Source: Planctomycetota bacterium (GTDB taxonomy: Bacteria; Planctomycetota; UBA1135; GCA-002686595). Taken from it: 64,000 nt of DNA. The stretch is from NCBI GenBank assembly GCA_030746555.1, contig JASLMK010000066.1, forward strand, positions 1 through 64,000, read 5' to 3'. Below are positions 1-64,000 of this stretch, piece after piece; the stretch's first letter is position 1, and each line of letters opens with the position of its first letter. The notes beneath the pieces were generated by a model. That model ran no database searches, was not told the DNA's origin, and was given only the letters and a program-made list of their open reading frames with translations. Made by a program: the position numbers and the translations under genes.

Positions 1-17
1 GCTCCCCCGGGGGAGCC
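1..17. terminator. GC-rich hairpin at window edge, possible terminator of the first gene
   Basis: A perfect palindrome of five C and five G flanked by GCT/AGC covers bases 1-16. It lies about 40 bases beyond the distal stop codon of the minus-strand gene at the left edge, where an intrinsic or roadblock terminator is expected. No T-tract is visible because the sequence ends here, so the role is inferred. Confidence 0.35.
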
Positions 18-56
18 GCCGCTCATTTCAGATCGTCTCGTCGCAGGAGCCGCGCC

Positions 57-1250
57 CTAGTTGCCCGCCCCGTTGGGGGTGCGCGGGCCGGCCTCCTTCT
101 TCGGGACTCCAGAGATGTCGCCGAAGATGGCGCGCTTGTGCTCGAGGGTGACTTCCAGTTCCTTGCCTTTGGGTACTCGCCCGGAGTACGCCGAGAAGCC
201 GCCGCCTCAGCACCCGCCGAACCGGCCCGATGTGAGGACCTTCTTCGTCTTCTTGTCGGTGACGATGATCTTGGGCGACTTGGCCTCGGGCCAGAAGGTG
301 TGGTACTCCTCGCCCGCGCGACCGTAGAAGGCCACATTCGGGGGCACGGTGATCGTCTCCTCTTCGACCGTGTAGTCGAACTCGGCGACGACCGGACCTC
401 CCCAGGCGAGGTCGCGCTCCTGCCCCGGCTTGAGCGTGAAGGGCGCCATCTTGCCGGTGCGCAGGTGCACCGACTCGCCGGCCTTGGTCACGTAGCCCGA
501 CGAGACCGTGTAGGTCCCCGCGGGAACGGTGTAGGGCTTCTTGCCTCCGGCCGCGGCGTTGAAGTGGTGATCGCCCTCTTCGCTGGAGAGGACCGCCGAG
601 ACGAGCTTGCCACGACTGTCGTAGTCGCTGCAGACGTCGATGGAGGCCGTCTCGCCAATGAAGGGCCGATAGCTCGCCTTGCGGCCGTCTGCGGAGATCT
701 CGAAGTGATAGAGCGTGCCGTCGGCGTTCACGACCTTCGAGAGGAGCCCCGCGGCCCCGCCCTTGCCGACCACCATGGCGTCGGTGCCGTAGTCGTCGTA
801 GAAGCCGTTGTTGTTCTGGTCGAAGACCTTGACCAACGTGCCCTTGAGCTTGCCGATCATGGCGCCGCCGGGGGCGAAGCGCCATGTCTTGCCGTCACCC
901 TTGAGCCGGATGGCGCAGTTGTAGGGTTCGCCGTCGGAGCCCTTCCCGCGGAGCTTCAAGAAGCCCCTTACGCCGCGCACCTTCTCGTCGAGCCTCCCGT
1001 CGGCGTTGGTGTCGACCTCAAGGCCGAGCGGCCCGGCCTTCTTCGCCAGGAATCCCTCGCCGATGGGGATCTCGTTATCGAACGATGTCCACTGCTCCTC
1101 GGGCAGGATGACATCCCATTTCTCCATGGCCCGGTACTTGAGCGCGAAGCTCTCCGCCGCCGCCTCCTCGTCCGCGACCGACGCCGCGAACAGGGGGACG
1201 ACCAAGAGCGCTCCGGCCAGCCCGGGTAGAAGAGCTCGACGCGCCGTCAT
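57..1250 (-). CDS. Secreted protein of unknown family, probable selenoprotein (in-frame UGA after Cys)
   Basis: The family is not recognised. From the ATG at 1250 the product starts with a clear signal peptide (MTARRALLPGLAG..., hydrophobic to about residue 22), so it is probably exported. Two stretches resemble EF-hand/dockerin calcium loops (DTNADGRLDE near residue 80 and DQNNNGFYDDYGTD near 144). Translation meets UGA at 209-207 (codon 348), directly after a Cys codon (context FGGC-UGA-GGGFSAY). The same frame then stays open for 49 more codons to a TAG at 57-59, and a SECIS-like hairpin begins 17 bases after the UGA. Read through as selenocysteine the protein is 397 residues; a conventional reading stops at 207 and loses the tail. 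An upstream in-frame ATG at 1286 is possible, but the signal peptide fits 1250 better. UGA is an ordinary stop elsewhere in the window (sfsA, ispG), so a UGA=Trp code is unlikely. The export and open frame are seen; Sec insertion is inferred. Confidence 0.72.
173..189 (-). promoter_or_regulatory. Putative bacterial SECIS hairpin
   Basis: On the minus strand a perfect 6-bp stem (GTACTC/GAGTAC) encloses the 5-base loop CGGGC. The loop starts 23 bases after the in-frame UGA at 209-207. The published bacterial SECIS model asks for a stem-loop whose apical loop lies about 16-37 bases after the UGA with a G among the first two loop bases; both hold here. Confidence 0.6.
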
Positions 1251-1533
1251 GGGGCCCACCGTCCTCTCTAGCTTGCTCGTGTTCATGTGTCTTGTGAGCG
1301 GGATGCCGAACCTGATTCGGGCCGCCTTCCCGACTGAATGTTACCTTCGGCCGCCACGGAACGGACCCCCCATTCCGACGGCTCGCTTTCTCCCCCGTCG
1401 AGCCCGCAGCCCCCCTTGTACACAGCTCTTACCGCCGGCGGCTCGGAACGGGAATCCCTCCCCGCCGGGCCCTCTCCTCGCCCCCACTCAGGCCCTGGCA
1501 AGAATGCTGTAACGGCCTCGAGCGCGGCGGCGA

Positions 1534-2647
1534 CTAGCCCGAACCGGCACCCCGGCTGCGCAGGTACTCCTCCATGAACTCGTCGATGTGGCCGTCGAGG
1601 ACCGCGGTGACGTTGCCGTTCTCGGTGTTGGTCCGGTGGTCCTTGACCAGCTGATAGGGCTGCATCACGTAGCTGCGGATCTGGCTCCCGAAGGCGATCT
1701 CGCCCTTGGCCCCGTAGAGCTTGGCGAGCTCCTTGTCCCGCTCCGCCTCGCGCATCTGGACGATCTTCGCCTTGAGGAGCTTGAGGGCGGTGGCCCGGTT
1801 CTTGTGCTGGCTGCGCTCGTTCTGGCAGCGCACGACGATCCCGGTGGGGATGTGGGTCATGCGCACGGCCGACTCGGTCTTGTTCACGTGCTGGCCGCCC
1901 GCTCCGCCCGCGCGCATGGTGTCGACCTTGATGTCGGATTCGGCGATCTCGACCCCCCCTCCGTCAACGACTTCGGGGGAGACGTCCACCGAGGCGAAGG
2001 CGGTGTGTCGCCGACTCTGGGCATCGAAGGGGCTGATGCGCACCAGCCGGTGGACGCCGGTCTCCGCCTTGAGGTAGCCGAACGCGAAGGGTCCCTGGAT
2101 GTAGAGGGTCGCCGAGCGGATCCCCGCCTCGGGCTCCTCGAGGCGGTCGACCTCGCTCACGTCGAACCCGCGCCGCTCGCCCCAGCGCACGTACATGCGG
2201 AACAGCATCTCGGCCCAATCGCAAGAGTCCACGCCTCCCGCCCCCGCGGAGATGGCGAGGTAGGCATTGCAGCGGTCCTGGGAACCGCCGAGCATGACCC
2301 GGAACTCGAGCTGAGCGAGCCCCTCGGCGACGCGGGCGAGGGCCTCCTCGATCTCCTCGGCGACGAGCTCCTCGCCCTCTTCCGCACCCATTTCGGCGAA
2401 GGTCTCCGCCTCTTCGAGCGCCGTCTCCACGGCGCTGATCGGATCGACGACCGAGAGGGCGACCTTCTTCTCGCCGATCAGCTTCTGCGCACGCTCCTGA
2501 TCGGACCAGAATCCGGCATCCAGTTCGGCCTCGGCGATTTGGGCGAGGCGGGCTTCGAGGGCCGTGTAGTCAAAGACTCTCCTTCAGCTGCTCGAGCCGG
2601 CGGAGGTACTCACGGGCGAGGTCTCGGTTCTCCTTCAGCGAAGCCAT
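1534..2647 (-). CDS. prfB: Peptide chain release factor 2, with programmed +1 frameshift
   Basis: RF2 recognises UAA and UGA and triggers peptide release in the ribosome. Translation begins at the ATG at 2647 ([15 protein letters not shown]...) and meets an in-frame UGA as codon 26. The frame continues at +1 ([12 protein letters not shown]...) to a stop at 1534, giving about 370 residues, the usual RF2 length. The SPF tripeptide (RISPFDAQ) that reads the stop codon and the catalytic GGQ ([13 protein letters not shown]) are both present. A reading from 2430 alone would lose the first ~70 residues. Autoregulation by RF2 level is established for this gene family. It is followed downstream on the same strand, after ~250 bases, by the secreted selenoprotein candidate. 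Identity is very secure. Confidence 0.96.
2569..2584 (-). promoter_or_regulatory. prfB: prfB programmed frameshift site
   Basis: The minus strand reads AAGGAG AGT CTT TGA C. This is the conserved slippery CUU-UGA-C preceded by a Shine-Dalgarno-like AAGGAG three bases before the CUU codon, as in the Escherichia coli prfB mechanism. Ribosomes slip +1 at CUU when RF2 is scarce. The UGA is codon 26, its classical position. Confidence 0.93.
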
Positions 2648-2699
2648 GGTGCGGCGGATTCTAGCGACAGGAGGAGCGGTGAGCGAGGGCGCCGTGGCC

Positions 2700-4100
2700 T
2701 CAACGCCCCTCGGCTAGGGCGTCGAGCACACCCCGCTCGTTCCACAGAGCCTCGATGTCCTCACGCGCGCGCGGGATCGCGCCGGTGATGACCTCACAGC
2801 CCTCGGCCGTGATCACGACTACGTCCTCGATGCGGATACCGATGGCGGTCTCCTTCTCGTACAGGCCGGGCTCGATCGTGAAGGCCACCCCGACCTCCAG
2901 CGGCTTGCGCGCGGAGCCGACGTCGTGAACCTCCATGCCGATGTAGTGGGTCGCGGCGTGAGCCAACAGGTCTCCGAACCCGCGCTCGCGCAGGACTTGG
3001 GTGCATGCCGCGTTCACGTCCGCCATGCGCGCGCCCGGCCGGGCCGCCTGGATGCCGGCTTGCTGGGCCGCCAACACGGCGTCGTAGAGCTCCGCCTGGC
3101 GCTCTGTGAAGCGCCCCCCCACCGGCCAAGTGCGGGTGATGTCGGTCGTGTAGTGGTCGAACTCCGGACCGTAGTCGATCAGAACCACATCCCCGTCGCG
3201 CATCACCCGGTCGTTGGCGCTGTAGTGCAGGATCAGGGAGTTGGGGCCCGAGCCCACGATCGGGTGGTAGGCGGCCCCCGCCGCTCCCGCGCGTCGGTGC
3301 ATCCAGCCCATCAGGGCGTCGAGATCCCACTCCCCCAGCCCCGGGCGCGTGGAACGGATGGCCTCGTTCATGCCCGCCACACCCGCCAAGGCCGCTCGGC
3401 GCATGGCTTCGACCTCCTCCGGCGTCTTCACCCGACGCAGCTCGTTCAGAGCCGAGGTCGCGTCGCGCGGCTCGCGGCCCAAGCGCTCGGCGAGCGCCGC
3501 GCGGAAGGCGCGCTCGCGGCTGGCCCGTCCGTCGAGCGGATCCGCGGCCCGCGCGCGATCGGCGGGAATCGCCCGATCGAAGCAGTCTCCCAGCTCGATG
3601 TAGGGGTGCATGGAGATCCACACCACGCGGTCGGCACCGGCCATCTCCTCGAGGGCCTCGTCCAACTCCTTGTTCGAGCGCACCTCAGCGAACCCGGTGA
3701 CCGGCTCGACCCACTCGTCGCCGACATCCCACAGCTCCCCCTCCCAGGCCTCCTTCCAGGGGTTGGCGTCGCGCAGGAAGAGCACCTCCCTGCCGCTCTC
3801 GATGTCCATCAACAACGCCGCGCCGGGGCTCTCGATGCCCGTCAGGTACCAGAACGTCTTGTCCTGTCGGAACGCGTGGTAGCCGCGGGTCTCGCCGAGG
3901 CCGCGGATCACGAACACCCCTTCGGCGAGCTCCTCGCGTAGCCGCGCGCGGCGGCTGGCGTGGAACTCCTTGCCGAGCCCGCAGACCGCGGCCCGCGGCG
4001 GGCTCGCGGCGGGCTCGGATTCCTGGACGGCGGGGGAGGAGGGGGACAGGCCCGCGAGGGCCAGGGCTGCGGCGACCGCGATCGGGATGGAGTTGGTCAT
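2700..4100 (-). CDS. Secreted/periplasmic Xaa-Pro aminopeptidase (M24B family)
   Basis: A metallopeptidase of the pita-bread fold that removes an N-terminal residue preceding proline. The 466-residue product has a signal peptide (MTNSIPIAVAAALALAGLS), an N-terminal aminopeptidase P-type domain (about 45-200: GYHAFRQDKTFWYLTGI, FLRDANPWKEAWEG) and a catalytic domain with all five expected metal ligands: Asp in VLIDYGPEF, Asp in TTDITRTW, His in GMEVHDVG, Glu in TIEPGLYE and Glu in RIEDVV. Cytoplasmic PepP enzymes lack a leader, so this one probably acts on exported peptides. It is divergent from sfsA with only 32 bases between the start codons. The exact substrate is unknown. Confidence 0.9.
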   Translation of the reverse strand: MTNSIPIAVAAALALAGLSPSSPAVQESEPAASPPRAAVCGLGKEFHASRRARLREELAEGVFVIRGLGETRGYHAFRQDKTFWYLTGIESPGAALLMDIESGREVLFLRDANPWKEAWEGELWDVGDEWVEPVTGFAEVRSNKELDEALEEMAGADRVVWISMHPYIELGDCFDRAIPADRARAADPLDGRASRERAFRAALAERLGREPRDATSALNELRRVKTPEEVEAMRRAALAGVAGMNEAIRSTRPGLGEWDLDALMGWMHRRAGAAGAAYHPIVGSGPNSLILHYSANDRVMRDGDVVLIDYGPEFDHYTTDITRTWPVGGRFTERQAELYDAVLAAQQAGIQAARPGARMADVNAACTQVLRERGFGDLLAHAATHYIGMEVHDVGSARKPLEVGVAFTIEPGLYEKETAIGIRIEDVVVITAEGCEVITGAIPRAREDIEALWNERGVLDALAEGR

Positions 4101-4120
4101 GATCCGCGCCAGAATACCCG

Positions 4121-4126
4121 TACACT
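4121..4126 (+). promoter_or_regulatory. Putative -10 element for sfsA (leaderless transcript)
   Basis: TACACT ends six bases before the GTG start of sfsA, so transcription would begin at or next to the start codon. The only space between the divergent starts at 4100 and 4133 is 32 bases. TACACT recurs upstream of feoA (19779) and of the CBS gene (37134). No clear -35 is visible. Confidence 0.4.
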
Positions 4127-4132
4127 GCGCCC

Positions 4133-4831
4133 GTGCGCATCGACAAGCCCGTGCTGGAGGGGCGGCTGCGGCGGCGCTACAAGCGCTTCCTGGCCGACGT
4201 GGAGGTCGCCGGAGGCGAACAGTTGACGGTCCACTGCCCCAATCCTGGCCGCCTCCAAGGCTGCCTGGGCGACGACACCGAGGTGATCCTGCGCGACAGC
4301 CAGGACGGCAGCCGCAAGCTGCGCTACACCCTCCAGACCGTGCGCGTGGGACGACACTGGGTGAACGTCGACACCTCCCTGCCCAACGCGGTCGTTGCCG
4401 AGGCGGTCGAGGCGGGCGCGATCGAGGAGCTGTCGGGCTACGACTCCCTGCGGCGCGAGGTCCCCTACGGCCGCAACAGCCGGATCGACCTCCTGCTCGA
4501 GCGCCCCGGAGAGCGCTGCTACGTCGAGGTCAAGTGCACGACGCTCGTGGAGCACCGCGTGGCGATGTTCCCCGACGCCGTCACCGCCCGTGGACTCAAG
4601 CACCTCGAGGAGCTCTCGCGCATGGTGGCCGAGGGACACCGCGCGCTGATGTTCTACTTCATCAGTCGTGGAGACGCGCGGCGCTTCGAGCCGGCCGACC
4701 ACATCGACCCGGCCTACGGCGAGGGCCTGCGGGCGGCGGTCGCCGCCGGTGTCGAGGCCATCGCCTACTCCGCCCGCGTCAGCCCCGCGCGCCTCGAGCT
4801 CGGCCCGCCGGTCAAGATCACCCTGCCCTGA
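4133..4831 (+). CDS. sfsA: SfsA family DNA/RNA nuclease-like protein
   Basis: The 232-residue product matches the SfsA family over its full length: N-terminal OB-like part with HCPNPGRLQGCL, then a PD-(D/E)XK-type nuclease core (RIDLLLERPGERCYVEVKC, with the catalytic Asp, Glu-Val-Lys pattern) and the C-terminal ALMFYFISRGDARRFEPAD. The name comes from sugar fermentation stimulation in E. coli; its cellular role is poorly understood. The start is GTG at 4133 and it ends in TGA. Transcription is probably leaderless (see the -10 at 4121). It converges with the membrane protein gene at 4890 across a hairpin. Confidence in family is high, in function low. Confidence 0.9.
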   Translation: MRIDKPVLEGRLRRRYKRFLADVEVAGGEQLTVHCPNPGRLQGCLGDDTEVILRDSQDGSRKLRYTLQTVRVGRHWVNVDTSLPNAVVAEAVEAGAIEELSGYDSLRREVPYGRNSRIDLLLERPGERCYVEVKCTTLVEHRVAMFPDAVTARGLKHLEELSRMVAEGHRALMFYFISRGDARRFEPADHIDPAYGEGLRAAVAAGVEAIAYSARVSPARLELGPPVKITLP

Positions 4832-4836
4832 GCGGG

Positions 4837-4893
4837 CTAGACAGAACTGTAATCCACGGCCTTGAGGAAGACCGCTCCACCCATTCTGTCTAG
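4837..4893. terminator. CTAG-bounded inverted repeat between convergent genes
   Basis: A perfect 10-bp inverted repeat (CTAGACAGAA at 4837-4846, TTCTGTCTAG at 4884-4893) with a 37-base spacer fills the gap between the convergent sfsA and the 4890 gene. The right CTAG supplies the TAG stop of the minus-strand gene. The placement suggests a bidirectional terminator; the small AT-richer arms contrast with the surroundings. Confidence 0.45.
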
Positions 4894-5984
4894 AGTGCGA
4901 CCTCGTAGTCGTCGGTCGCTCCCGCGATCGGGTAGCGCGGCCCGCCGGGCCCGCCCACACTCTGCTTCCAGGGATCCGGCCGCGACAAGGGCCTCACGAC
5001 CGCCCGGCTGACCACGGCGGCGGCGTGGTAGCGCGCACCGCGGGTCACCACGCGCCACATCATGACGACCCCGCCGAGCGCCGGCAGGGCGACCCAGCGC
5101 ACGAGCGCGGGATCGTCGGCAAGGCGCGCCTCGATACCCCCCGACAACAGCGAGGCGGCGGCGATCACCGCCCCCTCGACGAGCATCAGGGCCAGCATCG
5201 GCCGCAGGGTCTGGACCGGGTGGCGCAGCATCGTGGCGAGCGTCCACAGGCCGGCGCCGAGTGCCGAGCGGGTGTCGTGCAGGGCGATCCGCGTGCGGCT
5301 GTAGTCCGCCCAGGTGAGCGTGAGGCCGAAGGCCACCGCCATGAGGGCCGCCTGAACGGCCCCGACGAGCCAGGCTCCCCACTCTGAGTCGAGGGTCTCC
5401 AGGCGCTCGTGGTCGAAGGCCTCCACACCCAGCCAGCCCTCGAGGACGAGGCGCTCCCAAGGCAGCTCGTGGAGCAGCCAACCCCACAGCGACAGGACGA
5501 GCAGGCTCATCACCATGACGCGAGTGAAACGCCAGAAGTAGCAGGAGCCGCCGTAGAAGAAGCGCCGCAGGGAGTGGCCTTCGGTGCGCTCGAGGATGAT
5601 CTGCAACCAGCCGCCCGCGCAGAACACGCCGAAGAGCATCATGAGCAGGGCCGCCACCGCGCCCTGGCGGCTGGTTGCGCCGCCGAGCAGGTCCAGCTCC
5701 GCGCTGTGGTCGGTGCGGAAGGCCGGATCGACGCGGTCGGGGGCTTCGGGCAGCGCCCCGAGGGTGTAGACCATGCTCCCCGGCTCGTAGCGATGGTCGA
5801 GCGCCTGCTCGTACCAGCCGAACTGTGAGTAGGAGACGGCCAGGGCCAGGACGGTCGTTACCGCCCAGATCAGCATCCAGATCGGCGTGCGCCCGATCGC
5901 GGCGTTGAGGGCGCGCAGGAACAAGAAGCGCTCGACGAGCGAGGCCTTGCGGGGGGCCGGAGCGGTGGGAGCCGGTGCGTCCAT
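4890..5984 (-). CDS. Polytopic inner-membrane protein of unknown function
   Basis: The family is not recognised. The start at 5984 (MDAPAPTAPAPRKASLVERF) lies one base after the stop of the upstream M1 peptidase gene, so the two are surely co-transcribed and translationally coupled. The 364-residue product has about six hydrophobic segments: TPIWMLIWAVTTVLALAVS near 35, AALLMMLFGVFCAGGWL near 115, RVMVMSLLVLSLWGWLL near 165, AVQAALMAVAFGLTLTWA near 215, and two more near 255-325. A soluble loop of about 40 residues follows the first segment. ABC-2-type or sensor functions are conceivable but nothing in the sequence decides. The context suggests a partner of the exported peptidase. Confidence 0.75.
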   Translation of the reverse strand: MDAPAPTAPAPRKASLVERFLFLRALNAAIGRTPIWMLIWAVTTVLALAVSYSQFGWYEQALDHRYEPGSMVYTLGALPEAPDRVDPAFRTDHSAELDLLGGATSRQGAVAALLMMLFGVFCAGGWLQIILERTEGHSLRRFFYGGSCYFWRFTRVMVMSLLVLSLWGWLLHELPWERLVLEGWLGVEAFDHERLETLDSEWGAWLVGAVQAALMAVAFGLTLTWADYSRTRIALHDTRSALGAGLWTLATMLRHPVQTLRPMLALMLVEGAVIAAASLLSGGIEARLADDPALVRWVALPALGGVVMMWRVVTRGARYHAAAVVSRAVVRPLSRPDPWKQSVGGPGGPRYPIAGATDDYEVAL

Positions 5985-5985
5985 C

Positions 5986-8571
5986 TCAGCCTCCCAAGCC
6001 CGCGAAGAAGTGCAGGAGGTGTGTGTACTGATGGAAGACGCGCTCCGACCAGCGCAGGGGAGCGAGGTCGTCGGCCTCGTGGAACCACTGGTTGTCCGAC
6101 ATGTCCGCGTCGAGGTAGTAGACGCGCTTGGGATCGAGGACGACCGACCGCACTCGTCTGTCCGGCGGCAGCTCCATCCTCCACCGCAGCCAGGTCCGCT
6201 CCAGCTGCTGCTCACGGGTCCAGGTGAAGTCGAGCACCTCCTCGCCGCCGCCGGCGTCGCCGACGGGTTCGAGGGTCACGCGCCACTCCAGTGGCAAGCA
6301 CAGATCGCCCTTGCGGCGCAGGAGGACGCTCGCCACGCGGGGGTTCTCCTCCTCCTCCGCGGGGGGCTCTGGCGCCTCGGCGGCGACCTCGTCGGGGGCG
6401 CCCTCCTCGTCTGGGCCACCGTCCGCCGGTCCCGTCTCGGTCGCGGGATCGTCCCCGTTCGAGCGCCCGCGCTCCTCGAAGCCGCCCTCCGCCAGGGGAA
6501 AGTAGCCCAGCTCGTCTCGCGCCTTGGCCTGGGAGACCTCGACGCTGTAGTCCACGGTCTTGGTGCTCTCGAAGGCGTCTTCGAGGTACCAGCCGACGTC
6601 CACGCCCGCCCCCTCCTGGAAGGCCGCGTAGAAGTCCGCGGGATAGGGATGGCGGTAGCGCCAAGCGCTCGCGTAGTGGCGCATGCCCGCCAGGAACGCG
6701 TCCCGCCCCACCAGGCCGGACAGGGTGCGCAGGGCGACCGCCGGCCGCGGGTAGCTGTTGGTGCGGTAGCTCATCCGATCCACGTACTCCCAGCCGTGGG
6801 TCGCGATCGGATCCGAGTCGGAGTCGCGCAGGTAGCCTGCGCGGTCGCCCCAGCGCGGGTCTGACCACTGGGGAACCAGGGTCAACAGCGGCTGGTCCCG
6901 CCACCAGTCAACGAAGCCGCTGGAGCGCACGGGGCGGGAGAAGACCCGGCCGACGGCCCTGGCGTGCCAGAAGTCGGGGATCCAGTCGGTGCTCCAGCGC
7001 GCAGCGGTGAGGGCGCTCCCCAGGCGCCCGCCCCCCGGCAACGGGGCGACGCGCCGGCCGGAGAAGGGCACGCCGACGTAGCTCGTGGTGTCCCGGCGCG
7101 GCCCGTAGACGCGCCACAGCGCTTCCGAGTCCGCGTAGGAGTTGAAGCCCTCGTCCAACCAGGCCGCCTCGAACTCGTTGTTCCCCACCAGCCCGTACCA
7201 GAACTGATGGCCGCACTCGTGGACGGTCACGCTCTCGGGCCGGTACATGTCCTCGGTCGTGAAGAGCGACGTCCCGCAGGTGAACAGGGTCGGGTACTCC
7301 ATCCCGCCCGCTCCCCCGCCGCCCCAAGCTGGATCCACGACGGTCACCTGCTCGTAGGGGTACTCGCCGAACCACAGCCCGTAGAAGTACAGGCCCGTGC
7401 TGGTGGCCTCGAAGTGGCGCTCGGCCTGGCCGGAGTGCTCGGGCTGGACGAGCACGCGCACGTTCACGTCCCGCAGGCGCAGGGGCTTGCCGGCAGCGCG
7501 CTCGGCGTGCTCCTGCTCCTTGGGAAACCGCGCCCTCCAGTCCTCGAAGCGGAACTCGAAGTCGTGGACCTCGTAGTCGGGGTCCGCCGTCCAGGTGAAG
7601 TCGTGCACGAGCGGGAGCTTCTCAAACTCGTCGGCCCGCAACCGGTCGAGGGGCGAGGGCGCCTCGAAGACCGCCTCGACGCGATCCTCGCGGACGGCCT
7701 GGTCCACGCGCACGCCCGAACCGGCGATGCGGTCGGCGTAGGCGACGGGCAGGTCGAGGGCCACGCGGTAGGTCCCGTAGTTGGAGTAGAACTCGGTGGA
7801 GGCGTGGAACTGGTGGCAGTTCCAGCCCCGCCCGCGCTCGTAGACGCCGAGCTTGGGGAACCACTGGGCCACGAACAGGAACTCGTCCTTGGTGCCGGTC
7901 CGACGGCGCACGCGCGGCAACTGGGAGTTCCACTCGATCTCGATCTCCGCGGTCTGGCCGTCGATGATCTCGCGCGGTAGGTCCACGCTCAGGACGCTGC
8001 GGTCCTGCTCGCGGACGAAACCCTCCCCCTCCGCCGCGGCCTCCCAGGTGTCGGGCTGGCGGAAGCGCATCGTCGAGGTGACGTCGACGCCGTCGACGCG
8101 CACTTTGGTGACCTCCTGCCAGCCGAACCACCACTCGCGATTGACGTCGGAGACAGACCTCCCGCGCAGGTTGCTCCCCGCGCCGATCATGTGGGTCGAG
8201 CGGTTGTTGGAGAAGGCGTTCAGGTACAGGTGGAACCAAAGGTCGGAGACGCTCTCCCCGCTCTGGTTGGTCCAAGTCAGGAGCTCTGATCCCTCCAGGC
8301 GCCAGCGCGTGAGCCCGCCGTCGCCTTCACCGGCCTCCTCGAGGCGGGCGCCGATCTCGTAGTCCACGCGCGAGGAGCGGCCGTCGCGCCCCCTCGGGGC
8401 GGCCTCGGGGGCTGGCGCCGGCGGCTCGGCGGGGGCGGATTCGGCGGCCTCGTCGGCCTTCTCGGCCTCCTCGATCGGCGCCGGCTCCTGGACCGCCCCC
8501 GAGTGAGGGCAGAGCAGGGCGAGGGCACAAAGACCCGCGCGCAGGAGTGTCGGGTCGGGCTGCGCTGTCAT
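5986..8571 (-). CDS. Exported M1 family zinc metallopeptidase
   Basis: A gluzincin aminopeptidase-like protein of 861 residues. It has an N-terminal signal sequence (MTAQPDPTLLRAGLCALALLC), a Pro/Ala/Glu-rich linker to residue ~70, a beta-rich M1 N-domain, and the catalytic core with GGMEYP (in place of GAMEN), the zinc site HECGHQFWYG (HEXXH), and WLDEGFNSYAD carrying the third zinc ligand Glu. A long C-terminal part has an acidic, Glu/Ala/Pro-rich insert (near 720-760) and ends close to the membrane gene with a TGA-G-ATG junction. The start at 8571 was chosen because the signal peptide begins there; the frame stays open upstream by chance in GC-rich DNA. It is divergent from the signalling operon at 8798. 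Confidence 0.88.
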   Translation of the reverse strand: MTAQPDPTLLRAGLCALALLCPHSGAVQEPAPIEEAEKADEAAESAPAEPPAPAPEAAPRGRDGRSSRVDYEIGARLEEAGEGDGGLTRWRLEGSELLTWTNQSGESVSDLWFHLYLNAFSNNRSTHMIGAGSNLRGRSVSDVNREWWFGWQEVTKVRVDGVDVTSTMRFRQPDTWEAAAEGEGFVREQDRSVLSVDLPREIIDGQTAEIEIEWNSQLPRVRRRTGTKDEFLFVAQWFPKLGVYERGRGWNCHQFHASTEFYSNYGTYRVALDLPVAYADRIAGSGVRVDQAVREDRVEAVFEAPSPLDRLRADEFEKLPLVHDFTWTADPDYEVHDFEFRFEDWRARFPKEQEHAERAAGKPLRLRDVNVRVLVQPEHSGQAERHFEATSTGLYFYGLWFGEYPYEQVTVVDPAWGGGGAGGMEYPTLFTCGTSLFTTEDMYRPESVTVHECGHQFWYGLVGNNEFEAAWLDEGFNSYADSEALWRVYGPRRDTTSYVGVPFSGRRVAPLPGGGRLGSALTAARWSTDWIPDFWHARAVGRVFSRPVRSSGFVDWWRDQPLLTLVPQWSDPRWGDRAGYLRDSDSDPIATHGWEYVDRMSYRTNSYPRPAVALRTLSGLVGRDAFLAGMRHYASAWRYRHPYPADFYAAFQEGAGVDVGWYLEDAFESTKTVDYSVEVSQAKARDELGYFPLAEGGFEERGRSNGDDPATETGPADGGPDEEGAPDEVAAEAPEPPAEEEENPRVASVLLRRKGDLCLPLEWRVTLEPVGDAGGGEEVLDFTWTREQQLERTWLRWRMELPPDRRVRSVVLDPKRVYYLDADMSDNQWFHEADDLAPLRWSERVFHQYTHLLHFFAGLGG

Positions 8572-8797
8572 GGTGGGGCTCGTCGGGCAGAGGTCCTCAC
8601 ATGATGCGCAGGGGCGTCGGGGGCCACAAGGGCCGCGCACACAAACGCCCCCCGCCTCGGCGCTGCGCGGTCCCCGCTGCCCGTCCTCCCGGCGAGTGGA
8701 AAAAAGTGCGCGGATCGCCGCCGTGGAGGTAAAGCGATTCCGCCCCGCAGGCCGATGTGCGTCGTGTGACCGCCCACTGACCGCACCCAGGCATGCG

Positions 8798-9463
8798 ATG
8801 GCCTTGCACGAGCGCCCCGACCAGCCCCTAGAGCCCCTGCCCGACGCCCAGGGCCCCTTCACCAAGCACTCGATCGCAGAGGAGCTGCACCTGCCCCTCG
8901 CGGCCCTGCGCGCGTCGGTGGAGGCCCTCGCCCGCGAGTGCCCGCCCGACGACCCCCAGGCAGAGCGCTTCGACGGCGTCGTCGCCCAGGTGGTGCGCAT
9001 CGGGCGGAGGGTGCAGAACCTGATCGACTTCTCCCACCCTCCGCCGCTGCGGCCCCTGCCGTGCAGCATCGAGGAGATCGTCCGCGGGGCCGTCGAGGTC
9101 GTCCCCGAGAAGCACCGCTGCCGGGTGATCTTCGCCATCGACGAGCGCACCGCGCGCCTGACGGTCGACGGCCCTCTCCTCGCCCGCGCACTCGGAGGCC
9201 TGCTCGAGGCGGTCGTGGACGACCACGGCGAGGCCCTGCTCCACGCCCGTTCCAGCGGCGGCGTGGCCTCCTTCGGCATCCGCGCCCAAGGACCCCCCCG
9301 ACGCTTCCCCGCCCCCTCCGGCCGAGCCCGGATCGGTGAGAGCCTCGCCCGCCGGGAGGTAGCCCGCATGGGCGGGGCAATCTCGGAGACGACCTCGCGC
9401 TTGGGCACCCTCGGCCTGACCGTCCGCATCCTCTCCCAAGGAGCTCCTGGAGGCGCCGCGTGA
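8798..9463 (+). CDS. Degenerate histidine-kinase-like protein without the phospho-acceptor His
   Basis: The 221-residue soluble product looks like a HisKA plus HATPase pair stripped of key residues. The dimerisation helix reads IAEELHLPLAALR (residues 26-38). Against the kinase H-box S-H-E-L-R-x-P-L, the His position holds Glu28. The following region keeps an N-box-like helix (LARALGGLLEAVVDD) but no clear G1 box DxGxG. The C-terminus ends in GTLGLTVRI like the last ATPase strand. It overlaps the next gene by 4 bases (GTGA), so it belongs to a three-gene operon with the receiver/ATPase protein and the AAA+ regulator. It may act as a dimerisation or scaffold partner instead of a kinase. The start at 8798 precedes the conserved part; upstream in-frame codons look non-coding. 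Confidence 0.7.
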   Translation: MALHERPDQPLEPLPDAQGPFTKHSIAEELHLPLAALRASVEALARECPPDDPQAERFDGVVAQVVRIGRRVQNLIDFSHPPPLRPLPCSIEEIVRGAVEVVPEKHRCRVIFAIDERTARLTVDGPLLARALGGLLEAVVDDHGEALLHARSSGGVASFGIRAQGPPRRFPAPSGRARIGESLARREVARMGGAISETTSRLGTLGLTVRILSQGAPGGAA

Positions 9464-10428
9464 GCGTCAACGACCTGACCGTCCTCGTCGTCGAGCGCGA
9501 GCCGAGCGTGGCGCGGGTCATCTGTGACGCCCTCGAGCGCCGTGGCCACGAGGTGGCCGTCGTCGCCAGCGCCACCGAAGCCCTGAAGCGGCCTTGCCCC
9601 CAGGTCCTCGTCACGCGCCTCGACCTCGGCGAGCCTTCGGGCTTCGACCTGATGGCCGAGTTCCAGCGCCGGCCCGCCCCTCCGCGCACGATCGTCTTCA
9701 GCCCCTCGCCGACCAAGGCGCAGTGCCGCCGCGCCTTCAGCCTCGGCGCCAGCGAGTTCCTCGCCCAGCCCTTCCGCCTCGACGACCTGATCGCCTCGGT
9801 CGAAGCCTCGACCGCACGGCCGGCGGCGGTGTTCGAGCAGACCTACTGCGCGGCCCAGGGCGCCATCGAGGCCTGCCCGCGTGAGCTGGCCGCCTTCGCA
9901 CTGCGCTGTACCGTCTCGCCCACCGCCCGCGCGCGGATCGCGACGGCTGCCGCCGAGCTGGTCGAGAACTGCGTCCGCCACGCCTACGGCGCCGAGGGCG
10001 GCCTGGTGGAGGTGCGCGCGGTCATCGACGACCGCGAGTGCGTCCTGACCGTCACCGACCGCGGCCGGGGTTTCGGGTCCGGCGAGGAGGCCCGCGAGGC
10101 GTTGGACCGAGTGCGCTGCCTGGCCGATTCCACCGAGATCGACTCACGGCCCGGCCAGGGCTGCACCGTGACCGCCCGCTTCGGCGCCTCGCGCGTCGAC
10201 TTCGACGACGGTCGCTCCGTGGACCTCTCGGAGTTCGACTACCTCGCCCCCGACACGGTGCGCGAGGTCCTGCGGTCGATCGAGGTCGACGACCTCGGCG
10301 AGATCTTCCAGCTCTCGCCCGCCATCGCCGTCGTGATCGGGCGCCTGTTGAACGGCGCGCGCACCTTCCCCGTCGCTGCCGGCCCCGCGGCGGCGAAAGC
10401 GATCTCCCCGCCCTCCGACCGCTCGTGA
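9460..10428 (+). CDS. Response-regulator receiver fused to HATPase (anti-sigma/kinase-like)
   Basis: The 322-residue product carries an N-terminal receiver domain (residues 6-120: TVLVVEREPS; probable phospho-Asp55 in VTRLDLGEPSGFDL) and then a GHKL ATPase domain of the RsbW/anti-sigma-like type, with N-box AAAELVENCVRHAYG, G1 VTDRGRGFG and G2 RPGQGCTV. About 70 residues follow with no recognised domain. Such fusions usually sequester or phosphorylate a partner under control of receiver phosphorylation. GTG start overlapping the stop of the preceding gene; 16 bases before the AAA+ regulator. It is the only member of the operon that keeps both a plausible phospho-Asp and an intact ATP site, so it is a likely signalling hub (inference). 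Confidence 0.82.
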   Translation: MSVNDLTVLVVEREPSVARVICDALERRGHEVAVVASATEALKRPCPQVLVTRLDLGEPSGFDLMAEFQRRPAPPRTIVFSPSPTKAQCRRAFSLGASEFLAQPFRLDDLIASVEASTARPAAVFEQTYCAAQGAIEACPRELAAFALRCTVSPTARARIATAAAELVENCVRHAYGAEGGLVEVRAVIDDRECVLTVTDRGRGFGSGEEAREALDRVRCLADSTEIDSRPGQGCTVTARFGASRVDFDDGRSVDLSEFDYLAPDTVREVLRSIEVDDLGEIFQLSPAIAVVIGRLLNGARTFPVAAGPAAAKAISPPSDRS

Positions 10429-10444
10429 GCCCACGGCACCCATC

Positions 10445-11809
10445 ATGACCCTTCGACGCATCCTGATCATCGATTCCGATCCCGCCGCCCGCTCGGCCGC
10501 GGTGTCGGCAGCCGTCGCCATCGGCCGCGAGCCCCAAGAGGCCGCGGACTGGGCCCAGGCTCGCGCGTGCCTGTGCGGCAACACGCCCGACGCCGTCATC
10601 GCCGGCGGAGGCGTCACGGGCCCCGAGCACACGCCCCTGGTCGAGGCGATCCGCCAGGAGCTCCCCGACATGCCGGTGGTGCTCCTCGGCGCCGCCGGGG
10701 AGACGCCGACGACGGCCGAGGTGCTTGCCGGTCCGGCCTCGCCGGCCTCCCTGAAGGGAGCCCTGGACCGCGCGGAGCGGACGCGGCGCCTGCGGGCGGA
10801 GAACGCCTACTTGCGCTCGGAGCTCGTCGGGGATCCGGGGGCGCCGATGATCGCCAAGAGCACGCAGATGATCGAGTGCTTGCGCACGGCTGCGCGCGTG
10901 GCCCGCTCGGCCGGGACGATCCTGGTCACCGGCGAGCGCGGGACCGGGAAGGAGCGGCTCGCGCGAGCGATCCACCAGCTCTCGCCGCGGCGCCACGGCC
11001 CCTACATCCGCTTCCACTGCGCGGGCACCGACGTAGCACGCCTCGAGCGCGAGCTGTTCGGTTGCGAGCGCGGAGGGGCGGGCGGCGCCCAGGGGGCTCG
11101 CTCCGGTCGCTTCGAGCTCGCCGACGGCGGCACCCTCGTCCTCGACGAAGTTGGGGAGCTCCCCGGCGAGTTGCAGGCGCGCCTGTTGCGCGCCCTGGAG
11201 GAGCGTGAGTTCGAGCGCGTCGGCGGAAGCTGCGCCGTCAGGGTCGACGTGCGCGTGATCGCCACGACCAGCAAGAACCTGCCGCAGGCGGTCGCCGAGG
11301 GTTGCTTCGACGAGGATCTGTACTACCGCCTCCACGTCCTTCCCCTGGCCCTCGCGCCCCTGCGTGCTCGCCCCGAGGACGTCGTCGCCCTCGCCGAGCA
11401 CTTCATCGAGCGCTTCGCCGTTCTCGACGGCCACCCCCGGCCTGTGCTGTCGGACGCCGCCCGCGAGCGGCTGGTGCAGTGGCCCTGGCCGGGAAACGTG
11501 AGCGAACTCGAGATCGTGATCCAAAGAGCGGTGGTGCTCGCCTCCGGCGAGGCGATCTCCGAGGAGGACCTGTGCCTGGACGGCGGCACCGGCACGGAGC
11601 AGCCCCCCGAGGAGGGTGTTCATCCCGAACGCGACCTCGGACGTCGCCTGGCCAACCTGCCCATGGCCGACATCGAGCGTTACGCGATCCTGGCGACGCT
11701 CGAGAGCACCGGGGGCAACAAGACCGAGGCGGGCAGGCGGCTCGGCCTGACCGCACGCACGCTCTCCAACAAGCTCAAGCTGTGGAGGAGTGCGGGGCTG
11801 GTGGCTTGA
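10445..11809 (+). CDS. NtrC-family AAA+ regulator with degenerate receiver and altered GAFTGA loop
   Basis: 454 residues in the order receiver-like domain (1-120), AAA+ domain (Walker A GERGTGK 163-169, Walker B LVLDEV 231-236, sensor region RVIATTSKN, and WPWPGNVSELE) and a Fis-type helix-turn-helix at the C-terminus (NKTEAGRRLGLTARTLSNKL). Two canonical features are lost. The receiver phospho-site position is Gly54 (DAVIAGGG), and the sigma-54-contacting GAFTGA loop reads GGAGGA (210-215). The protein therefore may not be activated by phosphorylation and may not engage sigma-54 in the usual way. It is the last gene of the 8798-11809 operon, followed by a palindromic element. Family secure, mechanism uncertain. 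Confidence 0.88.
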   Translation: MTLRRILIIDSDPAARSAAVSAAVAIGREPQEAADWAQARACLCGNTPDAVIAGGGVTGPEHTPLVEAIRQELPDMPVVLLGAAGETPTTAEVLAGPASPASLKGALDRAERTRRLRAENAYLRSELVGDPGAPMIAKSTQMIECLRTAARVARSAGTILVTGERGTGKERLARAIHQLSPRRHGPYIRFHCAGTDVARLERELFGCERGGAGGAQGARSGRFELADGGTLVLDEVGELPGELQARLLRALEEREFERVGGSCAVRVDVRVIATTSKNLPQAVAEGCFDEDLYYRLHVLPLALAPLRARPEDVVALAEHFIERFAVLDGHPRPVLSDAARERLVQWPWPGNVSELEIVIQRAVVLASGEAISEEDLCLDGGTGTEQPPEEGVHPERDLGRRLANLPMADIERYAILATLESTGGNKTEAGRRLGLTARTLSNKLKLWRSAGLVA

Positions 11810-11822
11810 GGGCGAGCCCGGG

Positions 11823-12025
11823 CTAGCCCGGGTTATTCATGAAGACGTGCACGAGACACAGCAACTCGGTTCCTGGTGGTGCTTTGCGGGTTCTGGCGAC
11901 GCAGGCGACCCTGAACGGGTCGTCGAGGAAGCCAGGTTCCGCAAAGCGCCGCCAGGGGCCGAGAGGCCGTCGAAGACGGCCGGTTGCGAAGTCTGGTGTG
12001 CGTGTTCATGAATAACCCGGGCTAG
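11823..12025. repeat. Palindromic dispersed element, copy 1
   Basis: About 200 bp bounded by a perfect 21-bp terminal inverted repeat (11823-11843 and 12005-12025) that begins and ends with CTAG. Inside, a second pair of arms (CTTTGCGG near 11881, CCGCAAAG near 11938) and an apical GACCC-TGAAC-GGGTC hairpin let the whole unit fold as one long hairpin. The core of about 174 bases is nearly identical to copy 2 at 22252. It lies between convergent genes, and its right CTAG provides the TAG stop of the FAD oxidoreductase gene. It encodes nothing evident. It may be a MITE-like element now working as a bidirectional terminator. Confidence 0.85.
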
Positions 12026-13353
12026 AGGCCGAACGCTCCGCCCGACCTCGCCGCCGGCACCGCAGCGAAGCGACCCGGGTCGAAGAAGACGGGGTCGAAG
12101 GCGCTCACCGGTTGGCCAGCAAGCATCTGCGCCATGCCCTCGCCGACGGCGGGCGCGAGCTGGAAGCCGTGGCCGGAGAAGCCCGAGGCGACGAACAGCC
12201 CTTCGACACCGCCCGTCGGCCCCAACAGCGCCTGCGCGTCGGGGGTGAGCGAACAGCACCACGGCGTCGAGCCCTCGTCGCGGCTCTGGGCGTAGGCGGG
12301 GAGGCGACGCGCCAGGGTCTCGCGAGCCCAGCGCCCAAAGTCCACGTCGGCCTGGGTGGCGGTGTCGGCGGGGCGATCGACCTCCTCCCAACCCTCGTAG
12401 CCCAAACGCCCGACCCGCGTGCGCCCCGTGCACGGCTCGCAGCGCGCGTAGAACCCCAACTCCTGGTCGAGGAGCACCGGGTGTGCCGCACGACGAACCT
12501 CGCTGGCGTCCTCGTCTTCCAGGGCCGCCGCGACGAGCTCACCGCTCTCTGCATCGTAGAAGCGCGTGGCGCCCGACGCCTCCAGGGAGTCGCCGGCCAG
12601 GGGATCGGACTCGCACCCCGGCTCATCGTCGCTCGCCCCCGGCGTCGAGACGAAGTGCTGGGGAACGCGCATCGCCCGCAGGGGCAGGTCGACGCCGAGC
12701 CGTGAGAGCAGCCCGCCGCTCCACCCGCCGGCGGCGATCACGACGCGCTCGCACTCGACGGTCTCCTCGCCGGTCCGCACGCCACGCACGCGGCCGCCAT
12801 CGACGAGCACCTCGCTCACCTCGCTCGCACAGCGGATGGTCGCGCCGCTGCTGCGCGCCAGGGCGGCCATCGCCTCCACCGTGGCGGCCGGGTCGACGAA
12901 GCCCGTCTGTGGCTCGAACACGCCCCGCGCGTCGTCTGAGACCTCGATCCCGCCGATCAGCTCGCGCATGGCGGCGGCGTCCATCTCGCGCGCCTCGATG
13001 CCCAGCTCGCACAGGATGCGCAGGTTCTGCCGCAGCGCCTTGCGGTCGGCCGCCTGCGCTGAGGGAGAGATGGTCAGCACGCCGCAGCGCAGGAAGCCGA
13101 TCGAGCGGCCTACCCGCTCCTCGAAGCTCGCGTAGACGCGCAGGGAGTCGCGGGCCATCCCGGCGGTGACCGGCGAGGCGTAGTACTGGCGCAGGGTGCC
13201 GTCGGCGCCGCCCGACGACCCCGAGCCGAGGTGGTCGCGCTCCAGAACCATCACCGGCTCTCGCAGGGGATCGAGGCGACGCGCGGTGTGTACGGCGATC
13301 GAAAGGCCCGTGATGCCGCCGCCCACGACGACTGTGTTCGCTCTCCATCCCAT
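12022..13353 (-). CDS. FAD-dependent oxidoreductase, DAO / sarcosine oxidase beta-like
   Basis: 443 residues with an N-terminal Rossmann dinucleotide fold (VVVGGGITGLSIAVHTARRL, residues ~6-25) followed by LERDHLGSGSSGGADGTLRQYY, typical of D-amino-acid/sarcosine/glycine oxidase relatives. A later RVVIAAGGWSG strand and the C-terminal FVASGFSGHGFQLAPAVGE complete the FAD site. The family oxidises N-methyl or alpha-amino acids; the substrate here cannot be told. The start at 13353 is preceded by GGAGG; an in-frame ATG at 13380 is an alternative. Its stop lies in the terminal CTAG of the palindromic element. A long leader with a terminator-like hairpin lies upstream (13447). Confidence 0.88.
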   Translation of the reverse strand: MGWRANTVVVGGGITGLSIAVHTARRLDPLREPVMVLERDHLGSGSSGGADGTLRQYYASPVTAGMARDSLRVYASFEERVGRSIGFLRCGVLTISPSAQAADRKALRQNLRILCELGIEAREMDAAAMRELIGGIEVSDDARGVFEPQTGFVDPAATVEAMAALARSSGATIRCASEVSEVLVDGGRVRGVRTGEETVECERVVIAAGGWSGGLLSRLGVDLPLRAMRVPQHFVSTPGASDDEPGCESDPLAGDSLEASGATRFYDAESGELVAAALEDEDASEVRRAAHPVLLDQELGFYARCEPCTGRTRVGRLGYEGWEEVDRPADTATQADVDFGRWARETLARRLPAYAQSRDEGSTPWCCSLTPDAQALLGPTGGVEGLFVASGFSGHGFQLAPAVGEGMAQMLAGQPVSAFDPVFFDPGRFAAVPAARSGGAFGL

Positions 13354-13666
13354 CCCCTCGCGCACCTCCTCTGTGAACATCCTAGCGAGCGCTCCCACAG
13401 CCGGTGGGGGCCGGCGGGCCCCGCGCGCTCGCCCCGACAATGAAAAGTCCCACCGGAGGGGTAGTCGGTGGGACCAAGGAGCCACCCGGCGCGGGCCCGG
13501 CGGTGTGCCGCGCCTCTCCGCGCCCGAGGGCGTAGGGGCCGACGCTGCAACCACTTGGGTCGGGGGTTTCTCCTGCCCCGCTTCCGTGTCGCCCGGGCTC
13601 GTGGGGGTTACCATCCGCTCTCCGATCCCGCCCGCCGGCGGGGTTTTCCCACTTCCTGGACCGGCC
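13354..13666. other. Divergent intergenic region between FAD oxidoreductase and ispG
   Basis: 313 bases with no convincing gene. It holds a strong hairpin with a T-tract on the minus strand (13447-13474) and several GC-rich inverted stretches between 13480 and 13660. No standard riboswitch core was recognised on either strand. Confidence 0.6.
13443..13474 (-). terminator. Terminator-like hairpin in the FAD oxidoreductase leader (possible attenuator)
   Basis: On the minus strand a perfect 9-bp stem (GTCCCACCG / CGGTGGGAC) with a 10-base loop is followed directly by TTTT. It points toward the FAD oxidoreductase start about 90 bases downstream. As no coding gene ends here, it would either terminate a small RNA or attenuate the downstream gene. 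Confidence 0.55.
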
Positions 13667-14803
13667 GTGATTCCCCAACGCAAGACCAAAACCATCACCG
13701 TCGGCGGCCTCCGCCTGGGCGGCGACGCGCCGATCGCCGTCCAGAGCATGGCCGCCACGCCCACTCGCGATGCCCAGGCGACCCTGGGTCAGGTGCGGAT
13801 CCTCGAGGCCGCCGGGGCGGACCTGATCCGCCTGGCCGTCGACTCCGAGCGCGACGTGGAGGGCCTGCGCCTGGTGCGGTCGGAGTCGCAGTCGGTCTTG
13901 TCGGTCGACCTGCAGGAGGGCTACCGCCTCGCCACCCTCGTCGCGCCCCTGGTCGACAAGCTGCGCTACAACCCCGGCCACCTCCACCACCACGAGCGCA
14001 ACAAGCCGGTGCGCGACAAGGTCGCCTTCCTGGCCGAGACGGCCGCCGAACACGACTGTGCCCTGCGCGTGGGCATCAACGCCGGCTCGATCGCTCCGGA
14101 GTACTCCGAACGCTTCGGCTCCGACCGGGTCGGCGCGATCGCGGCCTGCGCCGTGGACCACTGCGCCATCCTCGACGAGCTCGGCTTCGAGCGCTTCGTC
14201 GTCTCCATCAAGGACTCCGACCCCAAGCTGGTGGTGGAGGCCAACGTGCGCTTCGCAGAGGCCTGCCCGCAGGTCCCCGTACACCTCGGCGTGACCGAGG
14301 CCGGACTGCCGCCCGACGGGATCATCAAGACGCGCATCGCTTTCGAGCAGCTGCTCGCGCGCGGCATCGGCGACACCCTGCGTGTGTCGCTCACCCTGCC
14401 GTTCGACGAGAAGGGTCGCGAGATCGAGGTCGGCCGCGAGCTGCTCGCCGACATCGAGGCGGGTCGCTTCCGGTCCGTGCCGCCCTCGTTCTTCGACGGG
14501 CTGAACATCATCGCCTGTCCTTCGTGCTCGCGCGTCGAGAACGAGAAGTTCGTCGAGCTCGCCGAGGAGGTCCGCCGCGCCACCGCCCACGCCGCCGAAC
14601 ACGACCTCACGATCGCCGTCATGGGCTGTCGAGTGAACGGGCCCGGCGAGACCGACGACGCCGACCTCGGCCTGTGGTGCGGGCCGCGCCACGTGAACCT
14701 CAAGCGCGGGACCGAGTCGCTGGGCGCCTTCTCGTACGAGGAAACCGTGCCGCGCATGCTCGCCGAGCTCGAAGAGCTCCTGCGGGCGCGCACCGGAGCC
14801 TGA
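13667..14803 (+). CDS. ispG: 4-hydroxy-3-methylbut-2-enyl diphosphate synthase (flavodoxin/ferredoxin)
   Basis: IspG (GcpE) converts methylerythritol cyclodiphosphate to HMBPP in the MEP isoprenoid pathway and needs a [4Fe-4S] cluster. The 378-residue product from GTG 13667 starts with the family's IPQRKTKTITVGGL and PIAVQSMAATPT. It has the TIM-barrel stretch NPGHLHHHERNK, and the C-terminal cluster ligands in IACPSCSR and IAVMGCRVNGPGE. The substrate-binding VNGPGE signature is intact. It is about the length of the bacterial short form, with no plant-type insert. It converges with the small membrane protein gene, with only 4 bases between. Confidence 0.96.
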   Translation: MIPQRKTKTITVGGLRLGGDAPIAVQSMAATPTRDAQATLGQVRILEAAGADLIRLAVDSERDVEGLRLVRSESQSVLSVDLQEGYRLATLVAPLVDKLRYNPGHLHHHERNKPVRDKVAFLAETAAEHDCALRVGINAGSIAPEYSERFGSDRVGAIAACAVDHCAILDELGFERFVVSIKDSDPKLVVEANVRFAEACPQVPVHLGVTEAGLPPDGIIKTRIAFEQLLARGIGDTLRVSLTLPFDEKGREIEVGRELLADIEAGRFRSVPPSFFDGLNIIACPSCSRVENEKFVELAEEVRRATAHAAEHDLTIAVMGCRVNGPGETDDADLGLWCGPRHVNLKRGTESLGAFSYEETVPRMLAELEELLRARTGA

Positions 14804-14807
14804 GCGG

Positions 14808-15074
14808 TCAGCGCGACCGGCGCAGGCGGAGGCCCAGGCGCAACAGCACGAGCCCCGCCAGAGCGCGCAGGGCGAAGGCGGGGAAGGCGGCGTGCACGGC
14901 GGACTTGACCGCGTCGTAGGAGCGGCGCCGGGCGAACTCGAAGGCCTCGGGGGGCCCTCCCAGGCCGGCGGCGCACAGGGCGAGGACGGCCCAGGCGAGC
15001 AGGACGGCGCCGCAGGCGATCAGGGCCCACGCGAGGCGGCGGCGGGGCGCGCTGACGGCGTGGGCGGGGCTCAC
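14808..15074 (-). CDS. Small hypothetical membrane protein
   Basis: 88 residues from a GTG start, with a long hydrophobic helix (LAWALIACGAVLLAWAVLALCAAGL, about residues 14-38) and a second, weaker one (AFALRALAGLVLLRLGL). The C-terminus is Arg-rich. No family recognised. It follows the metal-binding protein gene by 7 bases on the same strand, so the pair is probably an operon, and its role may relate to metal handling. Confidence 0.6.
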   Translation of the reverse strand: MSPAHAVSAPRRRLAWALIACGAVLLAWAVLALCAAGLGGPPEAFEFARRRSYDAVKSAVHAAFPAFALRALAGLVLLRLGLRLRRSR

Positions 15075-15081
15075 CCGGCGC

Positions 15082-15435
15082 TCATTCCTCTCGCAGGGCG
15101 GCCGAGTACTTCTCGGACTCCAGGGCCTCGATCAGACGCTCTACCGGCAGGTCCGCCGGCGCGAGCGCCCAGGCGGTCTCGCCCTCGAAGTCGATCGCCG
15201 CCTCGCTCACCCCCTCCACCGCCATCAGAGCGCGGTAGAGCTTGCGCGGGCAGCTCGAACAGCACATCCCCTCGACGTCGAACGCGCGCAGGGCGCTGCC
15301 GGCGGCGACCTCGGTCTCGATCCGCGCCGGAACCGCGACGGCAGGCGGCGTGTAGTCGGGCTCGTCCGCCTGCAGGGCGATGTACCCCAACCACACGCCG
15401 GCGGCGGCTACGAGGAAGGGCAGGACGATTCTCAT
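15082..15435 (-). CDS. Membrane-anchored heavy-metal-associated (HMA) domain protein
   Basis: 117 residues: an N-terminal hydrophobic segment (MRIVLPFLVAAAGVWLGYIA) that acts as signal or anchor, a short Pro/Ala linker, and a ferredoxin-like HMA domain of about 65 residues with the metal site FDVEGMCCSSCPRKLYRAL. The usual site is GMxCxxC; here an additional Cys precedes (M-C-C-S-S-C). Family members bind Cu(I) or other soft metals, and this one would face the periplasm. It overlaps nothing and precedes the small membrane protein by 7 bases. Confidence 0.82.
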   Translation of the reverse strand: MRIVLPFLVAAAGVWLGYIALQADEPDYTPPAVAVPARIETEVAAGSALRAFDVEGMCCSSCPRKLYRALMAVEGVSEAAIDFEGETAWALAPADLPVERLIEALESEKYSAALREE

Positions 15436-15509
15436 GGGACGGGGCCGGCGGCCGAAGAGACTTGTCGGTCAACCGGCCCGATCCGTCAACCCCCCGGCGC
15501 GTGGGGCGC

Positions 15510-15896
15510 TCAGAAGGGCCGCGCGGCCTGGGTCGCCTGCCACGCCGGCTGTGGCGCGGGGGCGGAGGTCGGAGCCGCCGATGGTGCCTGGTTGGGTGCG
15601 GTCGAGGCCTCCGGAACCGGTATGTCCTCAGGGGCCGCCCCGGCGGGCAGGGATACGCCGCGAGTGGCGAGGACCTCCGCGAGGCCGGGCGAGCGGTCGC
15701 AGTAGGCGGCGAGCAACAGCTCCGCGGGATCGAGGCGCAGGATCCCGGCGATCTTCTTCAGCACCGGGTCCGACGGGAAGCGCTGGCCGTGCTCCATGGC
15801 CCGCACGAAGGTGTAGGAGAGCCCGAGTCGTCGAGCGAACTGGACGCGCGAGCCGCTGCCGCGCGCCGTCTTGAGAAGGGTCCCGAGGCGGTTCAT
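15510..15896 (-). CDS. XRE-family helix-turn-helix protein
   Basis: 128 residues. The first ~70 form a Cro/C1-type HTH (SRVQFARRLGLSYTFVRAMEHGQRFPSDPVLKKIAGILRL) and the rest is a low-complexity Ala/Pro/Thr tail. The domain matches single-domain regulators bound to operator DNA as dimers. No phage genes are nearby. It is divergent from gmhA, so autoregulation or control of gmhA is possible. The start at 15896 gives a complete first helix. Confidence 0.82.
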   Translation of the reverse strand: MNRLGTLLKTARGSGSRVQFARRLGLSYTFVRAMEHGQRFPSDPVLKKIAGILRLDPAELLLAAYCDRSPGLAEVLATRGVSLPAGAAPEDIPVPEASTAPNQAPSAAPTSAPAPQPAWQATQAARPF

Positions 15897-16043
15897 CTAT
15901 CTCCTGTTCGTCAGCTTGTGATGGTGTTGCGATGGGGTTCTCCCACCCGGGACAGGGGGCCTCTGACGCCTCGCGCGGGCGGCGCGTGCCGTGCACGCCC
16001 GCGGCGCGAGGACGCCGATCGGTTCGATTGGGGCGTCGGGCGC

Positions 16044-16073
16044 TTGTGGTCGGGACCGCGCGGTCGACACAAT
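16044..16073 (+). promoter_or_regulatory. Putative sigma-70-type promoter of gmhA
   Basis: TTGTGG (16044-16049), an 18-base spacer, and CACAAT (16068-16073), about 28 bases before the gmhA start. The same TTGTGG with 18-base spacing is seen before the cyclophilin gene (47697-47726). Confidence 0.45.
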
Positions 16074-16100
16074 GCACCGCGCCGGTGACGGCGATCTGCG

Positions 16101-16697
16101 ATGAGCGCTCCCGACCCCGTCCGCGCCGCCTTCGAAGAGGCCCGAGCGACGCTCGAGGCCTTCTTGGCGGACGAGGAGGCCCTCGCCGGCGTGGAGGCCT
16201 TCGCCTCGGCCGCGGAACAGACCCTCGAAGCGGGCGGCAAGCTGCTGTCCTGCGGGAACGGCGGGAGCATGTGCGACGCGATGCACTTCGCCGAGGAGTG
16301 GACGGGGCGCTTCCGCTCCGACCGCGCTCCCCTGCCGGCGATCTCCTTCTCCGATCCCAGCCACCTGACCTGCATCAGCAACGACTTCGGCTTCGAGGAG
16401 GTCTTCGCCCGCCAGGTCGAGGCCCACGGCAAGGCCGGAGATCTCCTGGTGGCGATCTCCACCAGCGGCCGCTCCCCCAACATCCTGCGCGCCCTCGAGC
16501 GGGCGCGTGAGCTGGGCGTCACGAGCGTGGCCCTGCTCGGCGGCGACGGCGGTCCGGCGCGGGCGATGGCCGATCACGTGATCGTCGTGCCCCGCGCGCA
16601 GACGAGCGACCGGATCCAGGAGATCCACATCAAAGTCCTCCACATCGTGATCGAGGCCGTGGAGCGGCGGCTGTTCCCACGCGGCTACGCGCAGTGA
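16101..16697 (+). CDS. gmhA: Phosphoheptose isomerase (SIS domain)
   Basis: GmhA converts sedoheptulose 7-phosphate to D-glycero-D-manno-heptose 7-phosphate, the first step of ADP-heptose synthesis for lipopolysaccharide. The 198-residue product has the family's LLSCGNGGSMCDAMHFAEEW, SNDFGFEEVFARQVEA, VAISTSGRSPNILRALE and the C-terminal IQEIHIKVLHIVIEAVE with active-site Glu/His. The full length matches the family. The gene implies that the organism makes heptose-containing LPS or a nucleotide-heptose glycan. It converges with the Rieske protein gene. Confidence 0.92.
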   Translation: MSAPDPVRAAFEEARATLEAFLADEEALAGVEAFASAAEQTLEAGGKLLSCGNGGSMCDAMHFAEEWTGRFRSDRAPLPAISFSDPSHLTCISNDFGFEEVFARQVEAHGKAGDLLVAISTSGRSPNILRALERARELGVTSVALLGGDGGPARAMADHVIVVPRAQTSDRIQEIHIKVLHIVIEAVERRLFPRGYAQ

Positions 16698-16798
16698 AGA
16701 GATCGGGCTCATCGAGACGGTAGAGTCCCAGCACCGCCGCTGACGCTCAATGGGGTATGTACCCTGCCCTGATCGGGGCGAGGTGGTGGGGGGATCGG

Positions 16799-18544
16799 TC
16801 ACTGGGTGAGTTTCCTTGGAACGTGGCCGCCGACGACCCAGCGGATCGAGGTCGTGACGAGCTGCTCGACCCGCCGCTCGGCCAGGGGCGAGGCCAGCAT
16901 GCGCGCGACGGCGCACAGCGGCAGCTCGCGGTGGGGATGGCCCTCCAGGGCAACGGTCTCCTCCAAGGCCGCGAAACAGGTCTTGATCACGTGGGCGACC
17001 ACGATCGGTCGCACGACGATGTCGCGCAAGCAGAGCTCCTCGAGCCCCCGCTGCAGGGATTCGAGAGGCCGCCCGGCGCGCAGGAAGCCGCGGACGCGCG
17101 CGACGGCCTCCTCGGGTCGGCGGCTTGCGATCGCCGCGAGGATCTCCCCGGCGTCGGACTCCCGCGGCTTGGGGTCGCAGCGTGCGGCCGGCTCCAGGTC
17201 CATGGCGCGGCCGGTGTGGGTGAAGGCGGCGGATTGGAAGAGCAGGCGCAGGCTGTCGGGCCTTCGCCAGCGCTCGACGGCGTGGCGCACCGCGCAGGCG
17301 AAGGTGAAGCGGTGGGTCGCCCACAACCAGTTCTCGGCCACCAGCGGGTCCTGTTCGTGAGCGACGTCGAAGCGCAACAGGCGCTCGGCAGCGGCCCCGA
17401 CCAGGGCGCGCGCGAGACGGGCCGCACCGACGCCGCGCTCCAGGGGGTCCAGGATGGCCTCGAACGCCTCGTCGACACTGCCGTCGAGCACGGCCTCGGA
17501 GACCGAGAGCGGGTCCAGCTCGGCCCCGTCTGCGGCGCTCTCGAACAGGGAGGCGAGCTCGCCCTTGACCGCGCCCAGCCGGCGGGCGTGCCCCTCCCAG
17601 TACGGCAGGGTGTCCTCCCGAGTGCCGAGCACGATCGAGTGGAGCAGGGAGCCGTAGAGGTCGGCCGCGTAGCTCTCGTCCACGCGCTCGGTCAGCTCCT
17701 GGCCCTTGACCATGTAGATCAGGTGGTGGCCGAAGCTCGTGAAGTGCCGTGCGAGCGCCGCGTACATCCAACCCTCGATCGTCGCCCGCTCGACGCCGGT
17801 CTCGAACGCGCCGCGCAGGAGACCCTCGGCGCGCGCGGCGTCCTCGCTCTCGACCGCCTCGAGGAGGGACGCCTCGTCGCAGCCTGTGACCGCCTGCGGG
17901 ATCGGCCTGCGCGGCAAGCGACGGTTCGCCTCGCCGCACAGATCGATCACCGGCGCGATGGCTCGCATGGCCTCGACGCCGTCGAGATGTGTGAGCACAC
18001 GGCCGCAGTCGGCCGCGACGGCCAGGACGTGGGTCGTGCCGTACTCGGCGTGGCGCGCGTCCAGCGCCGCGAGCTCGGCGAGCAACCGCCAGGGGTCGAA
18101 GCCGCCCTCCAGGAGCCGCACCCCGTCGCGGATGGCCCGGCCGTTCTCGTGGCGCAGGACGCCCTCGGCGAAGCTCTCGAGCAACTTGGGCGCGGCGCTC
18201 TCGAAGTCCGGCTCGGCCAAGTCGACCTCGACGATCCCCTCGCGCACGCGCACGCAGAAGGCCCGCACGCCCTCGCCCCCCAAGGTGCAGGCGCCGTCGC
18301 GCACGTCGAACTTCCAGTTGTGCCAGGCGCAGGTGAGCGAGCAGTCGGCGAGGTAGCCCGTGGCGAGGGGGTAGCCCTCGTGCGGGCAGCGGTTGTCGAC
18401 GGCGAAGGGCGCGCCGTCGGCGGTGCGCCCGGCGGCCAGTTGGTGCCCCGCCAGCTTGAAGGCGGCCAGGCTGGGGATCTCCAGCTCCGCGAGGGGCACG
18501 AGGGCGTGCCAGTCCTCCTCGTTGGGTGCGTGCTCCGAGCTCAT
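16799..18544 (-). CDS. Rieske [2Fe-2S] domain fused to a large helical domain of unknown function
   Basis: 581 residues. The first ~110 form a Rieske ferredoxin-like domain with both ligand pairs (NRCPHEGYPLATG and CAWHNWKFD). The remaining ~450 residues are mostly helical, His-rich (ARHFTSFGHHLIYMVKG; HEQDPLVAENWLWATHRFTFA; EGHPHRELPL) and not assigned to a family I recognise. Repeated His near helix ends could bind a metal, perhaps as an oxygenase or electron-accepting partner, but this is inference. The ATG at 18544 starts directly before the acidic MSSEHAPNEEDW. A small hypothetical gene lies upstream on the same strand. Confidence 0.8.
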   Translation of the reverse strand: MSSEHAPNEEDWHALVPLAELEIPSLAAFKLAGHQLAAGRTADGAPFAVDNRCPHEGYPLATGYLADCSLTCAWHNWKFDVRDGACTLGGEGVRAFCVRVREGIVEVDLAEPDFESAAPKLLESFAEGVLRHENGRAIRDGVRLLEGGFDPWRLLAELAALDARHAEYGTTHVLAVAADCGRVLTHLDGVEAMRAIAPVIDLCGEANRRLPRRPIPQAVTGCDEASLLEAVESEDAARAEGLLRGAFETGVERATIEGWMYAALARHFTSFGHHLIYMVKGQELTERVDESYAADLYGSLLHSIVLGTREDTLPYWEGHARRLGAVKGELASLFESAADGAELDPLSVSEAVLDGSVDEAFEAILDPLERGVGAARLARALVGAAAERLLRFDVAHEQDPLVAENWLWATHRFTFACAVRHAVERWRRPDSLRLLFQSAAFTHTGRAMDLEPAARCDPKPRESDAGEILAAIASRRPEEAVARVRGFLRAGRPLESLQRGLEELCLRDIVVRPIVVAHVIKTCFAALEETVALEGHPHRELPLCAVARMLASPLAERRVEQLVTTSIRWVVGGHVPRKLTQ

Positions 18545-18621
18545 CTACATCGATGCGACAAGGCGGCCATTCTCGACATCGGCCTTGCGGCGGCAAGGGC
18601 CTCCGCCGGGGCCGGCACCCC

Positions 18622-18870
18622 TCAAGCCTCGCCTCGGGCGGCGGCCCACTCCCGGCGGCAATCGGCCAGGAGGCGCTCGCACTCCGCGAGGTCGCGCTCG
18701 AGGGAGCCCTCAGGCTCCCTCGGCCTCACGCCGGGGTGGTCCTCGCCCCCCAGGCCACGGGTGACGTTGGCGCCCTCCCGCTCGAGGCCCCGTGCCCGCA
18801 GGTCCAGCTCGTCGAGGGAACCGGCCGGCTCCTCGCCGCCGGCCCGCTGCGCGTTCCAGGTTTCGTTCAC
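18622..18870 (-). CDS. Small hypothetical protein with C-terminal helix
   Basis: 82 residues from a GTG preceded by a good Shine-Dalgarno (AGAGGAGG, 7 bases upstream). Polar, Glu/Arg-rich sequence ending in an amphipathic helix (LERDLAECERLLADCRREW). No family recognised and no membrane segment. It lies between rpiA and the Rieske gene on the same strand. The strong ribosome site is the main support. Confidence 0.5.
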   Translation of the reverse strand: MNETWNAQRAGGEEPAGSLDELDLRARGLEREGANVTRGLGGEDHPGVRPREPEGSLERDLAECERLLADCRREWAAARGEA

Positions 18871-19023
18871 GACCGTCCTCCTCTTCGGTGGTGAGGGCCC
18901 GCCGGGCACGCTCGCCCCGTCCCGGCGCCCCATGAACACCAAGCTGCCGCTTGCGAGGGGCGAAGTCCAACGCATCCGCGACAACCTCGGCCTCGACGGG
19001 CCGGCGGTGGACGCGGGCGGCCG

Positions 19024-19743
19024 TCAGTCCCCGCGGTGGGTCACGGTCACCGATCCGTCCTCGGCGCCGATCAATGCGGTGTGCGCGAGGCCGATGAACA
19101 GGCCGCTCTCGACGATCCCGGGCACACTCGCCAGCTCGCGCTCGAGGGCCTTGGCGTCGGTGATGCCGCCAGGGAACCGGCAGTCGAAGATGTGGTTCGC
19201 GTTGTCGGTGAGAAACGGCTCCGAGGGGCCGTCGAGGCGCAGGACCGGGTCGCAGCCCATCCCGCGCAGCTCGCGGGCCACGGTTGGCAGGGCGAACGGC
19301 GCCACCTCGACCGGCAGCAGGAAGGACACGCCGAGGCGCTCGACCACCTTGTCACGGCCGACGACGATCGCCACGCGCTCTGAGATGGAGGCCACGACCT
19401 TCTCGCGCAGCAGCGCCCCGCCACCCCCCTTGATCATCTGGAACTGCCCGTCGATCTCGTCGGCGCCGTCGATCGTGAGGTCGAGGCGCTCGACCTCCTC
19501 GAGGGTCACCAGGGGAATCCCCAGCTCGAGCGCGCGCTGCCGGGTGTCGATGGAGGTCGGCACCCCGCTCATCACGAGGCCTTCCTTGGCGATGCGCTCG
19601 CCCAGGCCGGCGAGGGTGAAGGCCACCGTCGAGCCGGTCCCCAGGCCCACGCGCATGCCCCCTTCGACGAGTTCGGCGGCCTCTCGCCCGGCCGCTTCCT
19701 TGGGGTTGGCCACGGTCTGCTCCTGGCTTGCTTGGGAGGTCAC
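19024..19743 (-). CDS. rpiA: Ribose-5-phosphate isomerase A
   Basis: RpiA interconverts ribose 5-phosphate and ribulose 5-phosphate in the pentose phosphate pathway. From GTG 19743 the protein has 239 residues, the family size. Motifs: GLGTGSTVAF (substrate phosphate), DLTIDGADEID with the catalytic Asp, MIKGGGGALLREKVV with the catalytic Glu and Lys, and the C-terminal GIVESGLFIGLAHTALIG. A longer reading to 19824 would run into the feoA start and adds non-conserved residues. Divergent from feoA. Confidence 0.94.
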   Translation of the reverse strand: MTSQASQEQTVANPKEAAGREAAELVEGGMRVGLGTGSTVAFTLAGLGERIAKEGLVMSGVPTSIDTRQRALELGIPLVTLEEVERLDLTIDGADEIDGQFQMIKGGGGALLREKVVASISERVAIVVGRDKVVERLGVSFLLPVEVAPFALPTVARELRGMGCDPVLRLDGPSEPFLTDNANHIFDCRFPGGITDAKALERELASVPGIVESGLFIGLAHTALIGAEDGSVTVTHRGD

Positions 19744-19778
19744 CGGATTCACCGTTCCTGCCGGGGTCGCGGGGCCGC

Positions 19779-19799
19779 TACACTGAGACCCGATCTCAA
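19779..19799 (+). promoter_or_regulatory. Putative -10 of feoA with overlapping inverted repeat
   Basis: TACACT (19779-19784) overlaps an inverted repeat TGAGA-CCCGA-TCTCA (19784-19798), 19 bases before the feoA GTG at 19817. The repeat could be an iron-responsive operator shared with divergent rpiA, but it does not match a Fur or DtxR consensus that I know. Confidence 0.35.
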
Positions 19800-19816
19800 G
19801 TACGATCCGACTCCAC

Positions 19817-20050
19817 GTGGCCAAGCTATCCGAACTCTCCCCCCGATCCCAGGCCGAGTTGCTGGCCGTCGGCGGTGAGCGCGCCCTGCGCCGGCGCCTG
19901 ATGGAGCTCGGTCTCCTCCCCGGGACCCTCCTGAGGGTCGTCCGGCGGGTGGACGTGGGGGACGTGCTCGAGATCGAGTTCCGCGGCTGTCACCTCTGCC
20001 TGCGCCGGGGAGATGCCGCGCGGCTCGAGGTCCGCCCCGCCCGAGCCTGA
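19817..20050 (+). CDS. feoA: Ferrous iron transport protein A
   Basis: 77 residues, an SH3-like small cytoplasmic protein that partners FeoB. The family pattern is visible: GGERALRRRLMELGLLPGTLLRVVRR, then VLEIEFRGCHLCLRRGDAARLEV. GTG start, and the stop is 9 bases before feoB, so the two genes form an operon. Established role: supports FeoB-dependent Fe(II) uptake, possibly by modulating its GTPase. Confidence 0.92.
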   Translation: MAKLSELSPRSQAELLAVGGERALRRRLMELGLLPGTLLRVVRRVDVGDVLEIEFRGCHLCLRRGDAARLEVRPARA

Positions 20051-20059
20051 CGCCAAGCC

Positions 20060-22255
20060 ATGGCCGACGACCTCCCCACGATCGCCCTGGCGGGCAATCC
20101 CAACGTCGGCAAGACGTCCCTGTTCAATCGCCTCACGGGAGCGGACCTGAAGGTCGGCAACTACCCCGGAGTCACGGTCGAGCGCGTGACCGCCGTGGCC
20201 GAGCTGCCGTCGGGATCGCGGGCGCGCCTGATGGACGTGCCGGGGACCTACAGCCTCTCGGCGCGCACCAAGGACGAGCAGCTCGCCCTGCAGGCCGTCG
20301 CGGGGCTGGGTCCCCACCCCGTCCCCGACCTCGTACTGATGGTCGTCGACGCGACCCAGCTCTCGCGCAACCTGTACCTGGTGCTCCAGGTGCTCGAAAC
20401 CGGCGTCGGGGTCGTCGTGGCCCTGACGATGACCGACCTGCTGGCCAGGAGCGGGGCCGAGCTCGACGTCGCAGCCCTCGAGCGCGCCCTGGGGGTGAGC
20501 GTGGTCGCCATCTCCCACCGCGGCGACGAAGGGCTGGCGGAGCTCGGGTCGGCCCTGGAGAGCGCCCTGGCCGATCCGAGCTCCGCACGGAGCGCCGGCC
20601 GGTTCCCGCTGGAGCACAGCGATGCCCTCGCCCAAGATCTCGAGTGCGTCGCCGGCGCCCTGCCTCGGGCGTGGGACGCCGGCGAGGACCCGCGCCGCCG
20701 GGCGCTCGCCGCCTGGGCGCTCTTGTCCCTAGACGCCGACGACGAGCTCGCCGACATTCCGCCCTCCCTGCGGGAGGTCGTCGCAGAGCGCCGGGAGCGG
20801 GCGAAGAACGAGGAACGCTCGATCGAGGAGGAGCTGATCGGCGGCCGCTACCGCTGGATTGCCGAACAGACTGCAGGGGCCGTCAGCGAGCCCGCCCGAC
20901 CCCCGCGCGGGCTCTCCGAGCGGATCGACGCCGTGCTCTTGCACCCCGCCGCGGGCTTCGCCCTGTTCCTCTTGCTCATGGGGGTCGTCTTCCAGTCGCT
21001 CTTCAGCGGCGCGGATCCAGCGATCGCCGCGGTCGAAGGCTCGTTCGGGGCCCTGGCCGACCTCGTTCGCGGCGCGCTCCCGCCCGGCTTGCTACGGGAC
21101 TTCCTGACCGAGGGTCTGATCGCCGGGGTGGGGAGCGTGGTCGTGTTCCTGCCCCAGATCCTGCTCCTGTTCTTCTTCATCGGCGTGATGGAAGACACCG
21201 GCTACATGGCGCGCGTGGCATTCCTGATGGACCGCGTCATGCGCGCCCTCGGCCTCCATGGTCGCGCCTTCGTGCCCATGATGTCGGGGTTTGCCTGCGC
21301 GATCCCCGCCATCATGGCCGCGCGCACGATGGAGCGCCGGCGCGACCAGCTGTTGACCATGATGGTCGTGCCGCTGATGACGTGCTCGGCGCGCCTGCCG
21401 ATCTACGCCCTGATCATCGGCGCCCTCTTCCCGCCCGACCGCGTCTTCGGGCTGATGGGCGTCCAGGGCCTGCTGATGGTCGCGATGTACCTGTTCAGCA
21501 CGCTCGTCGCCCTCGCCTGCGCGGCGGTCTTGGGACGCACCATGATCCGCGGCGGCTGTGCGCCCTTGCTCCTGGAGCTCCCGCCCTACCGCGTGCCGCG
21601 CTGGCGCAACATCCTGCGCATGATGTGGCAGCGCAGCTCCCTGTTCCTGCGGGAGGCCGGCGGGGTCATCCTGGTCTGCACGATCGCCCTGTGGCTGTTG
21701 CTGTCCTTCCCTCGCGAGCCCCGGCTCGACACCGACTTCGACGCTCGCCGCTCCGCCGTCGAGCGAGAGCTCCCGGCCGCCGAGCACGCAGCCGCGCTGG
21801 CGACGATCGACGAGGAGGAGCGCGGCGCACGGCTGCGGGCCTCCTGGGGCGGGCGTTTGGGGCGGTCGGTCGAGCCCGTATTGGAGCCGCTTGGGTTCGA
21901 CTGGAAGATCGGCATCGGCATCGTGGGCGCCTTCGCCGCGCGCGAGGTGTTCGTCAGCACCCTAGGCGTGGTCTACGGCGTCGGCGAGGGGGCCGACGAG
22001 GAGACGGTCACCCTGCGCGAGAAGATCCGGCGCGAGACTCGCGCCGACGGCCGGCCGGTCTACACGCCCTTGACGGGCCTCTCGTTGATGGTCTTCTTCG
22101 CCCTCTGCTGCCAGTGCGTGAGCACCCTGGCCGTCGTCCGGCGGGAAACGCACTCCTGGCGCTGGCCGGCCTTCCTCTTCGCCTACATGACCGGCCTCGC
22201 CTGGCTCGCGAGCTTCCTCGTCTACCAGGGCGGCCGGCTCGCGGGCCTGGGCTAG
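20060..22255 (+). CDS. feoB: Ferrous iron transporter B
   Basis: 731 residues: an N-terminal GTPase domain and a multi-spanning transport domain. G1 GNPNVGKTS, G2 GVTVE and G3 DVPG are intact. The G4 guanine-specificity motif, normally NxxD, reads TMTD (in VVALTMTDLLARSG). The membrane part carries the two gate domains with FFFIGVMEDTGYMARVAFLMDR and PLMTCSARLPIY, GFACAIPAIMAARTMERRRDQ and, at the end, FVSTLGVVYGVGE. The final TAG lies in the CTAG end of the palindromic element. The Thr for Asn change is unusual but does not by itself rule out GTP binding. Confidence 0.95.
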   Translation: MADDLPTIALAGNPNVGKTSLFNRLTGADLKVGNYPGVTVERVTAVAELPSGSRARLMDVPGTYSLSARTKDEQLALQAVAGLGPHPVPDLVLMVVDATQLSRNLYLVLQVLETGVGVVVALTMTDLLARSGAELDVAALERALGVSVVAISHRGDEGLAELGSALESALADPSSARSAGRFPLEHSDALAQDLECVAGALPRAWDAGEDPRRRALAAWALLSLDADDELADIPPSLREVVAERRERAKNEERSIEEELIGGRYRWIAEQTAGAVSEPARPPRGLSERIDAVLLHPAAGFALFLLLMGVVFQSLFSGADPAIAAVEGSFGALADLVRGALPPGLLRDFLTEGLIAGVGSVVVFLPQILLLFFFIGVMEDTGYMARVAFLMDRVMRALGLHGRAFVPMMSGFACAIPAIMAARTMERRRDQLLTMMVVPLMTCSARLPIYALIIGALFPPDRVFGLMGVQGLLMVAMYLFSTLVALACAAVLGRTMIRGGCAPLLLELPPYRVPRWRNILRMMWQRSSLFLREAGGVILVCTIALWLLLSFPREPRLDTDFDARRSAVERELPAAEHAAALATIDEEERGARLRASWGGRLGRSVEPVLEPLGFDWKIGIGIVGAFAAREVFVSTLGVVYGVGEGADEETVTLREKIRRETRADGRPVYTPLTGLSLMVFFALCCQCVSTLAVVRRETHSWRWPAFLFAYMTGLAWLASFLVYQGGRLAGLG

Positions 22256-22445
22256 TCATGAAGACGTGCACCAGACACAGCAACTCGGTTCCTGGTGGTG
22301 CTTTGCGGGTTCTGGCGACGCAGGCGACCCTGAACGGGTCGTCGAGGAAGCCAGGTTCTCATAAAGCGCCGCCATGGGCCGAGAGGCCGTCGAAGACGGC
22401 CGGTTGCGAAGTCTGGTGTGCGTGTTCATGAATCATCCGGGCTAG
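22252..22445. repeat. Palindromic dispersed element, copy 2
   Basis: Nearly identical to copy 1 over about 175 bases (22256-22430), with a few substitutions and a one-base length change near 22358-22365. The left arm lacks the 10-11 bases between CTAG and TCATGAA that copy 1 has. Both ends are CTAG, which supply the stop of feoB (left) and of the DsbD-family gene (right). Again it sits exactly between convergent genes and can fold into one long hairpin. Confidence 0.85.
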
Positions 22446-24343
22446 TCGCCCGCAGCCTCGCGCGCCGCGCGCAGGAACTCCGCGAACCCCTCCGCGTCGA
22501 AGTCCCGTGCGCCGTGCTGGACGCCGAGCTGCTCACCGCTGGCGGGGTCGACGACGACGTAGACCGGCGTGGCGTAGGAGTCGACCATCTCCAGCTCCAG
22601 CCGGCGCACCTCCTCGGGGGTGGGCCCGTCGTTGTGGAGTCGGGCCTCGATCATCGATTCGAGCTCCGCGGCGACCGCCGGGGTGGGGAAGACGGATTGC
22701 TCCATCTGCCGGCAGGCCGCTCACAACTTGCCCGTGAAGTTGATGAACAGCAGCCGCCCTTCGCTCTGGGCGCGGCTGCGCGCGCCCTCGTAGTCGTCCT
22801 CGACGATGGTGTGGGCGGCGCGCGAGCTCATCGCACCCTGTTCGGTCGCGCCCCGCCCGCCGGCCGCGACGGCGTAGCCCGGCGGCGGGCTGATCGCGTA
22901 CATGATCCCCGAAACCTGGTTTCCGCCGGCGCCGTAGAGGCAGTAGACCGCGAACAGCGCCATCGTCAGGCCTCCCACGAGCCTGCCCGGGCTCGAGCCT
23001 CCCGCCTCGTCCGCCTTCAGCTTGATCCAGCCGAACAGGTAGGCGGCTCCGATGAAGAAGATCCCCGCCCACAGCATCAAGAACAGCTCCATCGACAACA
23101 GCTGCCAGTCCCAGGCGATGTCGGCGTTGGAGATGAACTTCATCGCGGCGGCGATCTCGACGAACCCCAGGGAGACCTTGAGGGTGTTCATCCACTCGCC
23201 GCTCTGGGGCATCGAGTGCGCCTTGCCCGGCAGGAGCGAGAGGAAGACGAAAGGAATCGCCATCGTCATGCCGAACACGCCCATGCCCAGGGCGATGCGC
23301 ACGAGGCTTCCGCCCGACGCGCCGACCGAGAGCAGGCTCCCAACGAACGGGGCGGTGCAGGTGAAGGAGGTCACCACCAGTGTCGCGCCCATCAGGAACA
23401 CGCCCGTGTAACCGCCTCTCATGCTCGCCTTGCCCGCGGCGCCCATCAGAAACCGGGGCGGGCGCAGCTCCATGGCGCCGAACAGGACGGCCGCGAAGAG
23501 CAGGAACAACAGACCGATCGCGAGATTGGTGATGGGATGGATGGCGAAGCGGATGATCACGGGCCCGACCACGACGCCGATGGCGATGAAGATCAGGACG
23601 ATCCCCGCTCCATAGGTCAAAGACAGCGGCAAGACCTTGCCCCCCCTCGCGTCCGCCTGCTTGGTGAAGAACGAGATCGTGATCGGGATCATCGGGTAGG
23701 TGCAGGGCATCATCAGGGCGAACAGGCCGCCGCCGACCGCCAGCAGGAGGAACGCCAACAAGCCGCCGCCTTCGTCCTCCTCCGGCTCCCGTGCGACCGG
23801 CTCGGCGGCCGGCTCGGCGGCCGGCTCGTCCGTCTGTCGTGGGAAGTCCGCGAAGACGCTGTCGGGCCCGCGACCGCTCGACTCGACCGTCGTCTGCCAG
23901 GGGATGCAGGAACCGCCCTCGTCGCAGGTCAGGCCCTTGAAGCTCGCCGTGACCGTGGGCAGCTCGCCCCCCTCCGCAAGCGCTCCTTGGGCGTAGAGGA
24001 CGATGTTCCCCTCGTGCCCGAGGATGTAGGTGTCTCCGCCGCCGGCGCCCAGGCCCGGCTGCTCGTAGCGCACGGGCTCGGGGAAGATGACGTTGCCGAA
24101 CTCGACGCCTGGGGCCTCGAGCTGCACGGTGGTCGCCACGCCCACTGCATCGGCGGGCCCGAGGTCGTCGTGGTAGAGGTGCCAGTGGAACTCGATGCGC
24201 ACGCGCATCGCCACCTCCACGCGCTCTCCATCCAGGCGCGAGTACAGCGATACGCGCGCCTTGTCTTGGCGCGCCGAGGCTGAGGCCGACAGGGCGAAAG
24301 CGGTGCACAGGGCCGTCAGGATGGCGGTCTTGGTTCGCGACAT
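22442..24343 (-). CDS. dsbD: DsbD-family thiol:disulfide interchange protein, selenoprotein with U-x-x-C active site
   Basis: Carries electrons from cytoplasmic thioredoxin across the membrane to periplasmic thiols. Domains in order: signal peptide (1-24), DsbD-alpha-like domain with LTCDEGGSCIPW (Cys140, Cys146), a Glu/Pro/Ala linker, an eight-helix-type membrane domain with Cys214 (MPCTYPMIP) and Cys329 (SFTCTAPF), and a C-terminal thioredoxin-like domain. That last domain is interrupted by UGA at 22723-22721: LLFINFTGKL-UGA-AACRQMEQSVF. In relatives the aligned motif is FTGxxCxxCRxMExxVF, so the UGA stands at the first redox Cys. Reading UGA as Sec gives 633 residues and an intact C-terminal domain ending at 22442. 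A conventional reading truncates at 540 residues and leaves a separate 87-residue fragment (from 22705). A SECIS-like hairpin follows. Very likely a true selenoprotein. Confidence 0.9.
22690..22707 (-). promoter_or_regulatory. Putative bacterial SECIS hairpin in the dsbD-family gene
   Basis: The minus strand reads a 7-bp stem (AGATGGA / TCCGTCT, with one T-G wobble) closing a GCAA tetraloop. The loop begins 20 bases after the in-frame UGA and its first base is G, matching the established bacterial SECIS constraints on distance and loop. Confidence 0.7.
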
Positions 24344-24432
24344 GCTCGGTGATCAGGTGGCTTGGGTTGCGAGACTCCTCCCGCGGGTCCATCTTCCCAG
24401 CCCGGCCCAGGCTCGGGCAAGCGTGTCGCCGC

Positions 24433-25314
24433 TCACGCCGGATCGACGTGGACGACGACCTGTACGATGCGCATGTTCGTGCGTGTGATGGAATCCTCGA
24501 CTTCGTGGGCGATGGCGTGGCCCTCAGCAACGGTCAACCCACCCGCCACGCTGACCTCCATATCGACCCGACTGACGGTGCCGAGCGGGTGAACGTGGAC
24601 CGCGCCGACGCTCTCCACACCTTGCACGGCCCCGGCGATCTCCCGCAGCTCCTCGCGCAGGGCGACGTCTGGCACGCGGTCCATCAGGACGTCGAGGCCC
24701 TCGGAGATGCTGCGCGCCCCCATGACGCAGATCCAAAGGCCAACTCCCCCGGCCACGAGCGGGTCGGCGAAGGGGAGGCCGAGATGGCTTGCGACGACTC
24801 CCGCGATCACGACCAGGCTCGTCAGGGCGTCGGAGCGCTTGTCCCGTGCCAGCGCCCTGAGGATCGGGCTGGCGAGATCCCTCGCGGCCCGCTCGTCGTA
24901 GCGGGCGAGGGCTTCGCAGACGACCGCGGAGAGCGCCGCCGCCCCCAGGGCGAGGGCCGCCGGTCCGCCGGGTTCTCCGCTGGTCATGCGGCCGGTGGCT
25001 GCGCCGAACACCACGCCTACTCCACCGACGAGGATGATCACGCCGATCCCCACCGCCGTGAGAGCCTCCGCGTTCCCGTGGCCGAAGTGGTGGTCCTCGT
25101 CGGGCGGGCGCATGGCCACGCGCTGGCCGAGCCAGGCGAGGGCGTTGCTCAACAGGTCCGCGGCGTTCTCCACTCCGTGGGCCACGAGCGCGGGCGAGCC
25201 GCAGGCCAGGCCGATGGAGACCTTCAGGGCGGCGAGGGCGACGTTCGCCGCCCCGTTGAGCCGGTGCACGCGCAGGGCGCGCGCCGCTTGCGCTGATTCC
25301 GAGGACGCTTCCAC
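24433..25314 (-). CDS. Cation diffusion facilitator (CDF) family transporter
   Basis: 293 residues from GTG 25314. CDF proteins export Zn, Fe, Mn, Co or Ni by proton antiport. The family pattern is present: NVALAALKVSIGLACGSPALVAHGVENAADLLSNAL in the first helices (the aligned metal site HxxxD is HGVENAAD), DEDHHFGHGNAEAL between helices 2 and 3, KRSDALTSLVVIAG (usual HxxSD with Lys-Arg-Ser-Asp), and a C-terminal cytoplasmic domain with VHVHPLGTVSRVDMEV. The loss of His in the usual HxxSD suggests altered metal choice, perhaps Fe or Mn (inference). Its stop is 89 bases upstream of the DsbD-family start, on the same strand. Confidence 0.9.
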   Translation of the reverse strand: MEASSESAQAARALRVHRLNGAANVALAALKVSIGLACGSPALVAHGVENAADLLSNALAWLGQRVAMRPPDEDHHFGHGNAEALTAVGIGVIILVGGVGVVFGAATGRMTSGEPGGPAALALGAAALSAVVCEALARYDERAARDLASPILRALARDKRSDALTSLVVIAGVVASHLGLPFADPLVAGGVGLWICVMGARSISEGLDVLMDRVPDVALREELREIAGAVQGVESVGAVHVHPLGTVSRVDMEVSVAGGLTVAEGHAIAHEVEDSITRTNMRIVQVVVHVDPA

Positions 25315-25397
25315 TCGATCCGCTCGCCCCGAGTGCGGCCAGGGGCGCGCCGACAGTCTATCCTGGCTCCCGACGCTCTCACTGAGGGAAGGACATC

Positions 25398-25982
25398 ATG
25401 CGAACCGCGATCTGCGCTCTCCTCGTACTCGTGGCCCTCTGCGCCTTCGCGCCCCTGCGCGCTGGGCAGGACGACCAGACTCCGCCCGCCGAGGAACCTC
25501 CGCCCTCCGTCGGGCCGCGCCAAGCCAATCGAGACCTCTTGGTCCGGATGCAGGGGTGCTGGCGGCTGACCGACGCTTCGATCAGCGGCCTGGCCGAGGA
25601 AGGCCGCATCGACCGGGGCATCCTCCTCGTCTGCGAGGAGTTCCTCTCCATCGAGATCCACGTCGTCTACGAGGAGCGCAGCGAGTCCGTCGACGAGCTC
25701 CTTCAGACCGGCACCTTCCGCCTGCGGTTCAATCACGAGGGGATCCTCGACACCACCAGCCTGATCGGGAGCTTGGGCGAGGAGGAGGAGTTCCGCTTCG
25801 TCCCCCCCGGCGAGCGCGGCTCCTACAGGGCCGAGTTCGCCTCGGAGCTGCTCGTGCTCACCAACCGCCGCGACGGCTCGCGCTACACCTTCGCGAGCAT
25901 CCCCGCCTCGCCCGACTACGCGGGCGACTTCTTCGGCCGCCGCGCGAAGGTGGAGCCGGGAAACGACGACGGGCGCCGCTAG
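25398..25982 (+). CDS. Secreted hypothetical protein, lipocalin-like
   Basis: 194 residues with a signal peptide (MRTAICALLVLVALCAFAPLRAG) and a Pro-rich linker. The rest is mainly beta: LLVRMQGCWRLTDASISG, ILLVCEEFLSIEIHVVYEE, TFRLRFNHEGILDTTSLIG, ELLVLTNRRDGSRYTFASI. The GxW near the start of the domain recalls lipocalin-like secreted proteins, but this is a weak resemblance. No enzymatic motif. It ends in a hairpin shared with the convergent nrdJ. Confidence 0.75.
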   Translation: MRTAICALLVLVALCAFAPLRAGQDDQTPPAEEPPPSVGPRQANRDLLVRMQGCWRLTDASISGLAEEGRIDRGILLVCEEFLSIEIHVVYEERSESVDELLQTGTFRLRFNHEGILDTTSLIGSLGEEEEFRFVPPGERGSYRAEFASELLVLTNRRDGSRYTFASIPASPDYAGDFFGRRAKVEPGNDDGRR

Positions 25983-25994
25983 GGGCGCCCGTCG
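25967..25994. terminator. Hairpin terminator between convergent genes
   Basis: Perfect 11-bp stem CGACGGGCGCC / GGCGCCCGTCG with a 6-base loop that contains the TAG stop of the plus-strand gene. It lies at the convergent junction with nrdJ and can work in both directions. No long T-tract. Confidence 0.65.
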
Positions 25995-26030
25995 CAACGG
26001 TGCGGGCCGGCGCTCAGCGCGCCGCCCCGA

Positions 26031-28562
26031 TCAGCACTGGCTGAAGCCGCAGGAGTAGCACTTCACGCAGCCCTCCTCGAAGGCCAGGCCTTCCGAGCAG
26101 GAGGGGCAGACGATCTTGTACTGCGACACGCTGCGCGGAGTCGTGCTCTCGCCGGTCGGCGCGGGAGACCCGACGACCTCGCCCGGCTCCGTCGACGCCT
26201 GGCCGAGCAACAGGCTCTGGAGCCCGTGGTCGAGCTTTGCCTTGAGGTAGCGCCGCAGGGCGCGAGCCAGCCCGTCGGCCAGGGACATGATGCGCCCGTC
26301 CTTGGTGGGCACGGTCAGGCTGGAGCCGATTCCGTCGAGCTGCTTGACGGCGAGCTCCAAGCTGCCGTTGGAACGCAGCCACAGGGAGAGGATGCGGCAG
26401 ATGGCCTCCAGGTCTGAGTTGGCCACGTCGCCTCCCTTGCCGAGCTGGGCGAAGACCTCGCGCTCTCGCTCGGAGATCGGATCCACCGAGACCTTCACGT
26501 GCATGTTCCCAAAGGGCGTCATCTGGCGCACCCGGAGGCAGCTCATGATCTCCGGCAGCCTGATGGGCGTCAGGAGGGGGCCGCTGCCGTCGGCGGGGAC
26601 GGTCGCCGCGTGGGCGGCGACCTCCTCGGTGGCCTGGGCCTCGTCCCCCTCGGCGGACTTCTTGAGCGACATCGGTTGCATCTCGCGGCAGCCGTCGCGG
26701 TACACCGTGACGCCCTTCACGCCCTGGTCGATGGCGAGCTCGTAGATCTCGCGCACGTCCTCGGCGCTGGCCTCGCGGGGGAAGTTGATCGTCTTGGAGA
26801 TCGACGAGTCGCAGTGCCGCTGGAAGGCAGCCTGCATGCGCATGTGCCAGTAGGGCGTGATGTCGTGCGCCGTGACGAAGACGTCCTTGATGTCGCCGGG
26901 GATGTCGTCGACGTGAGCGAGCGTCCCTTGGGCGATGATCTGTTCGACCATCTCCTCGGTGTAGAAGCCCTGCTCGCGCGCGAGGTTCTCGAAGACGTAG
27001 TTGACCTCCTTCATCACGGTCGGGCGACCCTGGGTGTCCTTCATCACGTTGCGTGTGAACGCGAGGCTGAACATGGGCTCGATGCCGCCCGAGCAGTTGG
27101 CGATGATCGAGATCGTCCCCGTGGGCGCCACGGTCGTCGTGTAGGAGTTGCGCAGGCGGCGGCCCTGCTTCTGCCAGTCCGATCCCTCCCAGGCCGGGAA
27201 CACCCCGCGTTCCTCGCCGAGGATCTCCGAAGCGAGGTGGGACTCGTCGTTGAGGACCTCCATCACGCGCTGTCCGAACTCGGCGCCCTCCTCGGAGTTG
27301 TAGGGGATGCCCAGCTTGTAGAGCGCGTCTGCGAACCCCATCACCCCCAGGCCGATGCGCCGCGTCGTCTTCGACATGTTGTCGATCTGCGGCAGCGGGT
27401 ACCGGTTGACCTCGATCACGTTGTCGAGGAACCGCGTGGTGGTGTGGATGATCGTGCGGTACTCGTCCCAGTCGAACTCCGGCCCTCCGGCGCCTGGGGT
27501 GTGCTTGACGAGCACGCCCAGGTTGATCGAACCGAGGTTGCAGGAGTCGTAGGCGTGCAGGGGCTGCTCGCCGCAGGGGTTGGTGGCCTCGATCAGGCCG
27601 ACGTTCTTGATCGGGTTGCGCTCATTGATGCGGTCGATGAACACGATCCCCGGCTCACCGCTGTCGTGGGCGCGGTCGATGATGCGGTCCCAGAGCTGCC
27701 CCACCGTCCAGGCCTCGCCCGTGGGCTTGCCGTCCTCGTCGGTGCGCGGCAGGTCGCTCCACTCCTTCGTGCGCGGGTTCTGCACCTGATGCATGGCGTC
27801 GGGGTCGGAGCGGAGCTGTTCGACGAAGCGGTCGGTGACCGCCACCGAGACGTTGTAGTTCTGCAGCTTCTGGCGGTCCTCCTTGAACGAGATGAAGCTC
27901 AGGACGTCGGGGTGGTCGACGCGCAGGATCCCCATGTTGGCGCCACGGCGGAAGGCACCCTGCTGGATGGCGTCGGTGGCCTGGGAGAAGACCTGAATGA
28001 AGGACATCGGCCCCTCGGTCGTGCCTCCCGAGGAGCGCACGAGATCGCCCTGGGGCCGCAAGCGGGAGAAGCTGAAGCCGGTGCCGCCGCCGGCCTTTTG
28101 GATCAGCGCCGTGGCCTTGATGGCGTCGAAGATGCCCTCGATCGAGTCCTCTACGGGGATGACGAAGCAGGCCGAGAGCATGCCCATCTCGCGCCCTGCG
28201 TTCATCAGGCAGGGGCTGTTGGGCATGAACTTGCGCAGGGCCATCAGCTCGTAGAACTCGCGAGCGACGAGCAGCGCGCGGTCCACGCTGCCGCCGTCGT
28301 AGGCCGACTCGGGTCTGGCCACGCAGGTCGCCACGCGCCAGAACAGCTGCTGGGGCGTCTCGACCACCTCCCCCGTCTCCGGGTCCTTCTTGAGGTAGCG
28401 GCGCTCGAGGACGCTGACGGCGTTGGCGGTCAGGTCGGGCGTGACGAGATCGGCCGGCGGATCGCAGGCCTCGAGCTGGCGCTGGGCGCTCTCCGATTCC
28501 ACGGACACCCCCGCGCTCTCGGGGAGGGAGATTCCTCTCGGCGTCGACACGGTAGGATTCAC
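26031..28562 (-). CDS. nrdJ: Class II (adenosylcobalamin-dependent) ribonucleotide reductase
   Basis: Makes deoxyribonucleotides from ribonucleotides with coenzyme B12, independent of oxygen. 843 residues from GTG 28562. An N-terminal substrate domain has GREMGMLSACFVIPVEDS and AGGGTGFSFSRLRP. The core has RRGANMGILRVDHPD, the active-site ATNPCGEQPLHAYDSCNLGSINLG with radical Cys and Asn/Glu, and PTGTISIIANCSGGIEP. The C-terminus carries a Cys-rich tail CPSCSEGLAFEEGCVKCYSCGFSQC (positions ~815-843) that is both zinc-binding and the thiol shuttle typical of this type. No nrdB-like partner is nearby. A 468-base leader upstream carries direct repeats. Confidence 0.96.
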   Translation of the reverse strand: MNPTVSTPRGISLPESAGVSVESESAQRQLEACDPPADLVTPDLTANAVSVLERRYLKKDPETGEVVETPQQLFWRVATCVARPESAYDGGSVDRALLVAREFYELMALRKFMPNSPCLMNAGREMGMLSACFVIPVEDSIEGIFDAIKATALIQKAGGGTGFSFSRLRPQGDLVRSSGGTTEGPMSFIQVFSQATDAIQQGAFRRGANMGILRVDHPDVLSFISFKEDRQKLQNYNVSVAVTDRFVEQLRSDPDAMHQVQNPRTKEWSDLPRTDEDGKPTGEAWTVGQLWDRIIDRAHDSGEPGIVFIDRINERNPIKNVGLIEATNPCGEQPLHAYDSCNLGSINLGVLVKHTPGAGGPEFDWDEYRTIIHTTTRFLDNVIEVNRYPLPQIDNMSKTTRRIGLGVMGFADALYKLGIPYNSEEGAEFGQRVMEVLNDESHLASEILGEERGVFPAWEGSDWQKQGRRLRNSYTTTVAPTGTISIIANCSGGIEPMFSLAFTRNVMKDTQGRPTVMKEVNYVFENLAREQGFYTEEMVEQIIAQGTLAHVDDIPGDIKDVFVTAHDITPYWHMRMQAAFQRHCDSSISKTINFPREASAEDVREIYELAIDQGVKGVTVYRDGCREMQPMSLKKSAEGDEAQATEEVAAHAATVPADGSGPLLTPIRLPEIMSCLRVRQMTPFGNMHVKVSVDPISEREREVFAQLGKGGDVANSDLEAICRILSLWLRSNGSLELAVKQLDGIGSSLTVPTKDGRIMSLADGLARALRRYLKAKLDHGLQSLLLGQASTEPGEVVGSPAPTGESTTPRSVSQYKIVCPSCSEGLAFEEGCVKCYSCGFSQC

Positions 28563-29030
28563 TGGTTCCCCTTCTCTTCTCGGTTCTCTCTTGAGTTCTC
28601 TGCTTCGGCGGTCTCGTTCGCGGACGGGTCGCGGCGACCCCTCCGATCATTCTGTTTCACTCACTCCGGGCCTGTCGCGCGGCGTTCCCCCCCCCCCCGG
28701 GGGGGAGCCGGGGACGGCCCCTTCTTCGACCGGCGCGCCCCCTCATGGGCACGCCGGACAACCTCGTCGCGTTGTCGGCAAACTACTAAGGCTGCAAACT
28801 ACTAACTATCAAGCACTTACGGCGAAACTCCGCAACCCGCCGGGGGGGTAGCCGAGGCCTCGCCGCGCTGACGGGAAGGTAGCCGTTGCCGCCTCCCCGA
28901 CCAAGCGCTTTTCCCTCTCGACTCCGAGAACGCCGCCGAGGGGGTTGGGAGCAGCGGACTTAGGATCTCGAGCCCGCACCCCGCCGGGCGATCACCACAG
29001 AAAACGGTCCGGATCGGCGGAGCCACGGCG
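28563..29030. other. Leader/intergenic region upstream of nrdJ
   Basis: 468 bases without a convincing gene between yqeY and nrdJ, both on the minus strand. It holds a C12-G7 homopolymer palindrome (28687-28705), a pair of 12-bp direct repeats (28778-28805) in the only AT-rich patch, and GC-rich inverted stretches. A B12 riboswitch core was looked for and not found. Confidence 0.6.
28778..28805 (-). repeat. Tandem 12-bp direct repeats upstream of nrdJ, possible operator
   Basis: GCAAACTACTAA occurs at 28778-28789 and again at 28794-28805, a period of 16 bases, so about one and a half helical turns. The repeat lies in an AT-rich island within GC-rich DNA about 215-245 bases before the nrdJ start. 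It may be a promoter/operator for the reductase; it does not match the NrdR-box consensus that I know. Confidence 0.5.
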
Positions 29031-29480
29031 TCATGAGTCGAGGACTTCGGCGAGGACGCCCGAAGCACGTTTGCCGTCGATGCGACCACGGTAGCGCCCC
29101 ATCAGCACCTTCATCACCGCGCCGGTCTCCTTGCGGCTGGTGGCGCCCACCTCGGCCACGGCCTCGACCACGGCCGCTCGCAGCTCGTCCTCCCCCATCG
29201 GCTCGGGGAGGAAGACGGTGATGACCTCGATCTCCGCTTGCTCGCGCGCGGCCAGCTCCTCGCGCCCGGCCGCCTCGTACTGCTCCCGGCTCTCCTTGCG
29301 CGTCTTGACCGAGCGCGCCAGGACGGCGGCCACGTCATCTTCGGAGAGCTCCCGGCCGAGCTCGATGCGCCGGTTCTTGATGTCCGCCATCACCATGCGC
29401 AGGGTGTCCCGCTTCAGGGCGTCGCCCGCGCGCATGGCTTCCTTGACGGACGCGGCGACCTGCTCCGCCAGGGCGCTCAC
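29031..29480 (-). CDS. yqeY: GatB/YqeY domain protein
   Basis: 149 residues. Matches the YqeY family that shares its fold with the C-terminal tRNA-binding part of Gat[60 protein letters not shown], and [26 protein letters not shown]. Function is not settled; a role in tRNA-dependent processes is supposed from homology. The GTG start at 29480 overlaps the gyrA stop by 4 bases (GTGA), so the two are translationally coupled. Confidence 0.9.
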
Positions 29481-32023
29481 GCCTCGCCCTCCTCTCCGGG
29501 CTCGGGCTCGGTAGCAGGCCACTCCTCCGCCGACGCCCCGGCTTCCCCGGCTTCCCCCTCCGAGAGCGCGTAGCGTTCCAGGTCGCTCTCACAGACCACG
29601 TCCAGGGCCACGAGCCGGTCATCGGACTTGAGGTTGACCAGCCGCACGCCCTGGGTGTTGCGGCCCATGACGGAGAGGTCGGCACAGGGCGTGCGGACCA
29701 TCATCCCGCTGCCGGTGATGAACATCACATCGTCTCCGTCGCGACACAGCCCCACGCCGACGACCGGGCCATTGCGCGCCGTCGTCCGGATGTCGATGAC
29801 GCCCTGGCCGCCACGGCCCTTGATCGGGTACTGCTCCACGGGAGTGCGCTTTCCGTGGCCGTTCTCCGTGCCCGTCAACAGGCTCGCCTGGGTGTCCGCG
29901 ACCACCATCCCGACGACCCGGTCGTCGCCGCGCAGGCGGATCCCCCGCACGCCCCGCGCCGTACGCCCCATCTGGCGCGCCGCGGCCTCGTCGAAGCGGA
30001 TCGAGCGCCCCCCGGCGGTAGCCAGGATGATCGTGTCCCCGGGCTGGGTCAGGCCCACGCCGACGACATCGTCTCCCTCGGCGAGCTGGATGGCCCAGAT
30101 CCCGCCCTTCTTGGGGCGCGAGAAGGCCTCGAGGGCGGTCTTCTTGACCACGCCCCGGCGGGTGGCGAAGAACACACAGCATTCCGAGTCGAACTCGACG
30201 ACGCGCTGGACGTTGGTGATCTCCTCGCCCTCGGCCATCGGCAACAGGTTCTGGATCGAGCGACCCTTCGAGGTCCGCGACCCTTCGGGGAGCGTGTAGA
30301 CCTTCAGCCAGAACACCTTGCCGCGGTTGGAGAAGCACAGCAGGTAGTCGTGGGTCCCCGCGGCGAAGACGGACTTGAGGGCGTCCCCCTCCTTGGCGTC
30401 CGAGCCGCGTACGCCTCGGCCGCCGCGGCCCTGGGCGCGGTAGATGTCCGCCGGGACGCGCTTGATGTAGCCGTCACGGGACACCGTCACGACCATCAGG
30501 TCCTCGGCAATCAGCTCGGCGATGTCGAAGCCGCCGTCGAGCTCCTCGTCGGAGATCTCCGTTCGCCGCTCGTCCCCGAAGCGCGCCTCGAGCTCGGCGA
30601 GGTCGGCCTCGATCATCTCGACCACGCGCGCTTCGCGGTCGAGGATGTCGTTGAGGTCGGCGATCTCCGCGACGAGCTCCTCGTACTCCTGCTCGAGCTT
30701 CTCGCGCTCGAGGCCCGTCAGGCTGCCCAGGCGCATGTCGACGATGGCCTGTGCCTGGCGCTCGGAGAGCTCGAACCGCTCCCGCAGGCGGGCGCGGGCG
30801 TCCTCGCGGCTCTCGGCCCCGCGGATCAGCGCGATCACCTCGTCGATGTTGCCGACGGCGATCCGCAGGCCCTCGACGATGTGCTTGCGCTCCTCGGCCT
30901 TGCGCAACAGGAACCGGGTGCGCCTGCGAATGACCTCCTTGCGGTGGTCGATGTAGGCGTCGATCAACCCGCGCAAGGTCAAGGTCCGCGGCTGCCCGCG
31001 ATCGATCGCGAGGTTGATGATGCTGTAGGTCGTCTGCAGCGGGGTGAACTTGAACAGCTGGTTGGCGATGACCTGCTCGTCCTCGCCCCGCTTGAGCTCG
31101 ACCACCAGCCGCATCCCGCTGCGGTCCGATTCGTCCCGCACGTCGGCGATCCCCGTGATCCTCCCGTCGCGCACGACGTCGACGATCTTCTCGATGATGA
31201 GCGTCTTGCGGACCTGGTAGGGGATCTCGGTGATGACCAGGAGGTTCTTGGTCTTCTTCTCCTCGACGTGATAGCGAGCCCGCACGCGCACCTGCCCGCG
31301 CCCGGTCGTGTAGGCCTGGTGGATCCCGCGGCGGCCCATGATCACGCCGCCGGTGGGGAAGTCGGGTCCCTGCACGATGCCCACGAGCTCCGCGAGCGTC
31401 GTCTTGGGGTCGATCAGGACCGTGCGCATCGCCGCGCAGATCTCACGCAGGTTGTGGGGCGGCAGGCTGCAGGCCATCCCGACCGCGATGCCGTCAGAGC
31501 CGTTGCACAACAGGCTCGGGAAGCGGCTGGGCAGCACGGTCGGCTGCATCCGCGTCTCGTCGTAGTTGGGCTCGTAGTCGACCGTCTCCTTGTCGAGATC
31601 CGCGAGCATCTCGACGGCGATGCCGCTCATGCGCGACTCGGTGTAGCGCATGGCCGCCGGCGGATCCCCGTCGATCGAGCCGAAGTTCCCCTGGCCGTCG
31701 ACCAGCGGATAGCGCAGGGAGAAATCCTGCGCCATGCGCACCAGCGTCGGGTAGACGACCGCCTCGCCGTGGGGGTGGTAGTTGCCCGACGTGTCGCCCG
31801 CCACCTTGGCGCACTTGCGGTACTTCGCCCGCGGCCCCAGGTTCAGGTCGTTCATCGCCACCAGGATCCGCCGCTGGGAGGGCTTGAGCCCGTCGCGCAC
31901 ATCCGGCAGCGCGCGCGCGTGGATCACAGACAGGGCGTAGGTGAGGTATGACTCCTTCATCTCCCGCTCGATCGAGCGGGGGGTGATGCGTTCGCCTGCC
32001 TCGGGGATCTCCTGGTCGGCCAT
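29477..32023 (-). CDS. gyrA: DNA gyrase subunit A
   Basis: 848 residues. GyrA breaks and reseals DNA and with GyrB introduces negative supercoils. The N-terminal part has [17 protein letters not shown] and the catalytic Tyr region ...[20 protein letters not shown]. The C-terminal part has six beta-pinwheel blades with the GyrA-box-like GRGGRGVRG, and ends with an acidic tail. The quinolone-determining helix reads [17 protein letters not shown]; relative to E. coli, Ser83 is Ala, Asp82 is Glu and Asp87 is Pro. gyrB is not in the window. Upstream is the eIF2B-like gene, and yqeY overlaps its end. Confidence 0.97.
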
Positions 32024-32032
32024 CTGGGTGGG

Positions 32033-33028
32033 CTAGGGGAGGGGTGGCGCGGCGTGTGCGACGCCGGTCGGGGTGGGTCTTCCGGGCGCGCCGCGGACGA
32101 ACAGCTCTGCGGGTCGCTCCAGGCCGACCTCGGTGAACCACGAGCCCGCCAGCGCGGGGGGCACGCGCTCGTAGAGCTGGCGGTGCACCTCGACTCCGGG
32201 GGGCGCGTCGGGACACAGGAGCCAGGGCTCACAGTCGCACCAGCGCGGCAACGGCGACTCGCCCGCCGGTGCGAGCTTGTCGGAGGTCGCGAGCACGGCG
32301 GTGGGCACTTCCTGGCGCCCGGCCTCCTCCAGCAGGGCGCGCGTGCCGACGCGCGCGACGAAGCCGCCCGGGGCGATCGACTCGGTCCCCGCCCAGACGC
32401 GGTCTGCGCCGCCCACGCAGGCGGACAGGGCGGCGTCGTGGACCAGGCGCACCCTCAGGCCCGCCTCGGCGAGGCGGCGAGCCATGCGCTGGCCCGCGTA
32501 GTCGCTCCCGCCGTCTCCCAGGACGACCTCCGGCGGTCGGTCGAGGAGAGCGGCCTCCTCGCAAGCCAGGGCGACGGTCTCCGAGAAGCCGTGGGTCAGG
32601 ACCGTCTCGCCGCGCGAAACACCAGCTGCGGCGGCCCGGCCGACGGCACGACGGTCGGGCATGCGCCCGCCGGGAGCGATCCAGGCCGAGAGCTCCTCGT
32701 CCACGGCCGCCGAGAGCTCCTGGGCGGAGAACGAAGCGAACAGCTCGTCGAGGGTCGCGCAGAGACGCTCGCAGGGCCCGCGCCAGCCGTGGACGCCGCG
32801 CCAGGGCTCCAGGCCCGCGCCCGCTGCGGCCGCGAGCTCGTCCACCGGCCGGCTCTCGGCGCGGGCGCGCCACCACACGCGCAGGCACTCGGCGGCCTCC
32901 GCCGCCAGGGTGCGCGCGGTCGAGGCCCGGTCGAGGGTTCCCTCGCGCAAGGCCTCGCGCAGGGCGGCGGCGGGGTCTTCGCTCGGGGCGGACTCGGGGT
33001 AGCGAAAGCTGAAGCTCTGCGAAGTCAT
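32033..33028 (-). CDS. eIF2B-alpha/ribose-1,5-bisphosphate isomerase-like protein
   Basis: 331 residues from ATG 33028 (MTSQSFSFRYPES). The C-terminal half shows the eIF-2B alpha/beta/delta family pattern: VLTHGFSETVALACEEAAL, GDGGSDYAGQRMARRLAEAG, VRLVHDAALSACVGGADRVWAG, GGFVARVGTRALLEEAGRQEVP. Bacterial members include methylthioribose-1-phosphate isomerase and ribose-1,5-bisphosphate isomerase, but this sequence lacks the exact MtnA GADR-IAANGD signature, so the reaction is unknown. It sits 9 bases upstream of gyrA. Confidence 0.75.
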   Translation of the reverse strand: MTSQSFSFRYPESAPSEDPAAALREALREGTLDRASTARTLAAEAAECLRVWWRARAESRPVDELAAAAGAGLEPWRGVHGWRGPCERLCATLDELFASFSAQELSAAVDEELSAWIAPGGRMPDRRAVGRAAAAGVSRGETVLTHGFSETVALACEEAALLDRPPEVVLGDGGSDYAGQRMARRLAEAGLRVRLVHDAALSACVGGADRVWAGTESIAPGGFVARVGTRALLEEAGRQEVPTAVLATSDKLAPAGESPLPRWCDCEPWLLCPDAPPGVEVHRQLYERVPPALAGSWFTEVGLERPAELFVRGAPGRPTPTGVAHAAPPLP

Positions 33029-33162
33029 CGTCGTGCGCGCCGGGGCCGGGAGCCGGGCACGCCATCTCCCTTGGCGAGAGGGTCTCAAGGGGGCGGCTCC
33101 GGCGCTGTCGGCTGCGGCGCGAACCCGCATTATCACCCCCGTGGAGGGCCGTTTCCAGCACA

Positions 33163-33186
33163 GGAGACCGTTATATTATTGTCTCC
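33163..33186 (+). promoter_or_regulatory. AT-rich promoter with flanking inverted repeat (flavin reductase gene)
   Basis: GGAGAC (33163-33168) and GTCTCC (33181-33186) flank the AT-rich CGTTATATTATT. TATTAT (33174-33179) is a good -10 candidate with the start codon at 33211. The inverted repeat brackets the -10, so it may be an operator. Confidence 0.45.
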
Positions 33187-33210
33187 CGCCGCACCCAACT
33201 CTCCGCGCCG

Positions 33211-33693
33211 ATGCCCGACTCCCATCCCAGCCCCCTCGCGCGCGCCCTCGGGCGCGTCCCCAGCGGTCTCTTCATCGTCACCTCGCTCCTCGACGGGCGG
33301 CCTGTCGGGTTCGTGGGCTCCTTCGTCGCCCAGACCGGCCTCGCCCCGCCGACGATCTGCGTCGCCATCGCCAAGGGGCGGGATCACCTGCTCGCGATCC
33401 GCCAGCAGCAGGGCTTTGTGGTCTCGGTCCTCGACCCCCAGAGTCAGGGAGCGATGGGCGCCTTCTTCAAGCGCCGCGAGGACGGCTCGTCCCCCTTCGA
33501 CGAGCTCTCGGTGCGCCCGGCGCCCTCGGGGCCCCCGATCGTCACCGAGGCCCTCGCCTGGCTGGACTGCCGCCTGGCGAGCGAGCACGCGACCGGCGAC
33601 CACGTCGTCTGCTTCGGCGAGGTCGAGGCGGGCGACTGTCTGCGCGAGGGGGACCCCAGCGTCCACCTGCGGGCCGACGGCCTGTCCTACTGA
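33211..33693 (+). CDS. Flavin reductase-like FMN-binding protein
   Basis: 160 residues with the flavin reductase-like domain over almost the full length: ALGRVPSGLFIVTSLLDGRPVGFVGSFVAQTGLAPPTICVAIAKG, FVVSVLDPQSQGAMGAFFK and HVVCFGEVEAGD. Members bind FMN and reduce free flavin or pass electrons to a monooxygenase; no partner oxygenase is adjacent. The stop overlaps the convergent M48 gene by 7 bases. Divergent promoter shared with the eIF2B-like gene. Confidence 0.87.
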   Translation: MPDSHPSPLARALGRVPSGLFIVTSLLDGRPVGFVGSFVAQTGLAPPTICVAIAKGRDHLLAIRQQQGFVVSVLDPQSQGAMGAFFKRREDGSSPFDELSVRPAPSGPPIVTEALAWLDCRLASEHATGDHVVCFGEVEAGDCLREGDPSVHLRADGLSY

Positions 33694-35366
33694 GCTCCGC
33701 CCCAAGCGCGCGCCAGCCAGGCCGCGACCTCACCCGCGAGCTCGCCCCGTGCGCCGCCGAGCGCGGCGTGCGCCGCCTCGAAGCGCCCTTCGCTCCCAAG
33801 CCGCACCGCCTCGGCGCAGGCCACCACGCCGGCGCTCCCGGCCAGCTCAGCCAGGCGCAGCCAGTCCAGCGCCGCCCGCGGCCTGCCCGCGGCCAGGGCC
33901 CGCCCGGCACGCTCGGCGCAGGCCGCCGCCGCCGCGGAGCGGTCGGGGTGGTCGAGCTCGGCGCGGTCGGCGGCGATGACGGCGACGAGGCGGGCCAGGT
34001 CCGGCGGAAGATCGTCCGCCCCGCGCGCGAGCTGTGCGCCCCTCTCGTAGCGGCCCATGCGCAGGGCCACGGCACAGCGCTCGGCGGGGAAGTCGGAGAG
34101 CAGGCCGCGCACCTCGAGGGCTCCCGCGACGCAGAAGACGGCCAGGCTCGCCAGCCACACCCGGCGCATGCGCCGCCCCAGGGCCTCGCCGACGGCCGGC
34201 TCGGCCGCGGCTCGCTCGAGGAAGCTCACGCGCCGCGCCGGGCTGAAGTGGCGCCAGGACGCCCTCTCCTCCGCGGCGGGGTCCGTGCCCGCGCCCAGGC
34301 GCGCGAAGGCTCCCTCCATGGCCCCCTCGCCGGCGAGCCGAGAGGCGAACAGATCCGCCTCCAGCTCGGCTCGGCGGGAGACCCAGGCGAAGGCCGCCGC
34401 CCAGGCGAGCAAGGCGGCGCCCAAGAAACCCAGGGCGAGGGAGCCGCCGGCGGGATCGACGGACGCGGCGATCAAGTCGCTCGCCATGAACCAGGCGCAG
34501 GTCATCACCCCGAACAACGGCGCGTGGCCGCGCGCGGCGTGGCCGATCTCGTGGGCGAAGACGGCCCGCAGCTCCGCCGGCGCCAGGCGCGCCAGCAGGG
34601 CGTCGGTGAAGAGCACGACGCGCGTGCGCGGAACCAGGCCCGCGATCAGGGCGTTGGAGAGCAGGCCGCCGGTGCGCCAGACGCACAGGCTCGAGTAGCG
34701 GAACCCGGCGCGCTCGGCCGTGCGCTCGAGGAGCTCGCGCGCCGGGCCGGCCGGAAGGGACTCGCAGTCCCACACGCGCCGCAGCCACCAGGGTAGGAGG
34801 ACGGCGGTGGCCGCCAGGGCCGCGACGAAGAACAGCGCGTACCACAGGCCCACGCCCACCAGCTCCAGGCGCACGCGCTCGGAGCGCCCCAAGAGGGTCG
34901 TCGCCCCGACCAGCCCGAGGATCGGGCCGGCAGCGCAGGCCAGCGCCCGCAGGCCCAAGGCGCGCAGGGCGGCGCGACCGGCGGGCGGGAGGGGGGCGAG
35001 GCGCGCCGAGGCGTCGGCGGCGGCGGTGGCCAACACGAAGAACGGGGCCAGGGAGAGGAGGACATCGGGGCCGGGGAGAGCGAGGCCGGCCCCGCCCGCT
35101 CCCGCGAGCTCGTTCGCCCACACCCGCCAGCCGCAGGCGGCGATGGCGACGAAGTACAGGGGCACGGGGCTCGCGGCGACGGCGGCGCGCCAGCGCGCCC
35201 GGGCCAGGGGGGAGCCCCGCGCCAGGAGAGCGGCGGCGTGGGGCAGGGTGCACAGCCCGAGCACCCACCAAGCGGGGAGCGCCGCGCTCTCCAGGCCTCC
35301 CTCGGCGGCGGCGAGGATCCCGACCGCGCACAGGACGCCGACCAGAGCGCCGCCGGGGCCACTCAT
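33687..35366 (-). CDS. Membrane-bound M48 family metallopeptidase
   Basis: 559 residues. About six hydrophobic segments precede the catalytic domain. The zinc site is FAHEIGHAARGHAPL (HEXXH) near residue 275, with the downstream Glu in ELEADLFASRLAGEGAMEGAFARL. The Ala-rich C-terminal 150 residues look like a helical repeat domain (ADRAELDHPDRSAAAAACAERAGRALA...). Relatives (HtpX, Ste24-like, BepA) handle membrane or envelope protein quality control. Start ATG 35366 overlaps the dapF stop by 4 bases, so this is the third gene of an rnhC-dapF-M48 operon. Confidence 0.86.
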   Translation of the reverse strand: MSGPGGALVGVLCAVGILAAAEGGLESAALPAWWVLGLCTLPHAAALLARGSPLARARWRAAVAASPVPLYFVAIAACGWRVWANELAGAGGAGLALPGPDVLLSLAPFFVLATAAADASARLAPLPPAGRAALRALGLRALACAAGPILGLVGATTLLGRSERVRLELVGVGLWYALFFVAALAATAVLLPWWLRRVWDCESLPAGPARELLERTAERAGFRYSSLCVWRTGGLLSNALIAGLVPRTRVVLFTDALLARLAPAELRAVFAHEIGHAARGHAPLFGVMTCAWFMASDLIAASVDPAGGSLALGFLGAALLAWAAAFAWVSRRAELEADLFASRLAGEGAMEGAFARLGAGTDPAAEERASWRHFSPARRVSFLERAAAEPAVGEALGRRMRRVWLASLAVFCVAGALEVRGLLSDFPAERCAVALRMGRYERGAQLARGADDLPPDLARLVAVIAADRAELDHPDRSAAAAACAERAGRALAAGRPRAALDWLRLAELAGSAGVVACAEAVRLGSEGRFEAAHAALGGARGELAGEVAAWLARAWGGAQ

Positions 35367-36142
35367 CGGCCTTGGGGCGCGGGAGCCTCCTCGCGGGCCT
35401 CTCCGCTGCAAGACAGCTCGCCGGGGGACTCCCCGTCGACGGTGAGCACGCCGCCGGCCATCACGATCTCCACGGGCGGCGTCGCCTCGCGCGCCGCAAA
35501 GAGCGTCCAGGCGGCGGCGCACGCGCCGCTCCCGCAGGCCCTCGTCTCCCCCACGCCGCGCTCGAACACCCGCAGGCGCCAGGCGCCGGCGCGCCGGGCG
35601 ACGAACCCCACGTTCACGCCGTCGGGGAAGGTGGTGTGGGTCTGAAGGCGGCGGCCGAGGGGCTCGACGGGGGCCTCGCGCTCGTCGTCCACGCGCAGGA
35701 CGAGGTGGTCGTTGCCCAGCCGCACGCCGCGAGCCTCGAGGCGCTCGCCCGCCCACACGACCGGCTCGGCGAGCTCGATGGCCGAGGCCGCTCCCATGGC
35801 GGCGCGCAAGAGCGCGGTCTCCTCGGCGCGATCGACGAGCTCGACGGTCCGCTCTCCAGCGTCGGTCTCGATGCGCACCGGCCGCGCGGGGGCCTCGCCG
35901 CGATCGATCAGGTACAGGCCCACGCAGCGCAGGCCGTTCCCGCAGGCGGCGGCCCGGCTGCCGTCGCGGTTGGTGATCACCAGCCGCGCATCGGCGCTCG
36001 CGCTCTGTGGGCGGAGCAGGCGCAGGACGCCGTCCACGTCGCGACGGTCCATCGCCCCTCCGTCGCGCTCGCGGGTGACAGACCCCTCGTCGCGTTCGTC
36101 GATCAGGAGGAAGCGGTTTCCGGCGCCCGAGAACCAGCGCAT
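35363..36142 (-). CDS. dapF: Diaminopimelate epimerase
   Basis: 259 residues. Converts LL- to meso-diaminopimelate for peptidoglycan and lysine synthesis. Both catalytic Cys are present in their contexts, AACGNGLRCVGLYL and RACGSGACAAAWTL, together with the substrate strands GNDHLVLRV and GVNVGFVARR. The protein is slightly shorter than typical (about 275). This supports a DAP-containing peptidoglycan. Starts 3 bases after the rnhC stop and overlaps the M48 gene start by 4. Confidence 0.93.
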   Translation of the reverse strand: MRWFSGAGNRFLLIDERDEGSVTRERDGGAMDRRDVDGVLRLLRPQSASADARLVITNRDGSRAAACGNGLRCVGLYLIDRGEAPARPVRIETDAGERTVELVDRAEETALLRAAMGAASAIELAEPVVWAGERLEARGVRLGNDHLVLRVDDEREAPVEPLGRRLQTHTTFPDGVNVGFVARRAGAWRLRVFERGVGETRACGSGACAAAWTLFAAREATPPVEIVMAGGVLTVDGESPGELSCSGEAREEAPAPQGR

Positions 36143-36145
36143 GGC

Positions 36146-37039
36146 TCAGACCAGGCGGCCCTCGACCTTGCCGGTGTTCTTGAAGTGCAGCTTCGCCACC
36201 TCGCCCAGGGCCGCGACACCGTGCAGGCGGGCGAACTCGACTCCCGCGAGGTCGGCGGGCGTCCCTGCGCCCTTGCGCAGGTCCACGCCGTGTTCCTCGG
36301 AGAGCTCGCCTAGAGCGATGAGGAACGCCTCGCGGGCGATGATGCTCGCCGCCGCAACGGCGAGGTTGGCCTCGGCCCGCGGGCGCTGCTCGATCGAGAG
36401 CCCCCGGCCGGCGAGGCGCGAGGCCACCAGGGATTCGTCGCTGGCGAAGCGGTCCACCAGCACGTGCATGCCCTCGCCCGCGAGCTCGCCGATCGCCTCG
36501 GCGTGCAGCTCGGCCAGCATCACGTTGACGTTTCCGGTGCGCTCACGGGCGGCGTTGTAGGCCGGCGGGTCCAGGCGGCGCACGGCCCAGGGGACCGTGG
36601 CGCGCAGGGCCGCCCCCAGGCGCAGGGCGCGCTCGTCGGAGAGTCGCTTGCTGTCGCAGACCTCTCCCTGGGCCATCGCCTCGGCCGTGGCCGGATCCAG
36701 GCGCACGGCAGCGACGACCAGGGGGCCGAAGTAGTCGCCCTTGCCGCACTCGTCGGATCCGACGAGCCCGGCCTCGGGGATCTTCACCGACGCGGCGTCC
36801 TCTCGCGGTGAGGCGGCGACCTCCTCCCCGGGGAGGAAGCGCGCGAGGAATCCGTCGCTCCCGCCGCCCTGAACGACGAGCTTCCCTGAACGGTAGAGTG
36901 TCGCCGTCACCCCCTCGCCGCGGGCGCTGAACACCGCGTGGGGCACCCGTCGGAACTCGAAGCTGCCTTCGTCGAGGCGGCGGCGCAGCGCCCTCTGCTC
37001 GGCGCCGGCGAGCTTGAACACATGGGTGGCTTGCGTCAC
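36146..37039 (-). CDS. rnhC: Ribonuclease HIII
   Basis: 297 residues from GTG 37039. Cleaves RNA in RNA-DNA hybrids. The N-terminal TBP-like domain (VFKLAGAEQRALRRRLDEG..., GKLVVQGGGSDGFLARFL) marks type HIII instead of HII. The catalytic domain starts with GSDECGKGDYFGPLVVAAV (first Asp-Glu pair) and has VDRFAS and AEANLAVAAASIIAREAF. This is the first gene of the rnhC-dapF-M48 operon. Confidence 0.92.
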   Translation of the reverse strand: MTQATHVFKLAGAEQRALRRRLDEGSFEFRRVPHAVFSARGEGVTATLYRSGKLVVQGGGSDGFLARFLPGEEVAASPREDAASVKIPEAGLVGSDECGKGDYFGPLVVAAVRLDPATAEAMAQGEVCDSKRLSDERALRLGAALRATVPWAVRRLDPPAYNAARERTGNVNVMLAELHAEAIGELAGEGMHVLVDRFASDESLVASRLAGRGLSIEQRPRAEANLAVAAASIIAREAFLIALGELSEEHGVDLRKGAGTPADLAGVEFARLHGVAALGEVAKLHFKNTGKVEGRLV

Positions 37040-37133
37040 GCGCGGATTGTGGCACGCCGAGAGGGGCATCGGCAGCCATTCCCCTGATCGTCGGCGTGCC
37101 CTGTTGGCGCGCCGGGTCACCGCCCCTCGAGGG

Positions 37134-37139
37134 TACACT
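37134..37139 (+). promoter_or_regulatory. Putative -10 element of the CBS gene
   Basis: TACACT about 65 bases before the GTG start at 37204, the same hexamer as before sfsA and feoA. No -35 at good spacing. Confidence 0.3.
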
Positions 37140-37203
37140 CGCCTCTCGTCCGGAACGACGCCGGGCGCCGACCGTCTCCTCCCAACCCTCGCCGAACAAT
37201 CCC

Positions 37204-38565
<1,362 letters not shown>

Positions 38566-38658
38566 TCGGCGGCACGCACGCCCCCGTCTCAGTCGATCAA
38601 GGTGCCGTAGCAGCAGCCGGATCTGTCCCCGGGCGCCGCGCGCCCCTACCCTCGGTGT

Positions 38659-40365
38659 GTGGTCGCCCTCGCCGTAGCCCTCGCCTCCCTGGCGGCCCTC
38701 GCGCTGGGCTACCGCTTCTACTCCCGCTACCTCGCGCGCGAGGTCTTCTGTCTGCGAGAGGACGAGCCGGTGCCCTCGGTCGAGCGCACCGACGGCATCG
38801 ACTTCGTGCCCACGCGCCGGGAGGTCCTGTGGGGCCACCACTTCGCCTCCATCGCCGGCGCCGCGCCGATCCTGGGGCCGGCCATGGCCATCGTCTGGGG
38901 CTGGGTGCCCGCCCTGATCTGGATCGTGGGCGGTGTGATCTTCATGGGCGCCGCCCACGACTTCGGCGCCCTGGTGTTGTCGATGCGCCACGACGGAGAG
39001 AGCGTCGGCACGCTCACCGAGCGCTTCATCGGCCCGCGCTCGCGCGTCCTGTTCCTGTTGATCATCTTCTTCCTGATCTGGCTGGTCGGCGCGGTCTTCG
39101 CCTTCGCCATCGCCGGGCTCTTCGTCGCCTTCCCCGCCAGCATCCTGCCCGTGAACCTCGAGATCGCCGTCGCGATCGTGATCGGCTGGTGGGGGTACCG
39201 GCGCAAGCGTTCCCTGGTCGTGCCCTCGATCGCTGCCCTGGTGCTGCTCTACCTCGCGATCTTCGGCTCCGCCTCGGGTGTGTTGTGGACGCCCCAAGAG
39301 GGATCGCTGTTCTTCGACAAGCGCTTCTGGCTCGCGGCGCTGTTGGCCTACGCCTTCGTCGCCAGCAGCCTGCCCGTCTGGCTCCTGTTGCAGCCGCGGG
39401 ACCTGATCAACAGCCATCAGCTGATCGTCGGCCTCGGCGCGCTCTACATCGGCTTCTTCCTCTCCGGGCCCGAGTTCGCCGCGCCGGCGGTGGGAGAGCT
39501 CTCCGCCCTGCCGGCGGTCTTCCCGCTCCTGTTCGTCACCATCGCCTGCGGCGCGATCTCCGGCTTCCACGGACTGGTGGGGTCGGGGACGACCTCCAAG
39601 CAGATCTGCCGCGCCACCGACGCGCGGCCCATCGGCTACGGAGCGATGCTGTGCGAGGCCGCCCTGGCGGTCCTAGCGACCTTGGCGGTGGCGACGGGAC
39701 TGTGGAGCGGGCCCGAGCACGTCCACGCCTGGGAGTTCCTCGCCGCGGCGACCGCGCCGAGCGAGCCCGGCGGAGCCCTGCACCTGCCCCAGGTCCCCCA
39801 GGCCCTGGCCGCCTTCGTGAACGGCGCCGGCGGCTTCCTGGCGACCCTGGGCCTGCCGATCGCCATCGCCCAGACGGTCGTCGCAGTCCTGGTGATCTCG
39901 TTCGCCGCCACCAGCCTCGACACCGCCCTGCGCATCCAGAGGCTGATCCTGGCCGAGCTCGGCGCGACCTACCGCATCGCGCCGCTCGCCAACCGCTGGA
40001 TCGGCGGCGGGATCGCCTGCGGCTCGGTGGGCCTGTTGGTCTGGGCCGACTACGCCCAGGGCGCGAAGAGCCTCTGGCCGGTGTTCGGGGCCACCAACCA
40101 GGTCCTGGCCGCCTTCACGCTGCTGATCTGCGCCCTCTACCTGCGCACCCTCGGCCGGCGCGCGACCGCCTACGCCCTGCCGGCGGCCGTCGTGATGGCG
40201 ATCACGATGAGCGCCATGGGCGTCCAGGTCGCCCGCGACGCCGCCGCGCACAAGTGGGGCGTGGCCGCGGTCGGCGCGGTGATCGGCCTCTTGACGGTGT
40301 GGGTCGCCCTCGAGGGCGCTCTGGCCTGGCGGCGCGGGCCGCAAGCGGACACCGGCGCCGGCTGA
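38659..40365 (+). CDS. cstA: Carbon starvation protein CstA family transporter
   Basis: 568 residues, about 15 hydrophobic segments. The CstA pattern is clear: LGYRFYSRYLAREVFCL at the N-terminus, VLWGHHFASIAGAAPILGPAMAIVWGW, AHDFGALVLSMRHDG, ISGFHGLVGSGTTSKQI and ATSLDTALRIQRLIL. Family members import peptides or pyruvate, induced on carbon starvation in E. coli. This copy is shorter than E. coli CstA (701). GTG start; a 93-base gap separates it from the CBS gene. It converges with the VWA gene with 4 bases between. Confidence 0.93.
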   Translation: MVALAVALASLAALALGYRFYSRYLAREVFCLREDEPVPSVERTDGIDFVPTRREVLWGHHFASIAGAAPILGPAMAIVWGWVPALIWIVGGVIFMGAAHDFGALVLSMRHDGESVGTLTERFIGPRSRVLFLLIIFFLIWLVGAVFAFAIAGLFVAFPASILPVNLEIAVAIVIGWWGYRRKRSLVVPSIAALVLLYLAIFGSASGVLWTPQEGSLFFDKRFWLAALLAYAFVASSLPVWLLLQPRDLINSHQLIVGLGALYIGFFLSGPEFAAPAVGELSALPAVFPLLFVTIACGAISGFHGLVGSGTTSKQICRATDARPIGYGAMLCEAALAVLATLAVATGLWSGPEHVHAWEFLAAATAPSEPGGALHLPQVPQALAAFVNGAGGFLATLGLPIAIAQTVVAVLVISFAATSLDTALRIQRLILAELGATYRIAPLANRWIGGGIACGSVGLLVWADYAQGAKSLWPVFGATNQVLAAFTLLICALYLRTLGRRATAYALPAAVVMAITMSAMGVQVARDAAAHKWGVAAVGAVIGLLTVWVALEGALAWRRGPQADTGAG

Positions 40366-40369
40366 GGGA

Positions 40370-42139
40370 TCAGTTCGCCACGCGGAAGGTGCCGCCCGAG
40401 TCGGCGGCGAGCTGCCGCAACAGCGGCGGCTCTCCGTTGAGCGAGACACAGTGGATGCGCACGTGGCGCGCGCTGTTCCAGCGCTTGATCTCGGCGCGGA
40501 TCTCGGCGGGGTCGTCGATCGTCCCCTGCTGGGGGTTCCCGTCGGTCAACAGCACGATCGTGTCCACGCGCTCGTCCTCGAAGGCGAGCTCGAGTGCGTC
40601 GTACACGGCGGTGGACCCGTCCGCCTTCTGGCGGGCGACGTACTTCTCCGCCTCGGCGCGCGTCTTCTCCGACATCTCGACCAGCCCGTCCTGCCAGGGG
40701 TAGACGTCTGTCGAGAAGAACAGGATGTTGAAGAGGTCTTCGGCGGGGTAGGCGGCGACGAAGCGGGACAGCTCCTCCTTCGCGCGCCCCATGCGCTCCC
40801 CCTTCATCGAGCCGGAGACGTCCAGCACGAAGCAGACCCGGTCGCTCGCCACCTCCAGGCCGAAGAAGGCCGTGCGCGTGATGCCCTCGCCCTTCTTCTT
40901 CACGCGCGCCTTCTCCTTGGCGAGGGCCTCGGCGTAGGGGGGCACGAAGAAGCCCGCCTCCTCGTTCGTCCACCAGCGCCGCCAGCGCTCCCCGGTGGTG
41001 CCGAGGTCCTCGCCGGTGATCAGGCGCAGGCCCGTGAGGACGTCCTGACGCAACCGGCCGGTCTCGGCGGCGATGCGGGCGATCAGCGGCGCGATGGAGT
41101 CCTTGCGGCGCAGGTTCGCGATCTCCTGGAGGGCCTCGGTCCGCACGGCCCGGGCGGGATCTACGAGCAGCTGCTCGTAGAGGATCTCCAGAGCGGCCGG
41201 CGTCCGCAGGGAAGCCAACGCGACGGCGGCGCCCTGACGCGTGGCCGCGTCCTTGTGTTTCGCCATCGAAGTGAGCTTCTTCACCCAGGCGGGGTCCGCG
41301 CCCATCAGGCGTGACAGGGACGTCACCGCGAGGCGTCGCAGGGCGCGATCGGGAGCCTTGACGAGCTTCCCCAGCTCCTTCACGTGGAGGGTGGACTCAC
41401 GGGCGTCGAGAGCCTCGATGCAGACGAACTGCACCGTGGGGCCGCTGTTCTTCAGGCCCACCAGTAGGGCTTGGGCGATGCCGATCGACTCTCGGCCGGC
41501 GATGGCGCCGACGATCGCGACCTTCATCAGGTCCGGGTACTTCTTGTCTCCGAGGCGGTCGAACAGGAGCTGTTCGTTCTCCGCGCCGACGAAGCTCGAG
41601 AGGTGGCCGATGATCTTCTCGCGCTTGCCCGAGAGGCCGAAGCGCGCGTTGTCGAGGATCGCCTCCAAGCCCGCGGGCGAGCCTTCCTCGGCCAGGCGCG
41701 CCATGAGCGGGCCCACGGCCCGCGCGCGCACGATCTCGTCCTTGCTCTTGTCCACCAGGCGGCCCAACTCCTTGCGCGCCGCGTCTGCGAAGCGTGCCAG
41801 CCCCGCCGCCGCCGCGCGCCGGCGCTCCGCCCGCCCGCTCCCGGCTTCCTTCGCGAGGAAGGCGATGGCCTCGCCCTCCAACGCTCCGCCGCGATAGCTC
41901 TCGAACGCCAGGCAGACCTGCCGCAGGGTCCCCTCCGCCTGGAACAGGTTCAGAGTGCGCGAGATCAGCTTCAGGGACTCCTCGTCCCCGTAGGCGGTCA
42001 GCTGCTTGAAGAGCCGCGGGTCGATCGACTGCTTGCTCTCCTCGATCGCGCGGTAGGCATCCTTGGCGGACTGGGCCGCCGGAGTGGGCGCCAACAGACA
42101 CACGGCGCCAAGCGCCAGCGGGAGGAGGGGCACTCTCAT
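40370..42139 (-). CDS. Secreted HEAT-repeat and von Willebrand factor A domain protein
   Basis: 589 residues. A signal peptide (MRVPLLPLALGAVCLLAPTPA) is followed by about 350 residues of helical HEAT-like repeats (for example AALASLRTPAALEILYEQLLVDPARAVRTEALQEI as repeating pairs) and a C-terminal VWA domain of about 170 residues. The MIDAS metal site has DVSGS and DGSTAVYD and TDGNPQQG. VWA proteins bind ligands through Mg2+ in protein complexes; the location is periplasmic or surface. The start is preceded by a G13/C13 homopolymer at the position where a ribosome site is expected. Confidence 0.85.
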   Translation of the reverse strand: MRVPLLPLALGAVCLLAPTPAAQSAKDAYRAIEESKQSIDPRLFKQLTAYGDEESLKLISRTLNLFQAEGTLRQVCLAFESYRGGALEGEAIAFLAKEAGSGRAERRRAAAAGLARFADAARKELGRLVDKSKDEIVRARAVGPLMARLAEEGSPAGLEAILDNARFGLSGKREKIIGHLSSFVGAENEQLLFDRLGDKKYPDLMKVAIVGAIAGRESIGIAQALLVGLKNSGPTVQFVCIEALDARESTLHVKELGKLVKAPDRALRRLAVTSLSRLMGADPAWVKKLTSMAKHKDAATRQGAAVALASLRTPAALEILYEQLLVDPARAVRTEALQEIANLRRKDSIAPLIARIAAETGRLRQDVLTGLRLITGEDLGTTGERWRRWWTNEEAGFFVPPYAEALAKEKARVKKKGEGITRTAFFGLEVASDRVCFVLDVSGSMKGERMGRAKEELSRFVAAYPAEDLFNILFFSTDVYPWQDGLVEMSEKTRAEAEKYVARQKADGSTAVYDALELAFEDERVDTIVLLTDGNPQQGTIDDPAEIRAEIKRWNSARHVRIHCVSLNGEPPLLRQLAADSGGTFRVAN

Positions 42140-42143
42140 GTTC

Positions 42144-42156
42144 GGGGGGGGGGGGG
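42144..42156. repeat. G13 homopolymer tract directly upstream of the VWA gene start
   Basis: Thirteen consecutive G on the plus strand (C on the minus) lie 4 bases before the ATG of the HEAT/VWA gene, followed by another G6. This replaces a normal Shine-Dalgarno, as the coding-strand base is C. Such tracts slip during replication. Confidence 0.7.
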
Positions 42157-42231
42157 TGGTGGGGGGCGGGCGCGGTCCGGCGTCCGAATGCCCATCCTAC
42201 CCCGCTTTCGGCCCACAGACCGGCGCCGAGT

Positions 42232-43122
42232 TCAGTACAGGCGTTTCTGCCCCTCTGCCCGGGCGATCCCGGCGAGACGCGGGAAGCGATCGAGGAGTTC
42301 GGCGGGGGCGGCGGGCGCCTCCCCCGACAGCGCCGCCACCAGCTCGATCGCGTTGGCCACGGCCTGGCCGCCGAAGTGGTTGTTGGTCACGACGAACACT
42401 TCGTCGTGGTCGCGCGCCAGCCGCTCCGCGCGCTCGGCGACGGCGGCGAGCTCCTCGGGGGGGTAGAGGTAGTCGTAGCGATCGTCGCGGCCGACGCCCG
42501 CCCGAAACCAGGTATCGGCGTTGCGCCCGTGCAGGCGCAGGTAGCCGATCGGGCCGGTGGAGGGGTGCCACGGCGGCGGGTGGTTCCAGGCGGGCGGCAG
42601 GTCGATGTGCGCGAGGGACATGCCCACGCCGCGCACCGCATCGAGGGCGGGCGGGGTGAACCACGACTCGTGGCGCAGCTCCACGGTGAGCGGAAGCGGA
42701 TGGAACAGGCGTGCGATCCGCCCGAGGCGGCGCACCGACTCGGGGGCGTGGAGGAACTGCACGGGGAACTGGACCAGGAGTGTCGAGAGGAGTCCGGCGC
42801 GGGAGAGCGGGGCCAGGCCGCCCAACAAGCGCCGCGCCTTCTCCTCCCAGTCCGCTCCGGCGAGCTCGCCGGGTGCGGGGCCGTGGGTGAAGTCGCGGTG
42901 CAGCTTGGCCACGAAACGGAAGGACGGCTTGCCGCGCGCGATGGCCGCCCAGCGCTCGGCGTGCTCGGCGCGGGGGGGCGCGTAGAAGCTCGAGTTGATC
43001 TCGACGCAGTCGAAGAAGCGCACGAGGTGGGCGAGAGGATGGAACCCCGGAGGACGCGAGCGCGGGTAGACGATCCCATCCCAATCGGGGTAGGACCAGC
43101 CTGCGGGACCGACGCGGATCAC
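42232..43122 (-). CDS. DUF72 (YecE-like) protein
   Basis: 296 residues, TIM-barrel DUF72 family. Motifs: IRVGPAGWSYPDWDGIVYP at the N-terminus, FDCVEINSSFY, VAKLHRDFTH, LLVQFPVQFLH, LTVELRHESWF, YLRLHGRN and VVTNNHFGGQAVANA. The biochemical role is unsettled. GTG start at 43122 overlaps the acyltransferase stop by 4 bases; this is the last gene of the four-gene operon 47578-42232. Confidence 0.92.
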   Translation of the reverse strand: MIRVGPAGWSYPDWDGIVYPRSRPPGFHPLAHLVRFFDCVEINSSFYAPPRAEHAERWAAIARGKPSFRFVAKLHRDFTHGPAPGELAGADWEEKARRLLGGLAPLSRAGLLSTLLVQFPVQFLHAPESVRRLGRIARLFHPLPLTVELRHESWFTPPALDAVRGVGMSLAHIDLPPAWNHPPPWHPSTGPIGYLRLHGRNADTWFRAGVGRDDRYDYLYPPEELAAVAERAERLARDHDEVFVVTNNHFGGQAVANAIELVAALSGEAPAAPAELLDRFPRLAGIARAEGQKRLY

Positions 43123-43850
43123 CAGTCCGGCTCGAGGCCCATGTGCTCGAAGCCGCGGCGCTCGGCCCCGAGCATGCGCTGTCGGATGCACTCGGTGGCC
43201 CGTTCGCAATCCTCCTTGCTCGCGTCGCGCGCGACCCTGACGGGCTCGCCGTAGACCACGGCCACCCGCGCGCGGGGCTTGGGGACGGTGAAGCGGTCCC
43301 AGCTGTTCGCGTGCCAGGCTCGGTCGCACACGAACCCGCAGGGGAGGACGGGGAAGCCGGTCGCGCGCGCCATCCATACCAGGCCGGGGTTCATCGAGTG
43401 CCGCGGCCCGCGCGGCCCGTCGGGGGTGATGGCGAGCATCTTCCCCGCCCGCAGGTCGGTGAGCATCTCGCGCAGGGCGCGCGAGCCGCCGCGGCTGGTC
43501 GAGCCGCGGATCACGCCGTAGCCGAAGGCGGTCAAGAGGCGTTCGGAGACGTCGCCGTCGGAGCTGGGTGAGACGAGCACGCTGTAGCCGCGCCCGCCGT
43601 GGAACGGCAGGGCGACGATCATGCGCCCGTGCCACAGGGCCATGAATCGCCCCGCACCGTCGCGCTCGGCGGCGGCGAAGTGCTCCTCGCCCAAGACCTC
43701 CTCGCGCCAGGTGCGCCGCAACAGGGCCAGGGCAGGCGGGCCCAGGCGGCGGGCCAGGTCCTGGCCCAGGCGCTTGCGCGCGCGCTTGAGGCGCCTGCGC
43801 GGGCCGCCGACGGCGGGGCGCTGTGTGGCCTGCGTCCCCACGACGCTCAC
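43119..43850 (-). CDS. DUF374 lysophospholipid acyltransferase-like protein
   Basis: 243 residues from GTG 43850. Resembles the LPLAT/DUF374 group: FMALWHGRMIVALPFH (with an HGR in place of the HxxxxD motif of classical acyltransferases), IRGSTSRGGSRALREML, ITPDGPRGPRHSMNPGLVWMARATG and FPVLPCGF. Members are thought to acylate lipid A or another glycolipid at the inner membrane. This one lacks a hydrophobic signal anchor but has a basic N-terminus (KRARKRLGQDLARRLG). It overlaps DUF72 by 4 bases and follows the pseudopilin-fusion gene by 7. Confidence 0.85.
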   Translation of the reverse strand: MSVVGTQATQRPAVGGPRRRLKRARKRLGQDLARRLGPPALALLRRTWREEVLGEEHFAAAERDGAGRFMALWHGRMIVALPFHGGRGYSVLVSPSSDGDVSERLLTAFGYGVIRGSTSRGGSRALREMLTDLRAGKMLAITPDGPRGPRHSMNPGLVWMARATGFPVLPCGFVCDRAWHANSWDRFTVPKPRARVAVVYGEPVRVARDASKEDCERATECIRQRMLGAERRGFEHMGLEPDW

Positions 43851-43857
43851 CGCGGCC

Positions 43858-46080
43858 TCAGGGCAGGGGGACGTCGTCCCCCGCGCCCCCCTGGTCGGCT
43901 CCGTCGGGCCCGGCCGAGTGGAGCGAGAAGCTCGCGCCCCCCTCGCCCGCCGCGTAGACGAAGGCCGTGCCCCAGCCGTCGAGGAACTCGGCGGGGTCGA
44001 GGAACCCCTGGGGGAAGCTCTCGGTGGCGTCGAGCAGGGAGCGCAGCTCGGCGGGGAAGCGCCCACGATCGCTCTTGTAGACGACCAGAGCGACCTTGAC
44101 CGAGCGCAGGTGGTCGACGGTGACCTCGGCCGGGGTCGGTCCGGCGGGTAGCTCGGCGGAGACCTCGATGACCTGCGGGGTCTCGGCCGCGTCGCCCACC
44201 CCCCTCGTGCTCCTGGCGTTGCCCACCAGGTAGGCGACGCCCCCGGCCAGCCCCAAGGGAGCCTCGGGCCCGAAGGAGGATTCGCGGTGGCGCAGCACGC
44301 CTCCCTCGACCGGCAGCTTCCAGGAGACCGAGGGCGCGAGGTGGTCGGTCACCAGGGAAGCCTCGGGCAGGGCAGTGAGGTCCACCGGCAGCTCTCCGCC
44401 GCCGAACTGCCCGGCCATGGGCGCCAGGGCGCGCGCCGCCTCGTAGAACCCGCCCAGGATCGCGCCCCAGTCGGTGTGCCCCGCGTCAACGACGCCAGGG
44501 GGGAAGAAGTCCGGCGCCGCGGCGGGGTGGCGCTCGGTGGTCTCCCCCAACAGGCGCTTGATCTCGCGCTTGACGTGCAGGGAGTTGGTGGCGATCAGGA
44601 CCCGGTCGGGGAGGATGCCGATCGAGAGCTGGGGGTTGAACATCCCCGACACCATCGCCGCCGGTCCGCCGCCGGCGGGCGCGCCGCCTCCGGCCGGCGC
44701 GAGGGTGACCAGCGGGATCTTGCGGTAGGGCTTGGTCGAGAGCTCGAGCTCTCCCCCGGCCACCTCTTCGAGGAAGGCGGCCAGGCCGCTCACGCCGCGC
44801 TCGAAGGCGGCCGCGTCGGCCAGCTCGACCGCGCACACGAGCTTGGGCATCGAGACGCCGGTGACCGGCATGCAGTAGAAGGCCGTCCGCCGGCCCAGGG
44901 AGCCGAAGAGGTCCTCTTGGAACTGGAAGCCGAACCCCGCCTCGAGGGAGGACACGGCGAACTGGGGGTCGAGGCCGGAGAGGTCGGCGATCAAGGTCTC
45001 GACCAGCTCACCGAGGGCATCGGGGTCCAAGTCGGCGGCCCAGGCGCCGACGGCCTCGGCCGGGAGCAGCGCGAAGGACTCGGGAGTGAGGGGGCGCGAA
45101 CCGAGGATCCCCGCGCCCTGCGGGCCGAAGGAGTCGGTGACGAAGCGGCCACCGACGAGCTGCACGCGTCTGTGGCAGAGCAGGCGGTCGCCGTAGTGCA
45201 GGGCCCGGGCCAGGCTGCGCGCGGCGTGCTCGGCCTGGGGAAAGTACGCGCCCACGACCGAGGCGGCGAGGTCGGAGACCGGCTGGATGCGCACGACGGC
45301 GTCGTAGATGGACGCGCCGCGCCGCGGGCCGAAGGCCGCCAGGGCGGCCTTGCGGTCGGGGCTCGATGCCAGGGAGCCCGTCGCCGCCGGGTCGGCGGCG
45401 CGCGTTGCGACCGACTCGGGCGTGGTGGTCCCGCCGCCCACGAGGAGGCGACGGCCCACGCGCGTGAACCAGAGCTCCAGGCCCCCCGCTCCCGAGGGAA
45501 CCTCGTAGCGGCGCACGCTCGCGCTCTCGCCCAACAGGGGCACATCGACCGTCTCAGGGAGGGCGCCCGCGGCTCCCAGGCCGCCTTCCATCATGTAGAC
45601 GGCCTCGCCCGAGGCGTCCGCGGAGGGCAGCTCCAAGACGACGAGGAACCCGCCCCCCGCGAGGGCGTACAGGGCGTCGTAGGGCACGCCGCCGCTGAAC
45701 AGGTCGCCGCCGAAAAGCGCAGCGGCGAAGGCGCTGTCGTTGCCCGCGCGCACCGAGATCGACGCGCTGCTGGCGGACGCCAAGAGCTCCAGGGCACGGC
45801 GCGCCTCCCACGGCAGGTCGCCGAGGCGCTCGTCGCCCGCCCCGCCCACGGCGTGCAGGATGTCGAAGGACTGTGGGTCCTCGAGGCGGGCGACGCCGGC
45901 CACCGCGGCCCCCAAACGGGCGTCGGTCAAAGCCCGCAGCAAGGGGGCGTCGGGGTAGGCAGCCGTCGCACCGGGGATGTCGGGGAGCTCGAGGTAGAGG
46001 GTGGCGTCAGCAGGGTGCAGGAGCGCGTGATCGCCCGCGCAGAGAAGCCCGGCAAGGGAGAGGCCCAGAGTGGTGAACAT
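43858..46080 (-). CDS. Large exported protein with C-terminal GspG-like pseudopilin domain
   Basis: 740 residues. Signal peptide at the N-terminus (MFTTLGLSLAGLLCAGDHALL), then ~630 residues of beta/alpha sequence with no recognised family; the opening (LLHPADATLYLELPDIPGA) recalls DUF3352-type secreted proteins. The last ~80 residues resemble the C-terminal globular part of type II secretion major pseudopilin GspG: VDHLRSVKVALVVYKSDRGRF, then FPQGFLDPAEFLDGWGTAFVY and FSLHSAGPDGADQGGAGDD, including the Asp-rich calcium loop. The N-terminal pilin methylation helix is absent, so this is a domain fusion, not a pilin. Second gene of the operon, 13 bases after the previous one. Confidence 0.75.
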   Translation of the reverse strand: MFTTLGLSLAGLLCAGDHALLHPADATLYLELPDIPGATAAYPDAPLLRALTDARLGAAVAGVARLEDPQSFDILHAVGGAGDERLGDLPWEARRALELLASASSASISVRAGNDSAFAAALFGGDLFSGGVPYDALYALAGGGFLVVLELPSADASGEAVYMMEGGLGAAGALPETVDVPLLGESASVRRYEVPSGAGGLELWFTRVGRRLLVGGGTTTPESVATRAADPAATGSLASSPDRKAALAAFGPRRGASIYDAVVRIQPVSDLAASVVGAYFPQAEHAARSLARALHYGDRLLCHRRVQLVGGRFVTDSFGPQGAGILGSRPLTPESFALLPAEAVGAWAADLDPDALGELVETLIADLSGLDPQFAVSSLEAGFGFQFQEDLFGSLGRRTAFYCMPVTGVSMPKLVCAVELADAAAFERGVSGLAAFLEEVAGGELELSTKPYRKIPLVTLAPAGGGAPAGGGPAAMVSGMFNPQLSIGILPDRVLIATNSLHVKREIKRLLGETTERHPAAAPDFFPPGVVDAGHTDWGAILGGFYEAARALAPMAGQFGGGELPVDLTALPEASLVTDHLAPSVSWKLPVEGGVLRHRESSFGPEAPLGLAGGVAYLVGNARSTRGVGDAAETPQVIEVSAELPAGPTPAEVTVDHLRSVKVALVVYKSDRGRFPAELRSLLDATESFPQGFLDPAEFLDGWGTAFVYAAGEGGASFSLHSAGPDGADQGGAGDDVPLP

Positions 46081-46093
46081 GGAATGCGCCTTC

Positions 46094-47578
46094 CTAGAGG
46101 TCTGCGAACTTGCGCAGCTCGCTTGTTTGCTTGTGGAGCTCGGTGGCGAGGGCGTCGAAGAGCTTGTCGAGGTTCTTCTCGCCCGCGGCGAGGGCGTCGC
46201 GGATCGCCTTGTGCCGTTCGAGCACGGGTTCGCAGGCCCCGTCGAGGATGAAGGCCATCACCAAGCCGCGCTCGTTGATGAGCTTGGCCGAGCCGTTGGG
46301 ATCGGAGATCGAGAGCTCGGTCGAGAGGATCTGGCGCACCGGTCTCAGCCCGCCCTTGGAGACGATGTTCTCGATCGACCACTCTCGTGCCCAGTGCGGC
46401 TTTCCCCCCGCGGCCACGAGGCTGTCGATGAAGTAGCGCTCCGCGTAGGCGGCCGCCCCATAGCGGAACCACTCGGGCAGCTTCTTCTCCTTGTAGAACG
46501 CCCTGCGCAGGGTCTCGGGATTCGAGGCCGGCGTGGCCTTGGCCAGAGCGGTCGGGCTGGGGTCGAGCGCTTCGATGACCGAGTGCGCCGCGGCGTGGCG
46601 CGCGGCGTGGGGCCCGAACGAGTTCCCATTGGGCGCCGAGGCGTCCCAGTAGGCCGCGCCGCCTCCCATGTAGGCTCCCGTCAGCCTGTCGAACCAGGCG
46701 TCGGCGAAGAAGGCGTAGTGGATGGAGGAGAGGGCGGCGAACTCCACTCCCGGGCGCCCGGAGACCTGGTCCCCCGCCGCGAAGACGCCGTATTGTGCCG
46801 CGTCGCGCAAGAGCGCCACCGGCACCCTCCCCTCGGGGAGGGCGCCGAACACCCTGCGCAGGTCGCGCCAGGCGCGCTCCATCGCGTCCAGGCCCTTCTC
46901 GGCAACCTCGCGATCGCAGGTGGTGTGGAGCAGGAAGTGCTCGGAGGGGATGACCCACCAGGTGTCCAGCTCGGCGTGGTAGGCGTCCGCTTCCTTCTGG
47001 TCGAGCCACCGCTCGCCGCACTTCCACAGGCCCTTGTCAACGTTGTCCGCCTCTTCGGGCTTGATCCAGACGAGGTCCTGGCGGATCCACCCGGCCTCCT
47101 GGCGCTCGAGGTCCTCCTTGGAGACCCAGTCCCCCAAGTCGTCGCGCACCAGGCCCTGGCGCAAGAACGGGAGGTCCTCCGCGGGGACCCAGCCGCCCTC
47201 GAAGCGCACCAGGCCCTTCTCCTTGGCGATGCGCTCCTCTTCCTCCTTCTTGTACTTGTCGAGCTTCTTCTGGGTCGTGAACCACCGCCCGTCGTAGAAG
47301 AGGTGGCCGCTGGCCTCGCGCGCGCCCTTGTGGTCCCTGTCGAGCTTGAGGATCGCCCTCAGGCACGAGCGGCTCTCCTTGGACATGCCGAAGGAAGAGC
47401 ACCACACGTGCAGCTCCCACAACGCCTCCACGTCCTTTCCCGCCGCCTCGCGCCTGCGGTCGTACTCCGCTCTCCGATCGGGGTCCTGGTCCAAGACCGC
47501 CCGCGGCGGTGGAGCGACCGGCTCGGCTTGCGGCGCCGGCGGGGAGCAGAAAAACAGGATCACAGAGAGGACTAGCAT
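46094..47578 (-). CDS. Exported protein, peptidase-like fold with degenerate metal site
   Basis: 494 residues from ATG 47578 (a hydrophobic start, MLVLSVILFFCSPPAPQAEP); an upstream ATG at 47674 is possible. The N-terminal half has charged helices with short W/E/K repeats (DGRWFTTQKKLDKYKKEEEE; GGWVPAEDLPFLRQG; WVSKEDLERQEAGW). The C-terminal half starts at WWVIPSEHFLLHTT and continues AEKGLDAMERAWRDLRRVFGALP, resembling secreted DUF1570-like proteins. The expected HEXXH is replaced by HAARHAAAH. Function unknown; first gene of the operon. Confidence 0.7.
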   Translation of the reverse strand: MLVLSVILFFCSPPAPQAEPVAPPPRAVLDQDPDRRAEYDRRREAAGKDVEALWELHVWCSSFGMSKESRSCLRAILKLDRDHKGAREASGHLFYDGRWFTTQKKLDKYKKEEEERIAKEKGLVRFEGGWVPAEDLPFLRQGLVRDDLGDWVSKEDLERQEAGWIRQDLVWIKPEEADNVDKGLWKCGERWLDQKEADAYHAELDTWWVIPSEHFLLHTTCDREVAEKGLDAMERAWRDLRRVFGALPEGRVPVALLRDAAQYGVFAAGDQVSGRPGVEFAALSSIHYAFFADAWFDRLTGAYMGGGAAYWDASAPNGNSFGPHAARHAAAHSVIEALDPSPTALAKATPASNPETLRRAFYKEKKLPEWFRYGAAAYAERYFIDSLVAAGGKPHWAREWSIENIVSKGGLRPVRQILSTELSISDPNGSAKLINERGLVMAFILDGACEPVLERHKAIRDALAAGEKNLDKLFDALATELHKQTSELRKFADL

Positions 47579-47696
47579 GGCGATTGTGGGCGTTGGGCGC
47601 GGCCGGCCACCGGTGTCGGGCGGAGACTCTTCGCTCCGGTCGCGCGCTTCGTTACGGTCTTTGCGCGAGAGCATGGTAGCGGCTGCTCCGGCGAAC

Positions 47697-47726
47697 TTGT
47701 GGCCCGCGCCGTCCAAGCCATATAAT
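47697..47726 (+). promoter_or_regulatory. Sigma-70-type promoter of the cyclophilin gene
   Basis: TTGTGG (47697-47702), 18 bases, and a perfect TATAAT (47721-47726). Transcription would start near 47733, leaving a ~205-base 5' leader before the ATG at 47940. Confidence 0.65.
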
Positions 47727-47890
47727 GCTCCGCCGCGCCCGGGACACCTCCGTCGCGCTGCGCCACACCCTATGGGTCGACCGCCACGGCGCGAGCGGCG
47801 TCGGAACCTGGACCGGCCGACTCCCTTGCCCAGAACGATCCAAGGGGGTCGGCGAGGACTACGGGCCCTCATGTTCACCGCATCTACCTG

Positions 47891-47909
47891 CTATCTTCTA
47901 GGAAGATAG
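47891..47909. promoter_or_regulatory. AT-rich hairpin in the cyclophilin leader
   Basis: CTATCTTC-TAG-GAAGATAG: a perfect 8-bp inverted repeat with a 3-base loop, about 30 bases before the ATG. It is AT-rich in a GC-rich context, so it may be an operator or an RNA hairpin affecting translation. Confidence 0.5.
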
Positions 47910-47939
47910 CCTCCATTTAGCGCCCACCGCGCATCTGCC

Positions 47940-48962
47940 ATGGCCGAACAGCACAAGCAAGCGACCGACGTCACCTTCGCTCCCACCGAGGAGAAGGAGG
48001 GAGTCAACCTGTGGCTCGAGCAGCACTGGCCCAAACTGGCCGTCCTCGCGGTCGTGATCAGCGTCGGCGTCCTGGGCGCGAGCTTCTTCCGCATGCAGGA
48101 AGAGGCTGGCAAGGACGAGAGCTGGGACACTCTCGGCGCGACCCTGGAGGCGGGGGGCATCGGGATCCTCGGAGATCCCGTGGAGATCGAGCCCGTCTTG
48201 GACAGCATCGCCGGGACGCAGGCCGCGCCCTGGGCCGCCTACAGCCTGGCCCTTAGCCACGCGGAGGAGGGTGAGTTCGAACAGGCCCAGGCGGCCTTGA
48301 CCCGGCTCGCGGCCGAGCATCCCGAGCACCTATTGGCGAGCGAGCGCTTCTCCTTCGGAGAGGACTCGACCCCGCGCACGGTCGTCGAGCGCCTGAGCCG
48401 TATCTTCAGTGATTCCGCTGCCTTCCGCGCGGCCCGACCCCTGGTCTTCGCCAATCCCGAGCCCGCGGCCGACGCACCGCGCGTACGCCTGTCGACGGCC
48501 GAGGGCGACATCGTGGTCGCCCTCTACCCCGACCGAGCCCCCGAGCACGTGGCCAACTTCTTGAAGCTGTGCGGGGAGGGCTACTACGACGGGACGCGCT
48601 TCCACCGCGTCCGGCAGAGCTTCTTGATCGCCGGTGGCGATCCGAACACCCGGGAAGGTGCCCCCGACACCTGGGGAGACGGCGGCCCCGAGTACACCCT
48701 CCAGCCCGAGGAGAGCGGCCTGCGCCACTTCGCCGGAGCCCTGGGGGCCGAGAAGGAGAGCGCCCTCGCCGAAGAGGCGTCGGGGAGCCAGTTCTACGTG
48801 CTGTACAGCCCCGCGCACGTCATGGATGAGCGCTACACCGTCTTCGGCCAGGTCGTTGAAGGCCTCGAGATCGTCGGCGTCATCAGCGATTCGCCCCTCT
48901 CCGAGGGCTCGGTGGACCGCCCCGAGATCCCGGTCGCTGTCGACTCGGCCACGATCCTCTAG
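47940..48962 (+). CDS. Membrane-anchored cyclophilin-type peptidyl-prolyl isomerase
   Basis: 340 residues. N-terminal polar part, one membrane helix (KLAVLAVVISVGVLGASFF, ~32-50), a helical TPR-like linker (WAAYSLALSHAEEGEFEQAQAALTRLAAEHPEH) and a C-terminal cyclophilin domain from ~180: VRLSTAEGDIVVALYPDRAP, FLKLCGEGYYDGTRFHRV, FLIAGGDPNTREG, SQFYVLYS and FGQVVEGLEIV. It would catalyse prolyl isomerisation in the periplasm. Catalytic Arg (in RFHRV) is present. Its TAG stop (in CTAG) faces the parS cluster. Confidence 0.92.
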   Translation: MAEQHKQATDVTFAPTEEKEGVNLWLEQHWPKLAVLAVVISVGVLGASFFRMQEEAGKDESWDTLGATLEAGGIGILGDPVEIEPVLDSIAGTQAAPWAAYSLALSHAEEGEFEQAQAALTRLAAEHPEHLLASERFSFGEDSTPRTVVERLSRIFSDSAAFRAARPLVFANPEPAADAPRVRLSTAEGDIVVALYPDRAPEHVANFLKLCGEGYYDGTRFHRVRQSFLIAGGDPNTREGAPDTWGDGGPEYTLQPEESGLRHFAGALGAEKESALAEEASGSQFYVLYSPAHVMDERYTVFGQVVEGLEIVGVISDSPLSEGSVDRPEIPVAVDSATIL

Positions 48963-48987
48963 GCTCTCGCCGTCCCGACCGGCGCGA

Positions 48988-49003
48988 TGTTCCCCGGGGA
49001 ACA
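48988..49003. promoter_or_regulatory. parS-like site 1 (variant centre)
   Basis: TGTTCCCCGGGGAACA, perfect 16-bp palindrome, extending to 22 bp with flanks CGA/TCG. Compared with the known parS TGTTTCACGTGAAACA it keeps TGTT....AACA and the C/G of TTTC/GAAA, but the centre is CCGG and one T is C on each side. Confidence 0.75.
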
Positions 49004-49077
49004 TCGGCCGGGGACGGCTGTGGTGGGCGGCGCGCTCCGCTGCCCACACCCCCCTCTCGGCGCCAAGCCCCGCGAGA

Positions 49078-49093
49078 TGTTTCCCGGGGAACA
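49078..49093. promoter_or_regulatory. parS-like site 2 (variant centre)
   Basis: TGTTTCCCGGGGAACA, 90 bases after site 1. Intermediate between sites 1 and 3. Confidence 0.75.
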
Positions 49094-49160
49094 TCGCTCG
49101 GGGAACCAGCAGATGGGCGGCGTTCCCCGCACCCGAGATTCCCAGGTGGGCCCCGCGAGA

Positions 49161-49176
49161 TGTTTCCCGGGAAACA
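49161..49176. promoter_or_regulatory. parS-like site 3 (variant centre)
   Basis: TGTTTCCCGGGAAACA, perfect palindrome, 83 bases after site 2. It differs from the canonical parS only by CC/GG in place of AC/GT at the central four bases. Located 29 bases beyond the parB stop. Confidence 0.8.
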
Positions 49177-49204
49177 TCACCGACCACCCGGCCCGGTGGC
49201 CGGG

Positions 49205-50077
49205 CTAGAGGCTCGCCCGCGGGGCCAGGAGATCGCCGAGGCGATCGAGGCTCTCGCGGTCGTAGTACTCGATGACAATCTGGCCTCGCACGCCCTTCCC
49301 GGCGTTGCGCACCTCCACCTTCGTGCCGAGGTGCTCGCGCATGCGGTCGGAGAGCTCCCGGGCCCAGGGGGCGGGAGCCGCGCGCGGGGTGTTCGGCTTG
49401 CGCGAGGCCTCGTTCCCCGCGGACGCGACCAAACCCTCCGTCTGGCGGGCGGAGAGGCCGTCCCGCACGATCCTGGCGAGCAGGCGCTGCTGCTCGGCCG
49501 GGTCCGTCGCGCCCAGGAGGGCGCGCGCGTGGGTCATGCCGATCAGGCCCTTCGAAACCGCCTCCTGCACCGGCGCGGACAACTCCAACAACCTCAAGTG
49601 GTTGGTCACCGAGCTGCGCTCGAGCCCGACCTTGGCCGCCACCTGCTCGTGGGTCAGGCCCAGGGCGTCCATCATGCTCCGATAGCCGCGGGCCTTCTCC
49701 AGGGCGTCGAGGTCCCGCCGCTGGACGTTCTCCACCAGGGCCAGCTCCAGCATCTCCTCGTCGTCCACACCTTCCCGCACCACCGCCGGGATCGTCTCCA
49801 GCCCCGCCAGGCCCGCGGCCCGCAGGCGCCGCTCGCCGGCGATCAGCTCCCACACGCCGCCGTGCCGGCGCACGACCACCGGCTGCAGCACTCCGTGGCT
49901 GACGATGCTGGCCCGCAACTCCTCGAGCCCGCCTGGATCGAAGGTCTGGCGCGGTTGGTAGGGGTTGGGGCGAATCTCCGCCACGGGGAGCTGGGCGGGC
50001 TCCTCGCCCCCGCCCTCGGCGGCCGCCGACCCCAACAGCGAACTCAATCCACGGCCCAGTCTGCGCTCGACGCTCAT
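49205..50077 (-). CDS. parB: Chromosome partitioning protein ParB
   Basis: 290 residues. A CTP-dependent DNA clamp that loads at parS and spreads to organise the origin. N-terminal RRLGRGLSSLLG (ParA-interacting), the ParB/Srx CTPase domain with PNPYQPRQTFD and GERRLRAAGLAGL, HTH domain (GLTHEQVAAKVGLERSSVTNHLRLLELSAPVQ as two parts) and C-terminal dimerisation (KVEVRNAGKGVRGQIVIEYYDRES...). The parS cluster lies immediately downstream. parA is not adjacent but about 9 kb away at 58781. Full length for the family. Confidence 0.95.
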   Translation of the reverse strand: MSVERRLGRGLSSLLGSAAAEGGGEEPAQLPVAEIRPNPYQPRQTFDPGGLEELRASIVSHGVLQPVVVRRHGGVWELIAGERRLRAAGLAGLETIPAVVREGVDDEEMLELALVENVQRRDLDALEKARGYRSMMDALGLTHEQVAAKVGLERSSVTNHLRLLELSAPVQEAVSKGLIGMTHARALLGATDPAEQQRLLARIVRDGLSARQTEGLVASAGNEASRKPNTPRAAPAPWARELSDRMREHLGTKVEVRNAGKGVRGQIVIEYYDRESLDRLGDLLAPRASL

Positions 50078-50178
50078 GGAGGCAGGCTAGCCCGTCGGGC
50101 GCGCCAGTCAAGGCGAGCGCCCCGGCCCGACCGAAGCCGAACCTGGCACCCGGCGCCGCCAGATCTCAGAATGCCCCC

Positions 50179-50865
50179 ATGGAGTCGGTGGCCGTGGCCC
50201 GCTGGATCGCGCTCTCCACCCTGAGGCGACCCGTCGCCTGGGCCGCTGCGGCGGCGTGCCTGGGTGCCTGGGCCCTCGCGCGCGCGCTCGGGCCTGGCGG
50301 GGGAACGGAAGTCGGCGCCGAGACCCTATACGATGTTGCATTCTTGGCGGCCCTGGCCGGGGCCGTGCTCGCTCTGGGATCGTTGGGGGAGTGCGCTTGG
50401 ATCCTGGCGCGCGCCGCCACCCCGCGCCGCCTCGGGGCGCGCGCCGCCCGCCGGCTCGCCGGGGCCGGCGGCGCGGCCAGCCTGGCCCTGCTCGTTCCCT
50501 ATTCCCTCGCCTTGTCCGGCGCTCCCCTCGCGGCCGGGGTCCCGCTGGGTGCGCCGCTCGCTCTGGGGGTCCTGGGAGCCGGCGCGCACCTGGCCCTGGT
50601 CGGCGCCCTGCTCTTGAACGCGCCCCTCTCCACACCCTCGCGCCTGCTCGCCCTGCCCGCCCTGACCTGGCTCCTGCCCGCCCTGCTCGACGGCGAGGGT
50701 GCTTGGTGGGGTCGCCTGGCTCGCCTCCTCGACGCCTCGCGCCACCTCGAGGTCGCCGCGGCCGGCGGTCGGGGCTGGAGCGACGGCGTGCTGGCCGTCG
50801 CCGCCCTGGCCCTGATCGCCTGGAGCCTCTCCGTTCGCCCCGCCGCCACCCGGAAGAGCCCTTGA
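50179..50865 (+). CDS. Hypothetical polytopic membrane protein
   Basis: 228 residues with about six hydrophobic segments (VAWAAAAACLGAWALARAL, VAFLAALAGAVLALGSLG, GAASLALLVPYSLALSG, LGVLGAGAHLALVGALLL, and one at the end, LAVAALALIAWSLSV). The composition resembles ABC-2 permease subunits, but no ATPase is next to it. The stop overlaps the TTG start of the phosphoesterase (TTGA), indicating coupling. Confidence 0.65.
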   Translation: MESVAVARWIALSTLRRPVAWAAAAACLGAWALARALGPGGGTEVGAETLYDVAFLAALAGAVLALGSLGECAWILARAATPRRLGARAARRLAGAGGAASLALLVPYSLALSGAPLAAGVPLGAPLALGVLGAGAHLALVGALLLNAPLSTPSRLLALPALTWLLPALLDGEGAWWGRLARLLDASRHLEVAAAGGRGWSDGVLAVAALALIAWSLSVRPAATRKSP

Positions 50866-51608
50866 AGTACGGCATCCTGGGGGACATCCACTCCAACCTC
50901 TCCGCGCTCCAGAGCGTGCTGGAGTGCTTCGACCGCGAGGGCGTCGAGCGCGTGGTCAGCGTCGGGGACGTCGTCGGCTACGGCGCCGCCCCCTCCGAGT
51001 GCATCGCCATCCTGCGCGATCGCGAGGCGAGGGTCGTCAAGGGCAACCACGACGCCGCATGCGCCGGCGGGCTGGACGTGCTGCGCTTCAACCCCTTCGC
51101 CCGCGCAGCGGTGGCCTGGACGCGCTCGGCCATCGGGGACGAGGAAGTCGCCTGGCTCGGCGCCCTGCCCCTGGTGGCCGAGCTCGAACACTGTTGCGTG
51201 GGCCACGGCACCTTCCACCGTCCCGAGCTCTTCGACTACGTGCTCAGCTCCACCGACGGCGATCCGTCCCTGGACGCCATGGAGAAAGCGGTCTGCTTCG
51301 TCGGCCACACCCACGTTCCCCTGGCCCTCTTGCGCCTGCACGAGGACCCCCTGCGCACGTGGACGTGCTTCGACCCCGAGGACCTCGAGGAGATCGACGT
51401 GGCTCAGGCCCGGCGATCCCTGATCAACGTCGGCAGCGTCGGCCAGCCGCGCGACGACGACTCCAGGGCCGCCTACGCCCTGTTCGACAGCGACCTCGAA
51501 CGGGTGTGGATCCGACGCGTGGCCTACGACATCGACCGCGAGGCCGCCCGCATCCGCGCCGCGGGCCTGCCCGAGGTCCTCGCCGACCGCCTCTCCCTGG
51601 GAGTCTGA
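50862..51608 (+). CDS. Calcineurin-like metallophosphoesterase
   Basis: 248 residues from TTG 50862 (KYGILGDIHSNLSALQSVLE). The metal ligands are visible: GDIHSN, VVSVGDVVGYG, VVKGNHDAACAG, the His in CCVGHGTFH, and VGHTHVPLALL. Close to the YfcE/diadenosine-tetraphosphatase-like clade that hydrolyses phosphodiesters with Mn. The rare TTG start is supported by the 4-base overlap with the upstream gene and by the GDIHS motif being at the extreme N-terminus. Confidence 0.9.
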   Translation: MKYGILGDIHSNLSALQSVLECFDREGVERVVSVGDVVGYGAAPSECIAILRDREARVVKGNHDAACAGGLDVLRFNPFARAAVAWTRSAIGDEEVAWLGALPLVAELEHCCVGHGTFHRPELFDYVLSSTDGDPSLDAMEKAVCFVGHTHVPLALLRLHEDPLRTWTCFDPEDLEEIDVAQARRSLINVGSVGQPRDDDSRAAYALFDSDLERVWIRRVAYDIDREAARIRAAGLPEVLADRLSLGV

Positions 51609-51626
51609 TCGCCCCCGACCGAGCGC

Positions 51627-52937
51627 TCAGGAGTCGCGCAGGTAGGACAGCTCATCGGGCAGGGTAGACAAGCCACCCTCGCCCAGGGAGTGCTCGAACA
51701 GGGCGCCGATGTCCCGCAAGGGGTGCTCGTCCCCGCGGAAGCGGAACTCCGTCGAGGCGGCGTTCGACCCCACCGCGACCATCAGGTCCATGATCGAGCC
51801 CGCGTTGCAGACCGTGCCGCCGACCTCCATCTCCACCGGCGTCCCGTGGTGGCCGACGATGCGCACGATCAGCGACATCGGGCGCGCGTGGAGGACCAGG
51901 CCCGGCTCGAGCTCGACGGCGAGCTCCTGTACGTTCGTGTAGGAGGGGAGCAGGTCCTCGGCCAGGGGGCGTCCCATCTCGATGAGACGTTGAGCCCAAC
52001 ATAGGAGGGCGTTGAGGGTAAGATCCCGAACTTCGCGCCGGCTCACCAGCCCGTCGATGCGGCTCACCGCGCCCTCCTGGCGGTCACTGGCCTCGTGCCG
52101 TTCCACAAAGTGCGCCAAGAGGGTCACCGCCTCCAACAGGTGCAGGGCCGCCGAGGCGTGCCCGCGCAGGCGCGGCAGGCGGTCGTCCTCCCCCTCGAGG
52201 ACCGTGTTCTTGATGTGGGTGTCGTAGGCCGACTGGAGGTTGTGGACCGTCGCCTCGTAGACCCGCGCCTGCTCCTCCGTGCAGCGCTGGCTCAAGAAAC
52301 GCTCGCAGGCCTCGGGGTCGGCCAAGGGGCGCACCCCGATCCCGTCGAACATCTCGCTCACCTGGAGGTACTTCGAGGCCACCTCCGCGATCCGCTGGGC
52401 TTCCTCGTCGATGACCTCCTCGCCGAGGTTGCGGGGGAGCCGCGAACGGAGGCTGTCGGGAAGATAGCGCTCGGATGGGAACCCGTCAGAGGGAAGACGG
52501 ACCCCGACCGCCTCCGCCTCTTCCCGGCTGGCCTTCAATAGGGAGCCCACGCCGGCCTCGACGAAGTCCCGCGCGCCGACGATCGCCGCCTCCATCGCGC
52601 CCCCGGCCTCGTCGCTGAGGGTGGCCTGGACGCCGTAGCTCTCCAGGCGCCCCGAGAGGTGGCGCAGGCAGAACCCCGCCTGGGCCAGGCCGCGGATCGA
52701 CGCCACCAGCTCTCGCAGCTGGTGGAAGGTGCGGTTGTCCCGCGCCCCGTGGTCGTCCAGGAAGGACTCGAGGGCGTGGGCCTCGCTGACGACCTGATAG
52801 AGGTGGCGCCTCGACCAGCCCGGGTGGTCCAGCCCCAGCATGCTGTTGGCGAGGCGGAAGAACATCTCCCCCTGGACCGAGAGCGAGCGGGTGAAGGCCT
52901 GCTCGGTGACGATCTCGTCGATCGAGGTTTCGCTCAT
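51627..52937 (-). CDS. Helical protein with C-terminal HPr-like domain
   Basis: 436 residues. The first ~340 are helical and unrecognised (EAHALESFLDDHGARDNRTFHQLRELVAS, EEVIDEEAQRIAEVASKYLQ, VLEGEDDRLPRLRGHASAALHLLEAVTLLAHFVERHE in parts). The last ~85 match phosphocarrier HPr: LVLHARPMSLIVRIV has the phospho-His in HARP, and NAGSIMDLMVAVGSNAASTEFRF has the regulatory Ser in GSIM. HPr is normally an 85-residue free protein of the phosphotransferase system or nitrogen PTS; a carboxy-terminal fusion is unusual. Divergent from the sigma factor gene. Confidence 0.75.
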   Translation of the reverse strand: MSETSIDEIVTEQAFTRSLSVQGEMFFRLANSMLGLDHPGWSRRHLYQVVSEAHALESFLDDHGARDNRTFHQLRELVASIRGLAQAGFCLRHLSGRLESYGVQATLSDEAGGAMEAAIVGARDFVEAGVGSLLKASREEAEAVGVRLPSDGFPSERYLPDSLRSRLPRNLGEEVIDEEAQRIAEVASKYLQVSEMFDGIGVRPLADPEACERFLSQRCTEEQARVYEATVHNLQSAYDTHIKNTVLEGEDDRLPRLRGHASAALHLLEAVTLLAHFVERHEASDRQEGAVSRIDGLVSRREVRDLTLNALLCWAQRLIEMGRPLAEDLLPSYTNVQELAVELEPGLVLHARPMSLIVRIVGHHGTPVEMEVGGTVCNAGSIMDLMVAVGSNAASTEFRFRGDEHPLRDIGALFEHSLGEGGLSTLPDELSYLRDS

Positions 52938-53072
52938 GGCTGGGCTTGCGGCGCGCGGGAGGGGCGCTGTGGGCACGGGGCGCCTCCCACGCTCCAAACC
53001 TACCAGACGATCCCTCGGGCGGCGAAGGAAGCGATCCTCGCTCGGGCTCAAGACGGCGCCCTCGAGACTCCG

Positions 53073-54005
53073 ATGGGGAGGGTCCGGAGCCCGCAGGCCA
53101 CACCGGCCCCTCCCAAAGGCCCGAAAGGAGCACCCGCCATCTCTGCCGAACGCTGCCTCGAGACGTACCTCCAGGAGATCAACGAAGTCCCCCTACTCAG
53201 CGCCGCCGAGGAGAAGGAGCTGGGCGCGCGCATCGCCGCGGGCGACCAGGCCGCCCGCGAGCACCTGATCCGCGCCAACCTCCGCCTGGTGGTGTCGGTC
53301 GCCAAGCTCTACGCCGAGCGCGGCCTGTCCCTGCCGGACCTGATCGCCGAAGGCAACGTGGGGCTGATGAAGGCCGCGGAGAAGTTCGACCCCGCCGCCG
53401 GATGCCGCTTCTCGACCTACGGGACCTGGTGGATCAAGCAGTCCATCCGCCGCGCCCTGACCAACACGGTCAAGTCCGTGCGCGTGCCCAGCTACATGAC
53501 CGAGCTGATCGGCCGCTGGCGCGTCGTGACCCAGGAGCTGACCTACCTCATGGGCCGCGTGCCGACCGTCGAGGAGGTCGCCGAGGAGCTGGACATCCCC
53601 CAGAGCAACTGGCCCCTGCTCAAGCGCACGATCCAGGTCTCGGGGATGGGCCCCCAGGTCTCCCTCGACGTCCTCTCCGCGAACCAGGACACGGTCAGCG
53701 ACGGGAACGCCCGGCCGCCCGACGAGCAGATGGCGGCGGCGGACCTGTTGGCTAGACTGCGGGAGTTGCTCGGCGCCATCGACGAGCGCGAGGCCACGAT
53801 CCTGCGCCTGCGCTACGGCCTCGGCGAGGGCGGCGAGCCCATGACCCTCAAGGAGATCGGCAAGGTCGTGGGCCTGACCCGCGAGCGCGTGCGGCAGATC
53901 GAGCGCGAGGCCCTGCGCAAGCTCTACGGGGTGATGAGCGAGGAGCATGGCCCACACCAAGCCGTCCAGCCCGGCCCCCGACCCGAGGGCGGAGCCGGCC
54001 ACTGA
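53073..54005 (+). CDS. RNA polymerase sigma factor, sigma-70 family (group 2-like)
   Basis: 310 residues from ATG 53073. It lacks a long region 1.1. Region 1.2 is ETYLQEINEVPLLSAAEEKELG, region 2 has LRLVVSVAKLYAERGLSLPDLIAEGNVGL and FDPAAGCRFSTYGTWWIKQSI, region 3 is near PTVEEVAEELDIP, and region 4 has LRLRYGLGEGGEPMTLKEIG and LTRERVRQIEREALRKL. The small size and location suggest a secondary factor such as RpoS-like, not the primary RpoD; this is an inference. The end overlaps hemW by ~59 bases. The frame is open upstream, but the conserved part starts here. Confidence 0.92.
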   Translation: MGRVRSPQATPAPPKGPKGAPAISAERCLETYLQEINEVPLLSAAEEKELGARIAAGDQAAREHLIRANLRLVVSVAKLYAERGLSLPDLIAEGNVGLMKAAEKFDPAAGCRFSTYGTWWIKQSIRRALTNTVKSVRVPSYMTELIGRWRVVTQELTYLMGRVPTVEEVAEELDIPQSNWPLLKRTIQVSGMGPQVSLDVLSANQDTVSDGNARPPDEQMAAADLLARLRELLGAIDEREATILRLRYGLGEGGEPMTLKEIGKVVGLTRERVRQIEREALRKLYGVMSEEHGPHQAVQPGPRPEGGAGH

Positions 54006-55176
54006 GCCCGATCCCCGCCTCGCGAGTGGCGGGCGAGCGCCCGAGGGAACGCCCCTCTACCTGCACCTTCCGTTCTGCGTCGCCCTCTGTCACTACTGCG
54101 ACTTCTTCTCGGTCACCGCCGAGGGACAGGACATCGACGGCGTCCTCGAGGCGCTGCTCTGCGAGGCTCGCCTGCGCGCCCCGGCCTCGCCGCGCACGGT
54201 CTACCTGGGCGGCGGCACGCCTTCGCTCCCCAGCGCCGCCCAACTCAGGCGGCTGCTCGACGGCCTCGATGCCTGCTGCGGGTTCCGCGCCTCGGCGGTC
54301 GAGGTGACCGCGGAGTGCAATCCCGAGAGCCTCGACGCCGCCAAGGCCGCGGCCCTGCTCGCCGGTGGCGTGGATCGGTTGTCGGTCGGCGTCCAGAGCC
54401 TGCGCCCGAGGCTCCTGGAGCAGTTTGGGCGCGTCCACTCCGCCTCGGAGGGCCTCGACGCCCTCGCCGCGGCGCGCGAGGCGGGCTGTGAGAACCTCAG
54501 CGCAGACCTGATCTTCGCCGCCCCGGGCCTGGACGCCGCCAGCTGGCGCGAGGACCTCGCGGCGCTGCTCGAGCTGGGCCTCGACCACCTCTCGGCCTAC
54601 AACCTCGCCTTCGAGGAGCAGACGCCCTTCGCCCGCCGCCTGGCCCGCGGCGAGCTCGTCGCCCAGCCCGAGGCCTGCGAGCTGGAGCAGTTTCGGATCA
54701 CCCGCGAGCTGTGCTCCGACGCCGGGCTCGAACCCTACGAGATCTCCAGCTTCGCCTCCCGGGGACGTCGCTGCGAACACAACCGGAACTACTGGGCCAA
54801 CGGCTCGTACGTGGGCCTGGGCCCCTCGGCGGTCAGCCACGTCGGCGGCGTGCGCTTCGGCAACCCGCGCGCGATCGCGCCCTGGCGCGAGGCGGTCTGC
54901 GCGGGGCGCCCGGCGGCGCAGTGGAGCGAGCGCCTGGACGCCGACGAGCGCCTGGGGGAGACCTGGTGGTTGGGCCTGCGCACGGCCGAGGGGGTCGACC
55001 CGCGCCTCGCCCGGCGCACCGCCGGCTTCGTCGGCCGAGACGACCCCGCCGGGACCGTCGCCGCGGACCTGATCGCCGAGGGCCTCCTCGAGGAGCGCGC
55101 CGGACGCGTGCGCCTGAGCGAGCGCGGCCTGCCCCTCGCCGACGCGGTGGCCGCCCGCTTCCTGGGCGGCTTCTAG
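53947..55176 (+). CDS. hemW: HemW, heme chaperone of the radical SAM family
   Basis: 409 residues. HemW is a [4Fe-4S] radical SAM protein, formerly named as an oxygen-independent coproporphyrinogen oxidase, that binds heme. The cluster motif CVALCHYCDFF (CxxxCxxC) and YLGGGTPSLP, ECNPESL, LSVGVQSLRPRLLEQFGR, LSAYNLAFEEQTPF and the C-terminal winged-helix are visible. It lacks the additional Cys before the cluster seen in HemN. An N-terminal Pro-rich extension lies over the end of the sigma factor gene. Confidence 0.92.
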   Translation: MAHTKPSSPAPDPRAEPATEPDPRLASGGRAPEGTPLYLHLPFCVALCHYCDFFSVTAEGQDIDGVLEALLCEARLRAPASPRTVYLGGGTPSLPSAAQLRRLLDGLDACCGFRASAVEVTAECNPESLDAAKAAALLAGGVDRLSVGVQSLRPRLLEQFGRVHSASEGLDALAAAREAGCENLSADLIFAAPGLDAASWREDLAALLELGLDHLSAYNLAFEEQTPFARRLARGELVAQPEACELEQFRITRELCSDAGLEPYEISSFASRGRRCEHNRNYWANGSYVGLGPSAVSHVGGVRFGNPRAIAPWREAVCAGRPAAQWSERLDADERLGETWWLGLRTAEGVDPRLARRTAGFVGRDDPAGTVAADLIAEGLLEERAGRVRLSERGLPLADAVAARFLGGF

Positions 55177-55212
55177 CCCCCGAGGCGCTATCATGGGCCG
55201 CGAGAGCGCCCC

Positions 55213-56187
55213 ATGGACCAGCACGAGTCTCGCAAGCAGCGTCGAAAGAGGTCCCCCGCGCGGCGCGCCAAGCGCAAGAAGAGCTTCTTCCTGCGCGGCG
55301 TGGTGACGGTCCTGCCGGCGGTGCTGACGCTCTTCATCCTGGTGACCGTGGTGCAGTTCGCCAAGAGCTACGTCACCACGCCCATCAACACGGTCATCTA
55401 CTGGTGCCTGGAGGGGAACGGGCTCGGCTGGCAGGTCCTGCGCTCGGTAGGGATCGACCCCTTGAGCGAGGAGTTCCTCAATCCCGACGCCCTGCCGGTC
55501 GAATTGAGGAGCGAGCTCGACCGCGCCGGCCTCGACAGCCCCGCATTCCGCAACGGCCTCGCCGCCCTGCACGAGTCCAGGTCCTCGCCCGTGCGCGACC
55601 TCGACGCGCTCGCCATCGACCCCGAGGGGCTGCGCGACGCCGTCAAGGGCGTCGTCCATCCCATGATCGGGGTCTTCTTCTCCCTGCTCCTGGTGCTGAC
55701 GGCGGGCTACCTCGCCTCGGGCTTCTTCGGGCGGAGGATGATCTCGGGCATCGACCGCGCCATGCAGCAGGTCCCGGTGATCCGCTCGGTGTACCCCTAC
55801 GCCAAGCAACTCGTCGAGTTCTTCCTCTCCGACACCGAGTTGGAGTTCGACACGGTCGTCGCCGCGCCCTATCCCTCCGAGGGAGTCTGGGCCATCGCGT
55901 TCGTCACCAGCGAGGGGATGAAGTCGGTCCATGAGCACCTCGGCGGAAGGTACGTGAGCTGCTTCGTCCCCACCTCTCCCATGCCGATGACCGGCTTCAC
56001 CGTCTTCATCGAGGCCCGGCGCCTGATCCCGCTCCCCATCTCCGTCGAGGAAGCCCTGCGCACGACGGTCTCCGCCGGTGTGCTCATCCCCACCAGCGAG
56101 CTGATCGAGACGGCCGAGGGCCGCCTGGCCGCGGCCCGACGCGGGGGCGGAGACGCTGAGCAGGCCGACGTTCCCGAGAGCGCATGA
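55213..56187 (+). CDS. DUF502 membrane protein
   Basis: 324 residues. A basic N-terminus (KQRRKRSPARRAKRKKSFF) precedes the family's FLRGVVTVLPAVLTLFILVTVVQF, a loop, and a second hydrophobic segment MIGVFFSLLLVLTAGYLASGFFG followed by IDRAMQQVPVIRSVYPYAKQ and FVTSEGM. DUF502 proteins are conserved two-helix membrane proteins of unknown function. The loop between the helices is longer than usual. Overlaps pyrF by 4 bases. Confidence 0.9.
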   Translation: MDQHESRKQRRKRSPARRAKRKKSFFLRGVVTVLPAVLTLFILVTVVQFAKSYVTTPINTVIYWCLEGNGLGWQVLRSVGIDPLSEEFLNPDALPVELRSELDRAGLDSPAFRNGLAALHESRSSPVRDLDALAIDPEGLRDAVKGVVHPMIGVFFSLLLVLTAGYLASGFFGRRMISGIDRAMQQVPVIRSVYPYAKQLVEFFLSDTELEFDTVVAAPYPSEGVWAIAFVTSEGMKSVHEHLGGRYVSCFVPTSPMPMTGFTVFIEARRLIPLPISVEEALRTTVSAGVLIPTSELIETAEGRLAAARRGGGDAEQADVPESA

Positions 56188-57089
56188 GCTTCGCAGACCG
56201 CCTGGACACCGCCGTCGCCCACGCAGACAGCCCCTGCGTGCTCGGCCTCGACGCCCATCTCGACCTGCTGCCCGAGGAGTTCGCCGTCGCCCGCGACCCC
56301 AAGGCCGCCCGCTGCGAGCGGGCAGCCGCGGTGGCCGACTTCCTCTGCCGGCTCATCGACATCGCCGCCGAGAGGGTGGCCCTGGTCAAACCCCAGTCCG
56401 CGTTCTTCGAGCTGTTCGGAGCCGACGGCGCCGTGGCCTGGGAGCGCGTCGTGGCCCACGCCCACGATGCCGGCCTGCTGGTGATCGGCGACGTCAAGCG
56501 CGGGGACATCGCCTCCACGGCCACGGCCTACGCCAAGGCCTTCCTCGAGGGACCCGGCGGCGGACCCGACCACCGCCTGTGCGACGCGGTGACCGTGAAC
56601 GCATTCCTGGGCAACGACTCGATCGAGCCCTTCCTGGAGGTCTGCCGGCGCACGGGGAGCGGGATCTTCGTGCTCGTGCGCACCTCCAACCCCGGCAGCG
56701 CGGACTTCCAGACCCACGGCGAGCCGACCCTCTCCCACCGGCTGGCGCGGGCCACCCACCGCTGGGGCTGGGACCTGCGCGGCGAGTGCGGGCTCTCCTC
56801 GGTCGGGGCCGTCGTCGGGGCCACCCACCCCGCCCTCCTGGCGCAGATGCGCGAGCTGATGCCGCACACCCCCTTCCTGCTGCCCGGCTTCGGCACCCAG
56901 GGAGGCGGCCCGGCCGACGTCCTGGGCGCCTTCACCGCCCGGGCGGGGGCGGCGCTCGTCTCCTCCTCGCGCGGCGTCGCCTACGCCTACCGCCAGAGCG
57001 AGTACGCCGGCCTCCATTGGGCGGACGCGGCCTCCGCCGCGCTCGACGCGATGGTCGGCGGGGTCCGCGACGCCCTGGCATCGCGCTGA
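56184..57089 (+). CDS. pyrF: Orotidine 5'-phosphate decarboxylase (type 2)
   Basis: 301 residues. Last step of UMP synthesis. The longer pyrF subfamily 2 is indicated: LGLDAHLDLLP, LVKPQSAFFELFG, VIGDVKRGDIASTATAYA with the catalytic Lys-Asp pattern, AVTVNAFLGNDSIEPF, IFVLVRTSNPGSADFQ, VGAVVGATHP, FLLPGFGTQGG and SSSRGVAYAY. The ATG at 56184 overlaps the DUF502 stop by 4 bases (ATGA). The next gene starts 5 bases after its stop. Confidence 0.95.
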   Translation: MSFADRLDTAVAHADSPCVLGLDAHLDLLPEEFAVARDPKAARCERAAAVADFLCRLIDIAAERVALVKPQSAFFELFGADGAVAWERVVAHAHDAGLLVIGDVKRGDIASTATAYAKAFLEGPGGGPDHRLCDAVTVNAFLGNDSIEPFLEVCRRTGSGIFVLVRTSNPGSADFQTHGEPTLSHRLARATHRWGWDLRGECGLSSVGAVVGATHPALLAQMRELMPHTPFLLPGFGTQGGGPADVLGAFTARAGAALVSSSRGVAYAYRQSEYAGLHWADAASAALDAMVGGVRDALASR

Positions 57090-57094
57090 CCTCC

Positions 57095-58702
57095 GTGGGG
57101 GAGCGATTCGCCTTCCTGCCGGCGGACCTGTCGGGTGCGCTACCGCCCTTGGCGCGCGCGGCCCTGTCGGGGACGCGCGCCCTCCCCGGGGTCCGCCTGC
57201 CCCGCTCCGCGGCCGAGCTCGAGGGTCCGGCCCCCTCCTGGGACGAGCGGGCGCGCGGCGAGCTCTCCGGCGCGCTGTGCGACTCCCTCGCCCCCCTCGA
57301 GCCCCACGTCGCCGTCCTCGACGCCGCTCGCTCGCTGGCCCGCGCGGGGCGCGGGTGCGTGGTCACCGCCGCGGCGCCCGGCCTCCTCGGCGGGCCGCTG
57401 GCCTCGCTGTGGCGCGCCCTCGCCTGCGTGCGCCTCGCCAAGACCGCCGCCGAGCACCTCGGCGTCGAGGTCGTGCCGGTCCTGTTCAACCGCGCCGACG
57501 AGCGCACGCTGGCGCCGGCCCACCTCCTCAACCCCCGCTTCGACCTGCAGCGCGTCGGCCTCTCCTCGATGGGCGCGACCGCGCGCCCGCTGGGGGCCGT
57601 CGTCCTCGACGAGCGGCGCCATCGTCTGGGAGCCCTGCGCGCCGCCCTCGCCCAGCTCCACGGGGGCGCGCCCCACCTCGCCGACGCCCTCGACCTCCTC
57701 GCGCCGCGTCCCGGCGAGAGCCCCGCCCGCGCCTTCACGCGCGCCCTCCTCGCCCTCGCCGGCCCCCTCGGCCTGGTCGTGGTCGAGCCGGAGTGGATCC
57801 GGCCGCAGCTGTGCGCCGCCCTGGTGCGGGTCCTCGGCTCCGCGCCCCCCGGCGGCCTGGCCGCGGGGGCTCGCGCGGTCGCAGAACTCGACCCCTCCCT
57901 TGCGGTCGACGACCTCCCCGTCCTCGCGCACTTGGGACCCCAGGGCGGTCGGGACCTGTACGCCGGCGGCGAGGGCTTCCGCTTCGCGGGCGAGCCCGGC
58001 TCGCGCAACGCCGCCGAGCTGGCCGCGGCCCTAGTCGGGGACCCCGGCGACTGGTCCGCGGGGCCGCGCACGGAGCATCTCGCCTTGGACCTCGCCCTGC
58101 CTTCGGTGTGCGAGCTGGGTGGACCGCGGGAGCTGGCGGCGCGCGCGGCGGCTGCCCCCCTGCGGGAGGCGGCCGGCCTCGCCCCGGGGTCGTTCGTCCT
58201 GCGCGGGGGGGTGAGCGTGGTCGACACGGCCTGCGCGCGCTCCCTGGCCGCCTGCTCCCTCCAGGTCGAGGACGTGCTCGCCGGCCAGGCGCGCGGCGGC
58301 GAACCTGCCGACCCACCCCCCGTGGCCCTGGAGCGCCTGCGCGGGATCGCCGAGGAGGCGGGCTCCTCCCTGCGCGCCCTGCGCCCCGACCTCGCCCGGA
58401 TCGACCGCGGCCTCGCCGCCCGCCTGCGCCGCGCCGCCGCGCAGGTCGAGGGCCTCGTCGGCGGGATCGCCGAGCGCGCCGAACGAGTCCACCGCAATCG
58501 GGGCGGGAGCCGGGGTCGCCACCTTCGCCGCGTGGAGGGGACCCTGCGCCCCGGTGGCGGGCTCCAAGAGGAGCGGCTCGGCCCGTTCTCCCTGGTGGCG
58601 CGCCACGGCCGCGGGTGCCTGGAGCCCGTCGCCGATGCCCTCGACTCCTTCGGCGCCGAGCACCTCGTCGTGCACCTCGGCGCGGTGCGGGAGCGGGAGT
58701 AG
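57095..58702 (+). CDS. BshC-like protein (putative cysteine-adding step of bacillithiol synthesis)
   Basis: 535 residues from GTG 57095, close to the length of Bacillus BshC (about 539). BshC joins cysteine to glucosamine-malate. The key similarity is VVTAAAPGLLGGPLASLWRALACVRLAKTAAE against the family's GQQPGLLGGPLYTLYKA.., followed by VVPVLFNRADE (family WIAGEDHDF), then a short, degenerate version of the core. A long coiled-coil-like region near 400-450 agrees. But several hallmark residues (the ExHD) differ, so it may be a paralogue. No bshA or bshB is in the window. Probably co-transcribed with pyrF and parA. Confidence 0.6.
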   Translation: MGERFAFLPADLSGALPPLARAALSGTRALPGVRLPRSAAELEGPAPSWDERARGELSGALCDSLAPLEPHVAVLDAARSLARAGRGCVVTAAAPGLLGGPLASLWRALACVRLAKTAAEHLGVEVVPVLFNRADERTLAPAHLLNPRFDLQRVGLSSMGATARPLGAVVLDERRHRLGALRAALAQLHGGAPHLADALDLLAPRPGESPARAFTRALLALAGPLGLVVVEPEWIRPQLCAALVRVLGSAPPGGLAAGARAVAELDPSLAVDDLPVLAHLGPQGGRDLYAGGEGFRFAGEPGSRNAAELAAALVGDPGDWSAGPRTEHLALDLALPSVCELGGPRELAARAAAAPLREAAGLAPGSFVLRGGVSVVDTACARSLAACSLQVEDVLAGQARGGEPADPPPVALERLRGIAEEAGSSLRALRPDLARIDRGLAARLRRAAAQVEGLVGGIAERAERVHRNRGGSRGRHLRRVEGTLRPGGGLQEERLGPFSLVARHGRGCLEPVADALDSFGAEHLVVHLGAVRERE

Positions 58703-58780
58703 GCCGATTGCTCACCCGCGGGGGAACACTCCGGCGAGAGTTGGGCTAGCCTAGGACGCCCGGCGCGGATCGGGGCAGGC

Positions 58781-59752
58781 ATGCGGCGCATCGCGGTCAT
58801 CAATCAGAAGGGAGGCGTGGGCAAGACCACGACCTGCGTCAACCTGGGCGCCGCGCTCGCCGAGGCCGGGCGGCGCGTGTGCCTGGTGGACATGGACCCC
58901 CAGGCCAACCTGAGCCTGCACCTGGGCCTGGAGATCGACGGCGGCGAGCCCTCGATCTACAGCGTCTTGCTCGGCCAGGCGAGCTTCGCCGAGGCCGTGC
59001 GCCCCACGGCGACATCGGGCCTGCTCGTGGTCCCCAGCAACATCGACCTCTCCGCCGCCGAGCTCGAGCTCGCCAGCGCCATCGGCCGCGAGAGCCTGGT
59101 GCGCGACGCGGTCTGCGCCTGGGAGGACGAGCGCCGCGCCGAGGGGGCGGGCGAGCTGGCCGACTACCTGATCTTCGACTGCCCGCCGAGCCTGGGCCTG
59201 CTCTCGGTCAACGCCCTGGCTGCGGCGCACGAGGTGTTGATCACGGTCCAGACCGAGTACCTGGCCCTGATGGGCATGAGCAAGCTGCTGGAGGTCGTGC
59301 AGCTCATCCGCCGCCGGCTGAACCCCGACCTCTCGGTGACCGGGATCGTCGCCTGCCTCTACGACGGCCGCCTGCGCCTGGCGCGCGAGGTGCTCGGCGA
59401 GGTGCGGCGCCACTTCCCGGGCCAGGTCTTCGCCCGGAGCGTGCGCAGCAACGTCAAGCTCGCAGAGGCTCCCAGCCACGGATTGACGATCTTCGAGTAC
59501 GCCAAGGGATCGAATGGGGCCCGCGACTACCGTGCCCTCGCCGCGGAGCTCATCGCCCAGGAGGCTGGAGAGCCCCAAGCCGCCGCAGGGCGCGAGGCGG
59601 CCGAGCCCCTGGCGGAGAAGGTCCTCGACCCCGTGCCGCCGCCGGGATCACCGTCGCTGCGCGCTTCGGGGAAGGAGAACGCCCTCGACGTCGAGCTGCG
59701 CGCCCTGACCGGCGGGCGGCCCGCGGGCGGGGGCGCCGCGCCCCAGGCCTAG
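58781..59752 (+). CDS. parA: Chromosome partitioning ATPase ParA/Soj
   Basis: 323 residues. A deviant Walker ATPase that positions ParB-parS complexes. Starts right at the P-loop (IAVINQKGGVGKTTTCVNLGAAL), Walker A' LVDMDPQANLSLHLG, Walker B DYLIFDCPPSLGLLSVNAL, and ends with SHGLTIFEYAKGSNGARDY. The last ~60 residues (GEPQAAAGREAAEPLAEK...) are an additional Ala/Pro/Glu-rich tail. It lies in an operon with pyrF and the cysteine desulfurase, separate from parB. Confidence 0.95.
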   Translation: MRRIAVINQKGGVGKTTTCVNLGAALAEAGRRVCLVDMDPQANLSLHLGLEIDGGEPSIYSVLLGQASFAEAVRPTATSGLLVVPSNIDLSAAELELASAIGRESLVRDAVCAWEDERRAEGAGELADYLIFDCPPSLGLLSVNALAAAHEVLITVQTEYLALMGMSKLLEVVQLIRRRLNPDLSVTGIVACLYDGRLRLAREVLGEVRRHFPGQVFARSVRSNVKLAEAPSHGLTIFEYAKGSNGARDYRALAAELIAQEAGEPQAAAGREAAEPLAEKVLDPVPPPGSPSLRASGKENALDVELRALTGGRPAGGGAAPQA

Positions 59753-59765
59753 GCCGACCGTCGCC

Positions 59766-60947
59766 ATGGGGCCGGTCTACCTCGACCACAACGCGACCAC
59801 GCCCATGCGGCGTGAGGTGCGCGAGCTCCTCGCCGCCGAGCTCGACGCCCTGGGCGGCAACCCCTCCAGCGTCCACGCCGCCGGTCGCAGGGCGCGAGCG
59901 GTGGTGGACGGCGCCCGCGAGCGAGTCGCCGCCGCCCTGGGCGTGGGGGAGGAGGAGTGCGTGTTCACCTCGGGAGGCACCGAGGCCAACAACCTCGCTC
60001 TGTTCGGCGCCCTCAGGCTCCAGGCGCCCCCCGCCTTGTTGGTCGCCGGCGCCACCGAGCACTCCTCGGTCCTCGAACCGGCGCGGCGGCTGGAGCTCGA
60101 GGGCTTCGCGCTGCGCCTGGTCGCCCCCGACAGCCTGGGGCGCATCGAGGCGCCGGCCCTCCTAGCGGCGGCCGCCGAACCCACCTGCCGCCTGGTCTCG
60201 GTCATGGCCGCCAACAACGAAGTCGGCAGCGCCGCCCCCGTGGCCGAGCTGGGCGCCGGCCTGCGCGCGCTCCCAGGCGACCGCCGCCCCCTGCTCCACA
60301 CCGATGCGACCCAGGCCCTCGGACGCCTGCCGGTGGATCTGGCCTCCTGGGGCGTGGACCTGGCGTCCTTCTCCGCCCACAAGATCGGCGGCCCCCTGGG
60401 CGTGGGCCTGCTCGTCCGGCGCCGTGGAACGCCGCTGGCGCCCATGATCATGGGCGGAGCCCAGGAGGGGGGGCTGCGCGCGGGGACCGAGAACGCCCCG
60501 GCCCTGGCCGCCGCGGCCCTGGCGGTCGAGCTCGCCGTGAGGGAGCAGCCGGCCTTCCGCACCCGGGTGGGGGCGGTGGCGGCAAAGCTGTGGGCGCTCC
60601 TGGCCGAGGCGATTCCCGGCACGCGCCTGCTGGGCCCGCCGATCGACGCTCCCGACCGCTTGCCCAACACCCTGGCCGTGCTCCTGCCCGATGCGCGCCC
60701 CCGGATGCTCGTGGCGCGCCTCGACCTCGAGGGCGTCGCCGCCAGCGCGGGCTCGGCTTGCGCGAGCGGCTCCATCGAACCCTCGCACGTCCTGCTCGCC
60801 ATGGGCTGCTCCCCCGAGCAGGCGCGGGGCGCCCTGCGCCTCTCCCTGGGGCGCGAGACTTCTCCACAAGACGCGCGCCATGCGGTGGAGACACTGCGGA
60901 GAACGTGGCGCGGGCTCGCCGCCGCCCGCGACGACCGAGAGAACTGA
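59766..60947 (+). CDS. Cysteine desulfurase (NifS/IscS family)
   Basis: 393 residues. Takes sulfur from cysteine for Fe-S clusters, tRNA thiolation or, in some cases, selenium from selenocysteine. Motifs: YLDHNATTPMRREVRE, GNPSSVHAAGRRARAVV, TSGGTEANNLALF, VMAANNEVGS, PLP Lys in FSAHKIGGPLGVGLL, GGAQEGGLRAGTENAPA and the sulfur-accepting Cys in GSACASGSIEPSHVL. It has the longer group I loop. No iscU is adjacent. It is 13 bases after parA. Confidence 0.92.
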   Translation: MGPVYLDHNATTPMRREVRELLAAELDALGGNPSSVHAAGRRARAVVDGARERVAAALGVGEEECVFTSGGTEANNLALFGALRLQAPPALLVAGATEHSSVLEPARRLELEGFALRLVAPDSLGRIEAPALLAAAAEPTCRLVSVMAANNEVGSAAPVAELGAGLRALPGDRRPLLHTDATQALGRLPVDLASWGVDLASFSAHKIGGPLGVGLLVRRRGTPLAPMIMGGAQEGGLRAGTENAPALAAAALAVELAVREQPAFRTRVGAVAAKLWALLAEAIPGTRLLGPPIDAPDRLPNTLAVLLPDARPRMLVARLDLEGVAASAGSACASGSIEPSHVLLAMGCSPEQARGALRLSLGRETSPQDARHAVETLRRTWRGLAAARDDREN

Positions 60948-61260
60948 ACGTGCCGCCAAGACTTTGGCGCTCGCGGCGTTGACCTCCCGCCGCGCCGGCC
61001 CTCTAATGCCTGCGCGCCGATCGCCGTGCCGCGCACCCCCCAGCGGCCCCGCCCGCGGCGCCCCGCCAACACCTCCGCTCGCGGTTCCTTGTTCTTCTTC
61101 GGGGCCTCTCGCCGAGAGCCCCAGTCCGGTGACGTCCGCGCGGGCATGGTGCCCCCGGCGTCGACACAGCGTCCCGCAACCGCCGCGACACGTCCGACGC
61201 GCCCCATGCCGCGTCGTCGTCGCGACCGACCCACCAACGAGAACAGAAGGAGCACGAGAG
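60948..61260. other. dnaA upstream region
   Basis: 313 bases between the desulfurase and dnaA. No gene seen. It holds a good promoter at 60979-61007 followed by a ~250-base leader. No DnaA-box cluster here. Confidence 0.6.
60979..61007 (+). promoter_or_regulatory. Sigma-70-type promoter of dnaA
   Basis: TTGACC (60979-60984), spacer of 17, TCTAAT (61002-61007). Five of six match to each consensus hexamer. Transcription would start near 61014, giving a leader of about 245 bases. Confidence 0.7.
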
Positions 61261-62793
61261 GTGCCGAACACGGGGGAGACCGCACAGCACAGGAGCGCGG
61301 GCGAGTCGCGTTGGGCGGAAGCGCCGGCGGACGCGCGCCTCGGAGAGTCGCCCCCGGCCGGTGACGACGCGCAGCAGGCCTGGCGGGCGATCCTGACCGC
61401 CCTGCGCACCACGGTGCAGCGCGAGCAGTTCGAGACCTGGTTTCGGCGCTCGGCCCTGGTCCGCTGCGACGACGAGGAGCTCGTCATCGCCGTCCAGAAC
61501 AGCTTCTCGCGCGACTGGATGCGCAGCTACTACCAGGCCCCCATCGAGGGCGCTGCCCGCTCGGTCCTCGGCGGGCCCCGGCGGGTGACCATCGAGGTCG
61601 ATCCCGAGCGCGTCCTGGCTGCCGCCGCCGCCGAGGAGGCTGACACGGGGAGAGCCGCCGAGGGGGACGCGGTCGAGGAGGCGGGGGCCACCCGTGCGGC
61701 CGACGCTCCCGCGGGCCCTCGGCGCCTGGGAACCCTGGGCGCCGACCGCTTGGTGCAGGGCAGCGACATCGGCCTCAACCCCAAGTACACCTTCGACAAC
61801 TTCGTCGTCGGCCCCTGCAACCGCTTCGCCCACGCCGCCGCCATGGGCACGGCCGAGTCGCCGGGCAAGGCCTACAACCCGCTCTTCCTGCACGGAAACG
61901 TCGGCCTAGGCAAGACCCACCTGTTGCAGTCGACCTGCCACGCGATGCTGGGAACCTGGGAGGACTTCCAAATCCTCTTCTTGAGCTGCGAGACCTTCGT
62001 CAACCACTTCATCGGGGCCCTGGAGAACGGCGACATCCAGAAGTTCCGCAACAAGTACCGCAACGTGGACGTCCTGGTGGTCGACGACATCCACCTGTTG
62101 GCGAACAAGGAGCGCACCCAAGAGGAGTTCTTCCACACCTTCAACACGCTCTACAACGCCGGGAAGCAGATCATCCTCTCCTCGGATAGCCCGCCCAAGG
62201 ACATCCCGACCCTGCAGGAGCGGCTGGTCTCCCGGTTCAAGTGGGGCCTGGTGACCGAGATGGTCGCCCCCTGCTACGAGACGCGGATGGCGATCCTCAA
62301 GCGCAAGAGCCGTGAGCGCGGGCAGGAGTTGCCCGACGACGTGGCGCGCTTGCTCGCCGAGCGCATCGACACGAACATCCGCGAGCTCGAGGGGGCGACG
62401 ACCAAGCTGCTCGGCTACGCCAGCCTGAGTGGCGAGCCGGTCACGCCCCAGCTCGCGCGGGAGGCCCTCGACGACATCTTCACGGTCCGCCGCGGGGAGC
62501 CCACGATGGAGGAGATCCTCACGGTCGTCACGGCCCACTACGGTGTCAAGGTCACCGATCTGCAGTCCCGCAAGCGGACGAATGCGGTGGCCTATCCGCG
62601 CCAGATCGCCATGTACCTCGCGCGCAGCATCACCCGCCACTCCCTCGAGGAAATCGGGGGCTACTTCGGCGGCCGCGACCACTCGACCGTCCTCTACGCC
62701 ATCGACAAGATCAAGCGGCTGTGCGCCGAGGACGAACAGTGCCGCGAGCAGGTCGGCGCCCTGCTCGACGACCTGCGCGCCCCCTCCCGTTGA
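61261..62793 (+). CDS. dnaA: Chromosomal replication initiator DnaA
   Basis: 510 residues from GTG 61261, with AAGGAG 9 bases upstream. Domain I (AWRAILTALRTTVQREQFETWF), a flexible acidic/Ala domain II (near 120-150), AAA+ domain III (YTFDNFVVGPCNRFAHAAA, Walker A GNVGLGKTHLLQ, Walker B VLVVDDIHLLANKE, sensor SSDSPPKDIP) and domain IV with the DNA-binding signature GGRDHSTVLYAI. The 'FVVGPCN' has the usual FVxGxxN pattern. It opens oriC. The origin follows directly downstream. Confidence 0.97.
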   Translation: MPNTGETAQHRSAGESRWAEAPADARLGESPPAGDDAQQAWRAILTALRTTVQREQFETWFRRSALVRCDDEELVIAVQNSFSRDWMRSYYQAPIEGAARSVLGGPRRVTIEVDPERVLAAAAAEEADTGRAAEGDAVEEAGATRAADAPAGPRRLGTLGADRLVQGSDIGLNPKYTFDNFVVGPCNRFAHAAAMGTAESPGKAYNPLFLHGNVGLGKTHLLQSTCHAMLGTWEDFQILFLSCETFVNHFIGALENGDIQKFRNKYRNVDVLVVDDIHLLANKERTQEEFFHTFNTLYNAGKQIILSSDSPPKDIPTLQERLVSRFKWGLVTEMVAPCYETRMAILKRKSRERGQELPDDVARLLAERIDTNIRELEGATTKLLGYASLSGEPVTPQLAREALDDIFTVRRGEPTMEEILTVVTAHYGVKVTDLQSRKRTNAVAYPRQIAMYLARSITRHSLEEIGGYFGGRDHSTVLYAIDKIKRLCAEDEQCREQVGALLDDLRAPSR

Positions 62794-63362
62794 GGCTCGC
62801 CCCCGCGCTCCCCCCTCCCCGGCCCCGGCCTCGGCGCGGGCCCGGCAAGGTCTGCGCTGTGGCTGATTTGGCGGGCTTTTCGCCCCGCCCCATCCCGCCC
62901 GCGCCCGTGTACATCCGCGCCGGGGTTTCTTACCCTCTAGGGGGCCGAAATCGGCGCTTCCCGTCCCGCGCGGGAGCGCCGTGCGCCCCTCTCACCTGCG
63001 CCGCCCCGGCGCTGCGACACACCGGATCGGACGTGGATCACCTCCCAAAAACCTTGGCACACCGTGAGCATCCGTTGTGGATATCCCGTGCGCCCTCGAC
63101 GCCCGCTCGCCACGCGCCGGCACCCCGCTCCCGCTCCTTGTGCACAGCTGTGGACCCACGCCCCCTCGCTGACGGTCCTTCCACCGCCGCCCTCTGTCTC
63201 CCAACGCCGCACCGACCACTCCAAGCCCAGTCCTCTCAAGACCTTGCCCCCTTCCTCCGGAGCTCTCTCCACGATGCGTCGCCCTCCCTATGAAGGTGAT
63301 GAGCTTCTTCTAGGGAGGATGGGGAAGGAAGCCAACCCTGTTCGACTCGTGGAGATCCGCCC
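62794..63362. other. Putative replication origin oriC (dnaA-dnaN intergenic)
   Basis: 569 bases between dnaA and dnaN. Contains a cluster of DnaA-box-like 9-mers: TGTGGATAT at 63076-63084 (8 of 9 to TGTGGATAA), CGTGGATCA 63032-63040, TGTGGCTGA 62858-62866, TTGTGCACA 63138-63146 and TGTGGACCC 63149-63157 (6-7 of 9). The remainder is GC-rich and C-rich with few AT runs (CCAAAAACC near 63045). A GC-rich hairpin follows dnaA at 62870. Confidence 0.7.
62870..62889 (+). terminator. Hairpin after dnaA
   Basis: GGCGGGC, loop TTTTC, GCCCCGCC: an imperfect 7-bp stem with one bulge, about 77 bases after the dnaA stop. A weak terminator or stem of the origin region. Confidence 0.4.
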
Positions 63363-64000
63363 ATGAACGTCCTGTGTGATCGCGAGAAGCTGCGCGAAGG
63401 CCTGACGATCGCCAACCTCGTCGTCCCTCCCCGCAGCCCCAAGCCAATCCTCGAGAACATCTGCCTCGTCGCCACCGACGACGCCCTGGAGCTCGTCGGC
63501 ACCGACCTCGAAGTGGCGATCCGCTACCGGATCGAAGACGTCAAGGTCACCGAGACCGGCTCGACGGTGATCCCCGCCCGGGTCGCCGTGGATTTCATCA
63601 AGGACCTCACCGGGGAGACCGTCGAACTCAAGACCAAGGGCCGCACCTGCCACATCGGCGCCGGAGCGGACACCTGTGAGCTCGTCACCGCCGAGGCGGA
63701 CGAGTTCCCCGTCGTCCAGCGCTTCGACGGGGAGCGCACCTTCTCCATCCAGGCCGGCACCTTCAGCCGGCTGGTCAACCAGACCGCGTTCGCCGCAGCC
63801 CGGGATGCTGGGCGCTATGCGATGCACGGGGTCCTCGTCGAGTTCGGGGAGGGCAAGCTGAACCTGATCGCCACCGACGGCCGGCGGCTGGCCGTCTCGG
63901 GGGCGCCGATAGACATCGGTGACCAGCAGCGCCCCTCGGCCATCGTGCCGACCAAGGGCATGAACCTGTTCTGCCGGGTCCTCAACGACCCCCTGGAGCA
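63363..64000 (+). CDS. dnaN: DNA polymerase III beta subunit (sliding clamp), 5' part only
   Basis: Begins at ATG 63363 (MNVLCDREKLREGLTIA) with GTGGAG upstream and runs off the window, so about 212 residues are seen. Matches the first two clamp domains: PILENICLVATDDALELVGTD, GSTVIPARVAVDFIKDL, EFPVVQRFDGERTF, FAAARDAGRYAMHGVL and LIATDGRRLAVSG. The clamp encircles DNA and tethers polymerase. The gene order dnaA-oriC-dnaN is the standard one. Confidence 0.96.
   Translation, partial: MNVLCDREKLREGLTIANLVVPPRSPKPILENICLVATDDALELVGTDLEVAIRYRIEDVKVTETGSTVIPARVAVDFIKDLTGETVELKTKGRTCHIGAGADTCELVTAEADEFPVVQRFDGERTFSIQAGTFSRLVNQTAFAAARDAGRYAMHGVLVEFGEGKLNLIATDGRRLAVSGAPIDIGDQQRPSAIVPTKGMNLFCRVLNDPLE

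Follow-up and report, generated by a model that had tools for sequence, protein, structure and literature searches.

The stretch of planctomycete DNA analyzed in this work (64,000 nt of contig JASLMK010000066.1, hereafter the window) carries a gene that, with a probability of roughly 0.93, encodes a full-length DsbD protein in which the nucleophilic cysteine of the gamma-domain CxxC motif is replaced by selenocysteine (Sec), giving U541-x-x-C544. Judging from sequence comparisons, the in-frame UGA codon would be decoded by the SelA, SelB, SelD and tRNA-Sec of the same genome, with a GGUC-looped hairpin (hairpin B) as the most likely SECIS. The original prediction had placed this UGA at the first redox position of a thioredoxin-like motif (FTGKL-U-AACRQME) and stated that the frame remains open for 92 more codons; both statements were borne out, as the frame runs on to a TAG and its continuation completes the Thioredoxin_7 domain (residues 515-600). 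The features of the gene and of its transcript are summarized in Table 1, where positions with a plus sign are counted in nucleotides downstream of the UGA.

Table 1. Features of the predicted dsbD selenoprotein gene and of the RNA downstream of its UGA codon (window coordinates).
Feature	Coordinates	Strand	Details and basis
dsbD selenoprotein gene	22442..24343	-	ATG at 24343, UGA as codon 541, TAG at 22442; 633-aa read-through product; homologues align over the full length
DsbD_N (alpha) domain, residues 36-154	23882..24238	-	Pfam PF11412, 27.1 bits (cut-off 25); Cys140 and Cys146 invariant
DsbD_TM (beta) membrane domain, residues 197-405	23129..23755	-	Pfam PF02683, E 1.5e-21; Cys214 and Cys329 invariant
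Thioredoxin-like gamma domain (Thioredoxin_7), residues 515-600, with U541-x-x-C544	22544..22801	-	Pfam PF13899, 30.0 bits (cut-off 27)
UGA, predicted Sec codon for residue 541 (counterpart of Cys461 in E. coli DsbD)	22721..22723	-	codon alignment of homologues
Hairpin A (AGAUGGA GCAA UCCGUCU), +14 to +31	22690..22707	-	read as spacer hairpin; selected beyond the protein sequence; compensatory changes
Hairpin B, proposed SECIS, +39 to +55, GGUC apical loop at +45 to +48 (22676-22673)	22666..22682	-	synonymous null, covariation, MFE

All three domains of the 633-aa product exceed their Pfam cut-offs, and a fold search (Foldseek) with its AlphaFold model (mean pLDDT 70) retrieved DsbD alpha and gamma structures. 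The alpha domain matched the N-terminal domain of Neisseria DsbD and ScsB, and the beta domain was modeled as a helix bundle with one invariant cysteine in each half. The single gamma domain used as a phmmer query found no match in the PDB, whereas a profile built from 12 homologues matched the E. coli DsbDgamma structures 2fwe and 1uc7 with the CxxC motifs aligned. Cysteines 140, 146, 214, 329 and 544 are all invariant in the homologue alignment. The protein hence shows the composition of a DsbD, i.e., an alpha domain with a Cys pair, a membrane-embedded beta domain and a gamma domain of thioredoxin fold, the first gamma Cys being the predicted Sec (UxxC).

The conservation of the UGA was examined in 85 distinct homologues covering the site, which came from a survey of 81 genomes of the same family (77 with a match) and from named genome records, all of them of Planctomycetota. 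The aligned codon is TGA in 79 (the window gene and 78 other close homologues), TGC in five and TGT in one, and neither TAA nor TAG occurs at this position in any of the 85. Whether they carry UGA or Cys at this codon, these homologues run through the site as one protein, which speaks against a thioredoxin part that is always encoded separately. The 78 homologues sharing the UGA include a separately assembled genome from the same genus and the closed chromosomes of the isolates Pla86 (CP036296), Pla163 (CP036290) and Poly30 (CP036434); a sequencing error, such as a misread Cys codon, was therefore ruled out as its source. Among 294 genomes drawn from across the phylum, the in-frame TGA recurred down to about 30% identity, and the 153 distinct Planctomycetota homologues comprised 131 U and 22 C forms and nothing else. 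The U form was found in at least 26 family-level groups, and parsimony on a FastTree tree, in which the root and the direction of switches are not fixed, gave a minimum of 12 Sec/Cys switches. The alignment of the in-frame UGA with a conserved Cys of homologues is a hallmark of bacterial selenoproteins, and at the level of sequence Sec-DsbD is a common selenoprotein of the whole phylum Planctomycetota rather than an oddity of a single genome.

Codon comparisons indicate that the segment following the UGA is under purifying selection. The window gene and that of a congener (L022) are 84% identical across the 92 post-UGA codons (dN 0.11, dS 0.47), and other close pairs gave dN/dS values of 0.04-0.27 downstream of the UGA; the median for all pairs (0.61) was set aside, since it includes saturated pairs.

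A search of the source genome (4.0 Mb, 91% complete) for selA, selB, selC and selD, proposed earlier as a check, yielded all four genes. The tRNA-Sec (selC) has the anticodon TCA and scored over the cut-off (72.3 bits), SelA reached 484 bits, SelB 323.8 bits when neighbouring pieces are counted (cut-off 242), and SelD 328 bits, its own gene holding one in-frame TGA. Among the 81 genomes of the same family, selA was detected in 76 and selB over the cut-off in 73, and in the rest of the phylum selA accompanied a UGA-containing dsbD in 59 of 62 genomes. It was also present in 14 of the 16 tested genomes of the phylum with a Cys-type dsbD, so the Cys versions are not simply markers of machinery loss, and the explanation that they arose where the Sec machinery had been lost found no support.

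Two additional observations concern the genes of this family and lineage. The Cys versions of dsbD found within the family (L045, L048, L051, L053, L054 and L059) have no GGUC hairpin, and most of their genomes retain selA and selB. Moreover, selD of the window lineage (L017, L261-L289) also contains an in-frame UGA, and a hairpin carrying a GGU-type loop at about +33 lies behind a small GC hairpin, a layout similar to that of dsbD.

The RNA downstream of the UGA forms two predicted hairpins. The first of them, the 7-bp hairpin A with its GCAA loop at +21 to +24, had been proposed as the SECIS; it does exist at that place, and it is not the best candidate for this function. Considered alone it is weak evidence, as the 50-nt stretch containing it folds only 1.07 SD better than shuffled sequences and its loop lacks the G[G/U] typical of the bSECIS model. 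Hairpin B of the window, missed by the original prediction, presents a GGUC loop on a 4-bp stem, extended by 2 bp past a bulge. Among the 79 UGA sequences, 66 contain a hairpin with a GGUC tetraloop and a stem of 4 bp or more. Synonymous recoding, repeated 200 times, gave 6.8 such sequences on average and 15 at most, and none of the six Cys homologues has the hairpin; in the 13 other UGA sequences the loop is a 5-nt G/U loop located at +25 or +45. Both hairpins of the +45 class fold better than expected from the encoded protein, with an MFE of -10.3 for B (synonymous null -7.0, sd 0.36; average of Cys homologues -4.9) and -9.5 for A (synonymous null -6.6, sd 0.25; average of Cys homologues -6.0), the set of 66 sequences used in this test still holding two rows of the +21 class (L072 and L075), which were removed afterwards.

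Ungapped alignment of the resulting 64 sequences showed pairing in 90.5% of the cells of the A and B helices and double-sided changes in 43 cells, compared with 9.8 in shuffles (none of the 500 shuffles reached 43); shifting the pairing partners lowered the pairing to 43-66%. RNAalifold recovered the helices of A and B unaided. When the window RNA was folded from +13, i.e., outside the ribosome, its MFE structure consisted of exactly A plus B (-18.0 kcal/mol), and hairpin B was present in the MFE structures of all 64 sequences of the +45 class. For the whole window RNA from the UGA on, a longer competing pairing is favoured (-29.5 vs -14.4 kcal/mol for A plus B), so that the two hairpins form the MFE structure only when the first approximately 12 nt, expected to be covered by the ribosome, are omitted. 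A generic folding-energy test gave modestly stronger folding in UGA than in Cys homologues (p = 0.009), with a phylum-wide excess that is real but weak.

GGUC is the apical sequence of the E. coli fdhF SECIS, which resembles hairpin B also in being a stable hairpin downstream of the UGA; it differs in that the loop lies at +45 here, instead of about +19 to +22, and in that a second conserved hairpin is placed in between. The GGUC hairpin would supply the downstream SECIS element expected of a bacterial selenoprotein gene. Compared with the standard bSECIS model (G[G/U] in an apical loop of 3-9 nt, a stem of 4-16 bp, 16-37 nt from the UGA; PMC13188914), hairpin B agrees in loop and stem but not in spacing, which places the +45 class outside the published model.

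The distance between the UGA and the GGUC loop varies among the relatives. The loop starts at +45 in 64 of the 79 sequences; in one genus, which includes Poly30, it is found at +21 in the near hairpin and hairpin B is absent, and the near-hairpin GGUC at +21 recurs in some other families. Other sequences have the loop at +25 or +39, and the standard spacing is observed in the +21 and +25 clades. In three congeners (L056, L057 and L060) a GGU-containing loop in A co-occurs with GGUC in B, and these may be intermediates of a SECIS shift.

Three other readings of these data were weighed. The UGA might be a true stop, leaving a truncated DsbD composed of the alpha and membrane domains, with the thioredoxin part being either a relic or a separate product starting at the internal ATG at 22705. 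An 87-aa ORF does begin at this ATG, and selenium shortage would end part of translation at the UGA, as is known for other selenoproteins. However, such a separate product would wholly lack the redox motif, purifying selection persists past the UGA, the Cys homologues are continuous across the site where TAA and TAG never appear, and the RNA hairpins track the UGA; we consider this reading very improbable. Still less probable is that the UGA is read as an ordinary amino acid (e.g., Trp) owing to a code change or suppression. The frame is indeed open across the codon, but homologues without the UGA always have Cys at this residue, the genome encodes complete Sec machinery, and UGA, in agreement with the original prediction, acts as a normal stop in the vicinity, ending eight of the 12 neighbouring gene frames inspected and being internal to the dsbD frame only. 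A code change was rejected on account of this stop usage.

The third reading accepts Sec-DsbD but assigns the SECIS function to hairpin A near the UGA, with hairpin B as an accessory. Hairpin A lies within the published spacing and is both selected and covarying, and the near hairpins with GGUC at +21 likewise point in its direction. On the other hand, the loop of A varies freely within the +45 class, in which nearly all B loops read GGUC, and wherever the near hairpin carries GGUC, B is absent. We regard this assignment as unlikely, and the idea of hairpin A as the sole SECIS was downgraded, given the lack of loop conservation across the +45 class.

Keeping hairpin B as the preferred SECIS of the window gene, we lean towards a two-part bacterial element, in which a covarying spacer (A) would precede the GGUC hairpin (B) that binds SelB at +45. 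The recognised loop would have moved among positions +21, +25, +39 and +45 of a single orthologous gene, and SelB of this lineage would thus read its signal at a variable distance. Hairpin A, located between the UGA and B, would probably act as a compact spacer that lets ribosome-bound SelB reach B.

In the DsbD family, cytoplasmic thioredoxin supplies electrons, which the membrane domain relays to gamma and gamma in turn to alpha. By analogy, they would be transferred here from thioredoxin to the membrane pair C214/C329 and on to U541/C544, from which the alpha pair C140/C146 and finally the periplasmic acceptors would be reduced. In E. coli DsbD, the first gamma cysteine (Cys461) has a pKa of 10.6, a value raised by the residues Asp455 and Glu468 (PMC3961690). 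A selenol at position 541 would be ionised at neutral pH, so that the likely advantages are a quicker attack on the disulfide of the alpha domain or a readier return from the oxidised state; Sec would probably speed the gamma-to-alpha step or raise its resistance to oxidation. The system may, as suggested earlier, be a strong-reductant version of the periplasmic thiol pathway.

Comparison with E. coli DsbD (PRK00293/NF001419) revealed the same order of alpha, membrane and gamma domains, all three redox pairs, and a conserved acidic residue at +7 (E548, corresponding to Glu468). The differences include Sec at the start of the gamma CxxC and the residue located six positions before it, which is Asn535 (Asn being invariant in the 12-sequence alignment A1) as opposed to Asp455. 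The latter position showed no clear link with the U/C state, since Asn occurs in both U and Cys versions of the family and Asp in many distant ones. The window protein scored below the NCBIfam DsbD cut-off (124.8 vs 330), and it reached the cut-off of no NCBIfam model.

One of the closest previously reported selenoprotein domains belongs to cd02953, the DsbDgamma model. The GOS survey of 2008 listed under this model 22 sequences of 'Trx-like 2 (thiol disulfide interchange protein)' selenoproteins with UxxC (PMC2398784), i.e., the same kind of domain with the same motif, so a UxxC domain of the DsbD-gamma type had already been predicted. These are domains in short marine reads, and the table of that survey gives no full-length DsbD architecture, lineage or SECIS (PMC2398784); some of the reads may represent planctomycete DsbD. 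Another related protein is TsoB, a rhodanese/DsbD fusion-like selenoprotein (NF045694), whose DsbD-type membrane domain matches residues 170-406 of the window protein. It differs by its UxxxxU motif with two Sec residues (PMC13188914), and the window protein falls far below its threshold (124.6 vs 805 bits). Among the 119 families of prokaryotic selenoproteins inventoried in 2026, none is listed as a full-length DsbD with UxxC, the nearest entries being TsoB and a 'thiol:disulfide interchange protein' (PF13098, UxxC). Within the open-access literature, we found neither a full-length Sec-DsbD nor its phylum-wide spread or a displaced two-hairpin SECIS.

The predicted Sec-DsbD would add a full-length core protein of periplasmic electron transfer to the selenoproteome. 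Automatic annotation tends to call UGA-containing dsbD genes truncated, and as long as they are read in this way, annotations of the reductive pathway in such bacteria would be wrong. With the natural Sec/Cys pairs it becomes possible to ask what Sec contributes to a DsbD whose E. coli Cys version has an unusually high pKa, and the moving SECIS makes testable how far from the UGA SelB acts.

Minor observations were also made on the architecture and neighbourhood of the gene. One homologue (L118, about 3900-6304) has two tandem DsbD_N-like domains ahead of the membrane domain, where the window gene has one, and second N-terminal matches just upstream in many genomes of the family suggest that DsbD_N duplication is common. 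When the window segment 24433-28562 is compared with L118, the gene order ribonucleotide reductase, small gene, cation diffusion facilitator and dsbD looks to be kept.
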